This document shows positions 1-64,000 of a stretch of DNA of 64,000 nt, piece by piece. Position 1 is the first letter of the stretch, and each line of letters opens with the position of its first letter. The stretch lies in the NCBI RefSeq assembly GCF_000633935.1, contig NZ_KK214998.1:1412411-1476410 (forward strand), written 5' to 3'. The translations under genes and the position numbers were made by a program. The notes under the pieces were generated by a model. That model did not search any database. It was given only the letters and a program-made list of their open reading frames with translations, and was not told where the DNA came from. Origin of the DNA: Ectothiorhodospira haloalkaliphila ATCC 51935 (GTDB lineage Bacteria > Pseudomonadota > Gammaproteobacteria > Ectothiorhodospirales > Ectothiorhodospiraceae).

Positions 1-395
1 GCCCGCAAGAATGCCGTGACCCGATGCAGCCATTCCAGCTTGTAGGCGTACTTGTCCGAACCCACTTCGGACCCATTGACCACATAGAGATTGACCACCC
101 GGACGCCATCCACGGTGGCGGCCATGATACGCCGGTCCACGCTCTCCACCCCGGGCGGGTCGGTCATCGGGTCCATGGCCTGGGTCTTTGAGAGCAGGGC
201 CACCCCATTGTAGGTCTTCTGACCCGCAAAAACGGCCTGATAGCCAGCTTCCGCCAGGGCTTCAACGGGGAAGGCCTCGTCGATGAGTTTGGTTTCCTGC
301 AGGGCGAGCACGTCCGGTCGCTGCTGCTCCAGCCAGTCCAGGACGTGGGGCAGACGCACCTTCAGGGAATTGACGTTCCAGGTGGCAATCCTCAT
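1..395 (-). CDS. xthA: Exodeoxyribonuclease III, 5' part (runs off the window)
   Basis: The N-terminal 131 residues of exonuclease III, a Mg2+-dependent 3'-5' exonuclease and AP endonuclease of base-excision repair. The start [15 protein letters not shown] and the motif LALQETK, whose Glu is a metal ligand in the EEP nuclease fold, are visible, followed by the family region [23 protein letters not shown]. The ATG (393-395) overlaps the TGA of prlC in an ATGA arrangement, so the two genes are probably translationally coupled. The remainder of the gene lies beyond position 1. Confidence 0.93.
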
Positions 396-2434
396 GCCGC
401 GGCCAGCCCCGAATGACGCAGCAGGGCCTCGATGTCCGGCTCCCGGCCCCGGAAGGCCTTGAAGAGTTCCAGGGCAGGGCGGGACCCACCCTGCTCGAGG
501 ATCTCGGTGAGAAAGGCGTGACCCACACCAGGGTTGAACAGGCCTTCCTCCTCGAAGCGGGCAAAGGCATCAGCGGAGAGCACCTCGGCCCATTTGTAGC
601 TGTAATAACCCGCCGCGTAACCCCCGGCGAAGATATGCGAGAAGCCATGCTGGAATCGGTTGAAGGCGGGTGGCTTCATCACCGCCACCTGATCACGGAC
701 TTCGTCCAGAATCTCCTGGACGCGGCCACCCCGCTCGGGATCGTATTCCGCGTGCAGGCGCATGTCGAACAGGGAGAACTCCAGCTGCCGGACCATCTGC
801 ATGGCGGCCTGGAAATGCCGGGTGGCCAGGAGCTTGTCGAACAGTTCCTGGGGCAGGGGCTCGCCAGTCTCGTGATGGGCGGCGAACATGTCCAGGGCCT
901 CGCGCTCCCAGCACCAGTTTTCCATGAACTGGCTGGGCAGTTCCACGGCATCCCATTCCACACCGTTGATCCCGGCCACATCCGGGCAGTCCACGCGGGT
1001 GAGCATGTGATGCAGGCCATGACCGAATTCGTGGAAGAGGGTGAGCACTTCGTCATGGGTGAACAGGGCCGGCTTGCCACCCACGGGAGGGGTGGAGTTG
1101 CAGGTCATGTAGGCCACCGGCAACTGCAGGTCATCGCCGTCCCGCAGTCGATTCAGACACTCGTCCATCCAGGCGCCGCCGCGCTTGTGGCTGCGCGCAT
1201 ACAGGTCCAGGTAGAAGCGTGCCCGAGGAGTACCATCCGGATCCTGGATCTCGTAGAAGCGCACATCCTCGTGCCACACCGGGACATCGTTCTCCCGCCG
1301 GATGCGCACCTGATACAGCCGCTCCACCAGGTCAAACAGCCCCTGCAACACACGGTCCACCGGGAAATAAGGCTTGAGATCCTCCTGGGAGAGGTTGTAG
1401 GCATGCTGGCGCAGCTTTTCCGAGGCATAGGCCAGGTCCCAGGCCTGCAGATCCTCCAGCGACAGATGTTCCCGGGCGAACCTGCGCAGATCGTCCAGTT
1501 CCTGAACCGCAGCGGGACGGGCACGTTGGGCCAGATCGTTGAGGAAACCCACCACCTGCTGCGGGGATTCGGCCATCTTGGTGGCCAGGGAGAGTTGGGC
1601 GTAGTTGTCGTACCCCAGTAGTCTGGCCTGCTCATCACGCAGGGCCAGGATGCGTTCCATCACCTCGGAGTTGTCGAATTTGCGGTCATGGGGTCCTTCG
1701 TCCGAGGCCCGTGTGACATAGGCGCTGTACACCTCCCGACGCAGTTCCCGGTCGTCAGCAAAGGTCATGATGGCGTAATAGGAGGGGAATTCCAGGGTGA
1801 TCAGGCAGCCCTCCAGGGAGCGCTGCTGTGCGTTCTGCCGCAACATGTCCAGGGCCGACTCAGGCAGACCTGCCAGGGAACCCTCCTCAGGGACGTGACG
1901 CTGCCAGGACTGGGTGGCATCAAGCACGTGTTCCTCAAACCGGGAGGTCAGCTGGGAGAGCTCCTGAGCGATCTCCTTGTAGCGGACCTTCTGTTCGTCC
2001 TGAAGGTCCACGCCGCTGAGATGGAAATCCCGCAGGGCGTTGGTGATCACCCGCTGCTGCGTGGGGGAGAGCTCGGTAAAGCCCGGGCCATCGGCAATGC
2101 TCTGATAGGCCTGAAACAAGCGGATGTTCTGGCCCATCTCGGTGGCATAGTCGGAGAGCTTGGGCAGGCAGGCATTGTAAGCCTGACGAAGAGACTCGGA
2201 ATTCACCACGGAATTCATATGGCGCACCGGGGACCAGATTCGGTTGAGCCGGTCTTCCAGCAGGGAGAGAGGATGGATGAGATTGTCCCAGGTGAAGGGC
2301 CCGGGCTGATCCAGCAGGGCGTTCATGGCTTCGCGGTTTTCCGCCAGCACCTGGTCCAGTGCCGGCTCCACGTGTTCCGGCAGGATCTCGGGAAACGGGG
2401 GTAACCCGCTCATCTGCAAAAGGGGATTATTCAT
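392..2434 (-). CDS. prlC: Oligopeptidase A (M3 zinc metallopeptidase)
   Basis: A cytoplasmic oligopeptidase that degrades short peptides, including cleaved signal peptides. The protein is about 680 residues, the usual family length. The zinc-binding HEXXH motif appears as [14 protein letters not shown], and the M3-family tail [26 protein letters not shown] is present. The frame is open from a GTG at 2449, but the start [17 protein letters not shown] at 2434 matches the family N-terminus (M-x-NPLL) and is preferred; neither start has a strong ribosome site. It is the first gene of a minus-strand pair with xthA. Confidence 0.95.
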
Positions 2435-2571
2435 GAGGGCTCGGATCACGATAAGGTCAGGGTATTAATGTAACACGCGAAATCGCTCCTGGGCGTACTC
2501 GACGCGTGATCCCTCAGGAGTGCCGGAGGTCAGGTTTTGCCATGGGCGGGAGGAGGCTTCCGACCGACATC

Positions 2572-3468
2572 TCAGCCCGCGAGAAAGAGCCAGGCAAGGC
2601 CACCCACCGACAGCAGGAAACCCAGACCACTCAGACGAGCCATCCAGCGATACCGGGTCACCAGTTGATCCTCAGGTAGCGCGGAGAGGATATAAGGGCG
2701 CCGTCGGTCGGGGCCGCGGCTCAGGAGATGCGTGGCGGGCGCCATGGCGCGCTCGGCGCGCTGCATCAACGCCTGATCGGTGGCGGCCTGCCGGGCCGCC
2801 TCCCATTCCTCCAGGCAGATCTCGCCATCGCCATTGGCATCGAAGCGAGCGAGGGCCGCGGGATCTTTTTTCCATTCCCTCAGGATCTGCGCCACCTCAG
2901 TATTCAAGGTGGTTTCATCGCCTGTGACGTGACTGCGGAAATAACCGATGGCATAGAGGTCATCGTCAAGATGCAGGCGGTTTTCGGTGTAGCGATAACG
3001 CCCGGCACCCAGAAAGGTGCCCCCGCCCCCCGGGCCTACCAGCGGCCGGCGTGAATCCCCATGCCAACGGTCCTGATGCACGTGGACCACCTGAGCCCCC
3101 TCCGGGTCCACCACGCATTCGCCGGTATCATCCACCAGGTAGAACAGATCCGTGCTGGTTCCCTGATCCACGCAGGTCCAGCGCTGGCGCGATCGACGCC
3201 CGGAGCCGGTGCGGTCGCGTCGATCGATCCGATAGGAGTACCAGGCGCAGTGGGTGCCGGTGAGGGGGGCAATGATGGGAGGGCCTTCCATGAGGCGGGC
3301 CTGGCCGATCAGTTCAACATAGCCCTGAGCGGCCGAACGGACCCGCGAGGTGGGCGTATCGGCAATCAGACGCTTGCGCGTGGCCCCACGGATGAAACCG
3401 AACAGTGAGAGGCAAAGAAGGGCTCCCAGCAGGCCTGCCAGGAGCCAGAATTCACCAGGATCCAGCAC
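2572..3468 (-). CDS. GIDE-domain membrane protein with an EF-hand loop
   Basis: A 298-residue protein with one membrane segment at each end (about residues 8-26 and 279-297). The intervening domain resembles the GIDE domain (E3 ubiquitin ligase-like, no RING finger): it carries the pattern GPPIIAPLTGTHCAWYSYRI followed by a polar beta-rich stretch and the family-like ending ENRLHLDDDLYAIGYF. Residues 210-221 (DANGDGEICLEE) fit the 12-residue calcium-binding EF-hand loop exactly, with ligands at positions 1, 3, 5 and 12, Gly at 6 and Ile at 8. The start is a GTG. It lies 18 bases after lemA, and GIDE-type proteins often neighbour lemA. The function is unknown; a membrane signalling or envelope role is inference. 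Confidence 0.7.
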   Translation of the reverse strand: MLDPGEFWLLAGLLGALLCLSLFGFIRGATRKRLIADTPTSRVRSAAQGYVELIGQARLMEGPPIIAPLTGTHCAWYSYRIDRRDRTGSGRRSRQRWTCVDQGTSTDLFYLVDDTGECVVDPEGAQVVHVHQDRWHGDSRRPLVGPGGGGTFLGAGRYRYTENRLHLDDDLYAIGYFRSHVTGDETTLNTEVAQILREWKKDPAALARFDANGDGEICLEEWEAARQAATDQALMQRAERAMAPATHLLSRGPDRRRPYILSALPEDQLVTRYRWMARLSGLGFLLSVGGLAWLFLAG

Positions 3469-3486
3469 GGGTAAGACGACCCTTGA

Positions 3487-4059
3487 TCAATTGAACAGGG
3501 CCCGCACATCCACATCCTGGGTCTCGCGGCGGGAGAACTCCAGGAGATCGAAGGGACCGAAACGAAACAGGTGGGCAATCACCAGATCAGGGAATTGCTC
3601 GATGCGCACGTTGTTGCGATTGACGCTTTCATTGTAATACTCGCGCCGGTCGGCAATGGCATTTTCCAGGCCGCTGATACGGGTCTGCAAGTGGCGATAG
3701 CTCTCATCGGCCTTGAGATCCGGATAGGCCTCGGCCACGGCAAATAGATTACCCAGACCAATGCGCAGGCCATCCTCGGCCTCGCCCAGGGATTTTACAT
3801 CGCCCCGCTGCTGTGCGGCATTCACGGCTGATCGGGCCCGCATGACCCGCTCCAGGGTTTCCTTCTCGTAGGACATGTACTGGCGGCACACCTCCACCAG
3901 CTTGGGCAACTCATCGTAGCGCTGTTTTAGCAGCACCTCGATGTTGGACCAGGACTTGGAAACCGCGTGCTTGAGGTTCACCAGGTTGTTGTAGATGAGC
4001 ACCGAATACAGGGCAATCAGGAAAAAGATGCCCAGCATGACATAACCGCCGATATCCAT
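3487..4059 (-). CDS. lemA: LemA family membrane protein
   Basis: A 190-residue protein with one N-terminal membrane helix (GYVMLGIFFLIALYSVLIY) followed by the LemA signature: YNNLVNLKHAVSKSWSNIEVLLKQRYDELPKLVE, then long helical segments ending in NVRIEQFPDLVIA and a Phe-rich tail. The ATG at 4059 (MDIGGYVML) is chosen because an AGAGG ribosome site precedes it; an upstream in-frame start at 4101 would add 14 residues not typical of the family. LemA proteins have no agreed biochemical role. It is probably co-transcribed with the GIDE/EF-hand gene immediately downstream. Confidence 0.9.
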   Translation of the reverse strand: MDIGGYVMLGIFFLIALYSVLIYNNLVNLKHAVSKSWSNIEVLLKQRYDELPKLVEVCRQYMSYEKETLERVMRARSAVNAAQQRGDVKSLGEAEDGLRIGLGNLFAVAEAYPDLKADESYRHLQTRISGLENAIADRREYYNESVNRNNVRIEQFPDLVIAHLFRFGPFDLLEFSRRETQDVDVRALFN

Positions 4060-4188
4060 GACATTGACCTCTGTCGGATAGTGAAACCGCCTGGAGACCA
4101 TTGTGCCCCAGGCAGCCGCGGAATGTCCCCCAGCGGATCGGCTGTTTTCGACCCATGATCGCCTCGATCAGGGTAGGGCAGGGAGAAA

Positions 4189-6630
<2,442 letters not shown>

Positions 6631-6645
6631 TTAAATGAAGGGGGC

Positions 6646-6654
6646 ATTATAACA
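6646..6654 (-). promoter_or_regulatory. Candidate extended -10 promoter of gyrB
   Basis: On the minus strand the sequence reads TGTTATAAT, a perfect TATAAT hexamer with the extended TG motif, about 34 bases before the gyrB ATG. No convincing -35 hexamer is seen upstream, as is common for extended -10 promoters. Confidence 0.55.
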
Positions 6655-6698
6655 CTTCGGTGGACTTGCCCCCCGGATGGATGGTGCGACACCCGTGA

Positions 6699-6714
6699 TG
6701 TTCCACGTGGAACA
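6699..6714. promoter_or_regulatory. parS: parS centromere site 1
   Basis: A perfect 16-bp palindrome, TGTTCCACGTGGAACA, matching the consensus ParB-binding parS site known from Bacillus and Pseudomonas. It lies in the gyrB-recF gap, close to the origin, where chromosomal parS sites concentrate. The parA and parB genes are not in this window. Confidence 0.9.
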
Positions 6715-6720
6715 TTAACA

Positions 6721-6890
6721 TTGACTCTCATGCGTCACGGTGGTGAGGCACCCCCGATGATGAAAGGTACATAACGAGCCCCTCTCCCCTCGGGGGAGAG
6801 GGGTTGGGGTGAGGGGCAAGGGCCGGCACAGTGCCTCCCCCACCCCCTCATCCCCAGCCCTTGTCCCTCAGGGGAGAGAAGGGAGCTTCC
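6721..6890. repeat. Dispersed repeat, copy 1, with inverted G/C-rich arms
   Basis: The segment 6723-6766 (ctctcatgcgtcacggtgg through cccccgatgatgaaag) recurs with few changes at 48087-48130. It is followed by a perfect hairpin (6781-6805) and by ggttggggtgagggg; a related block in opposite orientation (ccccctcatccccagccc) runs to about 6870. The layout resembles REP/BIME-type intergenic repeats of gammaproteobacteria. Together with the parS site it fills most of the 320-base gap 6613-6932. Confidence 0.65.
6781..6805. terminator. Perfect 11-bp GC-rich hairpin
   Basis: The arms CCCCTCTCCCC (6781-6791) and GGGGAGAGGGG (6795-6805) pair perfectly around a 3-base loop. No T-run follows on either strand, so it may stabilise or block transcripts rather than be a classical intrinsic terminator. 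It lies between recF and gyrB on the minus-strand transcript. Confidence 0.4.
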
Positions 6891-6932
6891 GTAGCTGAAC
6901 CCGGGTGCTTCCACAGTAAGGCTTGGTCGGGT

Positions 6933-8012
6933 TTAATCTGACCTGAGTGTTCCATGTTCCACGTGGAACATCTTTTGGCTTGCCCAATTCCCCAGCCTCT
7001 GTACCTGGGCCCCGTCAATGGCGCTCACAAACACCTGACATTCCAGGCCGCGCAGAAATTCCAGCGCGGCCTCGCGACGTTCCGCGTCCAGCTCCGAGGG
7101 CAGGTCGTCCACCAACACCACCGCAGACCGTCCCGTCGCGCGCCGATGGGCAGCCACTTGAGTGAGCCTCAACAAGAGCACCGCGGTCTTCTGTTGCCCC
7201 CGGGATGCCTCCATGGCCAACGACACCCCGTCGCGCTTCAAGACAAGCTCTGCGCGATGCGGCCCCATCAGGGTGTATCCCAGTTCCCGCTCTCGATGCC
7301 GCCCGGACGCCAGGGCTTCGCGCAGATCGACGCCGTCCTTCCAGCCGCGGCGATACTCCCAGGTCATCCCATCCAGATCCGGCAACTGCCCACGCAACTC
7401 CAACAGGGTCTCCCACAGTCGTTCCAGATAGCCGCGCCGATAACGGTCCAGCGCTTCTCCCCGTTCTCCCAGTTCCCGCTCCCATCCCGTCAGCACGTTG
7501 TCCGGGAAGCCTCGCCTCAACGCCTCGTTCCGCTGATTCAATGCGCGTCGATAGCCCTGCAGGATCATCATGTACTCGGGCGCTTCGTGGAACAGCCCCC
7601 AATCCAGAAACGACCTGCGCTCCGCCGGCGACCCCGCCAGCAATTCGTGACTGTCCGGGTGGATGACCTGTACCGGTAACACCCGGGCCAGTTCGGACTG
7701 GGAGCGCACAGTGCGCCCGGCCAGTCGACCACGTGTTCCCGAGGCACCCTTGCGAATACCCATGCGGATTCGTTCCGACTGAAGGTGGGTCACCTGACCT
7801 GTGACCATCAGTTCCCGACTGCCCCTGTGGACAACGTGCTCGATGCGCGGCGTCCGAAAGGACCGTCCCGTGGCGAGCATATGAATCCCTTCCAGCAGAC
7901 TGGTCTTGCCGGAGGCGTTGGGACCGACGATGAGATTCAGGCCCGGCACAGGATCGAGCCGGGCCCTTTCGAAGATGCGAAGGTTGAAGATGTCGAGCCG
8001 GGAGAGACTCAT
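6933..8012 (-). CDS. recF: DNA replication and repair protein RecF
   Basis: An ABC-type ATPase of about 359 residues that helps load RecA at gapped DNA. The Walker A motif appears as LIVGPNASGKTSLLEGIHML and the late Walker B/D-loop as AVVLVDDLPSELDAERR. The ATG at 8012 (MSLSRLDIFNLRIF) fits the family start; a TTG two codons earlier is also open. It begins 2 bases after the dnaN stop, consistent with a dnaN-recF operon. The C-terminal residues MFHVEH are encoded by a perfect parS site (6955-6970), so the coding end of this gene doubles as a centromere element. Confidence 0.95.
   Translation of the reverse strand: MSLSRLDIFNLRIFERARLDPVPGLNLIVGPNASGKTSLLEGIHMLATGRSFRTPRIEHVVHRGSRELMVTGQVTHLQSERIRMGIRKGASGTRGRLAGRTVRSQSELARVLPVQVIHPDSHELLAGSPAERRSFLDWGLFHEAPEYMMILQGYRRALNQRNEALRRGFPDNVLTGWERELGERGEALDRYRRGYLERLWETLLELRGQLPDLDGMTWEYRRGWKDGVDLREALASGRHRERELGYTLMGPHRAELVLKRDGVSLAMEASRGQQKTAVLLLRLTQVAAHRRATGRSAVVLVDDLPSELDAERREAALEFLRGLECQVFVSAIDGAQVQRLGNWASQKMFHVEHGTLRSD
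6955..6970. promoter_or_regulatory. parS: parS centromere site 2, inside the recF 3' end
   Basis: A second perfect TGTTCCACGTGGAACA palindrome, 256 bp from the first. It lies inside the recF coding region, where it encodes MFHVEH near the C-terminus. Two exact 16-mers so close together are very unlikely by chance. Confidence 0.88.
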
Positions 8013-8014
8013 CC

Positions 8015-9115
8015 TCAAAGGCGGATAGGCATGACCACGTAAATCGCCCTGGGCATCACCTGGTCGCGAATGACGATGGAGGCCCCGGACATGCGGAACT
8101 TGATCTCCATGATCTCGCCCTCCAGATGATTCACCACATCCAGCAGGTAAGTGCTGTTGAAGCCGATCTCCATGGCCGGACCGGCGTACTCCACCTCCAG
8201 CTCTTCTTCCGCCTCTTCCTGTTCAGGATTGTGCGACTGCAGCTTGAGAAGGTTTTCGCCCAGTTCCATGCGTACCCCGCGCACCTTCTCGTTGGAGAGG
8301 ATAGCGGTGCGCCCCAATGCCTGTTTGAGCAGTTCACGGTCCACCTTAAGCACATGGCCGTCGTCCTCGGGTACCACCCGTTTGTAATCCGGAAACCGCC
8401 CATCAATCAGCTTGGAGGTGAATTGCAGTCCGGCAAAGATGGCTCGCAGATGACTGGCGCCCAACTCAAGACGCACCTTGTCATCCACCCGCTCGAGCAA
8501 GCGGCTCAATTCCATCACCCCCTTGCGGGGCAGGATCAACTGCTGACTGTCCGGGGTTTCAACAATGGACTCGATCGCACACAAGGACAGTCGATGCCCG
8601 TCGGTGGCCACGGTGCGAACCGTGCCAGGCTCCACCTCGAACATCAGTCCATTGAGGTAATACCGTACATCCTGCACCGCCATGGCAAAGGAGGTGCGCT
8701 CCATGAGATCCAGCAATTCGCGCTGCGTCACTTCCAGCGAGAGATTGGCGCGCATTTCTTCCAGGGAGGGATAGTCATCCGCGGGCAGGGTGCTCAAGGT
8801 GAAACGGGAACGCCCCGAACTCACCAGCAACCGGTCTCCCTCGTGGTGCAACCCGACGGTTGCTCCCTCCGGCAATGCCTTGCAGATATCGAGCAGCTTC
8901 CGTGCGGGCACGGTCACCACACCCGGGCTGGCAACCGTGTGCTCCATGTCGGCCACCCATTCCACTTCCAGATCGGTGGCTACCAGCTCCAGTCGGGAGG
9001 TCTCCGCCCGGATAAGCACGTTGCTCAGTATCGGCATGGTCTGCCGTTTTTCCACGGCGCCGACGACTTGCTGTAGCGGTTTGAGCAGGCGTTCGCGCTC
9101 TATGCTGAATTTCAT
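8015..9115 (-). CDS. dnaN: DNA polymerase III beta subunit (sliding clamp)
   Basis: The 366-residue processivity clamp of the replicase, which forms a ring-shaped dimer around DNA. The N-terminus MKFSIERERLLKPLQQVVGAVEKRQTMPILSN, the segment ATDGHRLSL and the C-terminal VMPRAIYVVMPIRL are characteristic, and the length is exactly the usual one. It lies between dnaA and recF in the canonical order. The 277-base upstream gap contains two DnaA boxes and an AT-rich stretch, so it may be regulated by DnaA or lie within the origin. Confidence 0.98.
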   Translation of the reverse strand: MKFSIERERLLKPLQQVVGAVEKRQTMPILSNVLIRAETSRLELVATDLEVEWVADMEHTVASPGVVTVPARKLLDICKALPEGATVGLHHEGDRLLVSSGRSRFTLSTLPADDYPSLEEMRANLSLEVTQRELLDLMERTSFAMAVQDVRYYLNGLMFEVEPGTVRTVATDGHRLSLCAIESIVETPDSQQLILPRKGVMELSRLLERVDDKVRLELGASHLRAIFAGLQFTSKLIDGRFPDYKRVVPEDDGHVLKVDRELLKQALGRTAILSNEKVRGVRMELGENLLKLQSHNPEQEEAEEELEVEYAGPAMEIGFNSTYLLDVVNHLEGEIMEIKFRMSGASIVIRDQVMPRAIYVVMPIRL

Positions 9116-9122
9116 CAGGGAG

Positions 9123-9340
9123 ACCCTTTAACAATGATCTTTTTAAAGACTTACTTTAGTAATAATAATTAGCAACCGGCACTGGCCTGGATAAGGCTCT
9201 GTTTCACCATATTTTTCATGAAGTTGCGCAACCTCAGGACTGTGCGCAGCCGCCCGGATAAGCCACGCACAAACTGTTGAGGGAATGTGGATAACTTTGG
9301 AAGCCGATTCTGTCCCGTGCTGTCCCACAGGTTATCAACA
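9123..9340. other. oriC: Candidate replication origin segment (dnaA-dnaN gap)
   Basis: An AT-rich stretch (about 9129-9172) contains GATCTTTTTAAAG, resembling the GATCTNTTNTTTT 13-mers of the E. coli unwinding element. About 115 bases away are two DnaA boxes: TGTGGATAA at 9286-9294 (perfect) and TTATCAACA at 9332-9340 (one mismatch). This gap and the dnaA-rpmH gap are the two candidate places for oriC; the sequence alone does not decide between them. Confidence 0.5.
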
Positions 9341-9392
9341 GTCCTGCCCACCGCCCACACCGGATCACCGGTCTCCAGCCCGGTTGGCCAGG

Positions 9393-10811
9393 TCAGCTGG
9401 TCAGCGTTCTCAGCAGGTTCACGAAGTCTTCATTGATGCGGGCATCTGATTCCCGCAATTCCTGAACCTTTCGACAGGCGTGCAGCACCGTGGTGTGGTC
9501 ACGCCCCCCGAAGGCCTTGCCGATCTCCGGCAGGCTGTGATTGGTGAGTTCCTTGGAGAGCGCCATGGCCACCTGTCTTGGGCGGGTGATGGACCGGCTG
9601 CGCCGATTGGAATGCAGATCCGATACGCGGATCTTGAAGTACTCGGCCACGGTCTTCTGGATGTTGTCGATGGTGACCAGCTTGTCCTGCAGGGCGAGCA
9701 GGTCGTGGAGGGCCTCCTTGGCGAACTCCAGGGTGATGGCGCTGCCCGTGAAATGTGCATTGGCCAGCACCCGGCGCAACGCGCCCTCCAGCTCACGGAT
9801 GTTGGAGCGGATCCGTTTGGCCACGAAGAAGGCCACCTCACTGGGCAGTTCCACCCCAGCCTCCTCAGCCTTGCGATTGAGGATGGCCACCCGGGTTTCC
9901 AGTTCCGCCGGTTCGATGGCCACGGTCAGACCCCAGCCGAAGCGGGATTTGAGGCGGTCCTCCAGACCATCCACTTCCTTGGGATACCGATCGCAGGTGA
10001 GGATCACCTGTTGCTGGCTCTCCAGCAGGGCATTGAAGGTGTGGAAGAATTCCTCCTGCGAGCGCTCCTTGCCCGCGAAGAACTGGATATCGTCGATCAG
10101 CAGGGCGTCCACCGAGCGGTAGTAGCGCTTGAACTCGTCAATGGAGTTGTGTTGCAGGGCCTTGATCATGTCGGCCACGAAACGCTCCGAGTGGAGGTAC
10201 ACCACCTTGGCCCCGGGGCGATGGGCCAGAATGGCGTTACCGATGGCGTGCATCAGGTGGGTTTTGCCCAGTCCTGTACTTCCATACAAGAATAACGGGT
10301 TGTAGGCCATGCCCACGTTGCCGGCCACCTGAAGGCTTGCCGCCCGGGCCAGTTGGTTGGACTTGCCTTCGACGAAATTATCGAAGGTGAAATTGGGGTT
10401 CAGGTTGTTGGTGAACTGAGGTGAACTGGCCGCTGGCTGCGGCGCCGCCTCCTGCTGCGGTTGCCGCATGGCTGTATTGCGGGCTCCGTGCGGGCCATTG
10501 CCCTGACCGGCGCCGCCGGGAGCGTTGGCGGTTCGGGCAGGCGCCTTGGCCGGAGCAGGGCGCTGGCTGCTGCCCACTTCCAGATGCACCCGCACCGAGT
10601 GTTCACCGGAGGTATCGTTCACCACCTGATCGATGCGTTCGAAAAAGTGATCTTTCACCCAGTCCAGCACGAATCGATTGGGTGCGAGCAGGCGGAGGAC
10701 CTCCGGCTCCTCCACCGCATGCAGTGGACGTATCCAGGTGTTGAGCTGTTGTTCGGAGAGTTCGCCCTCCAGGCGCGTGACGCATTGCTGCCAAAGGGAG
10801 CTGCCGACCAA
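9393..10811 (-). CDS. dnaA: Chromosomal replication initiator DnaA
   Basis: The 472-residue AAA+ initiator that binds DnaA boxes and opens the origin. Visible are the DnaB-interaction domain ([26 protein letters not shown]), a Pro/Ala/Gln-rich linker (about residues 85-135), Walker A ([18 protein letters not shown]), Walker B ([15 protein letters not shown]) and the DNA-binding signature [18 protein letters not shown] with [12 protein letters not shown]. The start is a TTG preceded by GGAG at suitable spacing; no in-frame ATG fits the family N-terminus. DnaA boxes on both sides suggest autoregulation. Confidence 0.98.
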
Positions 10812-10832
10812 GGGTAATTCTCCAGGGCTGGT

Positions 10833-10892
10833 GGTGGATAAACGCGCCAGTCTACTCTGGGCGCGGAAGAGTTATCCACACCTTTTTCCACA
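10833..10892. promoter_or_regulatory. DnaA-box cluster upstream of dnaA
   Basis: A perfect TTATCCACA lies at 10872-10880, with single-mismatch boxes GGTGGATAA at 10833-10841 and TTTTCCACA at 10884-10892. The cluster is in the 200-base gap between the divergent dnaA and rpmH genes, the position of oriC in pseudomonads, and also suits dnaA autorepression. Confidence 0.6.
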
Positions 10893-10920
10893 TCCTGATC
10901 ACCCTTCCTGGGCCACGACA

Positions 10921-10949
10921 TTGACACCCACGGGAATCGCGGGTACTTT
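10921..10949 (+). promoter_or_regulatory. Candidate rpmH promoter
   Basis: A consensus -35 TTGACA (10921-10926) is followed after 17 bases by a weak -10, TACTTT (10944-10949), about 60 bases before the rpmH ATG. Confidence 0.45.
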
Positions 10950-11011
10950 TACGCGCCTTGGATGGGGTGTTCCGTCCACTCACTCATTAGAATCTATCCT
11001 GGTCCGCCATC

Positions 11012-11146
11012 ATGAAAAGAACATTCCAGCCCAGTAACCTGCATCGCAAGCGCACCCATGGTTTCCGTGCCCGCATGGCCACCCGTGGCGGCCGCAAAGT
11101 GCTGGCTGCGCGCCGCGCCAAAGGCCGCGCCCGTCTCTGCCCCTGA
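11012..11146 (+). CDS. rpmH: 50S ribosomal protein L34
   Basis: A 44-residue, highly basic protein starting [18 protein letters not shown] and ending in RARLCP, the classical L34 sequence. It is the first gene of the rpmH-rnpA-yidD-yidC-mnmE series and is divergent from dnaA, as in most gammaproteobacteria. Confidence 0.97.
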
Positions 11147-11150
11147 TCCA

Positions 11151-11549
11151 TTGGCCCGGCCAGCCGGCAGGCTCGCAGACAGGGGTTTCCCCCGCGCCGC
11201 CAGGCTGACCTGCGCCAGCGACTACCAACAGGTGTTCGCTGGCGCCCACCGGGTTTCGGAAGCACCCTTTACCGGACTCTGGCGTCATCACCCCAGCGAC
11301 GCGCCGCAAACCGCGCGACTGGGGATGGCAGTGGCAAAACGCAACGTGCGACTCGCCACACAGCGCAACCGGATCAAACGCCTGATCCGGGAATCGTTTC
11401 GACATCATCGGGATTCACTGGGGGCCATCGATATCGTGGTCCTTTGCAAACCCCGGGCCGAACGCTACAGCAACGAGCAGTTGCGTGAAGCCCTGGACCG
11501 ACTCTGGCAACGGATGAGTATCCAATGCGAAAGATCCTCGTCTTCCTGA
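11151..11549 (+). CDS. rnpA: Ribonuclease P protein component
   Basis: The protein subunit of RNase P, which assists the RNA enzyme in trimming tRNA 5' leaders. The conserved RNR region appears as [25 protein letters not shown]. No ATG fits: an ATG at 11058 would lie inside rpmH, whereas a TTG at 11151, five bases after the L34 stop, gives a 132-residue protein that begins just before the family motif [19 protein letters not shown]. The start is therefore uncertain. The 3' end overlaps yidD by 25 bases. Confidence 0.88.
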
Positions 11550-11776
11550 TCCAGGTCTACCGATACACGCTCAGTCCGTTCGTCGGGCAACATTGCCGTT
11601 TTCTGCCCACCTGTTCCTGCTACGGGATTGAAGCCATCGAACGCCACGGTGCCCTGTATGGCTCCTGGCTGACGATCAAGCGGCTTGCCCGCTGCCATCC
11701 TTGGTGCGAGGGCGGGTATGACCCCGTTCCGGACCCCGCTCACGGCCATCATCGACCCCCGCGAAATCATGGATAA
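11525..11776 (+). CDS. yidD: Membrane protein insertion efficiency factor YidD
   Basis: An 83-residue protein with the family pattern [35 protein letters not shown] and the [13 protein letters not shown] ending, which includes the conserved cysteines. It is thought to assist YidC-dependent insertion. It overlaps rnpA upstream (25 bases) and yidC downstream (8 bases). Confidence 0.95.
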
Positions 11777-13733
11777 CCTCCGTCCAATACTCTACCTCAC
11801 TCTCGTCTTCCTGCTGTTCCTCATCTGGCAGGCCTGGCGTGTGGACTACGGTCCTCAGCCCGAGTTCTCCCCCGACCGTTCCGATGCCGCGCATCAGGAG
11901 GCAGGCGAGCGCCGTGATGACATGCCCGATGCCCCCGATTCCGAGGCCCGGGATGCCCCCATGGAGGCCGATGCCATCACTGGCATCGAGCGTCAACAGA
12001 TCCGCGTGGTCACCGACACGCTGGACCTGCTGATCGATACCCGCGGCGGTGATCTGGTACGTGCCGATCTGCCCAGTTATCCGGTGAGCCTTCGGGAGCC
12101 CGACAACCCGGTGAGGCTGCTGGATGAGCGCACCCGCGACTATGTGGCCCAATCCGGTCTGATCCATGACCGTGTGCCCAATGTGGAACACGCCGGACGC
12201 GCCCCTTCACACCACGCCATCTTCCGCGCCGAGCAGACAGAGTTCCGCATGGAAGACGGGCAGGACGAACTCCGCGTGCCGCTCACCTGGGAAAGTGAAG
12301 ACGGAATCCGCGTCACCAAAACCTACACCTTCCGCCGCGGCGACTTCCTGGTGGACGTCAGCCACCAGGTGGAGAACATGAGTGACCAGCCCTGGACCGG
12401 TCGGCAATACCGTCAGTTGCGCCATGGGCCCACACCCGACCGTGACTCCTGGTTCCTGTACACCTTTACCGGCGCTGCCTACTACGATGGCCGCTATGAA
12501 AAGGAACGCTTCGAGGATCTGGCCGAGGACGTTCGCGAGCGCAATATCACCGAGGGCTGGATCGCCGTCATCCAGCACTATTTCCTGAGCACCTGGGTAC
12601 CCTTCGATGACGAAGTCAACCTGCTCTACACCCGGGAGGTGACCTCCGGAGGTCAGCCTCAGTACATCATCGGCCTGCGTTCCGAACCGGTGACCATCGA
12701 ACCGGGCGGGCAGGGTGAACTCAATTCCCGGATCTGGATCGGCCCCAAGGCCCAACAGCCCTTGTCCGAAATCCGGGATGGCCTGGAACTGACCGTGGAC
12801 TACGGCATTTTCACGGTGCTCTCCGCCCCCTTGTTCTGGCTGCTGCGGGTCATCCATGACTTCGTGGGCAACTGGGGCTGGGCCATCATCATCCTGACCC
12901 TGCTCATCAAGCTGGTCTTCTACAAGCTCTCGGCCACCAGCTATCGTTCCATGGCCAAGATGCGTGCGGTCCAGCCCAAGATGATGGCGCTCAAGGAGCG
13001 CTTCGGGGACGACAAGCAGCGCATGAACCAGGCGCTGATGGAGCTGTACAAGAAGGAAAAGATCAATCCGCTGGGAGGGTGTCTGCCCATCCTGGTGCAG
13101 ATTCCCGTCTTCATTGCCCTGTACTGGGTGTTGCTGGAAAGCGTCGAGCTACGGCAGGCTCCCTGGATCCTGTGGATTCAGGACCTGTCCGTGCGCGATC
13201 CCTACTTTGTGCTGCCGCTGCTCATGGGCGCCAGCATGATCGCCCAGTACAAGCTGAACCCGGCGCCCATGGACCCGGTCCAGCAGAAGATCATGATGGC
13301 CCTGCCCATCATCTTCACGGTGTTCTTCGCCTTCTTCCCGGCGGGTCTGGTGTTGTACTGGTTGTCCAACAACCTGCTGTCCATCGCTCAGCAGTACTAC
13401 ATCACCCGGAACATCGAGGCGGCCATGGTCAAGCCCGGTGGCAGCCCGCCCAAGGGTTCCCGTGGCAAGCAGGATGATGATGACAGCGCGGGTGATTCGG
13501 GCACTGATAGCGCCGATGCCAGCGCCACCAGCCCGGGCCAGGCGGACAGTGAAGCCGCCAGCGAGACCCGTGCCGAGTCGCCTGCAGAACCCGAGGCAAA
13601 GGCCGACGATCAAACCGACGAAGCACCGTCGCAGCCACCCAAGGCCCAGACCACGAAATCCGCCCAGAACAAGGGGGGTGCAGGCAAGGGTTCGCGCCGG
13701 AAGCGCCCACGGGGTGGTAAATCGCGTAAGTGA
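11769..13733 (+). CDS. yidC: Membrane protein insertase YidC
   Basis: A 654-residue inner-membrane insertase that works with or without SecYEG. It shows the N-terminal anchor [20 protein letters not shown], the large periplasmic beta domain (about residues 60-340) and the conserved membrane core ([65 protein letters not shown]). A low-complexity tail of about 95 residues, rich in Asp, Ser, Ala, Glu and then Lys/Arg, follows the last helix and is longer than in E. coli; a basic tail suits ribosome contact (inference). The ATG at 11769 matches the family start. Confidence 0.97.
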
Positions 13734-13736
13734 TCC

Positions 13737-15083
13737 ATGGTGATCGGGGCCGACGCCGATACCATTGCCGCCATCGCCACCCCACCGGGGCGCGGTGGCG
13801 TGGGTATCGTGCGCGTCTCCGGCCCCCTGGCGCGCACTGTGGCCCAGGGGTGCCTGGGGCGGGTTCCGGCCCCGCGCAGGGCCCTGCTGACGGACTTTCA
13901 GGATGCCTCGGGGCAGGCCATCGACACCGGCCTGGCTCTGTTCTTTGCCGGGCCCCATTCCTATACCGGCGAGGATGTTCTGGAGCTGCAGGGCCATGGG
14001 GGGCCCGTCATCATGGACCTGATCCTGGCCGCCTGTGTCGACCGGGGTTGCCGGTTGGCCCGGCCAGGTGAGTTCACCGAGCGTGCCTTTCTCAATGACC
14101 GCCTGGACCTGACCCAGGCCGAAGCCGTGGCCGACCTGATCGACGCCGGCTCGGCCGCTGCGGCCCGCAGTGCCCGCCGTTCCCTGGAAGGCGGGTTTTC
14201 CCGTTGCGTGGACGAATTGCTTACCGCGTTGACCGAGTTGCGGGTCTACGTGGAGGCGGCCATGGATTTCCCCGACGAGGAACTGGAACTGCTTGAGGAC
14301 ACAGGCATCGGCCAGCGCCTGGACGCGCTGAGCAGCCGCCTGGACACCCTCGTGGAAAGCGCCCGCCAGGGCAATCTGCTCCGTGAAGGCGTCCATCTGG
14401 TGATTGCGGGACGTCCCAATGCCGGCAAGTCCAGCCTCCTCAATCGCCTGGTGGACCGGGAAGCCGCCATTGTCACTGCCATACCCGGCACCACCCGGGA
14501 TGTTCTCAAGGAGCAGGTCAGCCTGGATGGCCTGCCCCTGCACCTGGTGGACACCGCCGGTCTGCGCGAGTCTGATGACCCTGTGGAACAGGAAGGCATC
14601 CGCCGGGCCTGGGCCGAAATCGAGAAGGCCGATCTGGTGCTGCTGGTGGTGGATTCCACCCTGGGCGAGGGGGAGGCCGAGGCGGACATCCGCCGTCGCC
14701 TGCCCGAGAAGCTCCGGGTGATCACGGTTCATAACAAGCTGGATTGCCTGGATGACGTCCCGGTGGACTGCAGCGATAGCCTGTACCTCTCTGCGCGCAC
14801 CGGCGAGGGCATCAGCACCCTGCGGGAGCTGCTCAAGCAGCATTTGCATTACGATGGCGACCCGGAGGGCCTGTTCACTGCTCGCCGCCGCCACCTGGAT
14901 GCCCTGGACCGCACCCGGCAGCATATCCATGAAGCCCGCCAGCACTTCCACGCCACCCAGGCCCCGGAGTTGATGGCCGAAGAACTACGCCTGGCCCAGG
15001 ACACCCTGGGAGAAATCACCGGCAAGGTGACCTCCGATGACCTGTTGGGGCAGATCTTTTCCTCCTTCTGTATTGGGAAATGA
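13737..15083 (+). CDS. mnmE: tRNA modification GTPase MnmE
   Basis: A 448-residue GTPase which with MnmG modifies U34 of certain tRNAs. The N-terminal formyl-THF-binding domain starts DTIAAIATPPGRGGVGIVRVSG; the G domain has G1 AGRPNAGKSSLLNRL, G2 IPGTTRD and G3 DTAGLRESDD; the C-terminus ends in the invariant CIGK. Its usual partner gene mnmG is not next to it: the following DNA is the RloA/RloB island. The last 18 bases of the gene closely resemble a known site of genomic-island integration. Confidence 0.98.
   Translation: MVIGADADTIAAIATPPGRGGVGIVRVSGPLARTVAQGCLGRVPAPRRALLTDFQDASGQAIDTGLALFFAGPHSYTGEDVLELQGHGGPVIMDLILAACVDRGCRLARPGEFTERAFLNDRLDLTQAEAVADLIDAGSAAAARSARRSLEGGFSRCVDELLTALTELRVYVEAAMDFPDEELELLEDTGIGQRLDALSSRLDTLVESARQGNLLREGVHLVIAGRPNAGKSSLLNRLVDREAAIVTAIPGTTRDVLKEQVSLDGLPLHLVDTAGLRESDDPVEQEGIRRAWAEIEKADLVLLVVDSTLGEGEAEADIRRRLPEKLRVITVHNKLDCLDDVPVDCSDSLYLSARTGEGISTLRELLKQHLHYDGDPEGLFTARRRHLDALDRTRQHIHEARQHFHATQAPELMAEELRLAQDTLGEITGKVTSDDLLGQIFSSFCIGK
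15066..15083 (+). other. Island attachment-site-like sequence at the mnmE 3' end
   Basis: The sequence TTCTGTATTGGGAAATGA closes mnmE. From memory, SGI1-type integrative elements insert at the trmE/mnmE 3' end in a near-identical 18-bp sequence. No second copy was found on the far side of the RloA/RloB genes and no integrase is present, so an actual integration is only suggested. Confidence 0.35.
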
Positions 15084-15104
15084 AGTAGCCAAACAGATCC
15101 AAAT

Positions 15105-15134
15105 CCCTTAAAAAAAACAATATTTTTTCAAGGG
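15105..15134. terminator. AT-rich hairpin after mnmE
   Basis: An inverted repeat (CCCTT plus an A-run, then a T-run plus AAGGG; one mismatch) sits about 20 bases after the mnmE stop. The T-rich right arm suits a terminator. The rest of the 387-base gap (15135-15470) holds a short GC-rich stem (GTGCCG/CGGCAC near 15210), no recognisable gene, and then AT-rich DNA leading to rloA. Confidence 0.5.
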
Positions 15135-15417
15135 TATTATTCCGAAGCTGGTAGCCAAGCTCGCCAAGAATCCAGAAATCCCCCCGATTGTTGCACCATG
15201 TGCTCGCCGTGCCGCATGGCCGGCACGGGTCAGCATTCCGGGTATCTCGCGGAGGGTGAGGCCATGACGCGCCGGGGTCCGTCGTGACCACTGTGCGCAT
15301 CCAGTCGCGCTGCCCGATTCAAGCGCCCGCCTTCACCCCGGAACGCGGAACCCCCTGTGTGAATCCATTTCGTCGAAGAAATTGGTATTTTTTGCCAAAA
15401 ATTGGATTTTAAATCGT

Positions 15418-15447
15418 TTGACTGCTAGATTTGTCCAGTCATATCAC
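15418..15447 (+). promoter_or_regulatory. Candidate promoter of the rloA-rloB operon
   Basis: TTGACT at 15418-15423 is followed after 18 bases by TATCAC (15442-15447), each a 4-5 of 6 match, about 24 bases before the rloA ATG. The surrounding DNA is AT-rich and contains ATTGG twice (about 15381 and 15401). Confidence 0.35.
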
Positions 15448-15470
15448 TCACTGCACCTGAGGCACCTCAA

Positions 15471-16742
15471 ATGCTCATCGAGATGACTGTGGCCAATTTT
15501 CGGTCATTTCACGAGGAACAAACCTTTACCCTGGCGAAGGGTAAGGGTGGTGAAATGATGGATACCAATACCTTCAGCACGGCAGCTCCCAATAACATCG
15601 GCCTATTGCGCTCAGCAGCCATTTACGGGCCGAATGCCAGCGGCAAATCAAATTTGTTCTTGGCCCTCCAAGCAATGAAGCGAGTGGTCCTGGAGTCCGC
15701 CATTAATCTGCAACGGGGGGATAAGTTGCCCGTCACACCCTTCCGGTTGACCCCCGAAGCGCGTCAGTCACCCAGTGAATTTGAAGTGACCTTTCTGGTT
15801 GACGGTGTACGCTACCAATACGGATTTACAGCCACCACTGACCGCATCCATGAGGAATGGCTGCTGGCCTATCCCAAGGGCCGATCGCAACGATGGTTTA
15901 GTCGTGCCTGGAATCCAACTGAGCAGCATTATGATTGGGACTTAGGCAGTAACCTGACAGGTGAAAAGCAGCTTTGGGTAAAATCCACTCGTGATAATTC
16001 CTTGTTTTTATCAACGGCTGTTCAGCTCAACAGTGAGCAGTTACGACCTGTTTTTGATTGGTTCCAAAAAACTTTACGCCTGGCCAATGTTGGCGCCTGG
16101 GGACCTGGATTCAGTGCATCACTGTGTGAAAGCAGCGATAAAAAAAAGATCATGGACTTTCTTCATGCTGCTGACTTGCATATTGATGACATTTTGGTAG
16201 AAACCAAACCATTTGACCTTGATGCATTGCCGGAGGATATGCCGGGATCGCTACGTGACGTCATCGCCGAGGACCTAAAAGGCAAGAAAGTCATTGATAT
16301 AAAAACTGTCCATAAAGATAGTCAGGGTCATGATGTAACCTTTGACTTTAGCGATGAGTCTGAAGGTACACAAAAGTTGTTTTCATTCGCAGGGCCCTGG
16401 ATTGACTCGCTTACCAACGGTTACGTACTGTTCATCGACGAACTTCACGACAACCTTCATCCTAGTCTGGTTCAGTTTCTGGTCCAGCTGTTTCACGATA
16501 ACGAAACGAACAATAATAATGCTCAACTGGTTTTTACCACGCACGAGACATCTATTTTGAATCAGAACGTTTTCCGTCGTGATCAGATCTGGTTTTGCGA
16601 AAAGGATAAAAGCCAATCTACCATGCTCTACCCGTTAACCGATTTTAGTCCCCGCAAGGGACGTGAAAATCTGGAGGCGGCTTATCTTTCGGGTCGGTAT
16701 GGCGCCTTGCCGTTTACTCGGTCACTGAAACAGGTTGGGTGA
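15471..16742 (+). CDS. rloA: RloA-type AAA/ABC ATPase, probable anti-phage defence
   Basis: A 423-residue ATPase of the AAA_15/AAA_21 (OLD/SMC-like) class. It begins MLIEMTVANFRSFHEEQTFTL; residues 53-60 form Walker A (GPNASGKS), about residues 318-332 form Walker B and its continuation (LFIDELHDNLHPSL), and FTTHETSIL is the H-loop region. The C-terminal GRYGALPF is typical of these defence ATPases. It is coupled by TGATG to rloB. Such ATPase plus TOPRIM pairs (RloAB, AbiLi/AbiLii, PARIS) act in abortive infection; the function here is inferred. Base composition is clearly more AT-rich than flanking genes, suggesting transfer. Confidence 0.75.
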   Translation: MLIEMTVANFRSFHEEQTFTLAKGKGGEMMDTNTFSTAAPNNIGLLRSAAIYGPNASGKSNLFLALQAMKRVVLESAINLQRGDKLPVTPFRLTPEARQSPSEFEVTFLVDGVRYQYGFTATTDRIHEEWLLAYPKGRSQRWFSRAWNPTEQHYDWDLGSNLTGEKQLWVKSTRDNSLFLSTAVQLNSEQLRPVFDWFQKTLRLANVGAWGPGFSASLCESSDKKKIMDFLHAADLHIDDILVETKPFDLDALPEDMPGSLRDVIAEDLKGKKVIDIKTVHKDSQGHDVTFDFSDESEGTQKLFSFAGPWIDSLTNGYVLFIDELHDNLHPSLVQFLVQLFHDNETNNNNAQLVFTTHETSILNQNVFRRDQIWFCEKDKSQSTMLYPLTDFSPRKGRENLEAAYLSGRYGALPFTRSLKQVG

Positions 16743-17416
16743 TGGGTACGGATAATCTTTTCCATAAACGCCGGGCCAAAAGTATAAAACGGTTGCAACG
16801 ACGTGCCGCAAGGCGTGATCCGTATGCCAAAGTGCTTATTGTTTGCGAAGGCGAGAAAACTGAGCCCTACTATTTTCAAGGGCTTAGAAGTCACCATGAC
16901 TTGAACACTGCCAACGTAGAGGTTTGCGGCGAATGCGGTTCGGACCCAGGTGACGTGCTGCGGTATGCCAAACAACGCTATCGTGAAGAAAAAGACGCAG
17001 GCGATGCATTTGATAAGGTCTTTTGTATTTTCGATAAGGACGCTCACGCAAACTATGACGAAGCTCTAAACGCTATCGCCCAGTCACAGCCACGCGAGAC
17101 CTTCATTGCGGTAAATTCAGTGCCATCCTTCGAGTACTGGTTGCTGTTACATTTTACCTACAGTACCCGACCCTATTCAGCGTTACCAGGTAACAGTGCG
17201 GGCAATCAGGTGCTCTCCGAGCTCAAAGCCTATTTGCCAAACTATGAAAAAGGAGCAGACAACATGTTTGCCCTGCTGCTTGGTCAACTGGAATTTGCCA
17301 AGAGTAACGCCGCACGCTCTTTACGCGCGGCCAAAGAGCACGGAACCGATAACCCATCTACCCGAGTGCATGAGCTAGTGGAATTTTTGCAGTCCATAAA
17401 AGATGGACCATTATAA
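16742..17416 (+). CDS. rloB: RloB/AbiLii-like TOPRIM-family effector
   Basis: A 224-residue protein with a basic N-terminus (residues 9-25 mostly Arg/Lys), then VLIVCEGEKTEPYYF (the acidic Glu36 of a TOPRIM-like fold), the DxD motif IFDKDAH (Asp98, Asp100) and NSVPSFEYWLLLHF, all matching the RloB family. The ATG at 16742 overlaps the rloA TGA, so the two are translated as a unit. The family is found with ATPases in abortive-infection systems, where the TOPRIM partner is the presumed nuclease effector; nuclease activity here is inference. Confidence 0.75.
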   Translation: MGTDNLFHKRRAKSIKRLQRRAARRDPYAKVLIVCEGEKTEPYYFQGLRSHHDLNTANVEVCGECGSDPGDVLRYAKQRYREEKDAGDAFDKVFCIFDKDAHANYDEALNAIAQSQPRETFIAVNSVPSFEYWLLLHFTYSTRPYSALPGNSAGNQVLSELKAYLPNYEKGADNMFALLLGQLEFAKSNAARSLRAAKEHGTDNPSTRVHELVEFLQSIKDGPL

Positions 17417-17625
17417 TGCCGAAAGAGGTGGCGATGATTTTGCCTGAATACACCGATTTCGAGTGGTCCTGTCTACGGCACCCCGGACATTCGAGCAACA
17501 CAAGAGGTATCGCTATCTGCTGCCCTTGCAAAACCATTGCACGCTGTCCGTGCTCCAGCAATTTGATACAGCATCTTTTTTCTGAGCTTTTGTTTCCGAT
17601 ATCGGAAAAGAGGGGGCCATCCTGA
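17416..17625 (+). CDS. Possible small ORF coupled to rloB
   Basis: A 69-codon open frame whose ATG overlaps the rloB stop (TAATG). It contains several cysteines (CC-P-C, CPC) but no recognised domain. It could be a third component, the decayed remnant of one, or chance; the overlap with the stop is the only real support. Its 3' end runs over the palindrome at 17593. Confidence 0.2.
   Translation: MPKEVAMILPEYTDFEWSCLRHPGHSSNTRGIAICCPCKTIARCPCSSNLIQHLFSELLFPISEKRGPS
17593..17608. repeat. Perfect 16-bp palindrome upstream of hrpB
   Basis: TTTCCGATATCGGAAA lies 50 bases before the hrpB GTG. It could be an operator for hrpB or the right edge of the defence island; the sequence does not decide. 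Confidence 0.4.
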
Positions 17626-17657
17626 CCCTGCCCGGACCGGCCCAACCCGTCGACTCG

Positions 17658-20126
17658 GTGCTGCCGCCGCTGCTCAAGGCGCTGGAGCAGGGCGGCACTG
17701 CCGTGCTGCAGGCCCCGCCGGGGGCCGGCAAGACCACGCGCGTGCCTCTGGCACTGCTGGGCGTGCCCTGGTGTCGGGGCCGTATTCTCATGCTCCAGCC
17801 ACGCCGACTTGCTGCGCGGGGGGCTGCCGTCTTCATGGCCTCGCAACTATGCGAGCCGGTGGGGCAGACCGTGGGCTACCAGACCCGCCTGGAACGCAGG
17901 CTGGGGCCCGATACCCGCATTCAGGTGATCACCGAGGGGATCCTCACAAGGCGTCTGCAGCAGGATCCCGGCCTGGAGGGCGTGGACCTGGTGATCTTCG
18001 ATGAATTTCACGAACGCAGCCTGATCTCCGATCTGGGACTGGCCCTGTGCCTGCAGGCCCGGGAGCTGCTGCGGGAGGATCTGCGTCTGCTGGTGATGTC
18101 GGCCACACTGGATGCCGAACCCGTGGCCCGCATCATGGGTGATGCGCCGGTCATCACCAGCGAAGGGCGACACCATCCGGTGGAAATCCACCACCTACCG
18201 CCCAGTCGATCACCCCGTCCGGACATGGAATCCTTGATGGTGAACACCCTGCACCGGGTGTTGCAGGAGGAAACGGGGAGTGTGCTGGCCTTTCTTCCGG
18301 GGCAGCGGGAGATCCAGCGCGTCGCCCAGGGGCTTGAGGCCCGGGATCTGCCCGCCGGGGTAAGGGTGCTGCCCCTGTATGGCCGCCTCCCGGTGGAAGC
18401 CCAGCAGCAGGCCGTGGCCCCGGCTTCGCCCGGAGAGCGCAAGGTGGTCCTCACCACCGATGTGGCCGAAACCAGCCTGACCATCGAGGGCGTTCGCGTG
18501 GTGGTGGACAGCGGATTGGCCAGAAAACCCCGCTTTGACCCCGCCTCCGGCATGACCCGTCTGGAGACCCAGCGCATCAGCCGCGCCTCGGCCACACAGC
18601 GCACCGGCAGGGCAGGGCGCCTGGAACCCGGAGTCAGCCTGCGGCTCTGGACCCAAGGCGACGAACAGGCCATGCCGGCCCAACGCGTGCCCGAGATCCT
18701 TGAGGCGGATCTGGCGCCCCTGGCGCTGGAACTGGCCTGCTGGGGCGCCGATCCCCAGGAACTGGCCTGGCTGGATGCACCCCCCATTGGGGCGCTGGCC
18801 CAGGCCCGTACCCTGTTGCAGGCCCTGGGTGCCCTGGATACTTCCCATCGACCCACGGACCACGGCCGCCGCATGGCCACCCTGGGCGTGCATCCCCGCC
18901 TGGCCCATCTGCTGTTGTCCGGCAAGCGCCTGGGCCAGGAGCCCGCGGCCTGCCAGTTGGCCGCGCTGCTGGAAGAACCTGACCTGTTGATGGGGCTGGA
19001 TGGCCCGGCCCAGGTGGATATCCATCTGCGTCTGGAGGCCCTGGAGGGCCGTGAGATCCCCGGACACCGGGCCAACAAGGGCGTACGTCACCGGGTGCGG
19101 GAGCAATCCCGGCGCCTGGCGGAGCGTTTGTCACGCACACAGGGCAAGCCGGCCTGCGATACCCAACCCCGTGAGCCCGTGGGACTGCTGCTGGCCATGG
19201 CTTATCCGGACCGCATCGGACTTCGCCGCGAGGGCGCCCAGGCCCGCTATCGGCTGAGCGGCGGCCGGGGCGCTGCCCTGCCCGCCCAGGAATCCCTGGG
19301 AGGCCAGGAGTGGATCGTGGTTCCCAGCCTGGATGCTGGACAGCGGGAGGCCCGTGTCTTCCTCGCGGCACGGCTTGCCCGGGAGGATCTGGAGCACCAC
19401 CTGGCAGAGCGTTTCACACTCTGTGAACGGATCACCTGGGATGCCAAGGCTGGCGCGGTCCTGGCACAACGTGAGCGGATGCTGGGCAGCCTGCCAGTGA
19501 GCACGACGATCGTGGACCAACCCGATCCCGAAGCCATACGCGCCGCATTGCTGCAGGGGATTCGTCAGGCGGGGCTGGACACCCTGCCCTGGACGCCCCA
19601 GGCAGAAGCCCTGTGCCAGCGTGTGCGCTTCCTGCATCGCACCCTGGGCAATCCCTGGCCGGATCTTTCCCGGGAGGCCCTGCTGGAGGATATGGAGGGT
19701 TGGCTGGGCCCCTGGCTGACCGGAATGAGTCGCTTGTCGCACCTGGCCCGTCTGGATCTGCATGCCATCCTGATGGCCCGTCTGGAATGGCCCTTGCCCC
19801 GGGACCTGGACCATCTGGCCCCCACCCACTGGACACTTCCGGGTGGAGCACGGGTGCGTCTGGATTATGGCCAGGGCGAGGTGCCCGTGCTGGCGGCCCG
19901 CTTGCAGCTGCTGTTCGGCCTTACGGAAACCCCGCGCCTGGCACGGGGACGGGTGCCGGTGATGGTCCACGTCCTGTCACCCGCGCAGCGCCCGGTACAG
20001 ATCACTCAGGATCTGGCCGGATTCTGGGAACGCACCTATCCCGAGGTGAAGAAGGATCTCAAAGGGCGCTATCCCAAACATGCCTGGCCTGAAGACCCCC
20101 TCACGGCACCGCCCCGACGGCGCTGA
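17658..20126 (+). CDS. hrpB: ATP-dependent helicase HrpB
   Basis: An 822-residue DEAH-box (SF2) RNA helicase. Motif I is APPGAGKTTR, motif II is DLVIFDEFHERS, motif III is VMSATLD, and motifs V and VI appear in TTDVAETSLTIEGVRVVVDSG and QRTGRAGRLEPG; the HrpB-specific C-terminal domain follows. The first in-frame standard start is GTG 17658, but translation-like sequence (LTLPGPAQPVDS) extends about 12 codons upstream and aligns with the usual HrpB N-terminus, so the true start may be a non-standard codon. Cellular substrate is not established. Confidence 0.92.
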   Translation: MLPPLLKALEQGGTAVLQAPPGAGKTTRVPLALLGVPWCRGRILMLQPRRLAARGAAVFMASQLCEPVGQTVGYQTRLERRLGPDTRIQVITEGILTRRLQQDPGLEGVDLVIFDEFHERSLISDLGLALCLQARELLREDLRLLVMSATLDAEPVARIMGDAPVITSEGRHHPVEIHHLPPSRSPRPDMESLMVNTLHRVLQEETGSVLAFLPGQREIQRVAQGLEARDLPAGVRVLPLYGRLPVEAQQQAVAPASPGERKVVLTTDVAETSLTIEGVRVVVDSGLARKPRFDPASGMTRLETQRISRASATQRTGRAGRLEPGVSLRLWTQGDEQAMPAQRVPEILEADLAPLALELACWGADPQELAWLDAPPIGALAQARTLLQALGALDTSHRPTDHGRRMATLGVHPRLAHLLLSGKRLGQEPAACQLAALLEEPDLLMGLDGPAQVDIHLRLEALEGREIPGHRANKGVRHRVREQSRRLAERLSRTQGKPACDTQPREPVGLLLAMAYPDRIGLRREGAQARYRLSGGRGAALPAQESLGGQEWIVVPSLDAGQREARVFLAARLAREDLEHHLAERFTLCERITWDAKAGAVLAQRERMLGSLPVSTTIVDQPDPEAIRAALLQGIRQAGLDTLPWTPQAEALCQRVRFLHRTLGNPWPDLSREALLEDMEGWLGPWLTGMSRLSHLARLDLHAILMARLEWPLPRDLDHLAPTHWTLPGGARVRLDYGQGEVPVLAARLQLLFGLTETPRLARGRVPVMVHVLSPAQRPVQITQDLAGFWERTYPEVKKDLKGRYPKHAWPEDPLTAPPRRR

Positions 20127-20141
20127 ACCCGCGCATCCCAC

Positions 20142-20163
20142 TATCCACAGAACCTGTGGATAA
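20142..20163. promoter_or_regulatory. Inverted DnaA-box pair
   Basis: TATCCACAG and CTGTGGATA form a perfect palindrome around three bases. The right arm continues to a consensus DnaA box TGTGGATAA (20155-20163); the left reads CTATCCACA (one mismatch). Confidence 0.6.
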
Positions 20164-20224
20164 CTGTGTGGGTAAAATGTCGGGAACTCTCGCAATCCCC
20201 CGTGTGGCCGCCCCCCTTGGCCAG

Positions 20225-20245
20225 TTTGATCAAAATTTGATCAAA
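20225..20245. promoter_or_regulatory. Tandem TTTGATCAAA dyad
   Basis: Two copies of the palindrome TTTGATCAAA flank a single A, giving a 21-bp dyad. It is a plausible operator for the type VI operon; the binding protein is unknown. Confidence 0.45.
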
Positions 20246-20297
20246 CACTATAAGTGACTGTTTTTCAGATTTTTTAATCAATCCATGGCCAGTGGAT

Positions 20298-20314
20298 TTG
20301 TCAAGACTTGACAA
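20298..20314. promoter_or_regulatory. TTGTCAAG-A-CTTGACAA dyad
   Basis: A perfect 8+8 inverted repeat with a one-base centre, 220 bases before tssJ. The right arm contains TTGACA, which could be a -35 hexamer, so the dyad could be an operator over a promoter. Confidence 0.45.
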
Positions 20315-20535
20315 GCGAACACACTCAAGTGGAGCACGAATGACTGTTGCATGCGCCTGGGGAAATCCCGAGTTTCACGCCTGGGCTAACCGGCTCGACA
20401 CCCTCTCACCGCCTCGCAGAGGTGTTGACTTTCCTCTCGGCATATGGAGTAATTTCGGTCGCTGCGTCGCCCCGCAGGGGCGTGGCAAGGATCGCTTGAA
20501 CACAGGGGCTTGAAGCCCAGCCAAGGAGTGGCCAC

Positions 20536-21114
20536 ATGAACCAGCCCGTCAGCGGGTGCCAGCGCACCCAACCCCGTCGATGCCCATCCGTGCCATCGTC
20601 CGGCCTCCGCACCGGGCTCCATGGGAAGATGCCCGCCCGGCAACACGCTTGGCCCTCTCGCTATCGTCCCCCCCTGTGGCCCTGGCTATGCCTGCTCATG
20701 CTGCTCACCGGCTGCAGCAGCCCGCAACTACGGGTCGATCTGCACTCCACCGCCAATCTCAATCTCAGTGACGAAGGACAGCCCCTGCCTGTGGTGGTGC
20801 GGGTCTATCAGCTCAGTGACCTGAAGGCCTTCGAGGATGCCGATTTTCGCGACCTGTGGCTGCATGACCTGCAGGCCCTGGGCGATACCGCGCTCAGTCG
20901 CAAGGAGTTGATCCTGAACCCGGCCCAGCAGGCGGATCTGCAACTGCAGCGTCATCCGGAGGCGGTCTACCTGGGGGCTGTAGCCATCTTCCGTGAACCT
21001 TCGGACCCCGCCTGGCGTGACGTCACCCCCTTGCCGAAGGGCTATGTCGGCAAACGCATGGATCAGCGTCTCACCGTCAGCTTGCGCGGTAACCAGCTGA
21101 CCATTCAGGAATAA
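20536..21114 (+). CDS. tssJ: Type VI secretion lipoprotein TssJ
   Basis: The outer-membrane lipoprotein that anchors the TssJLM membrane complex. The lipobox LLTGC places the lipidated cysteine at residue 60 after a hydrophobic stretch (PLWPWLCLLMLLTG), and the mature part has the TssJ pattern PLPVVVRVYQLSD, FRDLW and AIFREPSDPAWRDV. The ATG at 20536 has an ideal AAGGAG seven bases upstream, giving an unusually long 59-residue signal region. An internal ATG at 20629 would give a normal signal peptide but has no properly spaced ribosome site. It heads the type VI operon. Confidence 0.88.
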   Translation: MNQPVSGCQRTQPRRCPSVPSSGLRTGLHGKMPARQHAWPSRYRPPLWPWLCLLMLLTGCSSPQLRVDLHSTANLNLSDEGQPLPVVVRVYQLSDLKAFEDADFRDLWLHDLQALGDTALSRKELILNPAQQADLQLQRHPEAVYLGAVAIFREPSDPAWRDVTPLPKGYVGKRMDQRLTVSLRGNQLTIQE

Positions 21115-21145
21115 TCCCGAATACTGGCCAGGGAAGGGCAGGTAC

Positions 21146-22480
21146 ATGACAGCCATCCGCAAGGTGATCTGGAGCGAGGGCATTCTCCTCGGCCAGCAGC
21201 ATTTTCAAGCCTGGGACCGTTACCACGAACAGGCATTGATCGAGCGGTTCCGCATCACCCATCCTCGCAGTTGGGGTCTGCATCGACTGCGTCTGGATCC
21301 GGACGCCCCCGCCATGGGCATCTGCCGCATCCTCGAGCTGGAAGCCATCCTTCCGGATGGGCGCCTGGTCACGGTAGACCCTTTCGATGATGCACCCCTG
21401 GCCTGTGAACTCCCCGATGCCGCGCGAGAGCCGGTCGTCGTTTATCTCCTATTGACCCGCGAGCGCCGAGCCCTGGGCATGACAGGATATGAAGCCGCCG
21501 GCCATCGCCGCGGCGCCTGGCAGGTGGACTATGTGGAACTGGCCGATGAGCACGACACCCAGCGTCAGCAGGAAGTGGCCCTGGGCCGACTGAACCTGAT
21601 CCTGGGCACCGAAACACCCGCGGATCCCGATCTGATACGTCTTCCTGTCACCCGGCTCACCCCACGCATGGGCGGTGGATTTCAGATCGACGACGACTTT
21701 GTTCCGCCCCTGCTCAGCATCGAGGCATCACCCGCACTGCAGCGTTTCACCGGGCAGCTTGCAGAGCGCATTCGACTCCAGTCCCGTGAACTGGCCGGGG
21801 AATGCACGGTGTGCAAACCCGCCGACCGTCATCTCGTCCATGCCATGAGTGGCTGTCTGCAGCGCTTTCTGATCCGTCTGGAACACCTGCGAGCCATGGA
21901 ATCGAGCCATCCCGAAGGGCTTCACCTGGCGCTGGCAGAGACCTGCGCGGAAATCCAGTCACTGGTACCGCAGGATGACGAAGACCGGACGCTGCCCCTC
22001 TATCGACATGAGGATCCAGCCTCGGGCCTGCGGATGCTCCAGGCACACCTTTGGGAGCTGCTGGATCGCTTCCGTGCCCTGCACACGCGCCCTCCTGTCC
22101 TGGAGCCGCTTTCCGAGGGTCGATTCCAGGCGCGTGATCTGACGCGCAGCCTTTCCTCGTCGCAACTCTTGTACATCACCGTCAGAACCGAGCGGGAGGA
22201 TACGGACTGGATCAGGGATTTCCCTCGTCAGGCCAAGGTGGCCAGTGCGGATCAGCTGGATCTGCTGATCCGCACGGCCCTGCCGGGGGTATCGCTCTGT
22301 CATCTGCCGCGTCCCCCAGCGGATCTGCCCGTGCCAAGGGGACGGGAGTGTTTTCGACTGGAACCGCAGGGCGAGTCCTGGCAAGCATTGCTGGAGAGCG
22401 ACAGTCTGGGCATCTTCCTGCCCGCAGGCCTGCGGCATCTGCAACTGGAACTCATGGTGGGGGACCGGGAGGCCACATGA
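21146..22480 (+). CDS. tssK: Type VI secretion baseplate protein TssK
   Basis: A 444-residue baseplate adaptor linking the baseplate to the TssJLM membrane complex. The opening KVIWSEGILLGQQHFQAWDRYHE is diagnostic for TssK, and the central and C-terminal regions (LDLLIRTALPGVSLCHLPRPP) fit the family. It lies 31 bases after tssJ, and its TGA overlaps the tssL ATG (ATGA). Confidence 0.95.
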   Translation: MTAIRKVIWSEGILLGQQHFQAWDRYHEQALIERFRITHPRSWGLHRLRLDPDAPAMGICRILELEAILPDGRLVTVDPFDDAPLACELPDAAREPVVVYLLLTRERRALGMTGYEAAGHRRGAWQVDYVELADEHDTQRQQEVALGRLNLILGTETPADPDLIRLPVTRLTPRMGGGFQIDDDFVPPLLSIEASPALQRFTGQLAERIRLQSRELAGECTVCKPADRHLVHAMSGCLQRFLIRLEHLRAMESSHPEGLHLALAETCAEIQSLVPQDDEDRTLPLYRHEDPASGLRMLQAHLWELLDRFRALHTRPPVLEPLSEGRFQARDLTRSLSSSQLLYITVRTEREDTDWIRDFPRQAKVASADQLDLLIRTALPGVSLCHLPRPPADLPVPRGRECFRLEPQGESWQALLESDSLGIFLPAGLRHLQLELMVGDREAT

Positions 22481-23199
22481 AGAATCCCTATCTTCACTGC
22501 GCCGGTCCGCTGCTGTTGACCCTGACGGCCCTGAACGAGCCCGACCAGAACCCATCTGATGCCTCCACCTGGCGCCAAAGGGTCCTGGAAGACATGGAGC
22601 AATTCAGCCGGCGTGCCCAGGCAAGAGACCTTCCGGGACCGGGCGTGCAGGATGCCCGCTATGCCCTGACCGTGCTGGTGGATGAACGCGCCATGGCGCT
22701 CACCGATGCCCTGGCTCAGTCCTGGGCCGAAGAACCCCTGCAGGTGACCCTGTTCGGCGAGTATCGCGGTGGTGAGGGTTTTTTCGAGCGTCTCGCCGAG
22801 CTACGCCAGCACCCCCGCGACCATGCGGACCTGCTGGAACTGTATCTGTGCTGTCTGCATCTTGGACTGGAGGGGGTCTATCGTCTTCGCGGGCCGGAAC
22901 GGCTGGAGTCCCTGAAGAGTGATCTGCGCGAACAGGTGCAAAAACTGCAGGAATCGGACGATGACCCAACCACCGCCGCATCCCTGGCCGGGAAGAATAC
23001 CCGATACCGGTCGCGACCTGTGCCTCTTTCCATCCGCGGCATCAGCCTCACCCTCCTGGGTCTTATCCCGGTACTCGTATTCTTCCAGGGCTGGCAATTG
23101 CACACCCTGGACCGGAACCTTAGCGTCACGCTGGACAGCCATGTTGAAGCCATCTCACGCGCCCTGCCGATCCAGTCCGTCAGGCGGGTGCTCCCATGA
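22477..23199 (+). CDS. tssL: Type VI secretion protein TssL (DotU family)
   Basis: A 240-residue inner-membrane component of the TssJLM complex. The cytoplasmic DotU domain (ARYALTVLVDERAMAL, FFERLAELRQHPRDHADLLELYLCCLHLGLEGVY) precedes a C-terminal membrane helix (GISLTLLGLIPVLVFFQGW). It has no peptidoglycan-binding OmpA-like extension. The ATG at 22477 is chosen because it overlaps the tssK stop (ATGA); longer readings would run far into tssK. Confidence 0.93.
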   Translation: MKNPYLHCAGPLLLTLTALNEPDQNPSDASTWRQRVLEDMEQFSRRAQARDLPGPGVQDARYALTVLVDERAMALTDALAQSWAEEPLQVTLFGEYRGGEGFFERLAELRQHPRDHADLLELYLCCLHLGLEGVYRLRGPERLESLKSDLREQVQKLQESDDDPTTAASLAGKNTRYRSRPVPLSIRGISLTLLGLIPVLVFFQGWQLHTLDRNLSVTLDSHVEAISRALPIQSVRRVLP

Positions 23200-26100
23200 C
23201 CCACCTTTTAGCCCGTCTTCGAAGTCCCCTCATGCGCCTGGCCGGGCCGGCAGCAGGGCTTGTGGTGGCCCTTGGACTGGTGGTCCTGTTCTGGTCGGAC
23301 ATTCGAACGGGCCTGGACCGGGTGCCCCTATGGCTGCTCTGGGCGTTCCTGCTGATCTTGTGTGCCGGTTTGCTGGTGTGGTGGCGTGCGCGCATCCAAC
23401 GCGACCGCACGCCGATCAACGATCCTGCAAACGGTTCCCGGGATGCTGTTGATGAAGAGTGCCGGGACCTGAATGAAGCGCTCAAGGCCATCCATGCGCG
23501 TCTGGAATCCACCCCGTCAGCCCGAATCGGCCTTCGCCGCCGACAGGTCGCAGCACCGTGGTATCTGCTCATGGGGCCGAGCAACAGTGGCAAGACCCGG
23601 CTCCTGAATGGCTATACCCAGGTCGCAGGTCAGGGTTCGCAGGAGACGGCTGCCCGTGCAGCGGTCGAATTCCGGCTCCTGAAAGGTGCCGTATGGGTGG
23701 AGCTTCGGGGGAAGGTCATCGAGCAGGCGGATCGTCAGGACCTGTGGCGACACCTGCTGGACCGTTTGCGCCAACACCGATCCCGCCAGCCCCTCAAGGG
23801 CCTGATCCTGACCCTGAGCCTGCCGGCGCTGCTGGAGATCGACCCGCCACAACGGGATGCACTGGTGGGCATGTTGCGCCGCCACCTGCAGGAACTGTGT
23901 GAAACCCTGGGCCAGCTCCCGCCGGTGCATCTGATGCTCACCCACATGGATCAGATACCCGGGTTCACCTGGCTGGCGCCGGTCCTGGCGGACGAAGATG
24001 ATCGGGTCTGGAGTTTTGCACTGAACCCTCAGCGGGACACCCTGCCACAGCTGGATGAGGCCTTGGGCGATCTTCTGGAGGACCTGGACCGAAAGCGACT
24101 CAGGGCACTGGACCTTGGCCGCGATCCGGTCAGGGGGAGTGAGATCATCGCCTTTCCCCATCGCATGGAGCGGGCCGCCGGATGCCTGCGGGATGCACTC
24201 ACACGCTTGTGTCGCCCCGAACCCGGACAGGAGATGCCCCCCATACTGACGCTGTACCTGACCGGCACCACGGGGGCCGAAAACCGGACAGCCGAGGATA
24301 CGGCGAGCCTGACCCTGGAGCGCATCCAGGGCGACCCCGCAACGGCCCAACCGACCCAACGCCAGGCGTTTCGCACCATGGCACTGCAAGGGACCCTGCT
24401 CATCCTCACGGCGGCCTTGCTGGTATCGTCCTTGACCCTGCTGCATCCCGCCAAGCGGACCCAGGCGGACCTGATGGGCGCCAGTGCAAGCCTGCTGCAG
24501 GCGCTGTCCGACAACGTACAGGACCGGGAGCCCGAGATCCTTGCCAGCCTGGCGGCCATCCATGCCCATGGCCAGCGGCTGGAATCGCCCCATGGGCATG
24601 CGCCATTGCCTCTGCATCCTCTTCCCTGGTGGCCCCGAAACCAGGCTGTGGCCCTGGATGACAGCGTGGCCCGGGTGATGAACGCCATGGTCCTGCCTGA
24701 TGCCCTCAACCTGCTGGAGGCGCGCATCCAGGAGCGCGCGCGCCAATGGATATCCCTCGAACCGGCGCAGCGGGAACTCGAACGCCCGCTCCACTATGAG
24801 GATCTGAGGCTTTATCTGATGATCCATTTGCCCGACCGTCGGGACGAGCACATCCTCCTGGAGGGACTGACCACACTGATGAGCTCCAGCCTGCCCTCCC
24901 ATGGCCCGGTCCATCAACCGGATGCCTCGACCCTGGACGCACTCTGGCGTCGCTGGTTCGCCCATGGCCTGACACCCGACTCCCCCATGCAATCCGGGCT
25001 GGTAGCCAAGGTGCGCAGCCAACTTCAGACGGAGGCCTCACCCCAGGCCGCCTATGCCCGGCTGCAGTCCCGGGCAGCGCGGGACATGGGCAGCGTTGTG
25101 CTTGAGGAAATCCTGGGGCGCGATGGGGCACGACTGATTCGGGCGGAGCACACGCTGCCGCGGCTCTACACTGCCAAGGCCTGGCAACAGTTCGCGCTCC
25201 CCACCATTGATGAATTGGTGCAGCAGGCCCTGCAGGGGGATTGGGTCACCCAGGACGACACCGACACCCACGCGGGACAACCGATGGACCCGGAACAGGT
25301 GGAGGCCCTGACCCATGACCTGCGCCAACGCTATCTGGACGACTACCAGGAGGCATGGCGAGACTTCCTGGCTGGTCTGAGCGTGATGCCCTTTCGCGAT
25401 CTGTCTGCCGCCGCCGAAGGCCTGGGGCGGCTCGGTGCCGAAACCGGCCCCCTGACCCGCCTGGCCAGCTGGACCCATGACAATCTCACTCTGTCTGAAT
25501 CACCCATACCTCTCCATGAGGCCCTGGGGACAATTTCCAGGGGCGTTGACACATCCAGCTTCCAACATCCCGTTCTGGCAGGAGGGCAGGATAACCCGGG
25601 GCCACTGCTGGCGTTGTTATCTCCGGAGGAGGACGCCCTGGTGAGCACCGCCCTCAGCGACCACCTGGATACCCTGCGGGCCATTGCTTCACATCTGGAA
25701 TCCCTGATGGCCAGTGCCGATCCTGGCCGAGAGGCCCGGGTAGCCGCCGCCGGGCTCCTCCAGGGGCGGGGTGGTCACATCCCGTTGCAGGCGGCCTGGA
25801 TGTCGACCTCCTCATTGCTGGCCGATCTCCCGGTTGCGGAACGCCCGATGCTCGAGCCCTTGCTGCGATCCGCGGTGCGCGAGCCCTGGCGAACCCTGGT
25901 GTACACAGCGGTCGGGGATCTGGAACGCCAATGGCAGGGACAGGTCATGGGCCCGTGGCGGGACGGTCTGGCGGGCCGTTTCCCCTTCGATCCCCAGGGG
26001 CGGGATGCTGCACTGGTGGACGTGGTGGATTTCTTTCACCCCGAGCAGGGCCTGCTCTGGGGTTTTGTTCACGAACATTTGAGCCCCTTCCTGCAGGACA

Positions 26101-26654
26101 CCCGGGGCCCGTGGCGACCCCGGACCTGGATCGGCGTGGGACCCACGTTTTCACGGGGCTTCGTCCGGAACATGGCGCAGGCCGACGAGATCACCCGCAG
26201 CCTGTTTGCCCATGGCCAGGGAACGGCCCAATTGAGCTTTCACCTCTATCCCATGCCCAGCCCCGGTCTGAGCGAGGTGGTGTTCGAGAGCAATGGCCAG
26301 GTGTACCGTTACCGCAACGAGCCCCAGGAATGGCGGCGCTTCGCCTGGCCTGGTGATGCCGGCACACCCGGTGCCCGCGTTCGCGCCGTGGACCATCATG
26401 GCCTCGCCACTGGCGAGTACCGCCAGGAGGGCATCTGGGGTCTGTTCCGTTTGCTGCATGAGGCCCATGTAGAGGCCGATGACGGGGAGGGCCATGTTTA
26501 TACCACCCGCTGGCAACTGCCCCATCAAGGCCAGGGCGACCCGCAGGAGATCCGTTTCCGGATTCGCCCCGATCGACAGCAGAATTTCCTGCGCCAGCAA
26601 CTCTTCACCGGCTTTGAGCTGACCCGCTCACCCTTCCTTGGGAGTCGTGGATGA
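23196..26654 (+). CDS. tssM: Type VI secretion protein TssM (IcmF family)
   Basis: A 1,152-residue inner-membrane and periplasmic scaffold. Two N-terminal membrane helices (about residues 15-32 and 45-65) precede a cytoplasmic NTPase-like domain whose Walker A is GPSNSGKT (127-134); a third helix lies at about 395-415 (LLILTAALLVSSLTLL), followed by the large periplasmic domain ending in the beta-rich region that contacts TssJ (LSFHLYPMPSPGLSEVVFES). ATGA overlaps at both ends show coupling to tssL and tssA. Confidence 0.95.
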   Translation: MTHLLARLRSPLMRLAGPAAGLVVALGLVVLFWSDIRTGLDRVPLWLLWAFLLILCAGLLVWWRARIQRDRTPINDPANGSRDAVDEECRDLNEALKAIHARLESTPSARIGLRRRQVAAPWYLLMGPSNSGKTRLLNGYTQVAGQGSQETAARAAVEFRLLKGAVWVELRGKVIEQADRQDLWRHLLDRLRQHRSRQPLKGLILTLSLPALLEIDPPQRDALVGMLRRHLQELCETLGQLPPVHLMLTHMDQIPGFTWLAPVLADEDDRVWSFALNPQRDTLPQLDEALGDLLEDLDRKRLRALDLGRDPVRGSEIIAFPHRMERAAGCLRDALTRLCRPEPGQEMPPILTLYLTGTTGAENRTAEDTASLTLERIQGDPATAQPTQRQAFRTMALQGTLLILTAALLVSSLTLLHPAKRTQADLMGASASLLQALSDNVQDREPEILASLAAIHAHGQRLESPHGHAPLPLHPLPWWPRNQAVALDDSVARVMNAMVLPDALNLLEARIQERARQWISLEPAQRELERPLHYEDLRLYLMIHLPDRRDEHILLEGLTTLMSSSLPSHGPVHQPDASTLDALWRRWFAHGLTPDSPMQSGLVAKVRSQLQTEASPQAAYARLQSRAARDMGSVVLEEILGRDGARLIRAEHTLPRLYTAKAWQQFALPTIDELVQQALQGDWVTQDDTDTHAGQPMDPEQVEALTHDLRQRYLDDYQEAWRDFLAGLSVMPFRDLSAAAEGLGRLGAETGPLTRLASWTHDNLTLSESPIPLHEALGTISRGVDTSSFQHPVLAGGQDNPGPLLALLSPEEDALVSTALSDHLDTLRAIASHLESLMASADPGREARVAAAGLLQGRGGHIPLQAAWMSTSSLLADLPVAERPMLEPLLRSAVREPWRTLVYTAVGDLERQWQGQVMGPWRDGLAGRFPFDPQGRDAALVDVVDFFHPEQGLLWGFVHEHLSPFLQDTRGPWRPRTWIGVGPTFSRGFVRNMAQADEITRSLFAHGQGTAQLSFHLYPMPSPGLSEVVFESNGQVYRYRNEPQEWRRFAWPGDAGTPGARVRAVDHHGLATGEYRQEGIWGLFRLLHEAHVEADDGEGHVYTTRWQLPHQGQGDPQEIRFRIRPDRQQNFLRQQLFTGFELTRSPFLGSRG

Positions 26655-28255
26655 AGGCCATATCCCATCAAGCGTCGGCAGCACTGGATGACCCCGACTC
26701 CCTGATCCAGCGGGCAACTGCGCCTCTGCCCGAGGGCTCGGGCGTCGAGGATCCTCGCCATCATCCCACCCTGCTGGCCATCAAACAGGCCATGGGGCGT
26801 CTTCAGGGGACTGATTTTGACCAGGTCATACAGGATGCCAGCGGTTTCCTGGCCACTCAGGCCAAGGATCTGCGGGTGGCGGGATATCTTTGGCTGACGC
26901 TGATCACTCGCGATCAGATCGATGGACTCATCACCGGCACGGCCCTCTACCGAAAGTTGCTGGAATGCCAGGACTCCCCCATCCACCCCATCAAGCCTGC
27001 CCAGCGACGTGCTGCCCTGGACTGGCTCAACAGCGAACGCGTCAGGCTCCTGTTGAATCGACTGGGTGCCACCCCGGACACGGACGCGCTGGACCTCATC
27101 GAGGTTGACCTCGAGCACATTGAGACGTGTCTGGCCCAGGGGCCCTGGGATGATCCGGAAACGCCCCCCCGCTGGCAGGTGCTACGTCAGTGGCTTCAGG
27201 CCCGCCGAAAGGAGACGGTGACGGGCCAAGGCGCAAAGAGTGAGGCATCCGTTGCGCCGCAGGGGTTGGGCCAGAAACCCCAGCCCGAGCCATCACCACC
27301 CGCCATCGCAGCACAGGTTCCTGCGGGGATGGTGCATACCGCTGCGGAGGCCTTGCTGTCCACCGCCCGCGACCTGCACGACGCCCTGCTCAGGGAAGGC
27401 CGCCCCATCGAGGCCCTGGCCTTTGCCCGCGCCGCCCGCTGGGCGCCCCTGAGCCTGCCGCCCCACGACCAGGGCATCACCCGCATCCCGCCACCCCGCG
27501 CGGGGGGGTGGGCCTGCCTGGATGATGCGCAGGCCCGTGGCGACTGGGCGGGCGTGCTCAAAAGCGGCGCCGCCCTGTTCTTCGAACCGGGGTTCCACCT
27601 GGCCCTGGATCTGCAGCAGCGGCTGGCCATCGCCGCCGAACATCACCACGCCCATGATCTGGCCCTGGATATTCAATCCCAGGCCCGCGCCCTGATCCAG
27701 CGCCTGCCTGGTCTGGAAACCCTGCGCTTCGAGGATGGCCGACCCTTTGCCGATGCCACCACCCTCGCATGGCTGCGGGACGACCCTGCCATGGAATCCA
27801 GTCAGACCTTGCTGCCGACCTGCTCCTTACCGCCCGTCGATCACGATGCCCCGGCACCGGATTCCGATGCCCTCAAGGACCTGTCGGTGCCCGATGCCTG
27901 GCAGGCCCTGGAGCATTGGCCCATGGCCACCGAAAGACAGCGCCTGATGGTGGCAATTGCCCGCGCCGATCTTTGTCTACGGGCCCGGCGTCCGGATGTG
28001 GCGCTTCTGGTCCTGCAGGCTGCCCGGTCGCAACTGGAGACGATCAGGATTGTGGACTGGGAGCCGGCCATGGGCTGGACGCTGCTCACCCGTCTGCGCC
28101 AGGTGGCCATCACGCTGCACGGCCGGGGGCTGCCCCAGGAGGCGCTGATACAGGACTGTGAACAGGAGTTGGCGCGTCTGGACCCCAAGGCCGCCATGGA
28201 ATCTTTCACCCTGCCCGAGGGGTGTGGTCGCGGACCACGCCCCGGGCCTGCATGA
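26651..28255 (+). CDS. tssA: Type VI secretion protein TssA (ImpA family)
   Basis: A 534-residue protein with the ImpA N-terminal domain (DPRHHPTLLAIKQAMGRL through HPIKPAQRRAALDWLNSERV) and a long C-terminal part resembling the VasJ type. TssA primes tail-tube and sheath assembly on the baseplate. A Pro/Gln-rich linker lies at about residues 195-225. It is translationally coupled to tssM (ATGA). Confidence 0.9.
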   Translation: MKAISHQASAALDDPDSLIQRATAPLPEGSGVEDPRHHPTLLAIKQAMGRLQGTDFDQVIQDASGFLATQAKDLRVAGYLWLTLITRDQIDGLITGTALYRKLLECQDSPIHPIKPAQRRAALDWLNSERVRLLLNRLGATPDTDALDLIEVDLEHIETCLAQGPWDDPETPPRWQVLRQWLQARRKETVTGQGAKSEASVAPQGLGQKPQPEPSPPAIAAQVPAGMVHTAAEALLSTARDLHDALLREGRPIEALAFARAARWAPLSLPPHDQGITRIPPPRAGGWACLDDAQARGDWAGVLKSGAALFFEPGFHLALDLQQRLAIAAEHHHAHDLALDIQSQARALIQRLPGLETLRFEDGRPFADATTLAWLRDDPAMESSQTLLPTCSLPPVDHDAPAPDSDALKDLSVPDAWQALEHWPMATERQRLMVAIARADLCLRARRPDVALLVLQAARSQLETIRIVDWEPAMGWTLLTRLRQVAITLHGRGLPQEALIQDCEQELARLDPKAAMESFTLPEGCGRGPRPGPA

Positions 28256-28288
28256 CAAACCAACACCACAAGGATGAGGACCCTTGCC

Positions 28289-28813
28289 ATGACCCGCAGT
28301 TTTCAGAATGAAGTACCCCGCGCACGTGTGAACATCGCCCTGGAGGTCAACCAGGGTGGCGGCCGCCGGAAGGTGGATCTGCCCTTCAAGATGCTGGTGA
28401 TGGCTGATTTCAGCCACGGGCGTGCCCAGGGCCGCGTGGCAGAGCGCCCGCGCACGGTCGTTCACAGCGGCAATCTGCAGGCGGTGCTCAAGGACATGGC
28501 CCCGTCACTGCGCTTTACCGTGCCGGACAGGATCTCATCGCAGGGTCAGGAGATCCCGGTGGATCTGACCTTCGAGCACATGAAGGACTTTTCCCCCGAG
28601 GCAGTGGCAGCCCGGGTGCCTTCACTGGCCCGTCTGATGGCCATGCGCAATCTGCTCAAGGAACTCAAATCCAGCCTGCTGGACAACGCCGCATTGCGCC
28701 GCGAGCTGGATCGAATCGTTCGTGACGACGAAGAACTCAAGACCCTGCAGGGTCAGCTCAAGCGCCTGCTACCCCCGGCCGAGGCTTCATCACAAGACAC
28801 CACCGAACACTGA
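28289..28813 (+). CDS. tssB: Type VI contractile sheath small subunit TssB
   Basis: A 174-residue sheath protein that forms the contractile sheath with TssC. The start MTRSFQNEVPRARVNIALEV and the segment KVDLPFKMLVMADFSHG are diagnostic. The ATG at 28289 is preferred to one 15 bases upstream because ATGAGGACC supplies a ribosome site at proper distance. Confidence 0.95.
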   Translation: MTRSFQNEVPRARVNIALEVNQGGGRRKVDLPFKMLVMADFSHGRAQGRVAERPRTVVHSGNLQAVLKDMAPSLRFTVPDRISSQGQEIPVDLTFEHMKDFSPEAVAARVPSLARLMAMRNLLKELKSSLLDNAALRRELDRIVRDDEELKTLQGQLKRLLPPAEASSQDTTEH

Positions 28814-28867
28814 TCAGCCACTCAAGTCCGCAAACCCATCACCCGGGAAGACTGCAAGGAGATGCAG

Positions 28868-30385
28868 ATGACCGCCACACAGACCGTGGACACCCCAAGT
28901 CAGGCAGCACCCTACGCCCGCCTGTGCAATCTGGCCGCCGTCACCCCCCTGGAACAGGGGCTGAATCTGGACCGTTTCAGCGATGCGGGGGAACTGGCCC
29001 AGGCCCCCCAGGGAGATCGCCTCACCGCCGCCCTGGGGGTGCTGCTGGACTTTCTGGAACCCCCTGCCACTGGCGGGAGCGCTGCGCGTATCGACAAGAC
29101 CCTGGTGGATGATTTCATCGCCCGCATTGATGGCCTGATCGGCGAACAACTGGACGAGATCCTGCATCATCCTGAGTTTCAGCGGCTGGAGGCCGCCTGG
29201 CGCAGCCTGCAGTTTCTCACCGAACGGGCCGATCCCCGTGCCCACGTGAAGCTGGAACTGCTGGATGTGAGCAAGGAGGATCTTCAGGAGGATTTCGAGG
29301 ATGCCGCTGACACCACCCAAAGCGGGCTGTACCGTCAGATCTATGTGCAGGAATACGACACCCCCGGCGGCGAGCCGGTCAGTGCGCTGATCTCCGACTA
29401 CAGCTTCGACAACACCGCTCAGGACATCGGCCTGCTGGGGGAGATTGCCCGGGTGAGCGCCGCCTGCCACTGTCCCTTCATTGGTTCGGTGGGGGCCCGG
29501 TTCTTCGGCAAGCACAAGGCCAGCGAACTGCCCCGCATCCAGGACCTGGGGGCGCACATGGACCAGGCGGCCTTCATCCGGTGGAATGCCTTCCGGGACA
29601 GTGAGGACGCCCGTTATGTGGGCCTGACCCTGCCCCGGTTCCTGCTGCGCCTGCCTTACGGCCAGGATCACCCGGTGCGCAGCTTCTGCTATCAGGAGAA
29701 CACCCTGGGGCCGGAACCGGACAAGTACCTTTGGGGTCATGCGGCTTTCGCCTTTGCCGCCAACATGGCCGAGAGCTTCCGGGATCATGGCTGGGCGGTG
29801 AACATCCGCGGCCCCGAATCCGGCGGCAAGGTGCCTGGCCTCCCCCTGCACCAGTACGACCTGGGCCAGGGCCTGCAGACCCGCATGCCCACGGAGTTTC
29901 TCATCTCCGAGAGCCGGGAACTGGAGTATGCCCGCATGGGCTTCATCCCCCTGAGTTACTACAAGAACCGGGATTTCGCCTGTTTCTTCTCAGCCAATTC
30001 CACCCAACGGCCCGGCGAATATCCGTCACCGGAAGCCACGGCCAACAGCCTGGTGAACGCCCGTCTGCCCTATGTGATGCTGGTGTCCCGCATCGCCCAT
30101 TACCTGAAGATCCTGCAGCGGGAGAACATCGGCGCCAGCAAGTCCCGCCAGGTGCTGGAGGATGAACTCAATCAATGGTTGCAGACCCTGGTCACCCGCA
30201 TGAAGGACCCGGACCCGGCCCTGGTGGCCAGTCATCCACTACGGGACGGGCGAGTCAGCGTCGAGGAGATTCCGGAAAACCCGGGGCTGTATGCCGTGAA
30301 TCTGTTCGTGATGCCTCATTTCCAGATCGAGGGGGTGGATGTGCGGCTGTCCCTGGTGGCGCAGATGCCCAAGGACGCCGGGTAA
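28868..30385 (+). CDS. tssC: Type VI contractile sheath large subunit TssC
   Basis: A 505-residue sheath protein. Family landmarks include VDDFIARIDGLIGEQLDEILHHPEFQ, LEAAWRSLQFL, ISDYSFDNTAQD, GYDLGQ-like QYDLGQGLQTRMPTE and the C-terminal VNLFVMPHFQIEGVDVRLSLV. The ATG at 28868 follows AAGGAG by six bases and is preferred to an ATG two codons earlier. It is followed by hcp. Confidence 0.96.
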   Translation: MTATQTVDTPSQAAPYARLCNLAAVTPLEQGLNLDRFSDAGELAQAPQGDRLTAALGVLLDFLEPPATGGSAARIDKTLVDDFIARIDGLIGEQLDEILHHPEFQRLEAAWRSLQFLTERADPRAHVKLELLDVSKEDLQEDFEDAADTTQSGLYRQIYVQEYDTPGGEPVSALISDYSFDNTAQDIGLLGEIARVSAACHCPFIGSVGARFFGKHKASELPRIQDLGAHMDQAAFIRWNAFRDSEDARYVGLTLPRFLLRLPYGQDHPVRSFCYQENTLGPEPDKYLWGHAAFAFAANMAESFRDHGWAVNIRGPESGGKVPGLPLHQYDLGQGLQTRMPTEFLISESRELEYARMGFIPLSYYKNRDFACFFSANSTQRPGEYPSPEATANSLVNARLPYVMLVSRIAHYLKILQRENIGASKSRQVLEDELNQWLQTLVTRMKDPDPALVASHPLRDGRVSVEEIPENPGLYAVNLFVMPHFQIEGVDVRLSLVAQMPKDAG

Positions 30386-30466
30386 ATCACCCACTCCCAG
30401 ATCCCCGCCCCGGTAAAGGGGCAAGCCCTTGAAGTCCCCAACCATCCATTGCAAGGAGAGCATGAC

Positions 30467-30952
30467 ATGGCCGTACCCGCCTACCTGAGCATCCGTGACG
30501 ACCAGGGCGCCCCCGTGGAGGGGCCCGTGCAGATCACCGGCCGGCGCAACTCGGTGGAGGTGCTGCAACTGGATCACCAGATCCGCATCCCCACGGATTC
30601 CGACACCGGTAGCCTGACTGGCACCCGCAAACACGAGCCCCTGCGTTTCGTGAAGACCTTCGATAAGGTCTCCCCCTATCTCTACAAGGCCTGCAGCAAC
30701 GGCCAGACCCTCTCGGAGGTGGTGATCAGCTGGTTCCGCATCGATGACAGCGGCAGTGAGCGGGAATACTTCCGCCATCGCCTGGAGGACGTGAAGGTGA
30801 CCTCGGTGAAACCCACGATGCACAACGTCAAGGATCTGGAAAAGGAGCGCTATCCCCACCTGGAGGAGGTCTCCCTGCGCTACGGGCGCATCACCTGGAC
30901 CTATGTGGACGGCAACATCGAATTCCAGGATTCCTGGGTCGAGGGCCGTTAG
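30467..30952 (+). CDS. hcp: Type VI tube protein Hcp (TssD)
   Basis: A 161-residue protein forming the secreted inner tube. The Hcp pattern is clear: MAVPAYLSIRDDQGAPVEG, KHEPLRFVKTFDKVSPYLYKACSNGQTL and the ending RITWTYVDGNIEFQDSW. The ATG at 30467 is preceded by AAGGAG. A perfect hairpin immediately downstream (30971-30995) could stabilise or separate this highly expressed message from tssF. Confidence 0.95.
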   Translation: MAVPAYLSIRDDQGAPVEGPVQITGRRNSVEVLQLDHQIRIPTDSDTGSLTGTRKHEPLRFVKTFDKVSPYLYKACSNGQTLSEVVISWFRIDDSGSEREYFRHRLEDVKVTSVKPTMHNVKDLEKERYPHLEEVSLRYGRITWTYVDGNIEFQDSWVEGR

Positions 30953-30959
30953 GAAACAG

Positions 30960-31008
30960 GCGCTCCAGAGCCCCTCTTCCTCCATGGAAGAGGGGTGCGG
31001 GTGCCACC
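30960..31008. repeat. Palindromic repeat between hcp and tssF
   Basis: CCCCTCTTCC (30971-30980) and GGAAGAGGGG (30986-30995) pair perfectly across TCCAT. The preceding GCGCTCCAG also precedes the hairpin of the dispersed repeat at 48131, so this appears to be a short member of the same family. As an mRNA hairpin it could set the hcp to tssF expression ratio. Confidence 0.55.
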
Positions 31009-31032
31009 GGTTCATCAAGGAAGAGAGGCCCC

Positions 31033-32820
31033 ATGGACATCCTTCAATATCTTTGCCCACCGGGTGAGTTCACCCATGCCCGGGACGAGGCATGTTTGCG
31101 CGAACGCATGCACCTGGATCGTGCCGCCCGGGAGTTTGCGGAAGATTTCCCGGAACCGGCCCGGCGCCTGGGCCTGGACACACCGGAGAATCCGGGCCCG
31201 GGGATGGAAACCCTCCTGCAGGGGGTCGCGCGTATTCACGCCGACATCAGCCGGCGCCTGGATGATGACCTCCCGGAGATTGCCGGGGCATTGCTGGAAC
31301 AACTGTGGCCCGGCGCCATGAGTGCCTATCCCGCCTGCACCATCCTCGCCTTTCAGCCGCGACTGCGAGGCGGCATGACACAGACGGTGCCAGCCGGAGC
31401 CATGGTGGAAAGTGATCCGGTGGGCAACGAATCCACCCGTTGCCGCTTTCGCACCGTTACCGAATTGACCCTCCACCCCCTGGAACTGGTGAGTATCGAA
31501 ACAGCAGATACGCCCGGCGGCACGCGGGTATCCCTGTGTTTTGAAGTCCATGACCCCCGTGGTGCCTCAACAGTGCTGCCCGAGTACCTGGATCTGTATG
31601 CCGCCGATCCGCGTGGCAGCGCAGAACTGGTCCATGCCCTGCGTCACCACACCCGGACCCTGAGCCTGTGGGTGGAAGGGCAGGGAGAACATCCCCTGGT
31701 CGGGGACCGGGTTGTCGACACTGCCCCCCGCCCCTGGCAGGCCCCCATGACGCCATGGGTGGACGCCTCCCACGCCGGGCTGCACCTGCTGCAGGACTAC
31801 CTGCATTTTCCCGAGGCCTTTCGCTTCCTGAGGCTGTACACCGGAAGCCGTGAGCGCCTCCCCAGGGAAACCGGGAAATTCACCCTGCACCTGCAACTGG
31901 ATGTGCATCTGCCCACCTGCATCCCTGCGACCACCCAGAGCCTGCGGCTGCACTGCGCCCCGGCCATCAACCTGTTTGAACACACCGCCGAGCCCATCGC
32001 CAGGGAACCGGGTCGTTCCCGTTATCCGGTATTACCCGATGCCCGGGCACGGCAATCCATCCATGCCCACCGGGTGGAACAGATCATCGGGATCAATGGT
32101 GCCAACGCCCAGCGTCGGTCTTACCGCCCAGCCCTGACCCTTGGCATGGCCGAGGACCAACCCCTTTACCAGGCCCTGCCACGGCCGGGGCCCAATGGCC
32201 GCTGGCAGACCTGGCTGGACCTGGATCCTGCCGAAGCCGTATTCCCGGAAACCCTGTCCTGCCGCTTGTTGGCCCATAACGGGGATCTGCCCCACCGCCA
32301 CCTGGGTCCCGGCACGACCGTTCACGGGGTGAAGGACATCCCGGATACTCTGAAAGTGACTCATCTCATTCGTCCGACGCCGCATTATCCGCCGTCGGAT
32401 CGGGCGCGGTGGCGATGGGATCTGGTGTCCCTGGTCTGCCTGCGTCAACAGGGAATGATGTCCACCTCGGCACTGCGGCAGGTGATGCAATTGCTGGATC
32501 GCAGTGGCAGCGCGTCACAGCGGCGCCGGCTTGAGGGCCTGGGGGAGCTCACCGTCACCCCCTGCAACCGCATGGTACGCGGGGCCGTACTCCATGGCCT
32601 GGAAGCCCGCCTGCACGTGGATGAGGACCATTTCGCCGGCGAGGCGGATCGGGTGCTCTTTGCCTCGGTGCTGGAGCGTTTCCTGAACCACTACGCACCA
32701 CTCAACAGCTTTGTCCGGCTGTACCTGGAGCATCGCCCGGATTCGGGCTTGATGCCGGTGGAATCTCGACCATCCCTTCGTGTTGCTGGTGCCGTGACCG
32801 GCCTGGGGGATCTTCCATGA
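31033..32820 (+). CDS. tssF: Type VI secretion baseplate protein TssF
   Basis: A 595-residue baseplate wedge protein. The N-terminal region EFAEDFPEPARRLGL and MAFQ-like FQPRLRGGMTQTVPAG are family features, as is the mid-protein FAEPIAREPGRSRYPVLPDARA-like region and the C-terminal LERFLNHYAPLNSFVRL. It overlaps tssG by four bases (ATGA). Normally tssE precedes tssF; here hcp does. Confidence 0.93.
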   Translation: MDILQYLCPPGEFTHARDEACLRERMHLDRAAREFAEDFPEPARRLGLDTPENPGPGMETLLQGVARIHADISRRLDDDLPEIAGALLEQLWPGAMSAYPACTILAFQPRLRGGMTQTVPAGAMVESDPVGNESTRCRFRTVTELTLHPLELVSIETADTPGGTRVSLCFEVHDPRGASTVLPEYLDLYAADPRGSAELVHALRHHTRTLSLWVEGQGEHPLVGDRVVDTAPRPWQAPMTPWVDASHAGLHLLQDYLHFPEAFRFLRLYTGSRERLPRETGKFTLHLQLDVHLPTCIPATTQSLRLHCAPAINLFEHTAEPIAREPGRSRYPVLPDARARQSIHAHRVEQIIGINGANAQRRSYRPALTLGMAEDQPLYQALPRPGPNGRWQTWLDLDPAEAVFPETLSCRLLAHNGDLPHRHLGPGTTVHGVKDIPDTLKVTHLIRPTPHYPPSDRARWRWDLVSLVCLRQQGMMSTSALRQVMQLLDRSGSASQRRRLEGLGELTVTPCNRMVRGAVLHGLEARLHVDEDHFAGEADRVLFASVLERFLNHYAPLNSFVRLYLEHRPDSGLMPVESRPSLRVAGAVTGLGDLP

Positions 32821-33818
32821 GCCCCGCAAGGCGGCCTGCAGGTGCTCCTGACCCACAGGTGAACAAACGCCTGCGACAGGGTGGCCTGTTGGAATGGATG
32901 CGTGTTCATCTGCATCGGGAAGAACCCGTGATGGTCTCGCCGGATCCTGGGTTGTCCTTTCCCTCGTCGCCACTGAAGACCCTCCCGGACAGCCAGGGTC
33001 GGATCAACCTGTGCGCACCCACTTCGGGTCTGTATGGCGTGGAAGGCCACCTGCCCGTCGCCTGGCGCGAGGTGGCCCAGGGCGATAGCCCGGAGGCAAG
33101 GACCCTGAGGGGTTTTCTGGATATTCTCGGCCATCGACAGGCCCACCTGAACTACCGTGTGTGGCAGCGCGCACGCCCAACCCTGATCGACGGGCAGGGC
33201 AATCATCCTTTGCAAGCCTGCCTGGCAGCCCTGGGAGGCCAGGGCTTTCGGCACAGGGCAACCATCGGCCCAGTCATGGGAGGAATCAGCGGCGAACCCA
33301 GCGCCGATGCCCTTTCGGCGCGGATCGGCCGCTGGCTCCGGCAGTGCTGTCCCCATGTTCATGCTCCCGTGCGGATCACACAGTTCCAGCCGCACTGGGT
33401 CAGCCTGTCTCCCGCCACCCACCTGGGAAGGTCACCGGGTAACCGCCTGGGCATGGACACCCATCTGGGCGAGCGGGTGCCAGACCGCAGTGGCCCCATC
33501 AATATCGTCATCGGCCCGCTTCCCATGGACCAGGTCCGTACCCTGTCACCCGGACAGCCCTCGGGCGTGGCCCTGGCGGCCGACGTCCGCAGGGTTCTGG
33601 GCCACCGTCATGGTTTTGTGCTGACCCTCGAACACGTATCCCGGCGCTTGCCCCGGCTGGGGTGCCAGGGACCGGTGCTGGGCATGGATACCCTGCCCAC
33701 ATCCGGATTACCTGCCCTGGTCATCGCTCGCAGCTGGCCGGATAGCGCCTTCACGACCCGACCCCCTGGAATACATGCCCATGAACCTCATGACACGGCG
33801 GCCTCGTCTTCGGCTTGA
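32817..33818 (+). CDS. tssG: Type VI secretion baseplate protein TssG
   Basis: A 333-residue baseplate wedge protein acting with TssF and, in complete systems, TssE. Family features include INLCAPTSGLYGVEGHLPVAW, FLDILGHRQAHLNYRVWQRARP and the late LGMDTHLGERVPDRSGPINIVIGPL. Its end overlaps the vgrG start by 44 bases, unusually long for this compact operon, so the true vgrG start may be an ATG 6 or 15 bases further in. Confidence 0.92.
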   Translation: MSPARRPAGAPDPQVNKRLRQGGLLEWMRVHLHREEPVMVSPDPGLSFPSSPLKTLPDSQGRINLCAPTSGLYGVEGHLPVAWREVAQGDSPEARTLRGFLDILGHRQAHLNYRVWQRARPTLIDGQGNHPLQACLAALGGQGFRHRATIGPVMGGISGEPSADALSARIGRWLRQCCPHVHAPVRITQFQPHWVSLSPATHLGRSPGNRLGMDTHLGERVPDRSGPINIVIGPLPMDQVRTLSPGQPSGVALAADVRRVLGHRHGFVLTLEHVSRRLPRLGCQGPVLGMDTLPTSGLPALVIARSWPDSAFTTRPPGIHAHEPHDTAASSSA

Positions 33819-35820
33819 GCTGCCCGGCCGGGGCGGCGAACACCTCACGGTGCTGGACTTCAGCAGCCAGGGCCTTGCCCTGTCACGCTCCTACCGCCTG
33901 GATGTCCGCTGCCACAGTCACTCCCCTTGGGTGGCCAGCGAAATCCTGGGGCAGGCCGCCTGTCTGTGCCTTGACCGGGGGACCACCGCACCCCGCATCC
34001 ATGGCCTGGTCACGGCGCTGGATCAGTCCCCGGGAGCGACCGGCAAGGGGGTGATCCAGCACATCCGCCTGGAATCCCCGCTGGCGCCCCTGGCCCGGAC
34101 CCGCCAGAACCGGGTTTTCCCTGGCATGGGGGTGCGGGCAGTGGTGGAAGAGGTATTGCAGGGCCATGGCTGGACACCGGCCCAATGGCGCATGGCCTGT
34201 CGGCAAGATGATCCGGTGGAGGACCTCATCGTTCAGGTGGAGGAGTCCGACCTGGCCTTCATGACCCGCCTGATGGCCTTTCACGGCCTGTTTTACCGCT
34301 TTGAACAATCCCGGCAGGGGGCGACCCTGGTCATCCACGATGATGCGCGTGACCTGCCCGAGGCGCCCGTCAGGCGATTGCCGTATCACGCTCACAGCGG
34401 ACAGCATGCCCCCGCGGACATCGTCTACCGGCTGGAGCCCCGGTCCCGGTTGATGCCCGCGGCGGTGGACCTCAGGGACCACTGCCCGGACCATCCCCAG
34501 GTCGTGCTGCATGCCCGGCAGGCGTGCAAACAGCCCTCGCATGGCATTGAGGAACACTGGGGGGCCGGTTTTGGCACCCCGGGCCAGGGTGAGCAGCTGG
34601 CCCGGATGCGAGCCGAGGCCCTGGATACGCAGGGATTCAGCTTCTCGGCCTGGACGGGGCATCGGGGCCTGACCCCGGGGCAACGGATCACCCTGACCGG
34701 CCATCCTCATCCCGATTTCAATCAGACCTATACCATCACGGCCCTGCAAATTCGCGGGGAGCAGGCTTCCAGTCTGCCCGAGGGCGCACCCACCCCAGGC
34801 CCGGCGTTCAGCACACGGATTGAACTCATCCCATCCACTCAATCCTATCGCCCGCCGCTGAAGCCTCACCGCAGCAGCGCCCGTTTTGTGGCCCGCATCG
34901 ACGGGCCCGAGGGCGAGTCCGTCCATCTGGATGCCCAGGGACGTTACCGGATCCGGTTTGATTTCGACTCCCGTGAGCATCCACCCGGTCAGGCCAGCCA
35001 TCCTGTGCGCATGCTCACACCCTATGCGGGTGATGACTTCGGCTTTCACTTTCCCCTGCATGCGGGCACGGAGGTGCTGGTGGCCTTCGAGAACAACGAT
35101 CCGCACCGCCCCATCATCCTGGGCGCCCTGCCCAATACCGACCACCCCAGTCCCGTGACCGCTCACAACCGCCACCAGAACCTGTTGCGAACCCACGGGG
35201 GCAACGAACTGCTCATGGATGACCAGCCCCAGGGTCCCCGTGTCAGGCTCAGTACGCGGGACCATGGGTTGCGTCTGCTCATGGATGCCACGCCGGAAGA
35301 CCCCCACCTGGCCCTGCACGCGGATGATGGCCGCATGCTCTGGCAGGCGGGACAGGCGTTGTCCATTCAGACGGGTGGGGATCAGATTCTGGAGGTAGGC
35401 GGGGATCAGCGTGTCAACGTTCAGGGGGCTTCATCCCTGGAGACCCGAGAGGGTTCCTTGCAGTTGTCCTCCGGGGAGGATCTGAGGATTCAGGCAGGAG
35501 GTGATGTGCATCTTGAGGCAGCACAGGGGGATCTGGAACAGCGCAGCCAGGGAGCCATGGATCTGAGGGCGGGACGTGGCATGCGCCTGGAGGTCCGGCA
35601 GGGGGATCTGGAGTGCCATGTGGCGAGCGGTCGACTGGCGATGTGGGCCGGCGGGAGAGTCACCCTGCAGAGTCAGTCCGGAGAAATCCATATTGGTCAT
35701 GCCAATGCCGGGATTCGCCTTACTCCCCGGGGTGAGTTGTTCATCCAGGGGCGGGAGGTCCGTATTGAAGCTGAAACCATCAGGGTGCAGGGGGACGGGA
35801 TCACCCACAACGGAGGCTGA
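33775..35820 (+). CDS. vgrG: Type VI spike protein VgrG (TssI)
   Basis: A 681-residue trimeric spike. The gp27-like head spans about residues 1-370 (RRPRLRLELPG through FSTRIELIPSTQSYRPP), then the gp5-like OB domain (YRIRFDFDSREHPPGQASHPVRMLTPYAGDDFGFHFPL, EVLVAFENNDPHRPIILG) and a C-terminal beta-helix of GxxL/GDxxLE-type repeats up to THNGG. There is no extra C-terminal effector domain. It is the last gene of the operon; no PAAR, adaptor, effector or immunity gene follows. Confidence 0.94.
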   Translation: MPMNLMTRRPRLRLELPGRGGEHLTVLDFSSQGLALSRSYRLDVRCHSHSPWVASEILGQAACLCLDRGTTAPRIHGLVTALDQSPGATGKGVIQHIRLESPLAPLARTRQNRVFPGMGVRAVVEEVLQGHGWTPAQWRMACRQDDPVEDLIVQVEESDLAFMTRLMAFHGLFYRFEQSRQGATLVIHDDARDLPEAPVRRLPYHAHSGQHAPADIVYRLEPRSRLMPAAVDLRDHCPDHPQVVLHARQACKQPSHGIEEHWGAGFGTPGQGEQLARMRAEALDTQGFSFSAWTGHRGLTPGQRITLTGHPHPDFNQTYTITALQIRGEQASSLPEGAPTPGPAFSTRIELIPSTQSYRPPLKPHRSSARFVARIDGPEGESVHLDAQGRYRIRFDFDSREHPPGQASHPVRMLTPYAGDDFGFHFPLHAGTEVLVAFENNDPHRPIILGALPNTDHPSPVTAHNRHQNLLRTHGGNELLMDDQPQGPRVRLSTRDHGLRLLMDATPEDPHLALHADDGRMLWQAGQALSIQTGGDQILEVGGDQRVNVQGASSLETREGSLQLSSGEDLRIQAGGDVHLEAAQGDLEQRSQGAMDLRAGRGMRLEVRQGDLECHVASGRLAMWAGGRVTLQSQSGEIHIGHANAGIRLTPRGELFIQGREVRIEAETIRVQGDGITHNGG

Positions 35821-36181
35821 GGCGATGAATTTTTTTTGTGGCGCCCTTTATTACAAGTTTTTTAATTAACTACCAATAATAATAATAAGGGGGCTGGTCA
35901 AAGCGGGAAAACTATGTAAAAAACATTATAAATCATGGCTTTGTATTCATTGAAACCTGTGCAGTACCGTTGGGGCAATTCAAGGATAGGGTGTGCGTGG
36001 AATGTGGATAACTCGACGACCCTGATTCATCCACCGCGAGCTCAGGCTTTATCCACAGCTTTGTCCCCGGTCATCCGGGCAGAGGGAGGGTGTATGAGTG
36101 GCGGTTTTCGTCTACCCTCGGGGAGTGAGTTCACCAAGGCGTTCATGACGCCTTCCCAACACCCCTAAGGAGTCAGGACAC
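35821..36181. other. 361-base AT-rich gap with a DnaA-box pair
   Basis: The first 120 bases after vgrG are strongly AT-rich (T-runs, TTTTTTAATTAAC and AATAATAATAATAA). Two perfect DnaA boxes follow in inverted orientation, then GC-normal DNA and the AAGGAG ribosome site of the phasin gene. An open frame at 35935-36168 has no family resemblance and is not accepted as a gene. Confidence 0.6.
36003..36057. promoter_or_regulatory. Inverted pair of consensus DnaA boxes
   Basis: TGTGGATAA at 36003-36011 and TTATCCACA at 36049-36057, both perfect, 37 bases apart and adjacent to AT-rich DNA. They could titrate DnaA, regulate the phasin gene, or belong to an unwinding region. Confidence 0.6.
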
Positions 36182-36649
36182 ATGGCAGAACAGAAAAACC
36201 CCTTCGACATGTCGGAGATGATGAAGCTGTTTGATCCGAACCGTTACATGGAACAGATGAATCAGATGCTGAAGCAGTATCAGATGCCGCAGATGGACAC
36301 GAAGGCACTGATGGAGGCTCAGCGCAAGAACGTGGAGGCCATGGTGGCCGCCAATCGCACCCTGTTCGAGAGCACCGAGGCGCTCATGAAGCGTCAGTCG
36401 GAACTGGTGAAGGAGGCCATGGAGGAGGTCAACAAGAACACCGAGAAGCTGTCCAGGTCGGAGGCCGGTGATCTGCCCAGTCACCAGGTGGAACTGATCG
36501 GTGCCATGTACGAGCGCATGAGTGCGAACATGCGGGAGATCAGCGAGAGCATGCGCGCCGCCCAGGAGTCTTCCATGCAGAAACTGGATGAGCGCTTCCG
36601 GGAGAGCCTGAAGGAACTCAAGGAGATCTCGGAGAAGAGCAAGTCCTAG
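36182..36649 (+). CDS. Phasin family protein
   Basis: A 155-residue, helical, Met/Gln/Glu-rich protein of the phasin (PhaP-like) family: KNPFDMSEMMKLFDPNRYMEQMNQMLKQYQMPQ, then DTKALMEAQRKNVEAMVAANRTLFESTEALMKRQ, typical of proteins coating polyhydroxyalkanoate granules. AAGGAG precedes the ATG. It stands alone, with no pha synthase or depolymerase gene nearby; a GC-rich hairpin follows. Confidence 0.82.
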   Translation: MAEQKNPFDMSEMMKLFDPNRYMEQMNQMLKQYQMPQMDTKALMEAQRKNVEAMVAANRTLFESTEALMKRQSELVKEAMEEVNKNTEKLSRSEAGDLPSHQVELIGAMYERMSANMREISESMRAAQESSMQKLDERFRESLKELKEISEKSKS

Positions 36650-36661
36650 TCCGGTCTGATC

Positions 36662-36702
36662 CCGACAGTCGCACCCTGCTACTGACGAGGTGCGGCTGTC
36701 GG
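36662..36702. terminator. Long GC-rich stem-loop after the phasin gene
   Basis: CCGACAGTCGCACC (from 36662) pairs with GGTGCGGCTGTCGG (to 36702) with one mismatch; a second small stem, CAAGGCAT/ATGCCTTG, follows at 36703-36720. There is no T-run, but the position between two convergent genes suits a bidirectional terminator. Confidence 0.5.
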
Positions 36703-36741
36703 CAAGGCATGGATGCCTTGCGGTGCGGTTGTCCGCCCTTG

Positions 36742-37497
36742 CTACAGTTCCCGGAAAAACTCCACGACCAGCAGGATGCACAGAAGCCACAGCAGCCCGC
36801 GCAGCCAGCCCCGGTAGGTGTCCGCGTTCACCCGTTCACGGATCCACATGCCAACTCTAAGGCCGATCAGGGCGGTGATGGCCAGGGGCAGGGAGAGCCA
36901 AAGCAGTTCCAGGCCCAGCAGGCCCAGGGCGGCGAAGGTGAGCGCCTGGGTGCTCTTGCCCAGCAGGAAGCACAGGTTGATGGCCTGCACCAGCACCAGC
37001 GGCGCGATCCGCAGTTCCAGGAAATAGATCATCAGCGCCGGGCCGCCCACGTTCACCGTGCCACCCAGTATGCCGCCCACGAAGCCCGCCCCGGCACCGC
37101 TGGGTCCCGGGTATCGTCGCATCCAGCCCCAGTTCACCCGTTTGAGCTGGTCGGACACCAGATACAGCACCACCGTGGCGGCCAGCAATAGTCGGAAGGG
37201 GTTGGGATCCATGGCTACCAGGATGAGGGTGCCAACGCCCGAGCCCACCAGCATCCATACGGCCACCGGCCAGTAACGGGCCACACTCTCCCGCCAACCG
37301 CCGCCGCGCAGCAGGCTCCAGAGATTGACGGCAATATTCGGGGCCAGGGTGAGCAGGATGGCCGTCATCACGTCGGTGAAGAGGGCCAGCACCGGTGTGG
37401 CCACCATGGGGAATCCCAGGCCGAAGGCACCGTGCACCAGCCCCGCCACCAGTGTGACGATCAGGGCGATGAGGATCTCTTCCATGCCAAAGCTCAT
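36742..37497 (-). CDS. TSUP (TauE/SafE) family permease
   Basis: A 251-residue protein with about eight membrane helices of the sulfite exporter TauE/SafE family: GLVHGAFGLGFPMVATPVLALF in the first repeat and GGILGGTVNVGGPALMIYFL in the second, the paired half-repeats of this fold. Members export or import organosulfonates, sulfite or related anions. The substrate cannot be told from sequence; a sulfur role would suit a purple sulfur bacterium but is inference. The downstream neighbour DUF1028 gene is 12 bases away and on the same strand. Confidence 0.85.
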   Translation of the reverse strand: MSFGMEEILIALIVTLVAGLVHGAFGLGFPMVATPVLALFTDVMTAILLTLAPNIAVNLWSLLRGGGWRESVARYWPVAVWMLVGSGVGTLILVAMDPNPFRLLLAATVVLYLVSDQLKRVNWGWMRRYPGPSGAGAGFVGGILGGTVNVGGPALMIYFLELRIAPLVLVQAINLCFLLGKSTQALTFAALGLLGLELLWLSLPLAITALIGLRVGMWIRERVNADTYRGWLRGLLWLLCILLVVEFFREL

Positions 37498-37509
37498 GGC
37501 ATCATCGGC

Positions 37510-38499
37510 TCAGCCGTTGTGCTCAAGCGCTTCGGCCACCTCTGATGCTTCCCTGAACTCCTCGGGAATCAGCGTGCGCAGCAGTTCAGGGTCGTGCGGC
37601 AGGAAGCGGTTGCGGGCCACCCGGGTGAGCAGCAGCGCCCAGTGGTCCGAAGCCTTGAAGAGACCTCTGAAGAGGGGGCGGGCCTCTTCCAGATAGCCCG
37701 CATTGACCATGGCCACCCCGCGCCAGAAAACCAGTTCTGCTTCTTCTGGGGCCAGCTCCTCGGCGCGCATGAAGGCCTTGATGGCCTGATCATATTCACC
37801 ATGCCGGAGGTGATGCCCGCCCCGGGTGTTGTGGTCATAGGCCTCCCAGAGGGTGACCAGACGTCGTAACTCCTTGACCGGGCTGGTGTGGTCCTCCACC
37901 CGCAGGTCCAGCAGCGTATCCTCCGCCGGATCACCGGTGGCCTTGGCGTTCACCACGATCATGGCCGCCGAGCGTCGACCGCGCAGGTCGCCACCGTTGT
38001 TCTGTGCCGCCTCCAGGGCTGCCAGCATGCGGTGATGCAATTCCCCGGAAGCCGCTTCGAAGGCGCTGCCCATGGCATCCCAGGTGTCCTTCCTGAGCAG
38101 CATGTTGCCCAGACACACAAAGCCATCGCCCAGACTGTGGCCCGCCTGGTCAATGCAGAGCTGGCCCGTGTGAGCGGCGGCATTGCCCTCGGTGTCCACC
38201 ATGGCCGCTTGCCGAAAGTCCATGTGATGATCCCGGGCCAGCAGCCGGCGCAGGGCGTCTCCGGCACTGGAGCCCTCCCGCATCAGACGCAGGCCTTCGC
38301 TGCCGTAGATCAATCGTGCAAATGACTGGATGGTGCCGACCCCCACGCCAGCCCTGGCGAAAGGGGCCACGCTGCCCACTGCGAAATGATGGGACTGCAC
38401 CGCCACCCCCATCCGTCCTGAATCAGGGTCCCGGGCGACGATGGAGTAGGTGGCCACCGGTGGGCCCGGGGGCGGCGTATGGCAGCAGGCGTGTGGCAT
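37510..38499 (-). CDS. DUF1028 family protein (Ntn-hydrolase-like)
   Basis: A 329-residue protein whose first 220 residues match DUF1028: ATYSIVARDPDSGRMGVAVQSHHFAVGS, GDALRRLLARDHHMDFRQAAMVD, GDGFVCLGNML and GGDLRGRRSAAMIVV. This domain resembles the fold of Ntn hydrolases. The C-terminal 100 residues contain a TPR-like helical pair (EYDQAIKAFMRAEELAPEEAELVFWRGVAMVNAGYLEEA). The reaction is not known. The 15 residues before ATYSIVARD may not be translated. Confidence 0.85.
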   Translation of the reverse strand: MPHACCHTPPPGPPVATYSIVARDPDSGRMGVAVQSHHFAVGSVAPFARAGVGVGTIQSFARLIYGSEGLRLMREGSSAGDALRRLLARDHHMDFRQAAMVDTEGNAAAHTGQLCIDQAGHSLGDGFVCLGNMLLRKDTWDAMGSAFEAASGELHHRMLAALEAAQNNGGDLRGRRSAAMIVVNAKATGDPAEDTLLDLRVEDHTSPVKELRRLVTLWEAYDHNTRGGHHLRHGEYDQAIKAFMRAEELAPEEAELVFWRGVAMVNAGYLEEARPLFRGLFKASDHWALLLTRVARNRFLPHDPELLRTLIPEEFREASEVAEALEHNG

Positions 38500-38534
38500 G
38501 GTCGATCCCTGGTGTGGGAGATTCCCTGGAGGTC

Positions 38535-40025
38535 TCAGCGCAGCAGTCCCAAATTGAAGTGGCTGCTGATAAAGCGCTGAAACTTGGCCACATCCTCGAA
38601 GGCGATGCGCAGCTTGCCCTGTTCCATCTGGCTGAGTTCATCGAGCATCACCGTATTGCCGGGAGTCTTACCCTTTTCGATGTCCCGCACCTGGCCGCGC
38701 AGGCGCATGAGCACCAGAAAGTCGAAACTCTCTTCGAGATCGCCAGCCTGATCCTTGGCCAGCACCCCTTTGCGCACCAGCATCTGCAGCCGCTGGTGGG
38801 TACCACCATCCAGGGCGCCGGCCTCCAGGGCCAGGGCCTTGATACCGTCCGTGAGGGCGAAGATACCGCCCTTCTTGAGGTCCACCTGCCCGCGTCCCGC
38901 GCCCTGAGCACCCGTCTTGATCTTGCCGCGCCAGCCCAACGGCGGCTGGAAACGTAGCATGTTCTCGGCCATCCGCATGAGGAATAGCTTGTTCTCGGCC
39001 AGTCGCTTGTAGATATGCTGCTTGAGTTGCTTCTCCAGGGACTGATCCCCGTGCAGGGTGCGGATGTCAGTGAACATGCTGGCGTTGGGGATGTTCTCCG
39101 GGCTGGGCGTGATGAGCCAGCGGTCCAGCTCCTTGAGCCATTCGGAGCGGCTGCGTCGCCAGGCCTTGTTCTTGGCCATGATGCCGCCGGGGCAGGGGGG
39201 CACGCCGATGCTGATGAGATGATCGATGAGGGTGTGGGAGAAGGCCTCGATCTCGCGGACCTCGTCCTCGTCCAGGTCATCCGCGTAGAGGATGGCATTG
39301 TCCTGGTCGGTGGAGAGGGTCTGTTCGCAGCGTCCCTCGCTCCCCATCACCACGAAAGCGTAGCCGCGGGCCAGGTTGGGAAACTGCTCCCTTTTGACCA
39401 GGGTCACCAGGCGCAGCAGGATCTGATCGTTCAGGTTGGCGATCAGTTTGACCATGTCGCGCACCGGTGTGGTGGTGCCGCTCAGGTGCACGACCAGGTC
39501 CTGGATGCGGGTGTGCAGGGCGCTGAGATCCTCAATACTGCGCGCCCGTTCGATATCCCTGACCAGTTGATGTGGGGAATGGCTTTGCATGCGCAGAATA
39601 TCCGTGTCGGTGATGATGCCGTTGAGTGCCCCCTCCGAGTCCACCACCACCAGCCGGTGGATACCCTGGTTGGACATGCGATAGAGCGCTTCATACAGCA
39701 CATCATGTTCGCCAATCGTGGTCAGCGGGCTATTCATCACGTCCTGAACCAGGAACGATCCGGGTGCCTTGTCCGAGGGCACCACCTTGTTGCGCAGGTC
39801 CCGGTCGGTGACGATGCCGATGGGGGCGCCCCCCTCATCGCAGACCACCACGCTGGATATATTCTTATCCCTCATGGTTTTTACCACATCAACGAGGTTT
39901 TCGCCTGGCTGGCAGGTCACCACCTGTCGCTGGCAGATTTGATGTACGGGACGGAAATAGGGGACCTCATCATGCATGAGCGCGTCGGATCCTTTTGCAG
40001 CTGGCATTGGCAGTGGGTTATTCAT
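38535..40025 (-). CDS. CBS-domain DUF294 nucleotidyltransferase-like protein
   Basis: A protein of about 496 residues with a CBS pair (VVTCQPGENLVDVVKTMRDKNISSVVV and MNSPLTTIGEHDVLYEALYRMSNQGIHRLVVV), then a DUF294 putative nucleotidyltransferase domain (FVVMGSEGRCEQTLSTDQDNAILY, with the G-S-x10-D-x-D motif), and its substrate-binding helical domain. The CBS pair probably binds adenine nucleotides and regulates the transferase. The ATG at 40025 is preferred to an upstream TTG at 40064. It is divergent from the kinase-like gene 54 bases away. Confidence 0.85.
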   Translation of the reverse strand: MNNPLPMPAAKGSDALMHDEVPYFRPVHQICQRQVVTCQPGENLVDVVKTMRDKNISSVVVCDEGGAPIGIVTDRDLRNKVVPSDKAPGSFLVQDVMNSPLTTIGEHDVLYEALYRMSNQGIHRLVVVDSEGALNGIITDTDILRMQSHSPHQLVRDIERARSIEDLSALHTRIQDLVVHLSGTTTPVRDMVKLIANLNDQILLRLVTLVKREQFPNLARGYAFVVMGSEGRCEQTLSTDQDNAILYADDLDEDEVREIEAFSHTLIDHLISIGVPPCPGGIMAKNKAWRRSRSEWLKELDRWLITPSPENIPNASMFTDIRTLHGDQSLEKQLKQHIYKRLAENKLFLMRMAENMLRFQPPLGWRGKIKTGAQGAGRGQVDLKKGGIFALTDGIKALALEAGALDGGTHQRLQMLVRKGVLAKDQAGDLEESFDFLVLMRLRGQVRDIEKGKTPGNTVMLDELSQMEQGKLRIAFEDVAKFQRFISSHFNLGLLR

Positions 40026-40079
40026 TGTGAGCAGGCACACGTTGTACCATGAATCCTCGGACAAGGCCGAAGGTGGTGC

Positions 40080-40814
40080 ATGCGCGACGTCAACGAACTG
40101 CTGCAGCGTTATATTCGTACCCAGTCACGGGAGATTGATCCCGACCGGGGAAGGGCTGCGAAAACGCCACCCCTGGTGGCTGTCTCCCGGGATTACGGCG
40201 CGGGCGGTGAGCAGGTGGCCCGCCTGCTGGCCGAGCGGTTACAGGTGGAGTTTTTTGACGAGGAACTGCTGGATCGTGTGGCCAAGCACGCCGAGCAGGA
40301 CCGCAATCTGCTTCGGGAACTGGACGAGAAGGTTTCTGCCTGGAAGAGTACCTGGGTGTATTCCGTGCTCTCCGGCGATGCCTATTTCCTCACCACCTAC
40401 CGGCGGGCACTGGTGGATGTCCTGTTGGCCATCAGCCCCAAGGGCGGGGTCATCGTGGGCCGGGGCGCGCATATCTTCCTGCGGGATCGGGGGGCCTTTC
40501 GGGTTCGCATTGCCGGCTCCCCCAGGCATTGTGCCGTGCGCGTGGCCCTGGATGAGGATCTGCCGGAGGCCGAGGCCCGGGAGAAGGTGGAAACCATCAA
40601 TCATCAGCGCGAACAGTTTCTCTGGAACATGGTGCAGCGGCGCACCAACGACTTCCACCAATTCGATCTGGTGATCAACACTGACAAGCTTCATGACTGG
40701 GATAAGGTGGTCAATTTGATTCTCAATGCCATGGCAGACGCCGGCATCCAGGTGCCGACCCAGCCCACCAGTGGCAGTGGTGCGACCAAGGGCAAGGGCA
40801 GGAGACGTGTGTGA
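40080..40814 (+). CDS. Cytidylate kinase-like family protein
   Basis: A 244-residue protein of the cytidylate kinase-like family: VAVSRDYGAGGEQVARLLAERLQVEFFDEELLDRVA in place of a classical P-loop, then VIVGRGAHIFLRDRGAFRVRI and NTDKLHDWDKVVNLI. The substrate is unknown. Its TGA overlaps the GTG of the atpC-like gene (GTGA), so the pair is translationally coupled, and it is divergent from the CBS/nucleotidyltransferase gene. Confidence 0.82.
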   Translation: MRDVNELLQRYIRTQSREIDPDRGRAAKTPPLVAVSRDYGAGGEQVARLLAERLQVEFFDEELLDRVAKHAEQDRNLLRELDEKVSAWKSTWVYSVLSGDAYFLTTYRRALVDVLLAISPKGGVIVGRGAHIFLRDRGAFRVRIAGSPRHCAVRVALDEDLPEAEAREKVETINHQREQFLWNMVQRRTNDFHQFDLVINTDKLHDWDKVVNLILNAMADAGIQVPTQPTSGSGATKGKGRRRV

Positions 40815-41293
40815 CCGTTAGAGAGCAATCCGTACCGTTGACGGCGACCATGGATCTGGAGATTGTCAGTGCCGAGGCAGCCTTGTTCAGTGGCTCCGTG
40901 CACAAGGTCTGCCTGACGGGCACCGGCGGCGAATTGGGGATTTTCCCCGGCCACTCGGCACTGCTCACGCCCATTGTCCCGGGCGTGGTGCGTTACCTGC
41001 CCGAGGGGAAGACCGAGGAGGATCTGCTGTACATCTCCGGTGGCATGCTGGAGATCCAGCCCCATCGGGTGATCGTGCTGGCGGATACTGCCCTGCGCAG
41101 CGACGAGATCGACGAGAAGGCGGCCCTGGAGGCCAAGCGTGACGCCGAGGAGATCATGCGCGAGAGCGTGCTGTTCACCGACCGGGATGCCGCCCATGCG
41201 GAATTCCTGCGCGCCGTGGCGCAGCTCAAGGTCCTGGATGGGGTGCGGCGGAAGAAGAAGAAAAACGGACGATCAGCACAGGGCACGGAGTGA
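40811..41293 (+). CDS. atpC: F1 ATP synthase epsilon subunit-like protein, orphan
   Basis: A 160-residue protein with the F1 epsilon beta-sandwich: DLEIVSAEAALFSGSVHKVCLTGTGGELGIFPGHSALLTPI, LLYISGGMLEIQPHRVIVLADTA, then the C-terminal helical domain and a Lys-rich tail (RRKKKKNG). The GTG at 40811 has GGAG upstream and overlaps the kinase-like gene. No other ATP synthase gene is present, so it is either a detached atpC or a second copy with a regulatory role. The 13-residue N-terminal and roughly 10-residue C-terminal extensions are longer than in E. coli. Confidence 0.85.
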   Translation: MTVREQSVPLTATMDLEIVSAEAALFSGSVHKVCLTGTGGELGIFPGHSALLTPIVPGVVRYLPEGKTEEDLLYISGGMLEIQPHRVIVLADTALRSDEIDEKAALEAKRDAEEIMRESVLFTDRDAAHAEFLRAVAQLKVLDGVRRKKKKNGRSAQGTE

Positions 41294-41312
41294 CCTGCTC
41301 AGGCTCTTGTCC

Positions 41313-42278
41313 TCAAAAGCGGTCGCTGAGCTCTGCCCGGTAAAACCACTCATTGCCCGGCAGGGCGTTGGGGTTGGGGAAGACGATGAAACCGTCACAG
41401 GGGGCCACCACGGGCTCGCCGGTATGCCGGTGACCGATCTCGTCACCCGCCTGGACCGGGTCAAAGCTTCCCCAGGATCGCGTGAAACGGTCTTCCGGGT
41501 GATCCCGGTCGATCACTTCCACCAGTTGCAGGACTTCCACATCCTGACGGGGCGTGGGGGCGGGGAGATCCAGCAACTGCAGGTGTGCCAGGGTGTTGAT
41601 GATGGCCTGATAGGCCACCTCAGGTGCGTTCGGGTCGTCGTGCTGTCCGCACTCCAGCGTCACCGCATAGCCCCCATGGGCCCGCATGAATTCGGTGGTG
41701 CCGATGCCATAACCGGGGTCGGTGCTCAGCATCTGAGCCCGCAGGCTGGCGTTGGGGTTGCGCAGGCGCCGCGCCACGCCCCGGGCGTAGGTGTCCAGCC
41801 AGCCCTCCACCATGCGGCGCACCCCCAGGCAGCGGGCCAGGGCCTGTTCCGCTTCGGCCTGCTGAAAATACTCCAGCTCGGAGTCATTGTTACGCGGGCC
41901 CAGCATCACGAAGGGCTCGCCGCCGGTATGGAAGGAGTGCAGGTCCAGCAGCACGTCATGGGCCTGGAGCAACGGCCCCAGGCGGTTGGCGATGCGGTCC
42001 TCGAAGTCTTCCGGGGTATCCGTGAGGCGAAAGTTGCGGTTCAGATTGCGTTCGCCGTTGCGCTGTTCCAGTTGCCAGGCCAGGGGGTTGGTGATGGGCA
42101 CGAAGGTCAGTGTGCCCCGGGCCAGTTCCCTCTGCCCCGCGTCCAGTTCCTGCATCATCCGGTGGATGGCCTGGGTACCACAGGTCTCATTGCCGTGCAC
42201 GGCCCCGAGGACGATGAGACGAGGGCCGGTCTCCAGACCGTGATAGGTAATGGATTTCAGGGCAGAGGGTTGTTTCAT
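41313..42278 (-). CDS. Aspartoacylase / succinylglutamate desuccinylase family hydrolase
   Basis: A 321-residue zinc carboxypeptidase-like hydrolase. The zinc site VLGAVHGNETCGT (His28, Glu31) and LLDLHSFHTGG are visible, with NRNFR and TLECGQHDD as further family features; a C-terminal beta domain (GDEIGHRHTGEPVVAPCDGFIVFP) follows. The family removes acyl groups from amino acids; the substrate here is unknown and no arginine-catabolic neighbours are seen. It is convergent with the atpC-like gene. Confidence 0.85.
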   Translation of the reverse strand: MKQPSALKSITYHGLETGPRLIVLGAVHGNETCGTQAIHRMMQELDAGQRELARGTLTFVPITNPLAWQLEQRNGERNLNRNFRLTDTPEDFEDRIANRLGPLLQAHDVLLDLHSFHTGGEPFVMLGPRNNDSELEYFQQAEAEQALARCLGVRRMVEGWLDTYARGVARRLRNPNASLRAQMLSTDPGYGIGTTEFMRAHGGYAVTLECGQHDDPNAPEVAYQAIINTLAHLQLLDLPAPTPRQDVEVLQLVEVIDRDHPEDRFTRSWGSFDPVQAGDEIGHRHTGEPVVAPCDGFIVFPNPNALPGNEWFYRAELSDRF

Positions 42279-42305
42279 GGCTCGGGCCTCGGAGGCGGGG
42301 TGGGA

Positions 42306-42809
42306 TCAATCGGCGATGCCGGGCATGGCCAGCATGTCCAGCGGGGCCAGATCCACGTCCGACTGTTCCAGCAGTGCCGTGATCTGCCCTCGCTGAGTGG
42401 ACTGGCGATGCAGCAGGTTGAGCAGGCACTCCCCCAGCACCAGCGTGCACTCCCGGGGTTCATGATCCAGGGTAAAGGTGATCTTCTTGTCCAGGTTGGG
42501 GTAGGCCAGGCTTTGAACGAAGTTCATGATCTCGCTGTCCGTGCGCATGCGCTCGGCGCGCAGCAGACCGTATTCGGTATAAAGCACCTGATCCGGAGAG
42601 CGGTAAACATAGGGCTTGTCCAGCATCCGCCCCAGCCAGATGCGATCCTGAAGCAGCATCTGGTTGAAGATGCCGTGAATCGATCCCTGTGTACCAAACC
42701 ATTCTGTCTTGCGCACTTCGTCCTGCAGGCCGTCGCAGTGCTCCAGCAGTTGGGCGTGGGCCCAGCGGCTGTAGCGGGCCTGAAGTCGCAGGGAATAGAG
42801 GACGTCCAT
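42306..42809 (-). CDS. DinB family protein
   Basis: A 167-residue four-helix protein of the DinB/YfiT superfamily: ARYSRWAHAQLLEHCDGL at the start, the helix IFNQMLLQDRIWLGRML and the late LLNLLHRQSTQRGQITALL, where His residues normally bind a metal. Members are often thiol-dependent transferases. The substrate is unknown. It lies 13 bases after a DUF3775 gene on the same strand. Confidence 0.8.
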   Translation of the reverse strand: MDVLYSLRLQARYSRWAHAQLLEHCDGLQDEVRKTEWFGTQGSIHGIFNQMLLQDRIWLGRMLDKPYVYRSPDQVLYTEYGLLRAERMRTDSEIMNFVQSLAYPNLDKKITFTLDHEPRECTLVLGECLLNLLHRQSTQRGQITALLEQSDVDLAPLDMLAMPGIAD

Positions 42810-42822
42810 CAGGGCTTTCCGA

Positions 42823-43212
42823 TCAGTCGTCTTCGCATGAGTGGCCGAGCATGGCCAGGCCCTCGGCCAGGTAGTCGGCCCCCATGGGCGTGGCCAGCAG
42901 GTAGTCAGCGGTGCGCGGCGTCCAGTTGGACTTGGCCTCTTCCAGCGCCAGATCCCACTCGTCCTCGCTGTAGTCGCCGCGCCCCAGCCACATCAAGGCC
43001 ACCATGTTGGCCTGAAGCTCGGGCTCCAGTTCCTCCACGGTGTTCTTGAGTTCCAGGTAAACCACGTTGTCGGCGTGTTCTTCCAGGGCCTCTTCAATCC
43101 AGTCGTCGGCTTGGTGATCCGGTTCCTCGGGCATCATCACGTCTTCCTGGGCGTGAAACTCCCTGGCGTGACTGATGAACCAGCACACCAGGTTCGGGCT
43201 GATCTGCAACAT
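42823..43212 (-). CDS. DUF3775 family protein
   Basis: A 129-residue acidic protein matching DUF3775: LVCWFISHAREFHAQEDV, then DDWIEEALEEHADN, LQANMVALMWLGRGDY and LATPMGADYLAEGLAMLGHSC. The function is not known. It is part of a run of minus-strand conserved genes between 41313 and 44022. Confidence 0.8.
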   Translation of the reverse strand: MLQISPNLVCWFISHAREFHAQEDVMMPEEPDHQADDWIEEALEEHADNVVYLELKNTVEELEPELQANMVALMWLGRGDYSEDEWDLALEEAKSNWTPRTADYLLATPMGADYLAEGLAMLGHSCEDD

Positions 43213-43303
43213 GGGTTTTCCCCTGATGACGTGTTAACCCGGGATGATAACGGATCATGTCGGCTCCCGCATGGGGGCCCATTCCATGGAGCCCGCGCGC
43301 GGG

Positions 43304-43630
43304 TCAGATCTCCCGCACCAGCACCCAGGGGGCGACCACCACCGCCTCGAATCGGGGTTTGCGTGCCTCCCAGTCCTTGGCGTGATCCACATCGGCGCGG
43401 GCCAGAAGGCCCTGGGTGAGCAGATCCTGCACGCGAAGTTTGTCGTCCTGCACCAGGTGAATGGCAGCATCCAGCAGGGGGAGCTCTTCGGCCACATGCA
43501 GCACCACGCCGCGGGCAAAGTGCGGCTGCAGTTCCGGCCAGGTGATCGGGCCCTTCTCGGGCTCCAGCAACTGGCGAATCTCCTGTGGGGTCCTCGCCTG
43601 GACGGTTTGGGGTTGCGTTGGCTGGCTCAC
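43304..43630 (-). CDS. DUF2288 family protein
   Basis: A 108-residue protein with the DUF2288 pattern: GPITWPELQPHFARGVVLHVAEELPLLDAAI, then WEARKPRFEAVVVAPWVLVREI. The function is not known. The GTG start overlaps the stop of the thioredoxin-like gene upstream (GTGA), suggesting the two are made together. Confidence 0.8.
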   Translation of the reverse strand: MSQPTQPQTVQARTPQEIRQLLEPEKGPITWPELQPHFARGVVLHVAEELPLLDAAIHLVQDDKLRVQDLLTQGLLARADVDHAKDWEARKPRFEAVVVAPWVLVREI

Positions 43631-44022
43631 GGGGCCTCCACGAAGTCACGGATGGTCTTCTCGTCCTTGGCCCCCATCATCACTTTTTCGATCCGGCCCT
43701 CCTGAACACGCATCAGGGTGGGGGTGCCCATGACCTTGAAGCGGCGTGCCACATCCGGTCGCTTGCTCACATCCACCTCGATGATGTCGAAGCGCTCATC
43801 CATCAACGGCTTGAGGATCGGCCAGACCTGTTTGCACATGCCGCAGCGGGGGCTGTGAAAGTAGAAGATCAGCCGCGGCTGCGCCTTCTGGGCCTCGCTG
43901 AGCAGGTCGGTCATGTCCGGGGCCACCCGCCCCTGCATGCCCTTGGAGCGGTACAGAAAGGCGAATTGTCCCAGCAGGAACAAGGCGATGAGGCTGACGA
44001 TGATCCAGGCGGTGGAGTCCAT
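43627..44022 (-). CDS. Membrane-anchored thioredoxin-like protein
   Basis: A 131-residue protein with an N-terminal membrane helix (IIVSLIALFLLGQFAFLY) and a thioredoxin fold bearing the CxxC site RCGMC (Cys60, Cys63) and the cis-proline loop MGTPTLM. It is probably a membrane-bound thiol-disulfide oxidoreductase. The ATG at 44022 gives the natural membrane anchor; the frame remains open upstream without features. It is coupled to the DUF2288 gene. Confidence 0.85.
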   Translation of the reverse strand: MDSTAWIIVSLIALFLLGQFAFLYRSKGMQGRVAPDMTDLLSEAQKAQPRLIFYFHSPRCGMCKQVWPILKPLMDERFDIIEVDVSKRPDVARRFKVMGTPTLMRVQEGRIEKVMMGAKDEKTIRDFVEAP

Positions 44023-44216
44023 GGAGTGGGTCCTGATTCGGGCGTTGAGGGCCAGCGGGTTCAGCCGGCATTCAGCACGACGGGCGCAGAGTGTAGATGC
44101 ACGAACCCGCGGTTCGGCTGATGACCGGTCTTGCGGGGATATGGTGCCACAGACCATCCTTCAGAGGAGAGCCGGGGGGTGGTTGATGCGCCTTTCGTCC
44201 GCGGACTGGTAAACTC

Positions 44217-44561
44217 ATGGCCATGATCCACTGCATCCCACATTCGCTGCCCGGCAAGGTCATCCCGTTGCTCGGGATGTTGTGCCTTTGCCTGTGCCTG
44301 GCGGCCTGGGGTGCGGTCCATGCCGGCACCGGGGTGACCTACCCGGGCGCCGGTGCCGGCCACGCCCTGCAGGTGGCCCAGAATGGCCCCGTCACCCTGG
44401 ACGAGGCGGTGGCCCAGGTACAGGAGCAGACCGGGGGGCGGGTGCTGTCCGCCGAGACACAGGAGCATGAGGGTCGACAGGTGCATCGCATCCGGGTGCT
44501 CATCGAGGATCAGCGGGTGCGACATATCCTGGTGGATGCGGCCACGGGGGAATGGCTCTAG
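44217..44561 (+). CDS. PepSY-domain periplasmic protein
   Basis: A 114-residue protein with a signal peptide (VIPLLGMLCLCLCLAAWGAVHA) and a single PepSY domain (LDEAVAQVQEQTGGRVLSAETQ ... VRHILVDAATGEWL). It precedes a response regulator by three bases and forms a three-gene operon with the two-component pair, so it may modulate the sensor from the periplasm (inference). Confidence 0.85.
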   Translation: MAMIHCIPHSLPGKVIPLLGMLCLCLCLAAWGAVHAGTGVTYPGAGAGHALQVAQNGPVTLDEAVAQVQEQTGGRVLSAETQEHEGRQVHRIRVLIEDQRVRHILVDAATGEWL

Positions 44562-44564
44562 CCC

Positions 44565-45251
44565 ATGCGCGTGGTGGTCATCGAGGATGAACCCTCCCTG
44601 CTGGCCCAGCTGCGCCAGCGCCTCGAGGACGAGGGCTGGATGGTGGATACCAGTAGCGATGGCCGCGATGGGCTCTACCGCTTGATGGAATACCCCGCCG
44701 ATGTGGCGGTGGTGGATCTGGGGCTGCCGGAATTGCCGGGACTGGAAGTGATTCGCCGTGCCCGGGCCCAGGGACGCCGGCTGCCCATCCTCATTCTCAC
44801 CGCCCGCGGTCAGTGGCAGGAGAAGGTGCAGGGGCTTGAGGCAGGCGCCGATGACTATCTGGTGAAACCCTTTCACATGGAGGAGCTGGTGGCCCGCCTC
44901 AAGGCCCTGGCGCGTCGCGCCGTGGGCAGTACCGACGACTGCCTCAGCCTGGGTCCGCTGGTGCTGGATACCCAGGCCCAGAAGGTCTCCATGGAGGGGG
45001 ATGCCGTGGCCCTCACCACCTTCGAATACCGCCTGCTGGAACACCTGGCCCGACACCCCGGGCAGGTGCTGTCCAAGCAGGCGCTCACCGACTATCTCTA
45101 TCCCCATGACGAGGATCGGGACAGCAATGTGCTGGAGGTGCTGATCGGGCGCCTGCGGCGCAAGCTGGACCCACAAGGTCGTCATGCGCCCATCGAGACC
45201 CTGCGTGGCCGGGGCTACCGCCTGACGCTGCGCCCCGACGGGGACCCATGA
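44565..45251 (+). CDS. OmpR/PhoP-type response regulator
   Basis: A 228-residue regulator with a receiver domain (phospho-acceptor Asp51 in DVAVVDLGLPELPG, Lys101 in YLVKPF) and a winged-helix output domain (LTTFEYRLLEHLARHPGQVLSKQALTDYLY, RGRGYRL). It is most like the PhoP/QseB group. It is coupled to the sensor gene by an ATGA overlap and follows a PepSY gene. Confidence 0.93.
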   Translation: MRVVVIEDEPSLLAQLRQRLEDEGWMVDTSSDGRDGLYRLMEYPADVAVVDLGLPELPGLEVIRRARAQGRRLPILILTARGQWQEKVQGLEAGADDYLVKPFHMEELVARLKALARRAVGSTDDCLSLGPLVLDTQAQKVSMEGDAVALTTFEYRLLEHLARHPGQVLSKQALTDYLYPHDEDRDSNVLEVLIGRLRRKLDPQGRHAPIETLRGRGYRLTLRPDGDP

Positions 45252-46537
45252 ACTCCCTCACGCTGCGCGTGGGCCTGATCGCCGCCCTGGTGGTGGCCAT
45301 CTTCGCCGGACTCACAGCCCTGGCCCTGGAGCGGGCCTTTCGTGACAGCGCCACCCATGCCCTGGAGGAGCGCCTGCAGGCTCAGTTGTTCATGCTCATG
45401 GGCACCGTGGAGGTGGATGCCGGGGGCGCCGTGAGCATGCCGGAGCGGTTGCCGGATGCGCGTCTCACCCTACCGGATTCGGGGCTCCAGGCCCATGTCA
45501 CCGATGCCCGCGGGCGCATCCTCTGGCGTTCCCCCTCAGCGCTGGGCCTGCCCATGGGTGTCGGTATGGAAGATCGATTCCTGGCCCGTATGACCGTGGA
45601 CTGGGAGACACCCGGCGGACTGGTGCCGTTGACCTTCACCGTGATGGAGGATCGATCGGGGCTGGAAGCGCAGTTGAGCGAGTACCGGCGGAGTCTGTGG
45701 GGCTGGCTCGCCGTCCTGGCAGTGCTGTTGCTGGCGGCCCAGTCCCTGGCCCTGTATCTGGGACTGATGCCGTTGCGTCGGGTGGCCCGGGAACTGCGGG
45801 CCATGGAGCAGGGCGATCAGGGTCAGATCACCGGCCACTACCCGGCAGAACTCAAGCCCCTCACCGATAACCTCAATACCCTCATACAGCAGGAGCGCGC
45901 TCAGCTGGCCCGTTACCGGGACGGGCTGGCCGATCTGGCACATAGCCTCAAGACCCCGCTGGCGGTGTTACGCGGCAGCCTGGAGCAACGGTCCGATACC
46001 GACAGCCTCGACAGCCGACAGGTGCTGGAACAGCTGGAGCGGATGGATCGCATCGTGGCCTACCAGTTACAGCGCGCAGCCACCTCGGGGCGCAGCGCCC
46101 TGGCGGCACCGCTGGATGTGGCCCCGGTGATGCAGCGGCTGGCGGACACCCTGAACAAAGTCTACCGGGACAAGGGTGTGGCGTTTTCCATGCAGGTGCA
46201 GCCAGGCAGCCATTTTCGTGGCAACGAGGGGGACCTGATGGAGGTGCTGGGTAACCTCCTGGATAACGCCTGGAAGTTCTGTCGCCAGCGGGTGAGGGCG
46301 GTGGCCGGGCACCGGGGACGGTTGCTCGAGATCCGCGTGGAGGATGATGGCCCGGGCATCCCCGCCGACCGGGTGCCGGCCATTCTGGCGCGTGGGGGTC
46401 GGCTGGATGAGGGGGTGCCCGGGCAGGGCATCGGCCTTGCAGTGGTCAGCGAGATCGTGACGGCCTATGGGGGGGATCTACTGGTTGAGGACTCGGAGTT
46501 GGGTGGGGCGGCGCTGGTGATTCGTCTCCCGGGTTGA
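45248..46537 (+). CDS. Sensor histidine kinase (PhoQ/QseC type)
   Basis: A 429-residue membrane kinase with two membrane helices (about residues 7-25 and 150-172), a periplasmic domain of about 125 residues, a HisKA region with His232 in LAHSLKTPLAVLRGSL, and an ATPase domain with N box NLLDNAWKFC, DDGPGIP and GQGIGLAVV. Signal unknown. Coupled to the response regulator. Confidence 0.92.
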   Translation: MNSLTLRVGLIAALVVAIFAGLTALALERAFRDSATHALEERLQAQLFMLMGTVEVDAGGAVSMPERLPDARLTLPDSGLQAHVTDARGRILWRSPSALGLPMGVGMEDRFLARMTVDWETPGGLVPLTFTVMEDRSGLEAQLSEYRRSLWGWLAVLAVLLLAAQSLALYLGLMPLRRVARELRAMEQGDQGQITGHYPAELKPLTDNLNTLIQQERAQLARYRDGLADLAHSLKTPLAVLRGSLEQRSDTDSLDSRQVLEQLERMDRIVAYQLQRAATSGRSALAAPLDVAPVMQRLADTLNKVYRDKGVAFSMQVQPGSHFRGNEGDLMEVLGNLLDNAWKFCRQRVRAVAGHRGRLLEIRVEDDGPGIPADRVPAILARGGRLDEGVPGQGIGLAVVSEIVTAYGGDLLVEDSELGGAALVIRLPG

Positions 46538-46541
46538 CGGG

Positions 46542-46841
46542 TCAGGCCCTGCCCACGTTGAGATCAGTGGGGGAGTGGAAGTAGTCACTTTCCCGGGCGT
46601 ACTGTTCCAGGTCCTTGAGCAGTTGGGCCAGGCGTTCCTCGGCGGTACTGATGGCGGCGCATTCCTCGCAGAGGGGGTCGCCACAGGGCTGACGGGTGTA
46701 CAGCCAGTAATGCACGGCCCCGGCCAGCATGCCGTCGGCAATCTCCCACAGGTCGGCCTGGGGATCCTTTTCGGTGAGGGTGTTGGCCAGTTCCACTGTC
46801 TGGCTGGCGGCGCTGTCGAACAGGGTAGGGGCTTCTTTCAT
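46542..46841 (-). CDS. Conserved-looking hypothetical protein with a Cys cluster
   Basis: A 99-residue protein starting MKEAPTLFDSAASQ. Four residues separate the first two cysteines in QPCGDPLCEEC, which resembles a metal-binding knuckle. The ATG at 46841 has AGGA seven bases upstream, better placed than the ATG at 46859. No family is recognised. It follows the phosphodiesterase gene on the same strand. Confidence 0.55.
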   Translation of the reverse strand: MKEAPTLFDSAASQTVELANTLTEKDPQADLWEIADGMLAGAVHYWLYTRQPCGDPLCEECAAISTAEERLAQLLKDLEQYARESDYFHSPTDLNVGRA

Positions 46842-46891
46842 GGCGGTGTCCTGTTCCATGTGGGTGGGCAGCCCATGATAACACGCCCTTT

Positions 46892-48073
46892 TCAACACAC
46901 CGTGCGGGCCAGGGGAATGTAGAGCTCCCGGGGATCGAGTCCCCCATGCACGCCCACCATGTCGTGGGGCTTCTGTCCCGGGATGCGGTCGTGGATGATC
47001 CAGCCAGGGTGCATGATGAGCGCAAAGTCACCGATGCGGGCCTCCAGTTCCGGGTGGGGCACTCCCGGGCCGAACCAGCCTTGTTCCAGTAAATCGCGGC
47101 TTGGCAGCACGGTGCAGGCATGACCCAGCTCCGCTTCAACGCGCTGCTGGAACACCTCGTGATAGCCATGGCGCACATAGGCCCAGGCCACGCGGGGCTC
47201 GCCACACAGAGGCAGCGCCAGGCAACGGCTGATCTCGGGGTAGGCGCTCAAATCCAGGCGCTGCAGGACGTCCACCATGCCATGATCGGCGGTGACCACC
47301 AGCAGGGTATCGGTGCCTGCCAGGCGTCGCGCCAGGCGCGCCAGTGCCTCATCCACGCGGGCCAGCTGGTCCCGCGTCTGGCGTGAGTCCGGTCCATGAT
47401 GATGGCCCAGCGTGTCCAGTTCCGACCAGTAGGCATAGACATAGCGGGTCCCGGCACGCCCGCGGATGGCAGTATCCACCCGATTGACCATGTCCTCCAG
47501 GCGCTTGAAGGGCAGCAGGCTGGCCTTGCCCAGGTGAAGCTTGTTGTAGGGGGTACGGGCGATCTTTTCCGGGGCCGCCATGGCTGACGGGCCCGGGATG
47601 CGATCAAAGAGGGCTCGATGACCCAGCACTCCCCTGAGGTCCAGGTTCACCCTGTCGTAGCCGACTCCGCCATGGCGGGGAGTGCCCGGCAGCACAGCCA
47701 GTACGGAGCCCAGTTCCCGAAAATGCACATACCAGCCACTCAGCCCATGCTGGGCTGGCGCGTCGCCGGTGAGCACAGTGGTGACACCGGTGGCCGTGGT
47801 GGTGGGGAACACGGAGTGAATGGCCCCCCGGCGATGGGTGTTCAGAAAGGGTGCCGGCTGACTCTTGAGGAACTCATCGCCCAGGCCGTCCACCACCACC
47901 AGGACCACATGCCGGTGGCCCGATATCTCATCGGGGGGCAGGAGTCGAAGCGGGGGGAGCGACGGGGAGGGCGTACCGCCCAGCCCGGTGATGAGGGACG
48001 ACATCAGGTTGGCCAGGCTGCCGCCCTGATAATCGGGTGGGTCGGGGAGGGGGTGTCGGGAAGGTTCTGACAT
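46892..48073 (-). CDS. Alkaline-phosphatase-superfamily phosphodiesterase
   Basis: A 393-residue hydrolase of the nucleotide pyrophosphatase/phosphodiesterase type. Metal and nucleophile motifs are visible: LVVVDGLGDEF, the nucleophile region FPTTTATGVTTVLTG, YWSELDTLGHHHGPDS, TADHGMVDV and a late VGVHGGLDPRELYIPL. No signal peptide is apparent, so it is probably cytoplasmic. Substrate unknown. Confidence 0.85.
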   Translation of the reverse strand: MSEPSRHPLPDPPDYQGGSLANLMSSLITGLGGTPSPSLPPLRLLPPDEISGHRHVVLVVVDGLGDEFLKSQPAPFLNTHRRGAIHSVFPTTTATGVTTVLTGDAPAQHGLSGWYVHFRELGSVLAVLPGTPRHGGVGYDRVNLDLRGVLGHRALFDRIPGPSAMAAPEKIARTPYNKLHLGKASLLPFKRLEDMVNRVDTAIRGRAGTRYVYAYWSELDTLGHHHGPDSRQTRDQLARVDEALARLARRLAGTDTLLVVTADHGMVDVLQRLDLSAYPEISRCLALPLCGEPRVAWAYVRHGYHEVFQQRVEAELGHACTVLPSRDLLEQGWFGPGVPHPELEARIGDFALIMHPGWIIHDRIPGQKPHDMVGVHGGLDPRELYIPLARTVC

Positions 48074-48084
48074 TCCCCAATGCT

Positions 48085-48175
48085 AACTCTCATGCATCAC
48101 GGTGGCGAGTCACCCCCGATGATGAAAGATGCGCTCCAGGCCCCTCTCTCTTGCGGGGAGAGGGGCTGGGGCCGG
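48085..48175. repeat. Dispersed repeat, copy 2
   Basis: This block closely matches 6721-6820: ctctcatgcatcacggtgg then cccccgatgatgaaag, followed by a hairpin (CCCCTCTC at 48141-48148, GAGAGGGG at 48158-48165) and ctggggccggg. It fills most of the gap between the oxidoreductase stop (48179) and the phosphodiesterase start, both on the minus strand. Confidence 0.65.
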
Positions 48176-48178
48176 GCT

Positions 48179-49252
48179 TCAGCCATCCAGCTTCGGGTAG
48201 TCCACGTAACCCTCGGGGCCGCCTGAATAGAACGTATCCTTGTCCGCCTCGGCCAGCGGCGCGTTGCGCCGGAACCGCTCGGGCAGGTCCGGGTTGGCAA
48301 TGAACGGTGTGCCGTAGACGGCCGCATCCGCGCGCCCCGACTGAATGAGCGCTTCCCCGCTCTCCCGGGTGAGGCCGCCGCCCACCAGATAGGCATCGCC
48401 GCGGAAACGGGGCTTGAGCAGGCCGTGGTAGTCCACATCGGTGCCGAACAGGGCCACGTGCAGGTAGGCCAGCCGGTAATCTCCCAGTTGATCCACCAGG
48501 TAGCCATAGGTCTCCTGGGGGTTGTCGTCATGGATGTCGTTAAAGCCCATCTCCGGGGCGATCTTGATGCCGATGTAATCGCCGCTGCGCACGGAGGTCA
48601 TGGCCTCCAGCAACTCCAGGATGAAGCGGGCCCGGTTTTCGACGCTGCCACCGTAGTCATCGGTACGCTGATTGGTGCTTGAGCACAGGAACTGTTCCGG
48701 CAGATAACCGGAGGCCGCATGCAACTCCACACCATCGAAGCCCGCCTGGAAGGCCATGGCGGTGGCAATGCGATAGTCCTCGATGATTTCCTCGATCTCG
48801 TCCACTTCAAGCGCCCGGGGCGTGACGTGCGGCTTGAGGCCCTCGGCGGTGTAGGATTGCCCCTCGGGGCGCACCGCCGAGGCGGATACCGGCGTGGCCC
48901 CTCCGGGCAGGAACGAAGGGTCGGAAATGCGCCCGGCATGCATCAACTGCAGCACGATGGAGCCGCCAGCGGCGTGGACCGCCTCGGTCACCTTGCCCCA
49001 GGCGTCCACCTGTTCCTCGGTGTAGATGCCGGGGGTGCGGATATAGCCCTTGCCCATGGGGCAGGGCCAGGTGCCCTCACTGATGATCAGCCCCGCCCCG
49101 GCGCGCTGGGCGTAGTACTGGGCCATCAACTCCGTGGGCATGCCATCATCATCGGCCCGGGAGCGGGTCATGGGGGCCATGACGATGCGGTTCTTCAGAT
49201 CCAGGGCGCCAGCATACAGTCGGGAAAACAGATCGATGTCTTTCTTGGGCAT
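48179..49252 (-). CDS. Old Yellow Enzyme family alkene reductase
   Basis: A 357-residue FMN-dependent reductase of the NemA/OYE group. It shows LKNRIVMAPMTRSRAD, the substrate/FMN region LQLMHAGRIS, VELHAASGYLPEQFL and the FMN-phosphate region VGGGLTRESGEALIQSGRADAAVYGTPFIANPDL. It probably reduces activated C=C bonds with NAD(P)H. The central motif reads HAASGYL rather than the common HGANGYL. Confidence 0.93.
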   Translation of the reverse strand: MPKKDIDLFSRLYAGALDLKNRIVMAPMTRSRADDDGMPTELMAQYYAQRAGAGLIISEGTWPCPMGKGYIRTPGIYTEEQVDAWGKVTEAVHAAGGSIVLQLMHAGRISDPSFLPGGATPVSASAVRPEGQSYTAEGLKPHVTPRALEVDEIEEIIEDYRIATAMAFQAGFDGVELHAASGYLPEQFLCSSTNQRTDDYGGSVENRARFILELLEAMTSVRSGDYIGIKIAPEMGFNDIHDDNPQETYGYLVDQLGDYRLAYLHVALFGTDVDYHGLLKPRFRGDAYLVGGGLTRESGEALIQSGRADAAVYGTPFIANPDLPERFRRNAPLAEADKDTFYSGGPEGYVDYPKLDG

Positions 49253-49432
49253 GATGCCTTCCTGCCAGGATGGGGTTGATCACTAAGGGATGAAAGCCAG
49301 GCCGGAAGTCTAGCAGGATTCGGCGGGGTGGCATGCACCCCGAGGGGCTTGGCTGGAAGCCCTGGCGCCCGTGTGCCTGTGAGGGGGGAAGGGTCTATCA
49401 TGGGGGTTCACCCATCCACGCAAGGGATCACC

Positions 49433-50581
49433 ATGGCAGGCACTCTCATCCTGGGTACCGGGCTGGCCGGTTACAACGTGGCGCGGGAATTGCGCAAGCA
49501 CGACACATCCACTCCGCTCACCCTGATCACGCAGGATGACGGCGAATACTACACCAAGCCCATGCTTTCCAATGCCCTGACCCAGGGCAAGACCGCCGAG
49601 TCCCTGGTGCAGCAGTCGGCGCAGGACATGGCGCGGGAACTGGACGCGGATATCCGGGCACGCACCACGGTGGCGTCCCTGGACACCCGTGCACGCAAAC
49701 TGTGCCTGGAATCGGGTGAATCACTGGAGTTTGACAGCCTGGTGCTGGCTGTGGGGGCCAGCCCCATCGAATTCTCCTACGAGGGTGACGGCGCAGGGGA
49801 CATCATGACCGTGAATTCCCTGGCGGATTACGCCCGTTTCCGGAGGACCCTGGAGGGTGTCGACCGGGTGGCCCTCATTGGTCCGGGATTGATCGGCTGT
49901 GAGTTTGCCAACGATATCTCCGGCAGCGGGCGCCAGGTGGAGGTGATCGGGCCGGATGCCTATCCCCTGGGTCGGCTGGTGCCCGAAGCGGCGGGCCGCG
50001 CCCTGCAGCGGGGTCTGGAGCAATCGGGCATCACCTTTCACCTGGAGACGGTGGTGACGCGGGTCGATCGTGAGGGTGATGGTTATTGCCTGCACCTGAA
50101 GAACGGCGACAGGATTCGGGCGGGAGCCGTGCTCTCTGCCATCGGGCTGCGCCCGCGCACGGCCCTGGCCGAGGCGGCGGGACTGGAGGTGAACCGCGGG
50201 ATCGTGGTGGATCGTCACCTGATCACCTCCGCGGAGGGGATTCATGCCCTGGGCGATTGTGCCGAGGTGGAGGGGCAGGTTCTGCCCTATGTGATGCCCA
50301 TCATGCAGGCAGCCCCCGCCCTGGGTCGCACCCTGGCTGGGGAGCCCACGGCGGTGTCCTATCCGGCGATGCCGGTTCGGGTGAAGACTCCAAGCCACCC
50401 GGTGGTGGTCTCGCCGGTCTCGCCGGATGCCCGGGGGCAATGGTCGGTGGAAGAGGTCGGGGAGGGGGTCAAGGCCCTGTTCCATGACGAGCAGGGTAAG
50501 CTGCTGGGCTTTGCACTCACCGGTCGGGAAGCCACCCGCGAGCATCAGGCGCTCACCCGGCAGTTGCCTTCGATTCTGTAA
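49433..50581 (+). CDS. Rubredoxin-NAD(+) reductase
   Basis: A 382-residue FAD-dependent reductase resembling AlkT/RubB. Two dinucleotide folds are seen (LILGTGLAGYNVARELR and VALIGPGLIGCEFANDIS) together with the FAD motif GIHALGDCAEVEG. The ATG at 49433 starts just before the FAD fold and gives the usual family length. No rubredoxin gene is adjacent. It may serve in electron transfer to oxygen- or alkane-related enzymes; the partner is unknown. Confidence 0.88.
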   Translation: MAGTLILGTGLAGYNVARELRKHDTSTPLTLITQDDGEYYTKPMLSNALTQGKTAESLVQQSAQDMARELDADIRARTTVASLDTRARKLCLESGESLEFDSLVLAVGASPIEFSYEGDGAGDIMTVNSLADYARFRRTLEGVDRVALIGPGLIGCEFANDISGSGRQVEVIGPDAYPLGRLVPEAAGRALQRGLEQSGITFHLETVVTRVDREGDGYCLHLKNGDRIRAGAVLSAIGLRPRTALAEAAGLEVNRGIVVDRHLITSAEGIHALGDCAEVEGQVLPYVMPIMQAAPALGRTLAGEPTAVSYPAMPVRVKTPSHPVVVSPVSPDARGQWSVEEVGEGVKALFHDEQGKLLGFALTGREATREHQALTRQLPSIL

Positions 50582-50607
50582 AATCTCCACCACACGATCT
50601 TCAAGGT

Positions 50608-52263
50608 ATGGGTTTCATGGGTGTGTATGCCAATCGACTGGCCCGGTTATGGCGCCAGTTCTCTGTGGTGGGCCTGCTGGTGGGCACGCTGTTCTTCGCC
50701 TTCTCGCTCACCCCCAGTCTGGTGCCCCGTCCCTTTCTGGTTCAGGGGCTGATCTCCGGTTTGTCCTTCACCGCCGGTTACGCGGTGGGTTTCTTTGGTC
50801 GCTGGCTGTGGTCCTACGTGGAACTGCCGGTGCCCGGACCGCGGGTGGATTGGGTCATCAAGATCCTGGCCACGGTGATCTGCTCGGTGGTGGCGGTGAC
50901 TTTTCTATGGCAGGCGGGGGAGTGGCAGAACGCCCTGCGGGCGCTCATGGAGATGGAAGAGGCCGGTGGCGTGCAGCCGGTGAGCGTGGGCCTGATGACC
51001 CTGGTGGTGTTCGTGATCCTGCTCACGCTGGCCAGGTTGTTCAAGCACACCTTCCGCTTCCTGGCGCTATGGCTGGGGCGCTATATCCCCCAGCACGTCT
51101 CCAATGTGGTGGGTGTCCTGGTGGCTGCCGCCCTGTTCTGGTCGGTCATTGATGGGGTGATCTTCTCGCTGGCCCTGCGCGCTGCCGACAACTCCTATCA
51201 GCAGGTGGATGCCCTGATCGAGGATGAGTTGACCCGGCCCACGGATCCCCTCAAGGCAGGCAGCGTGGATTCCTATGTGGACTGGCGCGACCTGGGGCGG
51301 CAGGGTCGCAATTTCGTTTCATCCGGGCCCAGGGCGTCGGATCTGAGCGAGTTTTTTGGCGAGAACACCATGGAGCCCATTCGCATCTACGTGGGCCTGA
51401 ACGCCGCAGAGACGGCAGAGGAGCGGGCCGACCTGGCCCTGAGGGAGCTCAAGCGGGTCAACGCCTTCGAGCGTTCCGTCCTTTTGCTGGTGACGCCCAC
51501 GGGGACCGGGTGGGTGGATCCCGCTGCGCTGAATCCGATGGAGTATCTGCACCGGGGGGATATTGCCACGGTCACGGCCCAGTATTCCTACCTGCCCAGC
51601 GCCCTGTCACTGATGGTGGAAGGTGAATACGGGGCCGAGATGGCCCGCGCCCTGTTCGAGAAGGTGTATGGGCACTGGTCGAGCCTGCCCGCCGACGAAC
51701 GCCCCCGGCTTTACCTTCACGGCCTGAGCCTGGGAGCCCTCAATTCGGATCGTTCCTTCGACATCTACGATGTGATCCAGGATCCTTTTCATGGCGCCCT
51801 GTGGAGTGGTCCCCCATTTCGCAGCGAGACCTGGCGCAAGGCCACCCGGGAGCGTGACCCGGGCACGTCGGCCTGGCTGCCCAGCTTCCGCGATGGTGAC
51901 GTGGTGCGATTCATGAACCAGCATCAGGGGCTTGATCGTTACGACGGCGAGTGGGGGGCGTTCCGCATCGCCTACCTGCAGCATGCCAGTGACCCCATCA
52001 CCTTCTTCGATCCGGAGAGCTTTTATCGGGAACCCGAATGGATAAGGGAACCCCGTGGACCGGATGTGTCGCCGGATCTGCGCTGGTACCCCATCGTGAC
52101 CATGCTGCAACTGGCAGCGGACATGGCGGCCGGGTCAACGCCTGCGGGCTTTGGTCACACCTTCGCGGCAAACGATTACATCGACGCCTGGCGCGTGCTG
52201 ACCGAACCGGAGGGGTGGAGTGAATCGGATATCGAGCGTTTGCGTGCCCTGTTCAACGACTGA
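50608..52263 (+). CDS. Membrane alpha/beta-hydrolase family protein (PF10081-like)
   Basis: A 551-residue protein with about four N-terminal membrane helices (FSVVGLLVGTLFFAFSLTPSLVP, GYAVGFFGRWLW and two more up to residue 195) and a cytoplasmic or periplasmic hydrolase domain with a nucleophile elbow GLSLGALNSD (Gly-x-Ser-x-Gly). It matches the DUF/alpha-beta-hydrolase family with a conserved N-terminal membrane region. Activity and substrate are unknown. Confidence 0.8.
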   Translation: MGFMGVYANRLARLWRQFSVVGLLVGTLFFAFSLTPSLVPRPFLVQGLISGLSFTAGYAVGFFGRWLWSYVELPVPGPRVDWVIKILATVICSVVAVTFLWQAGEWQNALRALMEMEEAGGVQPVSVGLMTLVVFVILLTLARLFKHTFRFLALWLGRYIPQHVSNVVGVLVAAALFWSVIDGVIFSLALRAADNSYQQVDALIEDELTRPTDPLKAGSVDSYVDWRDLGRQGRNFVSSGPRASDLSEFFGENTMEPIRIYVGLNAAETAEERADLALRELKRVNAFERSVLLLVTPTGTGWVDPAALNPMEYLHRGDIATVTAQYSYLPSALSLMVEGEYGAEMARALFEKVYGHWSSLPADERPRLYLHGLSLGALNSDRSFDIYDVIQDPFHGALWSGPPFRSETWRKATRERDPGTSAWLPSFRDGDVVRFMNQHQGLDRYDGEWGAFRIAYLQHASDPITFFDPESFYREPEWIREPRGPDVSPDLRWYPIVTMLQLAADMAAGSTPAGFGHTFAANDYIDAWRVLTEPEGWSESDIERLRALFND

Positions 52264-52339
52264 AAATCGACTCTGGCAGGTCGCCATGTTGACGTGGCTC
52301 AAGCTTTTGGGAGTCTTGCGGGAGAGTTGGGCTTGTCGG

Positions 52340-52383
52340 TGTATCGGTGCCTTGACATCCCCCTGTGTCCTCGTAGACTTACA
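52340..52383 (+). promoter_or_regulatory. Tandem PpsR/CrtJ operator over the antenna promoter
   Basis: Two TGT-N12-ACA sites, 52340-52357 and 52366-52383, are separated by exactly 8 bp. This is the consensus and spacing for cooperative binding of the photosynthesis repressor PpsR/CrtJ. The first site ends in the -35 hexamer TTGACA (52352-52357); the second covers a -10-like TAGACT (52374-52379, 16-base spacer). Repression of the antenna genes under high oxygen is inferred. Confidence 0.8.
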
Positions 52384-52463
52384 CCCCAACGCCAGCCCGG
52401 TGGCGCAGCCTAAACGGGTTTGGTGAGACAAAGTTTGAGTAGTTGTGGCGAGTGCAATGACCT

Positions 52464-52481
52464 GGATCTCGCACGAGATCC
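52464..52481 (+). promoter_or_regulatory. Perfect 18-bp hairpin in the antenna mRNA leader
   Basis: GGATCTCG and CGAGATCC flank CA, 24 bases before the alpha-subunit ATG. Placed in the 5' leader it could protect the message or act as an operator. The rest of the 242-base gap is the promoter region and leader. Confidence 0.55.
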
Positions 52482-52505
52482 GGAAAAACCAAGAGGACTA
52501 ATGAA

Positions 52506-52718
52506 ATGAGCGAATACAGACCGAGCAAGCCGAGCAACCCCAGAGACGACTGGAAGCTGTGGCTGGTGGTGAACCCCGGCACTTGGCTGATGCCCATCCT
52601 GATGGCCGTCCTGGTCGTGGCCCTGGTCGTTCACGCTTTCGTGTACAGCAACGACAACTACAACCCGCTGACCTTTGATGCGTCCGCGGAAGTTGCTGCT
52701 GAAGAAGCTGCTGAGTAA
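52506..52718 (+). CDS. pucA: Light-harvesting antenna alpha subunit (LH2 type)
   Basis: A 70-residue antenna apoprotein. The membrane helix (LMPILMAVLVVALVVHAFVYS) carries the bacteriochlorophyll-ligand His43. The segment DWKLWLVVNPGTW resembles LH2 alpha subunits (VVNP) rather than LH1 alpha (FDPRR), so a peripheral antenna is preferred. The tail is acidic and Ala/Glu-rich. The ribosome site AGAGGA precedes the ATG. It is encoded before the beta subunit, the reverse of most puf/puc operons. Confidence 0.85.
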   Translation: MSEYRPSKPSNPRDDWKLWLVVNPGTWLMPILMAVLVVALVVHAFVYSNDNYNPLTFDASAEVAAEEAAE

Positions 52719-52768
52719 GCGATTACACCGCTCACTCAAGCCATCGACCTAATCAGAGGATAATCATC

Positions 52769-52909
52769 ATGTATGACAACAGCATCTCCGGTCTGACCGA
52801 AGAACAGGCCAAGGAATTCCACGAGCAGTTCAAGACCACCTTCACCGTGTTCATGGTGCTGGCTGCTGCTGCTCACTTCCTGGTGTTCCTGTGGAGACCC
52901 TTCTACTAA
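52769..52909 (+). CDS. pucB: Light-harvesting antenna beta subunit
   Basis: A 46-residue antenna apoprotein. SGLTEEQAKEFHEQF is the classical beta-subunit N-terminus (His18), and the membrane helix ends in AAAAHFLVFLWRPFY with the bacteriochlorophyll ligand His36. AGAGGA precedes the ATG. No reaction-centre gene (pufL, M or C) follows; a large stem-loop does. Confidence 0.88.
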   Translation: MYDNSISGLTEEQAKEFHEQFKTTFTVFMVLAAAAHFLVFLWRPFY

Positions 52910-52920
52910 GGTCTGCCATG

Positions 52921-53032
52921 CCGCTTCTGTGAAGTAGCGGTGCGGGTAGAGGAGTGGCTGATTCGCCCATCAACGATCGACTGTGACTTTTGCAGAGGCC
53001 AGTGGATCGGCGGCGAATCAGGCTCCTCTACC
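52921..53032 (+). terminator. Stem-loops downstream of the antenna operon
   Basis: A small stem (CCGCT...AGCGG, 52921-52940) is followed by a long one: GGTAGAGGAG...CTGATTCGCC (from 52945) pairs with GGCGAATCAG...CTCCTCTACC (to 53032) with a small bulge, a stem of about 20 bp with a 42-base loop. Such structures end or stabilise antenna mRNAs in purple bacteria. The rest of the 268-base gap (to 53177) shows nothing else. Confidence 0.6.
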
Positions 53033-53177
53033 GTTCCCAGAGGACTTGAAGCCGAGTTTGACTAAATTGCTCGGGTATTGCAACCCCCTCTCGGCGAAAA
53101 ATGACCAACACGCCTCCCCGGCGTGAGTTCTGACCCCCGCCCCCCCTTAAGTATTTACGCAGAATGTACCCGGTGCC

Positions 53178-56432
<3,255 letters not shown>

Positions 56433-56460
56433 TGAATCCTTGCACCTTTTTCTTTTTCCA

Positions 56461-56501
56461 GCTGCGGAGTCACCGCAGCGTTCATGTACGAGACTAGTCT
56501 C
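56461..56501 (-). promoter_or_regulatory. Hairpin and palindrome upstream of the hybrid kinase
   Basis: GCTGCGG and CCGCAGC pair perfectly around five bases (56461-56479), and GAGACTAGTCTC (56490-56501) is a perfect 12-bp palindrome. Both lie in the divergent gap between the kinase and cobH and may be leader structures or operators. Confidence 0.4.
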
Positions 56502-56652
56502 ACGGTATCAGTTGCGTTTGATCAAGACGACGCAGGGTGCAAGGGGCGGGATCAGTGGCAGGCCGGGCGTCGGATGATTGCCCCTGGCGGTTGGACTCGC
56601 TAAGCTTGTTGCCCCGCTTTCGCCCACTGCGGCGCCGTCCGCATACGACTCC

Positions 56653-57285
56653 ATGCCCCATACCTACGACTATATCAAGGATGGCCAGGCCATCTACGCC
56701 AAGTCCTTTGCCACCATCCGTTCCGAGGCACGCCTCGATCGGTTCAATACCGAGGAGGCCCGGGTGGTGGTGCGTGTCATCCATGCCTGCGGGATGGTGG
56801 ACGTGGCTGAGGAGGTGATCTTCTCGTCCCACGCCGCCCACGCCGGACGCGAGGCCCTGCTGGCAGGCAAGCCCATTCTGTGTGACAGCCAGATGGTGGC
56901 GCATGGGATTACCCGGGCGCGGCTGCCGGCGGATAATCCGATCCTGTGCACCCTGAACGATCCCAAGGTGCCCGAGCTGGCCAGGCAGATTGGCAACACG
57001 CGTTCTGCCGCCGCCCTGGATCTTTGGGGTGAGCACATGGACGGGGCCGTGGTGGCCATCGGCAATGCCCCGACGGCGCTGTTTCACTTGCTGGAGCTGA
57101 TCGACGCGGGTGCGCCGCGCCCGGCCCTGGTGATCGGCATGGCAGTGGGGTTTGTGGGGGCGGCAGAGTCCAAGGACGCCCTGGCGGCCTATCCGGGGCT
57201 GGAGTCCGTGATCGTACGGGGCCGTCTGGGGGGCAGCGCCATGGCCGTGGCTGCGGTGAATGCCCTGGCCAGTGAGAAGGAATGA
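56653..57285 (+). CDS. cobH: Precorrin-8X methylmutase
   Basis: A 210-residue enzyme that moves the C-11 methyl to C-12 of the corrin ring (CobH/CbiC). Family features: RVIHACGMVDVAEEVIFS, LCDSQMVAHGITRARL, ALDLWGEHMDGAVVAIGNAPTALFHLLELI and the ending IVRGRLGGSAMAVAAVNAL. The catalytic His is in IHACGM. The ATG at 56653 matches the family start. It heads the corrin cluster and overlaps cobI (ATGA). Confidence 0.95.
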   Translation: MPHTYDYIKDGQAIYAKSFATIRSEARLDRFNTEEARVVVRVIHACGMVDVAEEVIFSSHAAHAGREALLAGKPILCDSQMVAHGITRARLPADNPILCTLNDPKVPELARQIGNTRSAAALDLWGEHMDGAVVAIGNAPTALFHLLELIDAGAPRPALVIGMAVGFVGAAESKDALAAYPGLESVIVRGRLGGSAMAVAAVNALASEKE

Positions 57286-58016
57286 TGCCGACCGGCACCC
57301 TGTACGGCATCGGTCTGGGCCCCGGTGACCCGGAGCTGATCACCCTCAAGGCCCTGCGTCTGCTTCAGGCGTCACCGGTGGTGGCGGCCTTCTCCAAGGC
57401 CGGGCGCACCGGCAATGCCTGGACCATCGCCGCCCCCCATCTGCGGGAAGATCAGACCCGTCTGCGCCTGGAGTATCCCTTCACCCTGGAAGTATCGGTG
57501 ACCGATCCCCGTTATCACCGGGAGATGGGGGTGTTTTACGAGGCGTGCGCGGCGCGATTGGCGGAGCACCTGGAGGCGGGCCGGGATGTGGCGGTAATCT
57601 GCGAGGGGGATCCTTTCTTTTATGGCTCGTACATGTACCTCCATGATCGTCTGGTGGAGCGTTTCCCGGTGCAGGTGGTCCCGGGCATCACAGGCATGAG
57701 TGCCTGCTGGACGCAGGCCAATACGCCGATCACTCATGGGGATGATGTGCTGACGGTGTTGCCGGGTACGCTCCCTGAAGACACTCTGGTGGAGCGTCTG
57801 GCCCATACGGATGCCGCCGTGTTCATGAAGGTGGGCCGTAATCTGCCGCGGGTTCGTTCGGCTCTGGCTCGTGCGGGGATGCTGGAGCGGGCCTTGCTGG
57901 TGGAGCGGGGTTCCATGGAGGGGGAGCGGGTGCAGCGGCTGGCGGAGCGCGCCGAGGATGAGCCGGCGCCTTATTTCACCATTGTGCTGGTTCCCGGCAG
58001 ACAGGGGGTACGATGA
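57282..58016 (+). CDS. cobI: Precorrin-2 C20-methyltransferase
   Basis: A 244-residue SAM-dependent methyltransferase of corrin synthesis (CobI/CbiL). It begins GTLYGIGLGPGDPELITLKALRLL, has VICEGDPFFYGSYMYLHDRL and the SAM-binding VVPGITGMSACWTQA. It overlaps cobH upstream and cobJ downstream by four bases each. Confidence 0.93.
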   Translation: MMPTGTLYGIGLGPGDPELITLKALRLLQASPVVAAFSKAGRTGNAWTIAAPHLREDQTRLRLEYPFTLEVSVTDPRYHREMGVFYEACAARLAEHLEAGRDVAVICEGDPFFYGSYMYLHDRLVERFPVQVVPGITGMSACWTQANTPITHGDDVLTVLPGTLPEDTLVERLAHTDAAVFMKVGRNLPRVRSALARAGMLERALLVERGSMEGERVQRLAERAEDEPAPYFTIVLVPGRQGVR

Positions 58017-58771
58017 GCGGTTGTGTGGATATCATTGGTCTGGGGCCAGGTGCCGAGGATCTGCGCTGTCCTCGGGCTGCCCGGGCTCTGGAGCAGGCCA
58101 CGGATCTGGTGGGTTATGTGCCTTATGTGGAGCGCGTGGCCGCGGCCACGGGGCAGCGGGTCCATGGTTCGGACAATCGTGAGGAGATCATGCGGGCGCG
58201 TCTGGCGCTGGAGTTGGCGGAGCAGGGTCGTCGGGTGGCGGTGGTGTCTTCCGGCGATGGTGGTGTCTTCGGTATGGCGGCGGCGGTGTTCGAGGCCATG
58301 GATCATGGGGAGCCGCAGTGGCGGGATCTGGATGTGCAGGTGTACCCGGGGGTTTCTGCGGTGCTGGCGGCGGCGGCGCGTCTGGGTGCGCCGTTCGGGA
58401 ATGATTTTTGTGTGATTTCTCTCTCGGATAATCTGAAGCCGTGGGGGGTGATCCTGAACCGTGTGGAGGCGGCGGCTCAGGTGGGGTTTGCGATGGCCTT
58501 TTACAATCCGATTTCGAAGTCCCGACCCTGGCAGTTGGGGGAGGCGCTGGATCGGTTGCGGGTGCATTTGCCGGGGTCGGTGCCGGTGATGTTTGCCCGT
58601 GCGGTGAGTCGTCCGGAGGAGCATGTGGCGTTCACCACTTTGGGTGATGCTCGCCCGGAGCAGGCGGATATGCGCACCCTGGTGATCGTGGGCAATGCGG
58701 AGACGCGGGTGATCGAGCGTGCCGGGCGTGATCCCTGGGTGTATACGCCGCGGAGTGTGGGTGGGGGCTGA
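58013..58771 (+). CDS. cobJ: Precorrin-3B C17-methyltransferase
   Basis: A 252-residue SAM-dependent methyltransferase (CobJ/CbiH) that contracts the corrin ring. Family features: VDIIGLGPGAEDLRCPRAARAL, VVSSGDGGVFGMAAAVFE, VYPGVSAVLAAAARLGAPFGNDFCVISLSD and FYNPISKSRPWQL. It has no CbiG-type fusion. It ends the first plus-strand block of the cluster. Confidence 0.93.
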   Translation: MSGCVDIIGLGPGAEDLRCPRAARALEQATDLVGYVPYVERVAAATGQRVHGSDNREEIMRARLALELAEQGRRVAVVSSGDGGVFGMAAAVFEAMDHGEPQWRDLDVQVYPGVSAVLAAAARLGAPFGNDFCVISLSDNLKPWGVILNRVEAAAQVGFAMAFYNPISKSRPWQLGEALDRLRVHLPGSVPVMFARAVSRPEEHVAFTTLGDARPEQADMRTLVIVGNAETRVIERAGRDPWVYTPRSVGGG

Positions 58772-58798
58772 CTTGGTCCTCTGCCTGGTTTTTGCTTC

Positions 58799-58939
58799 GG
58801 TGGTGGTTCCCCTCATCGGGGCCGCATTCCTTGCGGCGGGACGCCGTGAATACATCCCTGTAGGCTTGGCCACCGCATCCCTGCGGTGAACACCCGCCTC
58901 CAGGAACCCGCCCCCGCTGAGGGGATTCGGCTATTGTGG
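58799..58939. repeat. MITE-like repeat, copy A
   Basis: A block of about 140 bp nearly identical to 61390-61531. Inverted ends (cccctcatcgggg and ccccgctgaggggat) and two inner palindromes (gccgcattccttgcggc; accgcatccctgcggt) suggest a non-autonomous mobile element. No coding region is plausible inside it. With the REPs that follow, it fills the 341-base gap 58772-59112. Confidence 0.7.
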
Positions 58940-59000
58940 CTTCGTTCGGGGTGCCTGGTCTTCCTGCGTGATACTTTCCGGAAGTCCGTGGGGTCGTTCT

Positions 59001-59097
59001 TCGCGGCCGGGGGCCGCTCCCACGAGGGTTCCACCTTTGGCTGCAAGCCTCCTGTTCCTGTGGGAGTATGTTTGTGGGAGCGGGCCTTGCCCGCGAT
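59001..59097. repeat. Inverted pair of REP sequences
   Basis: A minus-oriented copy (tcgcggccgggggccgctccca, 59001-59022) and a plus-oriented copy (tgtgggagcgggccttgcccgcga, 59073-59096) of the Pseudomonas-type REP hairpin lie about 50 bases apart, with a partial copy (cctgtgggagtatgt) between. This is a BIME-like arrangement between cobJ and the convergent cobK. Confidence 0.75.
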
Positions 59098-59112
59098 TGA
59101 GGCGCCCGTGCC

Positions 59113-59880
59113 TTAGCGCCCTGCGCTGAACTGATGCAGCAATGCCAGTGCTGCCTGCGGAGTCGCTGTCTCGTGGTTGGCCCTGGGCAGGAGGGGACGT
59201 TCCACCATGATCACTTCCACGCCACATTGGCGGGCGGCCTGCAGTTTGGCCTGGGTGGCTTCCCCGCCGGAGTTCTTGGTGACCAGGGTGTCGATGTGGT
59301 GTTCCCTCAGCAGTGTCAGCTCATCTTCCAACTGGAAGGGGCCGCGTTGGGTGAGGCACAGGCAGTGGGGCGGGCGGGTTTCGGGGAGTTCGACGCTGCG
59401 GGTGATGTAGTGGTGCTGGGGGGCCTGGCAGAAGGCGGCCAGTTCCAGTTGGCCGATGGTGAGCAGTACCCGTTTGGGGGTGTCGCCCAGGGCCTGGGCG
59501 GCGGCGGCCATGTGGGGCACGCTGCGCCAGTGATCTTCGGGCTCGGGAGTCCATGCAGGGCGGCGCAGGGCCAGGAGTTTGCAACCGGCTTGATCCGCTG
59601 CGGCGGCTGCGTTGGCGGAGATCCGGGCTGCGAAGGGGTGGGTGGCGTCGATAATGATGTGGGTGCCTTCGGCGCGAATCCATTCCACCAGGCCGGGTAC
59701 GCCTCCGAAGCCGCCGGTGCGACAGCGCAGGTCGGGCAGGCGGGGGTTGCTCGTGCGGCCTGCGACGGAGTAGACCGGGTCGTAGCGCGCGTCGTCTTCC
59801 AGGGCCCTGGCCAGTTCCATGGCTTCGCCGGTGCCACCGAGGATGAGGAGTTTGAGGGGGTGTCGGGTGTCTTCAGGCAT
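59113..59880 (-). CDS. cobK: Precorrin-6A reductase
   Basis: A 255-residue NADPH-dependent reductase (CobK/CbiJ). The start LKLLILGGTGEAMELARALED has the nucleotide-binding loop; IIIDATHPFAARISANAAAAADQ, PKRVLLTIGQLEL and TLVTKNSGGEATQAKLQAAR are characteristic. It is on the opposite strand from its pathway neighbours cobJ and cobL. The 163-base divergent gap to cobL holds a partial G-rich repeat (near 59959) and nothing else notable. Confidence 0.93.
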   Translation of the reverse strand: MPEDTRHPLKLLILGGTGEAMELARALEDDARYDPVYSVAGRTSNPRLPDLRCRTGGFGGVPGLVEWIRAEGTHIIIDATHPFAARISANAAAAADQAGCKLLALRRPAWTPEPEDHWRSVPHMAAAAQALGDTPKRVLLTIGQLELAAFCQAPQHHYITRSVELPETRPPHCLCLTQRGPFQLEDELTLLREHHIDTLVTKNSGGEATQAKLQAARQCGVEVIMVERPLLPRANHETATPQAALALLHQFSAGR

Positions 59881-60043
59881 GGGAGGGGGAGGTTTCAGGG
59901 GACGGCCGATGATGGCTCATCACCTTACTGGACATGGCCTTGGTGTTCCATGATCAGTGGGGTTGGGGTGAGGGTGGGAGGGGCCGGCAGGGATCCCAAT
60001 TTATGGCACACTTACAGGAATCACTTCCCCCACTGCATCGCAC

Positions 60044-61330
60044 ATGACGGATTCCCCTCTGACCCAACCTTTCTCATCCCGCCCATGGCTGCACTTGATC
60101 GGCCTGGGAGAGGAGGGCATTGATGGTTTGACCCCTGCCGCCCAGGTCCTGGTGCGTTCCGCCGAGCTTGTGGTGGGTGGCCGGCGCCATCTGGAGTTGG
60201 CTTCTTCGTTGATTCAGGGCCGGGCGCTGCCCTGGGCATCGCCCCTGTCGGATACGCTGCCTGAGCTCATGGCCCATCGAGGGCGCCTGGTGGTGGTGCT
60301 GGCCTCGGGAGATCCCTTTTTCTTTGGTGTGGGCAGCACCTTGCGTCCGCATCTGGAGCCGAGCGAGTGGCGGTGTCTGCCGCATCCTTCCAGTGTGGCG
60401 CTGGCAGCGTCCCGCCTGGGTTGGTCGCAGCAGGACTGTGCGGTGATCTCCCTGACGGGGCGGCCCCTGGAGAGCCTGCGTCCGGCATTGCAGCCGGGTG
60501 GCCAGGTGTTCGTGCTCAGTGCCGATGCAAACACGCCATCCCAGGTGGCCCGGGCGCTGGTGGATTGGGGCTTCGGGGAAAGCATCGTGACCGTGCTGGA
60601 GGCCCTGGATGGTCCTCGAGAACGTCGGCGATCGTCGGTGGCCCATTGCTTCGATCTGGGTGACGTCAATCCGTTGAACCTTCTGGCCATTCAGGTGGTG
60701 GCGGGGCCGGAGGCCCGGGTGTTGCCGCGGTCACCGGGTTTGCCCGATGACTGGTTTGAGCACGATGGTCAGATCACCAAGCGTGAGGTGCGGGCCGTGA
60801 CCCTTTCCAGCCTGCGGCCCAGGGTGGGTGAGATGCTCTGGGATGTGGGGTGTGGCTCGGGGTCGGTGTCCATTGAATGGCTTTTGGCGCATCCCTCCAC
60901 CCAGGCCATTGCGCTGGAGAGTCATGAGGATCGTGCGGCCCGTGCTGCCCGCAATGCGGCATCGCTGGGGGTGCCTCGCCTGGAGTTGAAGGTGGGGCGG
61001 GCTCCGGCCGTGCTGGAGGGTTTGCCGCCGCCGGATGCCGTCTTTCTGGGTGGAGGGGCGCGGGACCCGGAGGTGATCGAGCGTTGCTGGGAGGCATTGC
61101 GGCCTGGTGGACGCTTGGTGGCCAATGTGGTGGTGCTGGAGACGGAGCAGGTGATTCAGGCCGCGTGGCAGCGACTGGGTGGTAGTCTCACGCGACTCTC
61201 CGTGGAGCGTCTGGACAAGGTGGGTGGGCTGCATGCCTTCCGGCCGGCCATGTCGGTGGTGCAATGGGTGGTGGACAAGCCGGTTTCGCGTGCCGCCCCC
61301 GGCCGCGAAGAGTATGCCTCGTCACCTTGA
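60044..61330 (+). CDS. cobL: Precorrin-6Y C5,15-methyltransferase (CbiE-CbiT fusion)
   Basis: A 428-residue two-domain enzyme. The N-terminal CbiE part (WLHLIGLGEEGIDGLTPAAQVLV, VVLASGDPFFFGVG) methylates C-5; the C-terminal CbiT part (about residue 240 on, LWDVGCGSGSVSIEWLLAHP) methylates C-15 and decarboxylates. The fusion is the CobL arrangement. The last 15 residues (PVSRAAPGREEYASSP) are unlike the family and end near a REP sequence. Confidence 0.94.
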   Translation: MTDSPLTQPFSSRPWLHLIGLGEEGIDGLTPAAQVLVRSAELVVGGRRHLELASSLIQGRALPWASPLSDTLPELMAHRGRLVVVLASGDPFFFGVGSTLRPHLEPSEWRCLPHPSSVALAASRLGWSQQDCAVISLTGRPLESLRPALQPGGQVFVLSADANTPSQVARALVDWGFGESIVTVLEALDGPRERRRSSVAHCFDLGDVNPLNLLAIQVVAGPEARVLPRSPGLPDDWFEHDGQITKREVRAVTLSSLRPRVGEMLWDVGCGSGSVSIEWLLAHPSTQAIALESHEDRAARAARNAASLGVPRLELKVGRAPAVLEGLPPPDAVFLGGGARDPEVIERCWEALRPGGRLVANVVVLETEQVIQAAWQRLGGSLTRLSVERLDKVGGLHAFRPAMSVVQWVVDKPVSRAAPGREEYASSP

Positions 61331-61342
61331 TCCGGGTGTCTT

Positions 61343-61367
61343 TGTGGGAGCGGGCCTCGCCCGCGAA
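61343..61367 (+). repeat. REP sequence downstream of cobL
   Basis: tgtgggagcgggcctcgcccgcga is a third copy of the REP hairpin, 12 bases after the cobL stop and just before MITE-like copy B. Confidence 0.75.
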
Positions 61368-61389
61368 AGGTGTGCCCGGGATCTGTCTT

Positions 61390-61531
61390 GGTGGTGGATC
61401 CCCTCACCGGGGGCCGCATTCCTTGCGGCGGGACGCCGTGAATACGGCCCTGTAGGCTTGATCGCCGCCTCCTTGCGGTGAACACCCGCCTCCAGGAACC
61501 CGGCCCCGCTGAGGGGATTCGGCTGTTGTGG
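61390..61531. repeat. MITE-like repeat, copy B
   Basis: Matches copy A over its length with scattered differences, e.g. gccgcattccttgcggcg and ccgcctccttgcggtgaac. The orientation is the same as copy A. It lies between cobL and cobM and, with the REP, fills the 272-base gap. Confidence 0.7.
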
Positions 61532-61602
61532 CGCTGATCTTGTATCGTGTGCTGTTCGGCCGACTGTTTTTCGTTCTTTCCGGACCTTCACAGGATTAAC
61601 AC

Positions 61603-62367
61603 ATGACTGTTCATTTCATCGGCGCCGGGCCCGGTGCCGCCGACCTGATCACCTTGCGTGCGGCGCGTTTGCTGGGCGAGTGCCCGGTGTGTCTGTATGC
61701 GGGGTCCATCGTCCCCCGGGAGGTGCTGGAGCATTGTCCGGCGGGGGCGCGTCTGGTGGATACCGCGCCGCTGGATCTGGATGCCATCGAGGCGGAGTAT
61801 GTGCGTGCCTTCGAGGCGGGGGAGGATGTGGCGCGGCTGCATTCCGGTGATCTCTCGGTGTATAGCGCCGTGGCGGAGCAGATGCGGCGTCTCGAGCGTC
61901 TGGGCATTCCGTACACCCTCACCCCCGGTGTGCCGGCCTTTGGTGCGGCGGCTGCCGTGCTGGGTCGGGAGTTGACGGTGCCGGAGGTGAGCCAGAGCCT
62001 GGTGATCACCCGGGTGTCGGGGCGGGCCTCGAAGATGCCGCCGGATGAGACCCTGGAGAACTTTGCCCGCACCAAGGCCACGCTGGCGATTCATCTGGCG
62101 ATTCATCGTCTGGAGGAGGTGGTGGAGCGCCTGGAACCGTTTTATGGGGCGGATTGTCCGGCAGCGGTGGTGGCGCGCGCCACCTGGCCGGACCAGGTGG
62201 TGGTGCGTGGCACCCTGGGGGATCTGGTGGAGATGATGCGGGCCTCGCCGGTGGAGCGCACGGGGTTGATCCTGGTGGGGCATGCCCTGGGGAGTCGGGA
62301 TTTTCGGGAGAGCGCCCTTTATGATCCGGGCTATCGACGCCGCTATCGGTCCGGGGGTGGGGCGTAG
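61603..62367 (+). CDS. cobM: Precorrin-4 C11-methyltransferase
   Basis: A 254-residue SAM-dependent methyltransferase (CobM/CbiF). Features: [86 protein letters not shown] and the late [11 protein letters not shown]-like ending ([11 protein letters not shown]). It is separated from cobL by a REP and a MITE-like repeat and is convergent with cbiD; the gap holds a G-rich repeat (62371-62395). Confidence 0.95.
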
Positions 62368-62396
62368 GCTGGCGGGAGAGGGGTTGGGGTGAGGGC

Positions 62397-63509
62397 CTAC
62401 GGGGCTGAGGTGGCCTCGCCCACCAGATGACCGGAGCGGTCAAACACCAGGATCTCCAACTGGCTCTGCTGGGGGTCGATCAGATGTAGCGCAAAATGCA
62501 GCGCTGCCCGGGCTACGGCGTCGCCGATGGGAACGTCGGCGGCCCGGGCATGGTCGAACGCTTCAGCCACGGTGTTGGACTGACGAATCCTCTCCTGACA
62601 GGTTTCGTCCGCCCCTGCGGTGGCCGCCAGATCCGCCAATTGCCCCAGGTCCGCCTGGCCACGTCGGGAGTGTACATCCATGAAACCCTGGGACAGCTTC
62701 GTGATCTTGGCCATGCCGCCGGCCACCGTGATGCGTGGTACGGGATGAGTGCGCAGGTATTTGAGCATGCCGCCGATGAAGTCCCCCATGTCGATGAGTG
62801 CCTCTTCGGGCAGTCCGTGATGGGCCTGCACGGCCTTCTCGGAGGTGCGCCCGGTGGAACCAGCCACGTGGGGCAGCCCAGCGGCCCGGGCCACGTCGAT
62901 GCCCCGCTGGATGGAATGGATCCAGGCCGAACAGGAGAAGGGGATCACCACGCCCGTGGTACCCAGGATGGACAGCCCGCCGACGATGCCGAGGCGGGGA
63001 TTGAGGGTCTCGATGGCAATTTCTGCCCCCCGCGGGACAGATATTTCCACTTCAACGTCGCCGGGCACGTTAAACTGTGCGGCTATCTCGCCCACGGCCT
63101 GCTGAATCATGGCCCGGGGCGATGGATTGATGGCGGGTTCGCCCGCCGGGATGGGCAGGCCCGCACGGGTGACCATGCCCACCCCTTCGCCGGCGGCAAA
63201 TGTGACGCCGCTTCCCGGTGCGCCCAGGCGTACCTTGGCCCGGATCAGGGCGCCATGGGTGACATCCGGGTCATCCCCGGCGTCCTTGATGATGCCCGCC
63301 ATGGCGGTGCCATCCCCCTGTTCCTGCACCGCCAGGGAGAATGCCGGGGTGCGGTTCTTGGGCAGGGTCACCTGGACGGGGTCCGGGAAATGGCCGCTCA
63401 TCAGGGCCGTGAAGGCCGCCTTGGTGGCCGCGGTGGCACAGGCCCCCGTGGTCCAGCCGCGTCGGAGGGCTGTACCCTGTTCAGGGGGCGTAGGGGTCTG
63501 CTCGGACAT
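62397..63509 (-). CDS. cbiD: Cobalt-precorrin-5B C1-methyltransferase
   Basis: A 370-residue enzyme specific to the oxygen-independent corrin pathway. It begins LRRGWTTGACATAATKAAFTAL and has VTFAAGEGVGMVTRAGLPIPAGEPAINPSPR and SVPRGAEIAIETLNPRLGIVGGLSILGTTG. The ATG at 63509 is preferred; upstream codons run into the cobA promoter. Its presence with the CobH-M set argues for the anaerobic route. It is divergent from cobA, 20 bases away. Confidence 0.95.
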   Translation of the reverse strand: MSEQTPTPPEQGTALRRGWTTGACATAATKAAFTALMSGHFPDPVQVTLPKNRTPAFSLAVQEQGDGTAMAGIIKDAGDDPDVTHGALIRAKVRLGAPGSGVTFAAGEGVGMVTRAGLPIPAGEPAINPSPRAMIQQAVGEIAAQFNVPGDVEVEISVPRGAEIAIETLNPRLGIVGGLSILGTTGVVIPFSCSAWIHSIQRGIDVARAAGLPHVAGSTGRTSEKAVQAHHGLPEEALIDMGDFIGGMLKYLRTHPVPRITVAGGMAKITKLSQGFMDVHSRRGQADLGQLADLAATAGADETCQERIRQSNTVAEAFDHARAADVPIGDAVARAALHFALHLIDPQQSQLEILVFDRSGHLVGEATSAP

Positions 63510-63529
63510 AGCACGGAGTATACTGATCG

Positions 63530-64000
63530 ATGAATTCACTGTCCCGGACAAGCCATCCCGTCATGGGTACGGCGCTGGATACACTGGACGCCCTGATCCC
63601 GGGGCTGCCGCGCATGCGCCCGGGCGAGGTGTGGATCGTGGGTGCCGGGCCGGGCGACCCGGGGCTGCTGACCCTGCATGCGCTCTCGGCCCTGTTGCAG
63701 GCGGATGTGCTGGTGCACGATGCCCTGATCGACCCCAGAACCCTGGCCATGGTGCGCCCCGACGCGGTACGCATCTTTGCCGGCAAGCGTGGCGGCAAAC
63801 CCTCCACTCATCAGGACGACATCACGGCCACCCTGGTGGATCAGGCTGGGCGCGGTTTTCGCGTGGTGCGCCTCAAGGGAGGCGACCCCTTCATGTTCGG
63901 TCGGGGTGGGGAGGAAGTGGCTGCGCTGCTGGAGGAGGGGATTCCCAATCGCGTGATTCCCGGCCTCACTTCGGGTCTGGCGGGATTGAGTGCGGTGGGC
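63530..64000 (+). CDS. cobA: Uroporphyrinogen-III C-methyltransferase, 5' part (cut by window end)
   Basis: The first 157 residues of SUMT, which makes precorrin-2. After about 33 extra residues the family start EVWIVGAGPGDPGLLTLHALSALLQADVLVHDALI is followed by GKRGGKPSTHQDDI, VRLKGGDPFMFGRGGEEV and PGLTSGLAG. No CysG-type dehydrogenase domain precedes it. The ATG is at 63530, 20 bases from the divergent cbiD start. Confidence 0.95.
   Translation, partial: MNSLSRTSHPVMGTALDTLDALIPGLPRMRPGEVWIVGAGPGDPGLLTLHALSALLQADVLVHDALIDPRTLAMVRPDAVRIFAGKRGGKPSTHQDDITATLVDQAGRGFRVVRLKGGDPFMFGRGGEEVAALLEEGIPNRVIPGLTSGLAGLSAVG

Follow-up and report, generated by a model that had tools for sequence, protein, structure and literature searches.

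The closest described counterpart of the locus analyzed here is the bchC promoter of R. capsulatus, where, according to the excerpted account, one CrtJ palindrome spans -47 to -30 and covers the -35 element and the other spans -21 to -4 and covers the -10 (PMC5362033). For Rubrivivax gelatinosus, excerpts of the corresponding study describe PpsR binding that is redox-dependent at pucB, with a spacing of 9 bp, and redox-independent at crtI, with a spacing of 8 bp (PMC4452267). Among the partly listed results of a literature search by title or start of abstract, we found no report of PpsR sites in Ectothiorhodospira.

The DNA studied here is a stretch of 64,000 nucleotides from Ectothiorhodospira haloalkaliphila ATCC 51935 (the window; C4:1412411-1476410 of this genome, G000). 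Its 44 bp at 52340-52383 very probably combine a sigma-70-type promoter with a PpsR/CrtJ double operator, through which PpsR would silence an antenna operon until it is released or remodelled, probably with an AerR/PpaA-like partner. All elements lie on the forward strand. The upper TGT-N12-ACA site occupies 52340-52357 (TGTATCGGTGCCTTGACA), with a 3' half-site that falls within the -35 hexamer TTGACA at 52352-52357; the lower TGT-N12-ACA site, at 52366-52383 (TGTCCTCGTAGACTTACA), lies over the -10 hexamer TAGACT at 52374-52379, 16 bp from the -35. Both sites are exact and the gap between them is 8 bp, so that the initial annotation, which had placed two exact sites with this gap over both hexamers, is borne out in each of these particulars. 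Single TGT-N12-ACA sites occur at chance level in the 64-kb window (10 found, 8.63 expected), whereas none of 400 dinucleotide-shuffled versions of the window contained an exact pair at spacing 8, and 9 of the 400 contained one when all spacings of 0-20 were allowed. The promoter scan of 52264-53177 returned TTGACA-N16-TAGACT as the sole sigma-70-like promoter, matching 10 of 12 consensus positions (mean in shuffles, 0.3). Palindromes 7-9 bp apart and their overlap with the -35 and -10 of a photosynthesis promoter, here a predicted one, define a double operator, and both properties are found here.

From the position of the -10, transcription is expected to start at 52386-52388, and a start at 52387 would place the upper site at -47 to -30 and the lower one at -21 to -4. 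With this arrangement, PpsR would bind both palindromes and cover the -35 and -10, polymerase would be excluded, and the downstream antenna operon would be silenced. Transcription would then be allowed once PpsR is released or remodelled, probably together with the AerR/PpaA-like B12-binding protein whose gene adjoins ppsR. The binding of PpsR, the direction of its effect and the signal are inferred, and repression would presumably respond to oxygen or light. The geometry had been taken to give cooperative, redox-sensitive repression. The sites have the same register as those of R. capsulatus bchC, which were footprinted. The redox claim does not hold in general, as binding at 8 bp in Rubrivivax is redox-independent in the excerpts cited above; an 8-bp spacing is no guarantee of redox sensitivity. 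In addition, the Ectothiorhodospiraceae are described, in the excerpted genomic survey, as lacking the aerobic cyclase, with bacteriochlorophyll dependent on anoxia (PMC8877833), and an oxygen signal may therefore be partly redundant.

Downstream, the alpha gene (52506-52718, forward, 70 aa) scores 52.2 bits with PF00556 and 58.4 bits with NF040861, and the beta gene that follows it (52769-52909, forward, 46 aa) scores 41.7 bits with PF00556 and 76.1 bits with NF040862, the PF00556 cut-off being 23 bits. Both are thus light-harvesting complex (LHC) genes, as had been proposed when the operon was called an antenna operon. After the beta gene, a long interrupted inverted repeat at 52948-53029 was seen by eye; the terminator and repeat scans did not report it.

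The initial annotation also predicted that this bacterium encodes PpsR. In the 3.45-Mb genome, one protein exceeds the cut-off of the TIGR02040 profile (C3:229968-231293; 537.9 bits against 275.4, covering 442 of 442 positions), the six other matches being weak, at 48.9 bits or less. The protein contains PAS domains and a Fis-type helix-turn-helix (HTH), and it resembles the solved PpsR 4hh2 with an E-value of 1.1e-48. A cysteine in the HTH region (LCIEAALE) is invariant in all seven aligned PpsR proteins. The sole cysteine of the aligned 4hh2 chain, which we take to be the second redox cysteine of this Rhodobacter protein, does not align with the nearest cysteine of the PpsR described here but is offset by two residues, which counts against the PpsR reading.

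The ppsR gene adjoins the gene for the chlorophyll synthase BchG and a gene for a protein with B12-binding domains. The best NCBIfam match of the latter, CarH, reaches 33.6 bits, far under its cut-off of 400; we regard the protein as AerR/PpaA-like from its position, which fits the order chlG-ppsR-ppaA-bchFNB reported for Ectothiorhodospira in the excerpted survey (PMC8877833). No BLUF domain was found in the genome, making an AppA-type antirepressor partner unlikely. The B12-binding neighbor is relevant to the direction of control, since PpsR could bind here and activate, or act both ways together with AerR, and according to the excerpted account AerR with CrtJ extends the binding at R. capsulatus bchC under photosynthetic growth (PMC5362033). 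However, the two sites lie over the positions where polymerase is presumed to make contact, which is the layout of a repressor, and we therefore consider activation or dual action unlikely and repression the preferred reading.

Similar double operators recur in the genome. With at most one mismatch, the motif is found at 6 places, as against 2 for the reversed control, and all six are at photosynthesis genes. Besides the window copy, four precede alpha-first antenna operons (C3:28681; C1:211061; C2:339041, minus strand; C4:299360, minus strand), so that antenna loci account for five of the six strong copies; these are dispersed, the copies being spread over all four contigs. The remaining one precedes bchC (C3:302942, minus strand), whose product scores 412.9 bits with the BchC profile (cut-off 291.25). 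At two mismatches the genome holds 36 places against 30 in the control, and the weaker pair of this class at C3:305062, between a crtE-like gene and crtD, rests on its location because the count is near that of the control. Within 100 kb around the photosynthesis genes, pairs with at most two mismatches at spacings of 5, 6, 7, 8, 9, 10, and 11 bp number 0, 6, 1, 3, 2, 2, and 0; only two of them lie outside picked reading frames, at bchC and in the crtE-like/crtD gap, both with 8 bp. The gene beyond the crtE-like gene is CrtD by family search, the crtE-like gene itself is a prenyl diphosphate synthase that scores under every cut-off shown, and the gene at the crtF position had no NCBIfam match at 1e-20.

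The genome contains 18 LHC genes forming nine operons, and the operator precedes five of the six alpha-first ones. The sixth (C2:252929, minus strand) retains TTGACC-N16-TAGACT with 5 of 12 half-site bases. Three copies of pufBA, with equal LHC scores, are located at C4:571645, C1:43948, and C3:297607, and neither the promoter core nor the operator was found upstream of them. The expectation that the motif would also precede other photosynthesis genes thus holds for bchC and weakly for crtD, but not for any of the three pufBA copies. Single extended sites (TGTNANNNNNNNNTNACA) were considered as operators in their own right and rejected. They occur at 17 places in the genome, against 6 for the reversed control; five of the 17 are within double operators (C2:339041, C3:28681, C3:28707, C3:302968, and C4:299360), and we treat the single sites as chance occurrences since the other 12 have no recognized photosynthesis gene among the neighboring reading-frame starts, as judged without family search.

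When analyzing related genomes, we found PpsR in 9 of 58, all nine belonging to the genus of the window, of which ten genomes were searched. With at most one mismatch, the operator pattern occurs at 56 places in the nine PpsR-bearing genomes, as against 6 for the control, and at 80 places in the other 49, where the control also gives 80. In an order-wide search of 47 genomes, LHC genes were found only in G000-G009, the genomes of the genus, and in G013, a phototrophic member of the family. We read the sequences upstream of 64 antenna operons from these genomes, 43 of them non-puf and 21 puf-type, labels that were assigned by gene order and score. The exact core TTGACA-N16-TAGACT (12 of 12 positions) is present in 38 of the 43 non-puf operons, namely 37 of the 41 from PpsR-bearing species and the single one from G013, but not the single one from G006, and the core reaches at most 8 of 12 positions in all 21 puf-type operons. 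A search among named genomes for the core with the lower site gave five places, in records of Roseburia, Lachnospiraceae, Nitrospinae, Desulfobacteraceae, and Akkermansia; as such a search may omit near relatives and returned no record of the genus, it carries no information on the genus itself.

Half-site conservation was assessed in those 37 operons of the genus whose core matches at all 12 positions, a set that leaves aside the five coreless non-puf operons and G013. All 12 half-site bases are present in 11 of these operons and at least 11 in 33; nine of the bases are independent of the core, as the upper-site ACA belongs to the -35. Among the 37, the three bases of the upper-site TGT are retained 27, 35, and 31 times, those of the lower-site TGT 27, 37, and 35 times, and those of the lower-site ACA 37, 37, and 36 times, counts that are not independent because the species share ancestry. 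Anchored on the core, the module carries 1.22 bits per column across the 37 operons, compared to 0.18 and 0.23 for the flanks; among 21 representatives less than 70% alike, the values are 1.20 as against 0.16 and 0.17. Seven of the eight spacer columns (20-26) are low, at 0.1-0.6 bits, and the outer TGT and ACA are kept. Shortly 3' of the lower site, a CC (52385-52386; module columns 46-47) is invariant in 37 of 37 exact-core antenna promoters of the genus and absent from the bchC version of the window's genome.

Part of this conservation could follow if the promoter were simply a conserved one, copied together with the antenna genes, in which the TGT and ACA triplets hitch-hike. The antenna operons are paralogs, and the hexamers are invariant in all 37, the rows having been chosen for an exact core. 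However, divergence has left little information in the flanks and across most of the 8-bp spacer, while the triplets have stayed; bchC, which is not a paralog, has the same layout; and the one ortholog pair that keeps TAGACT and five of six -35 bases retains 5 of 12 half-site bases, so that promoter and triplets can part. We consider such hitch-hiking extremely improbable, and conservation of the triplets as PpsR half-sites remains our preferred interpretation.

The bchC version of the operator occurs in all nine PpsR-bearing genomes. The location at bchC was checked directly in G000; for G007 it was checked by gene likeness, and elsewhere it was deduced from likeness and the distance of 5.3-5.5 kb to puf. 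This copy also bears on the question of whether another regulator, reading the central inverted repeat TTGACA-N8-TGTCAA, could be responsible and PpsR not be the main reader. The inner halves are the best kept part of the module (TTGACA in 37 of 37, by row selection, and GTCA at 37, 35, 37, and 34 of 37), but the outer TGT and ACA, which lie outside the hexamers and the central repeat, are kept as well, as PpsR requires, and at bchC the central repeat is weaker (GGTCAC).

Two phototrophs without detected PpsR provide a further comparison. In G006, a phototrophic congener assembled in one contig and 99% complete, PpsR was not found by two profiles, and bchF lies 161 bp from bchG, a gap too small to hold ppsR or ppaA; in the window's genome, ppsR and the B12-binding gene are in this place. 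No module is present in G006 at its alpha-first antenna operon or at bchC. The absence of both regulators, PpsR and PpaA, has been described for Ectothiorhodosinus mongolicus in the excerpted survey (PMC8877833). In G013, the two profiles likewise did not find PpsR, the best matches (30.7 and 20.2 bits) falling off the HTH, and there is no module at bchC. Before the first gene of its ten-gene antenna cluster, however, G013 keeps the module (L145, upstream of C4:1389007), with 11 of 12 half-site bases, a 12/12 core and the CC. Counting, for each of these two species, the antenna promoter (alpha-first or cluster) and that of bchC, one of the four promoters has the module and three lack it.

Of all results, the antenna module of G013 weighs most against a reading by PpsR only, and as it is kept without detected PpsR it speaks against PpsR as the sole reader. 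It may reflect a recent loss of PpsR, a ppsR gene in a gap of this 98% complete assembly, or another reader. With the two module-free promoters of G006, the outer triplets and the weaker central repeat of bchC pointing the other way, we judge it very unlikely that another regulator is the main reader, and we favor PpsR. The combined observations support PpsR control of dispersed antenna operons in purple sulfur bacteria of the Ectothiorhodospira type, a group that offers natural tests of its own in the form of PpsR-less species and operator-free antenna copies.

The four non-puf operons of PpsR-bearing species that lack the operator are two ortholog pairs. In one, the sixth alpha-first operon mentioned above (G000 C2:252929) and its ortholog in G007 (C1:3451672, minus strand), the upstream regions align along their length; this is the pair that keeps most of the core. 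In the other (G001 C25:180912; G008 C2:143489), the members are alike in promoter and leader. Non-puf operons of the genus number 42, and the G000/G007 pair differs from all the others in its proteins, as beta ends in WRPWF and alpha has HSFVFT; in the other 40, beta ends in WRPFY and alpha is HAFVYS-like. Hydrogen bonds from alpha and beta residues to the acetyl groups of bacteriochlorophyll tune absorption, as set out in the excerpted source (PMC9618040), and since the altered residues are near the pigment, a spectral difference is possible for this pair, which as a single case probably represents one event.

The leaders of the antenna operons contain a further element. In the window, a hairpin with a 9-bp stem and a GCAC loop occupies 52462-52483 (forward), 22 nt upstream of the start codon, and is followed by a Shine-Dalgarno-like AAGAGG at 52491-52496, the last five bases of which (AGAGG) are invariant in 29 aligned leaders. 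The hairpin was spotted by eye first and tested afterwards. In the 62 nt upstream of the start codon, a strong hairpin that ends 22-28 nt from the ATG is found in 25 of 30 distinct operator-bearing leaders, compared to a mean of 0.9 and a maximum of 4 in shuffles, and it is present in 0 of 5 operator-free leaders. In the alpha-first antenna operons of the genus the stems measure 6-11 bp and covary. Across the 29 leaders, 79.8% of the hairpin alignment cells are paired, against 73.1% in shuffles, and 16 are altered on both sides, against 5.8; the alignment omits the hairpin-less leader G001 L095 (identical in G008 L134), which the 30-leader count includes, and the pairing and covariation counts therefore lean towards the hairpin. 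Its register outscores slides of 1-3 columns in pairing and covariation score, two of the five measures are no higher than in shuffles, and the RNAalifold energy of the loosely aligned set is weak (-0.24). The folds of five operator-bearing leaders are not outstanding individually (z from -2.1 to 0.8), so that the case rests on position and covariation, and Rfam gave no match in 51900-53300.

Tentatively, and with considerable doubt, these observations can be combined into a two-tier antenna set, in which most copies stand behind the PpsR operator and a few have shed it, such that PpsR would change the kind of antenna besides its amount, with the hairpin of the operator-bearing operons perhaps a second layer of control. 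If the operator-free copies were made while the others are repressed, this would be a simple case of one repressor setting light-harvesting composition.

Compared to the systems described to date, the window operator resembles that of R. capsulatus bchC in having a pair of TGT-N12-ACA palindromes with an 8-bp gap, one covering the -35 and the other the -10, in the same register, a layout that the bchC promoter of the window's own genome has as well (excerpted account, PMC5362033). In contrast to R. capsulatus, where the sites were footprinted, the module is known here from sequence, belongs to a gammaproteobacterial antenna operon, and stands before five dispersed antenna operons. Like in Rubrivivax gelatinosus pucB, a double PpsR site covers the -35 as well as the -10 element of an antenna promoter, although the excerpted spacing there is 9 bp and not 8 bp (PMC4452267). 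Congregibacter litoralis KT71 is also a gammaproteobacterium, and 12 of its 15 predicted PpsR sites are tandem, 7 or 8 nt apart; these were counted in one photosynthesis gene stretch, going by the part of the report drawn on here (PMC2654016), whereas in E. haloalkaliphila the copies are dispersed, with five of six strong ones at antenna loci. Judged by its motif and spacing, the window operator thus appears to be a PpsR double operator with the same register as the R. capsulatus bchC promoter, and switches of this kind are already known. Less expected are its spread over many antenna copies, the few copies that are operator-free, and the covarying leader hairpin.
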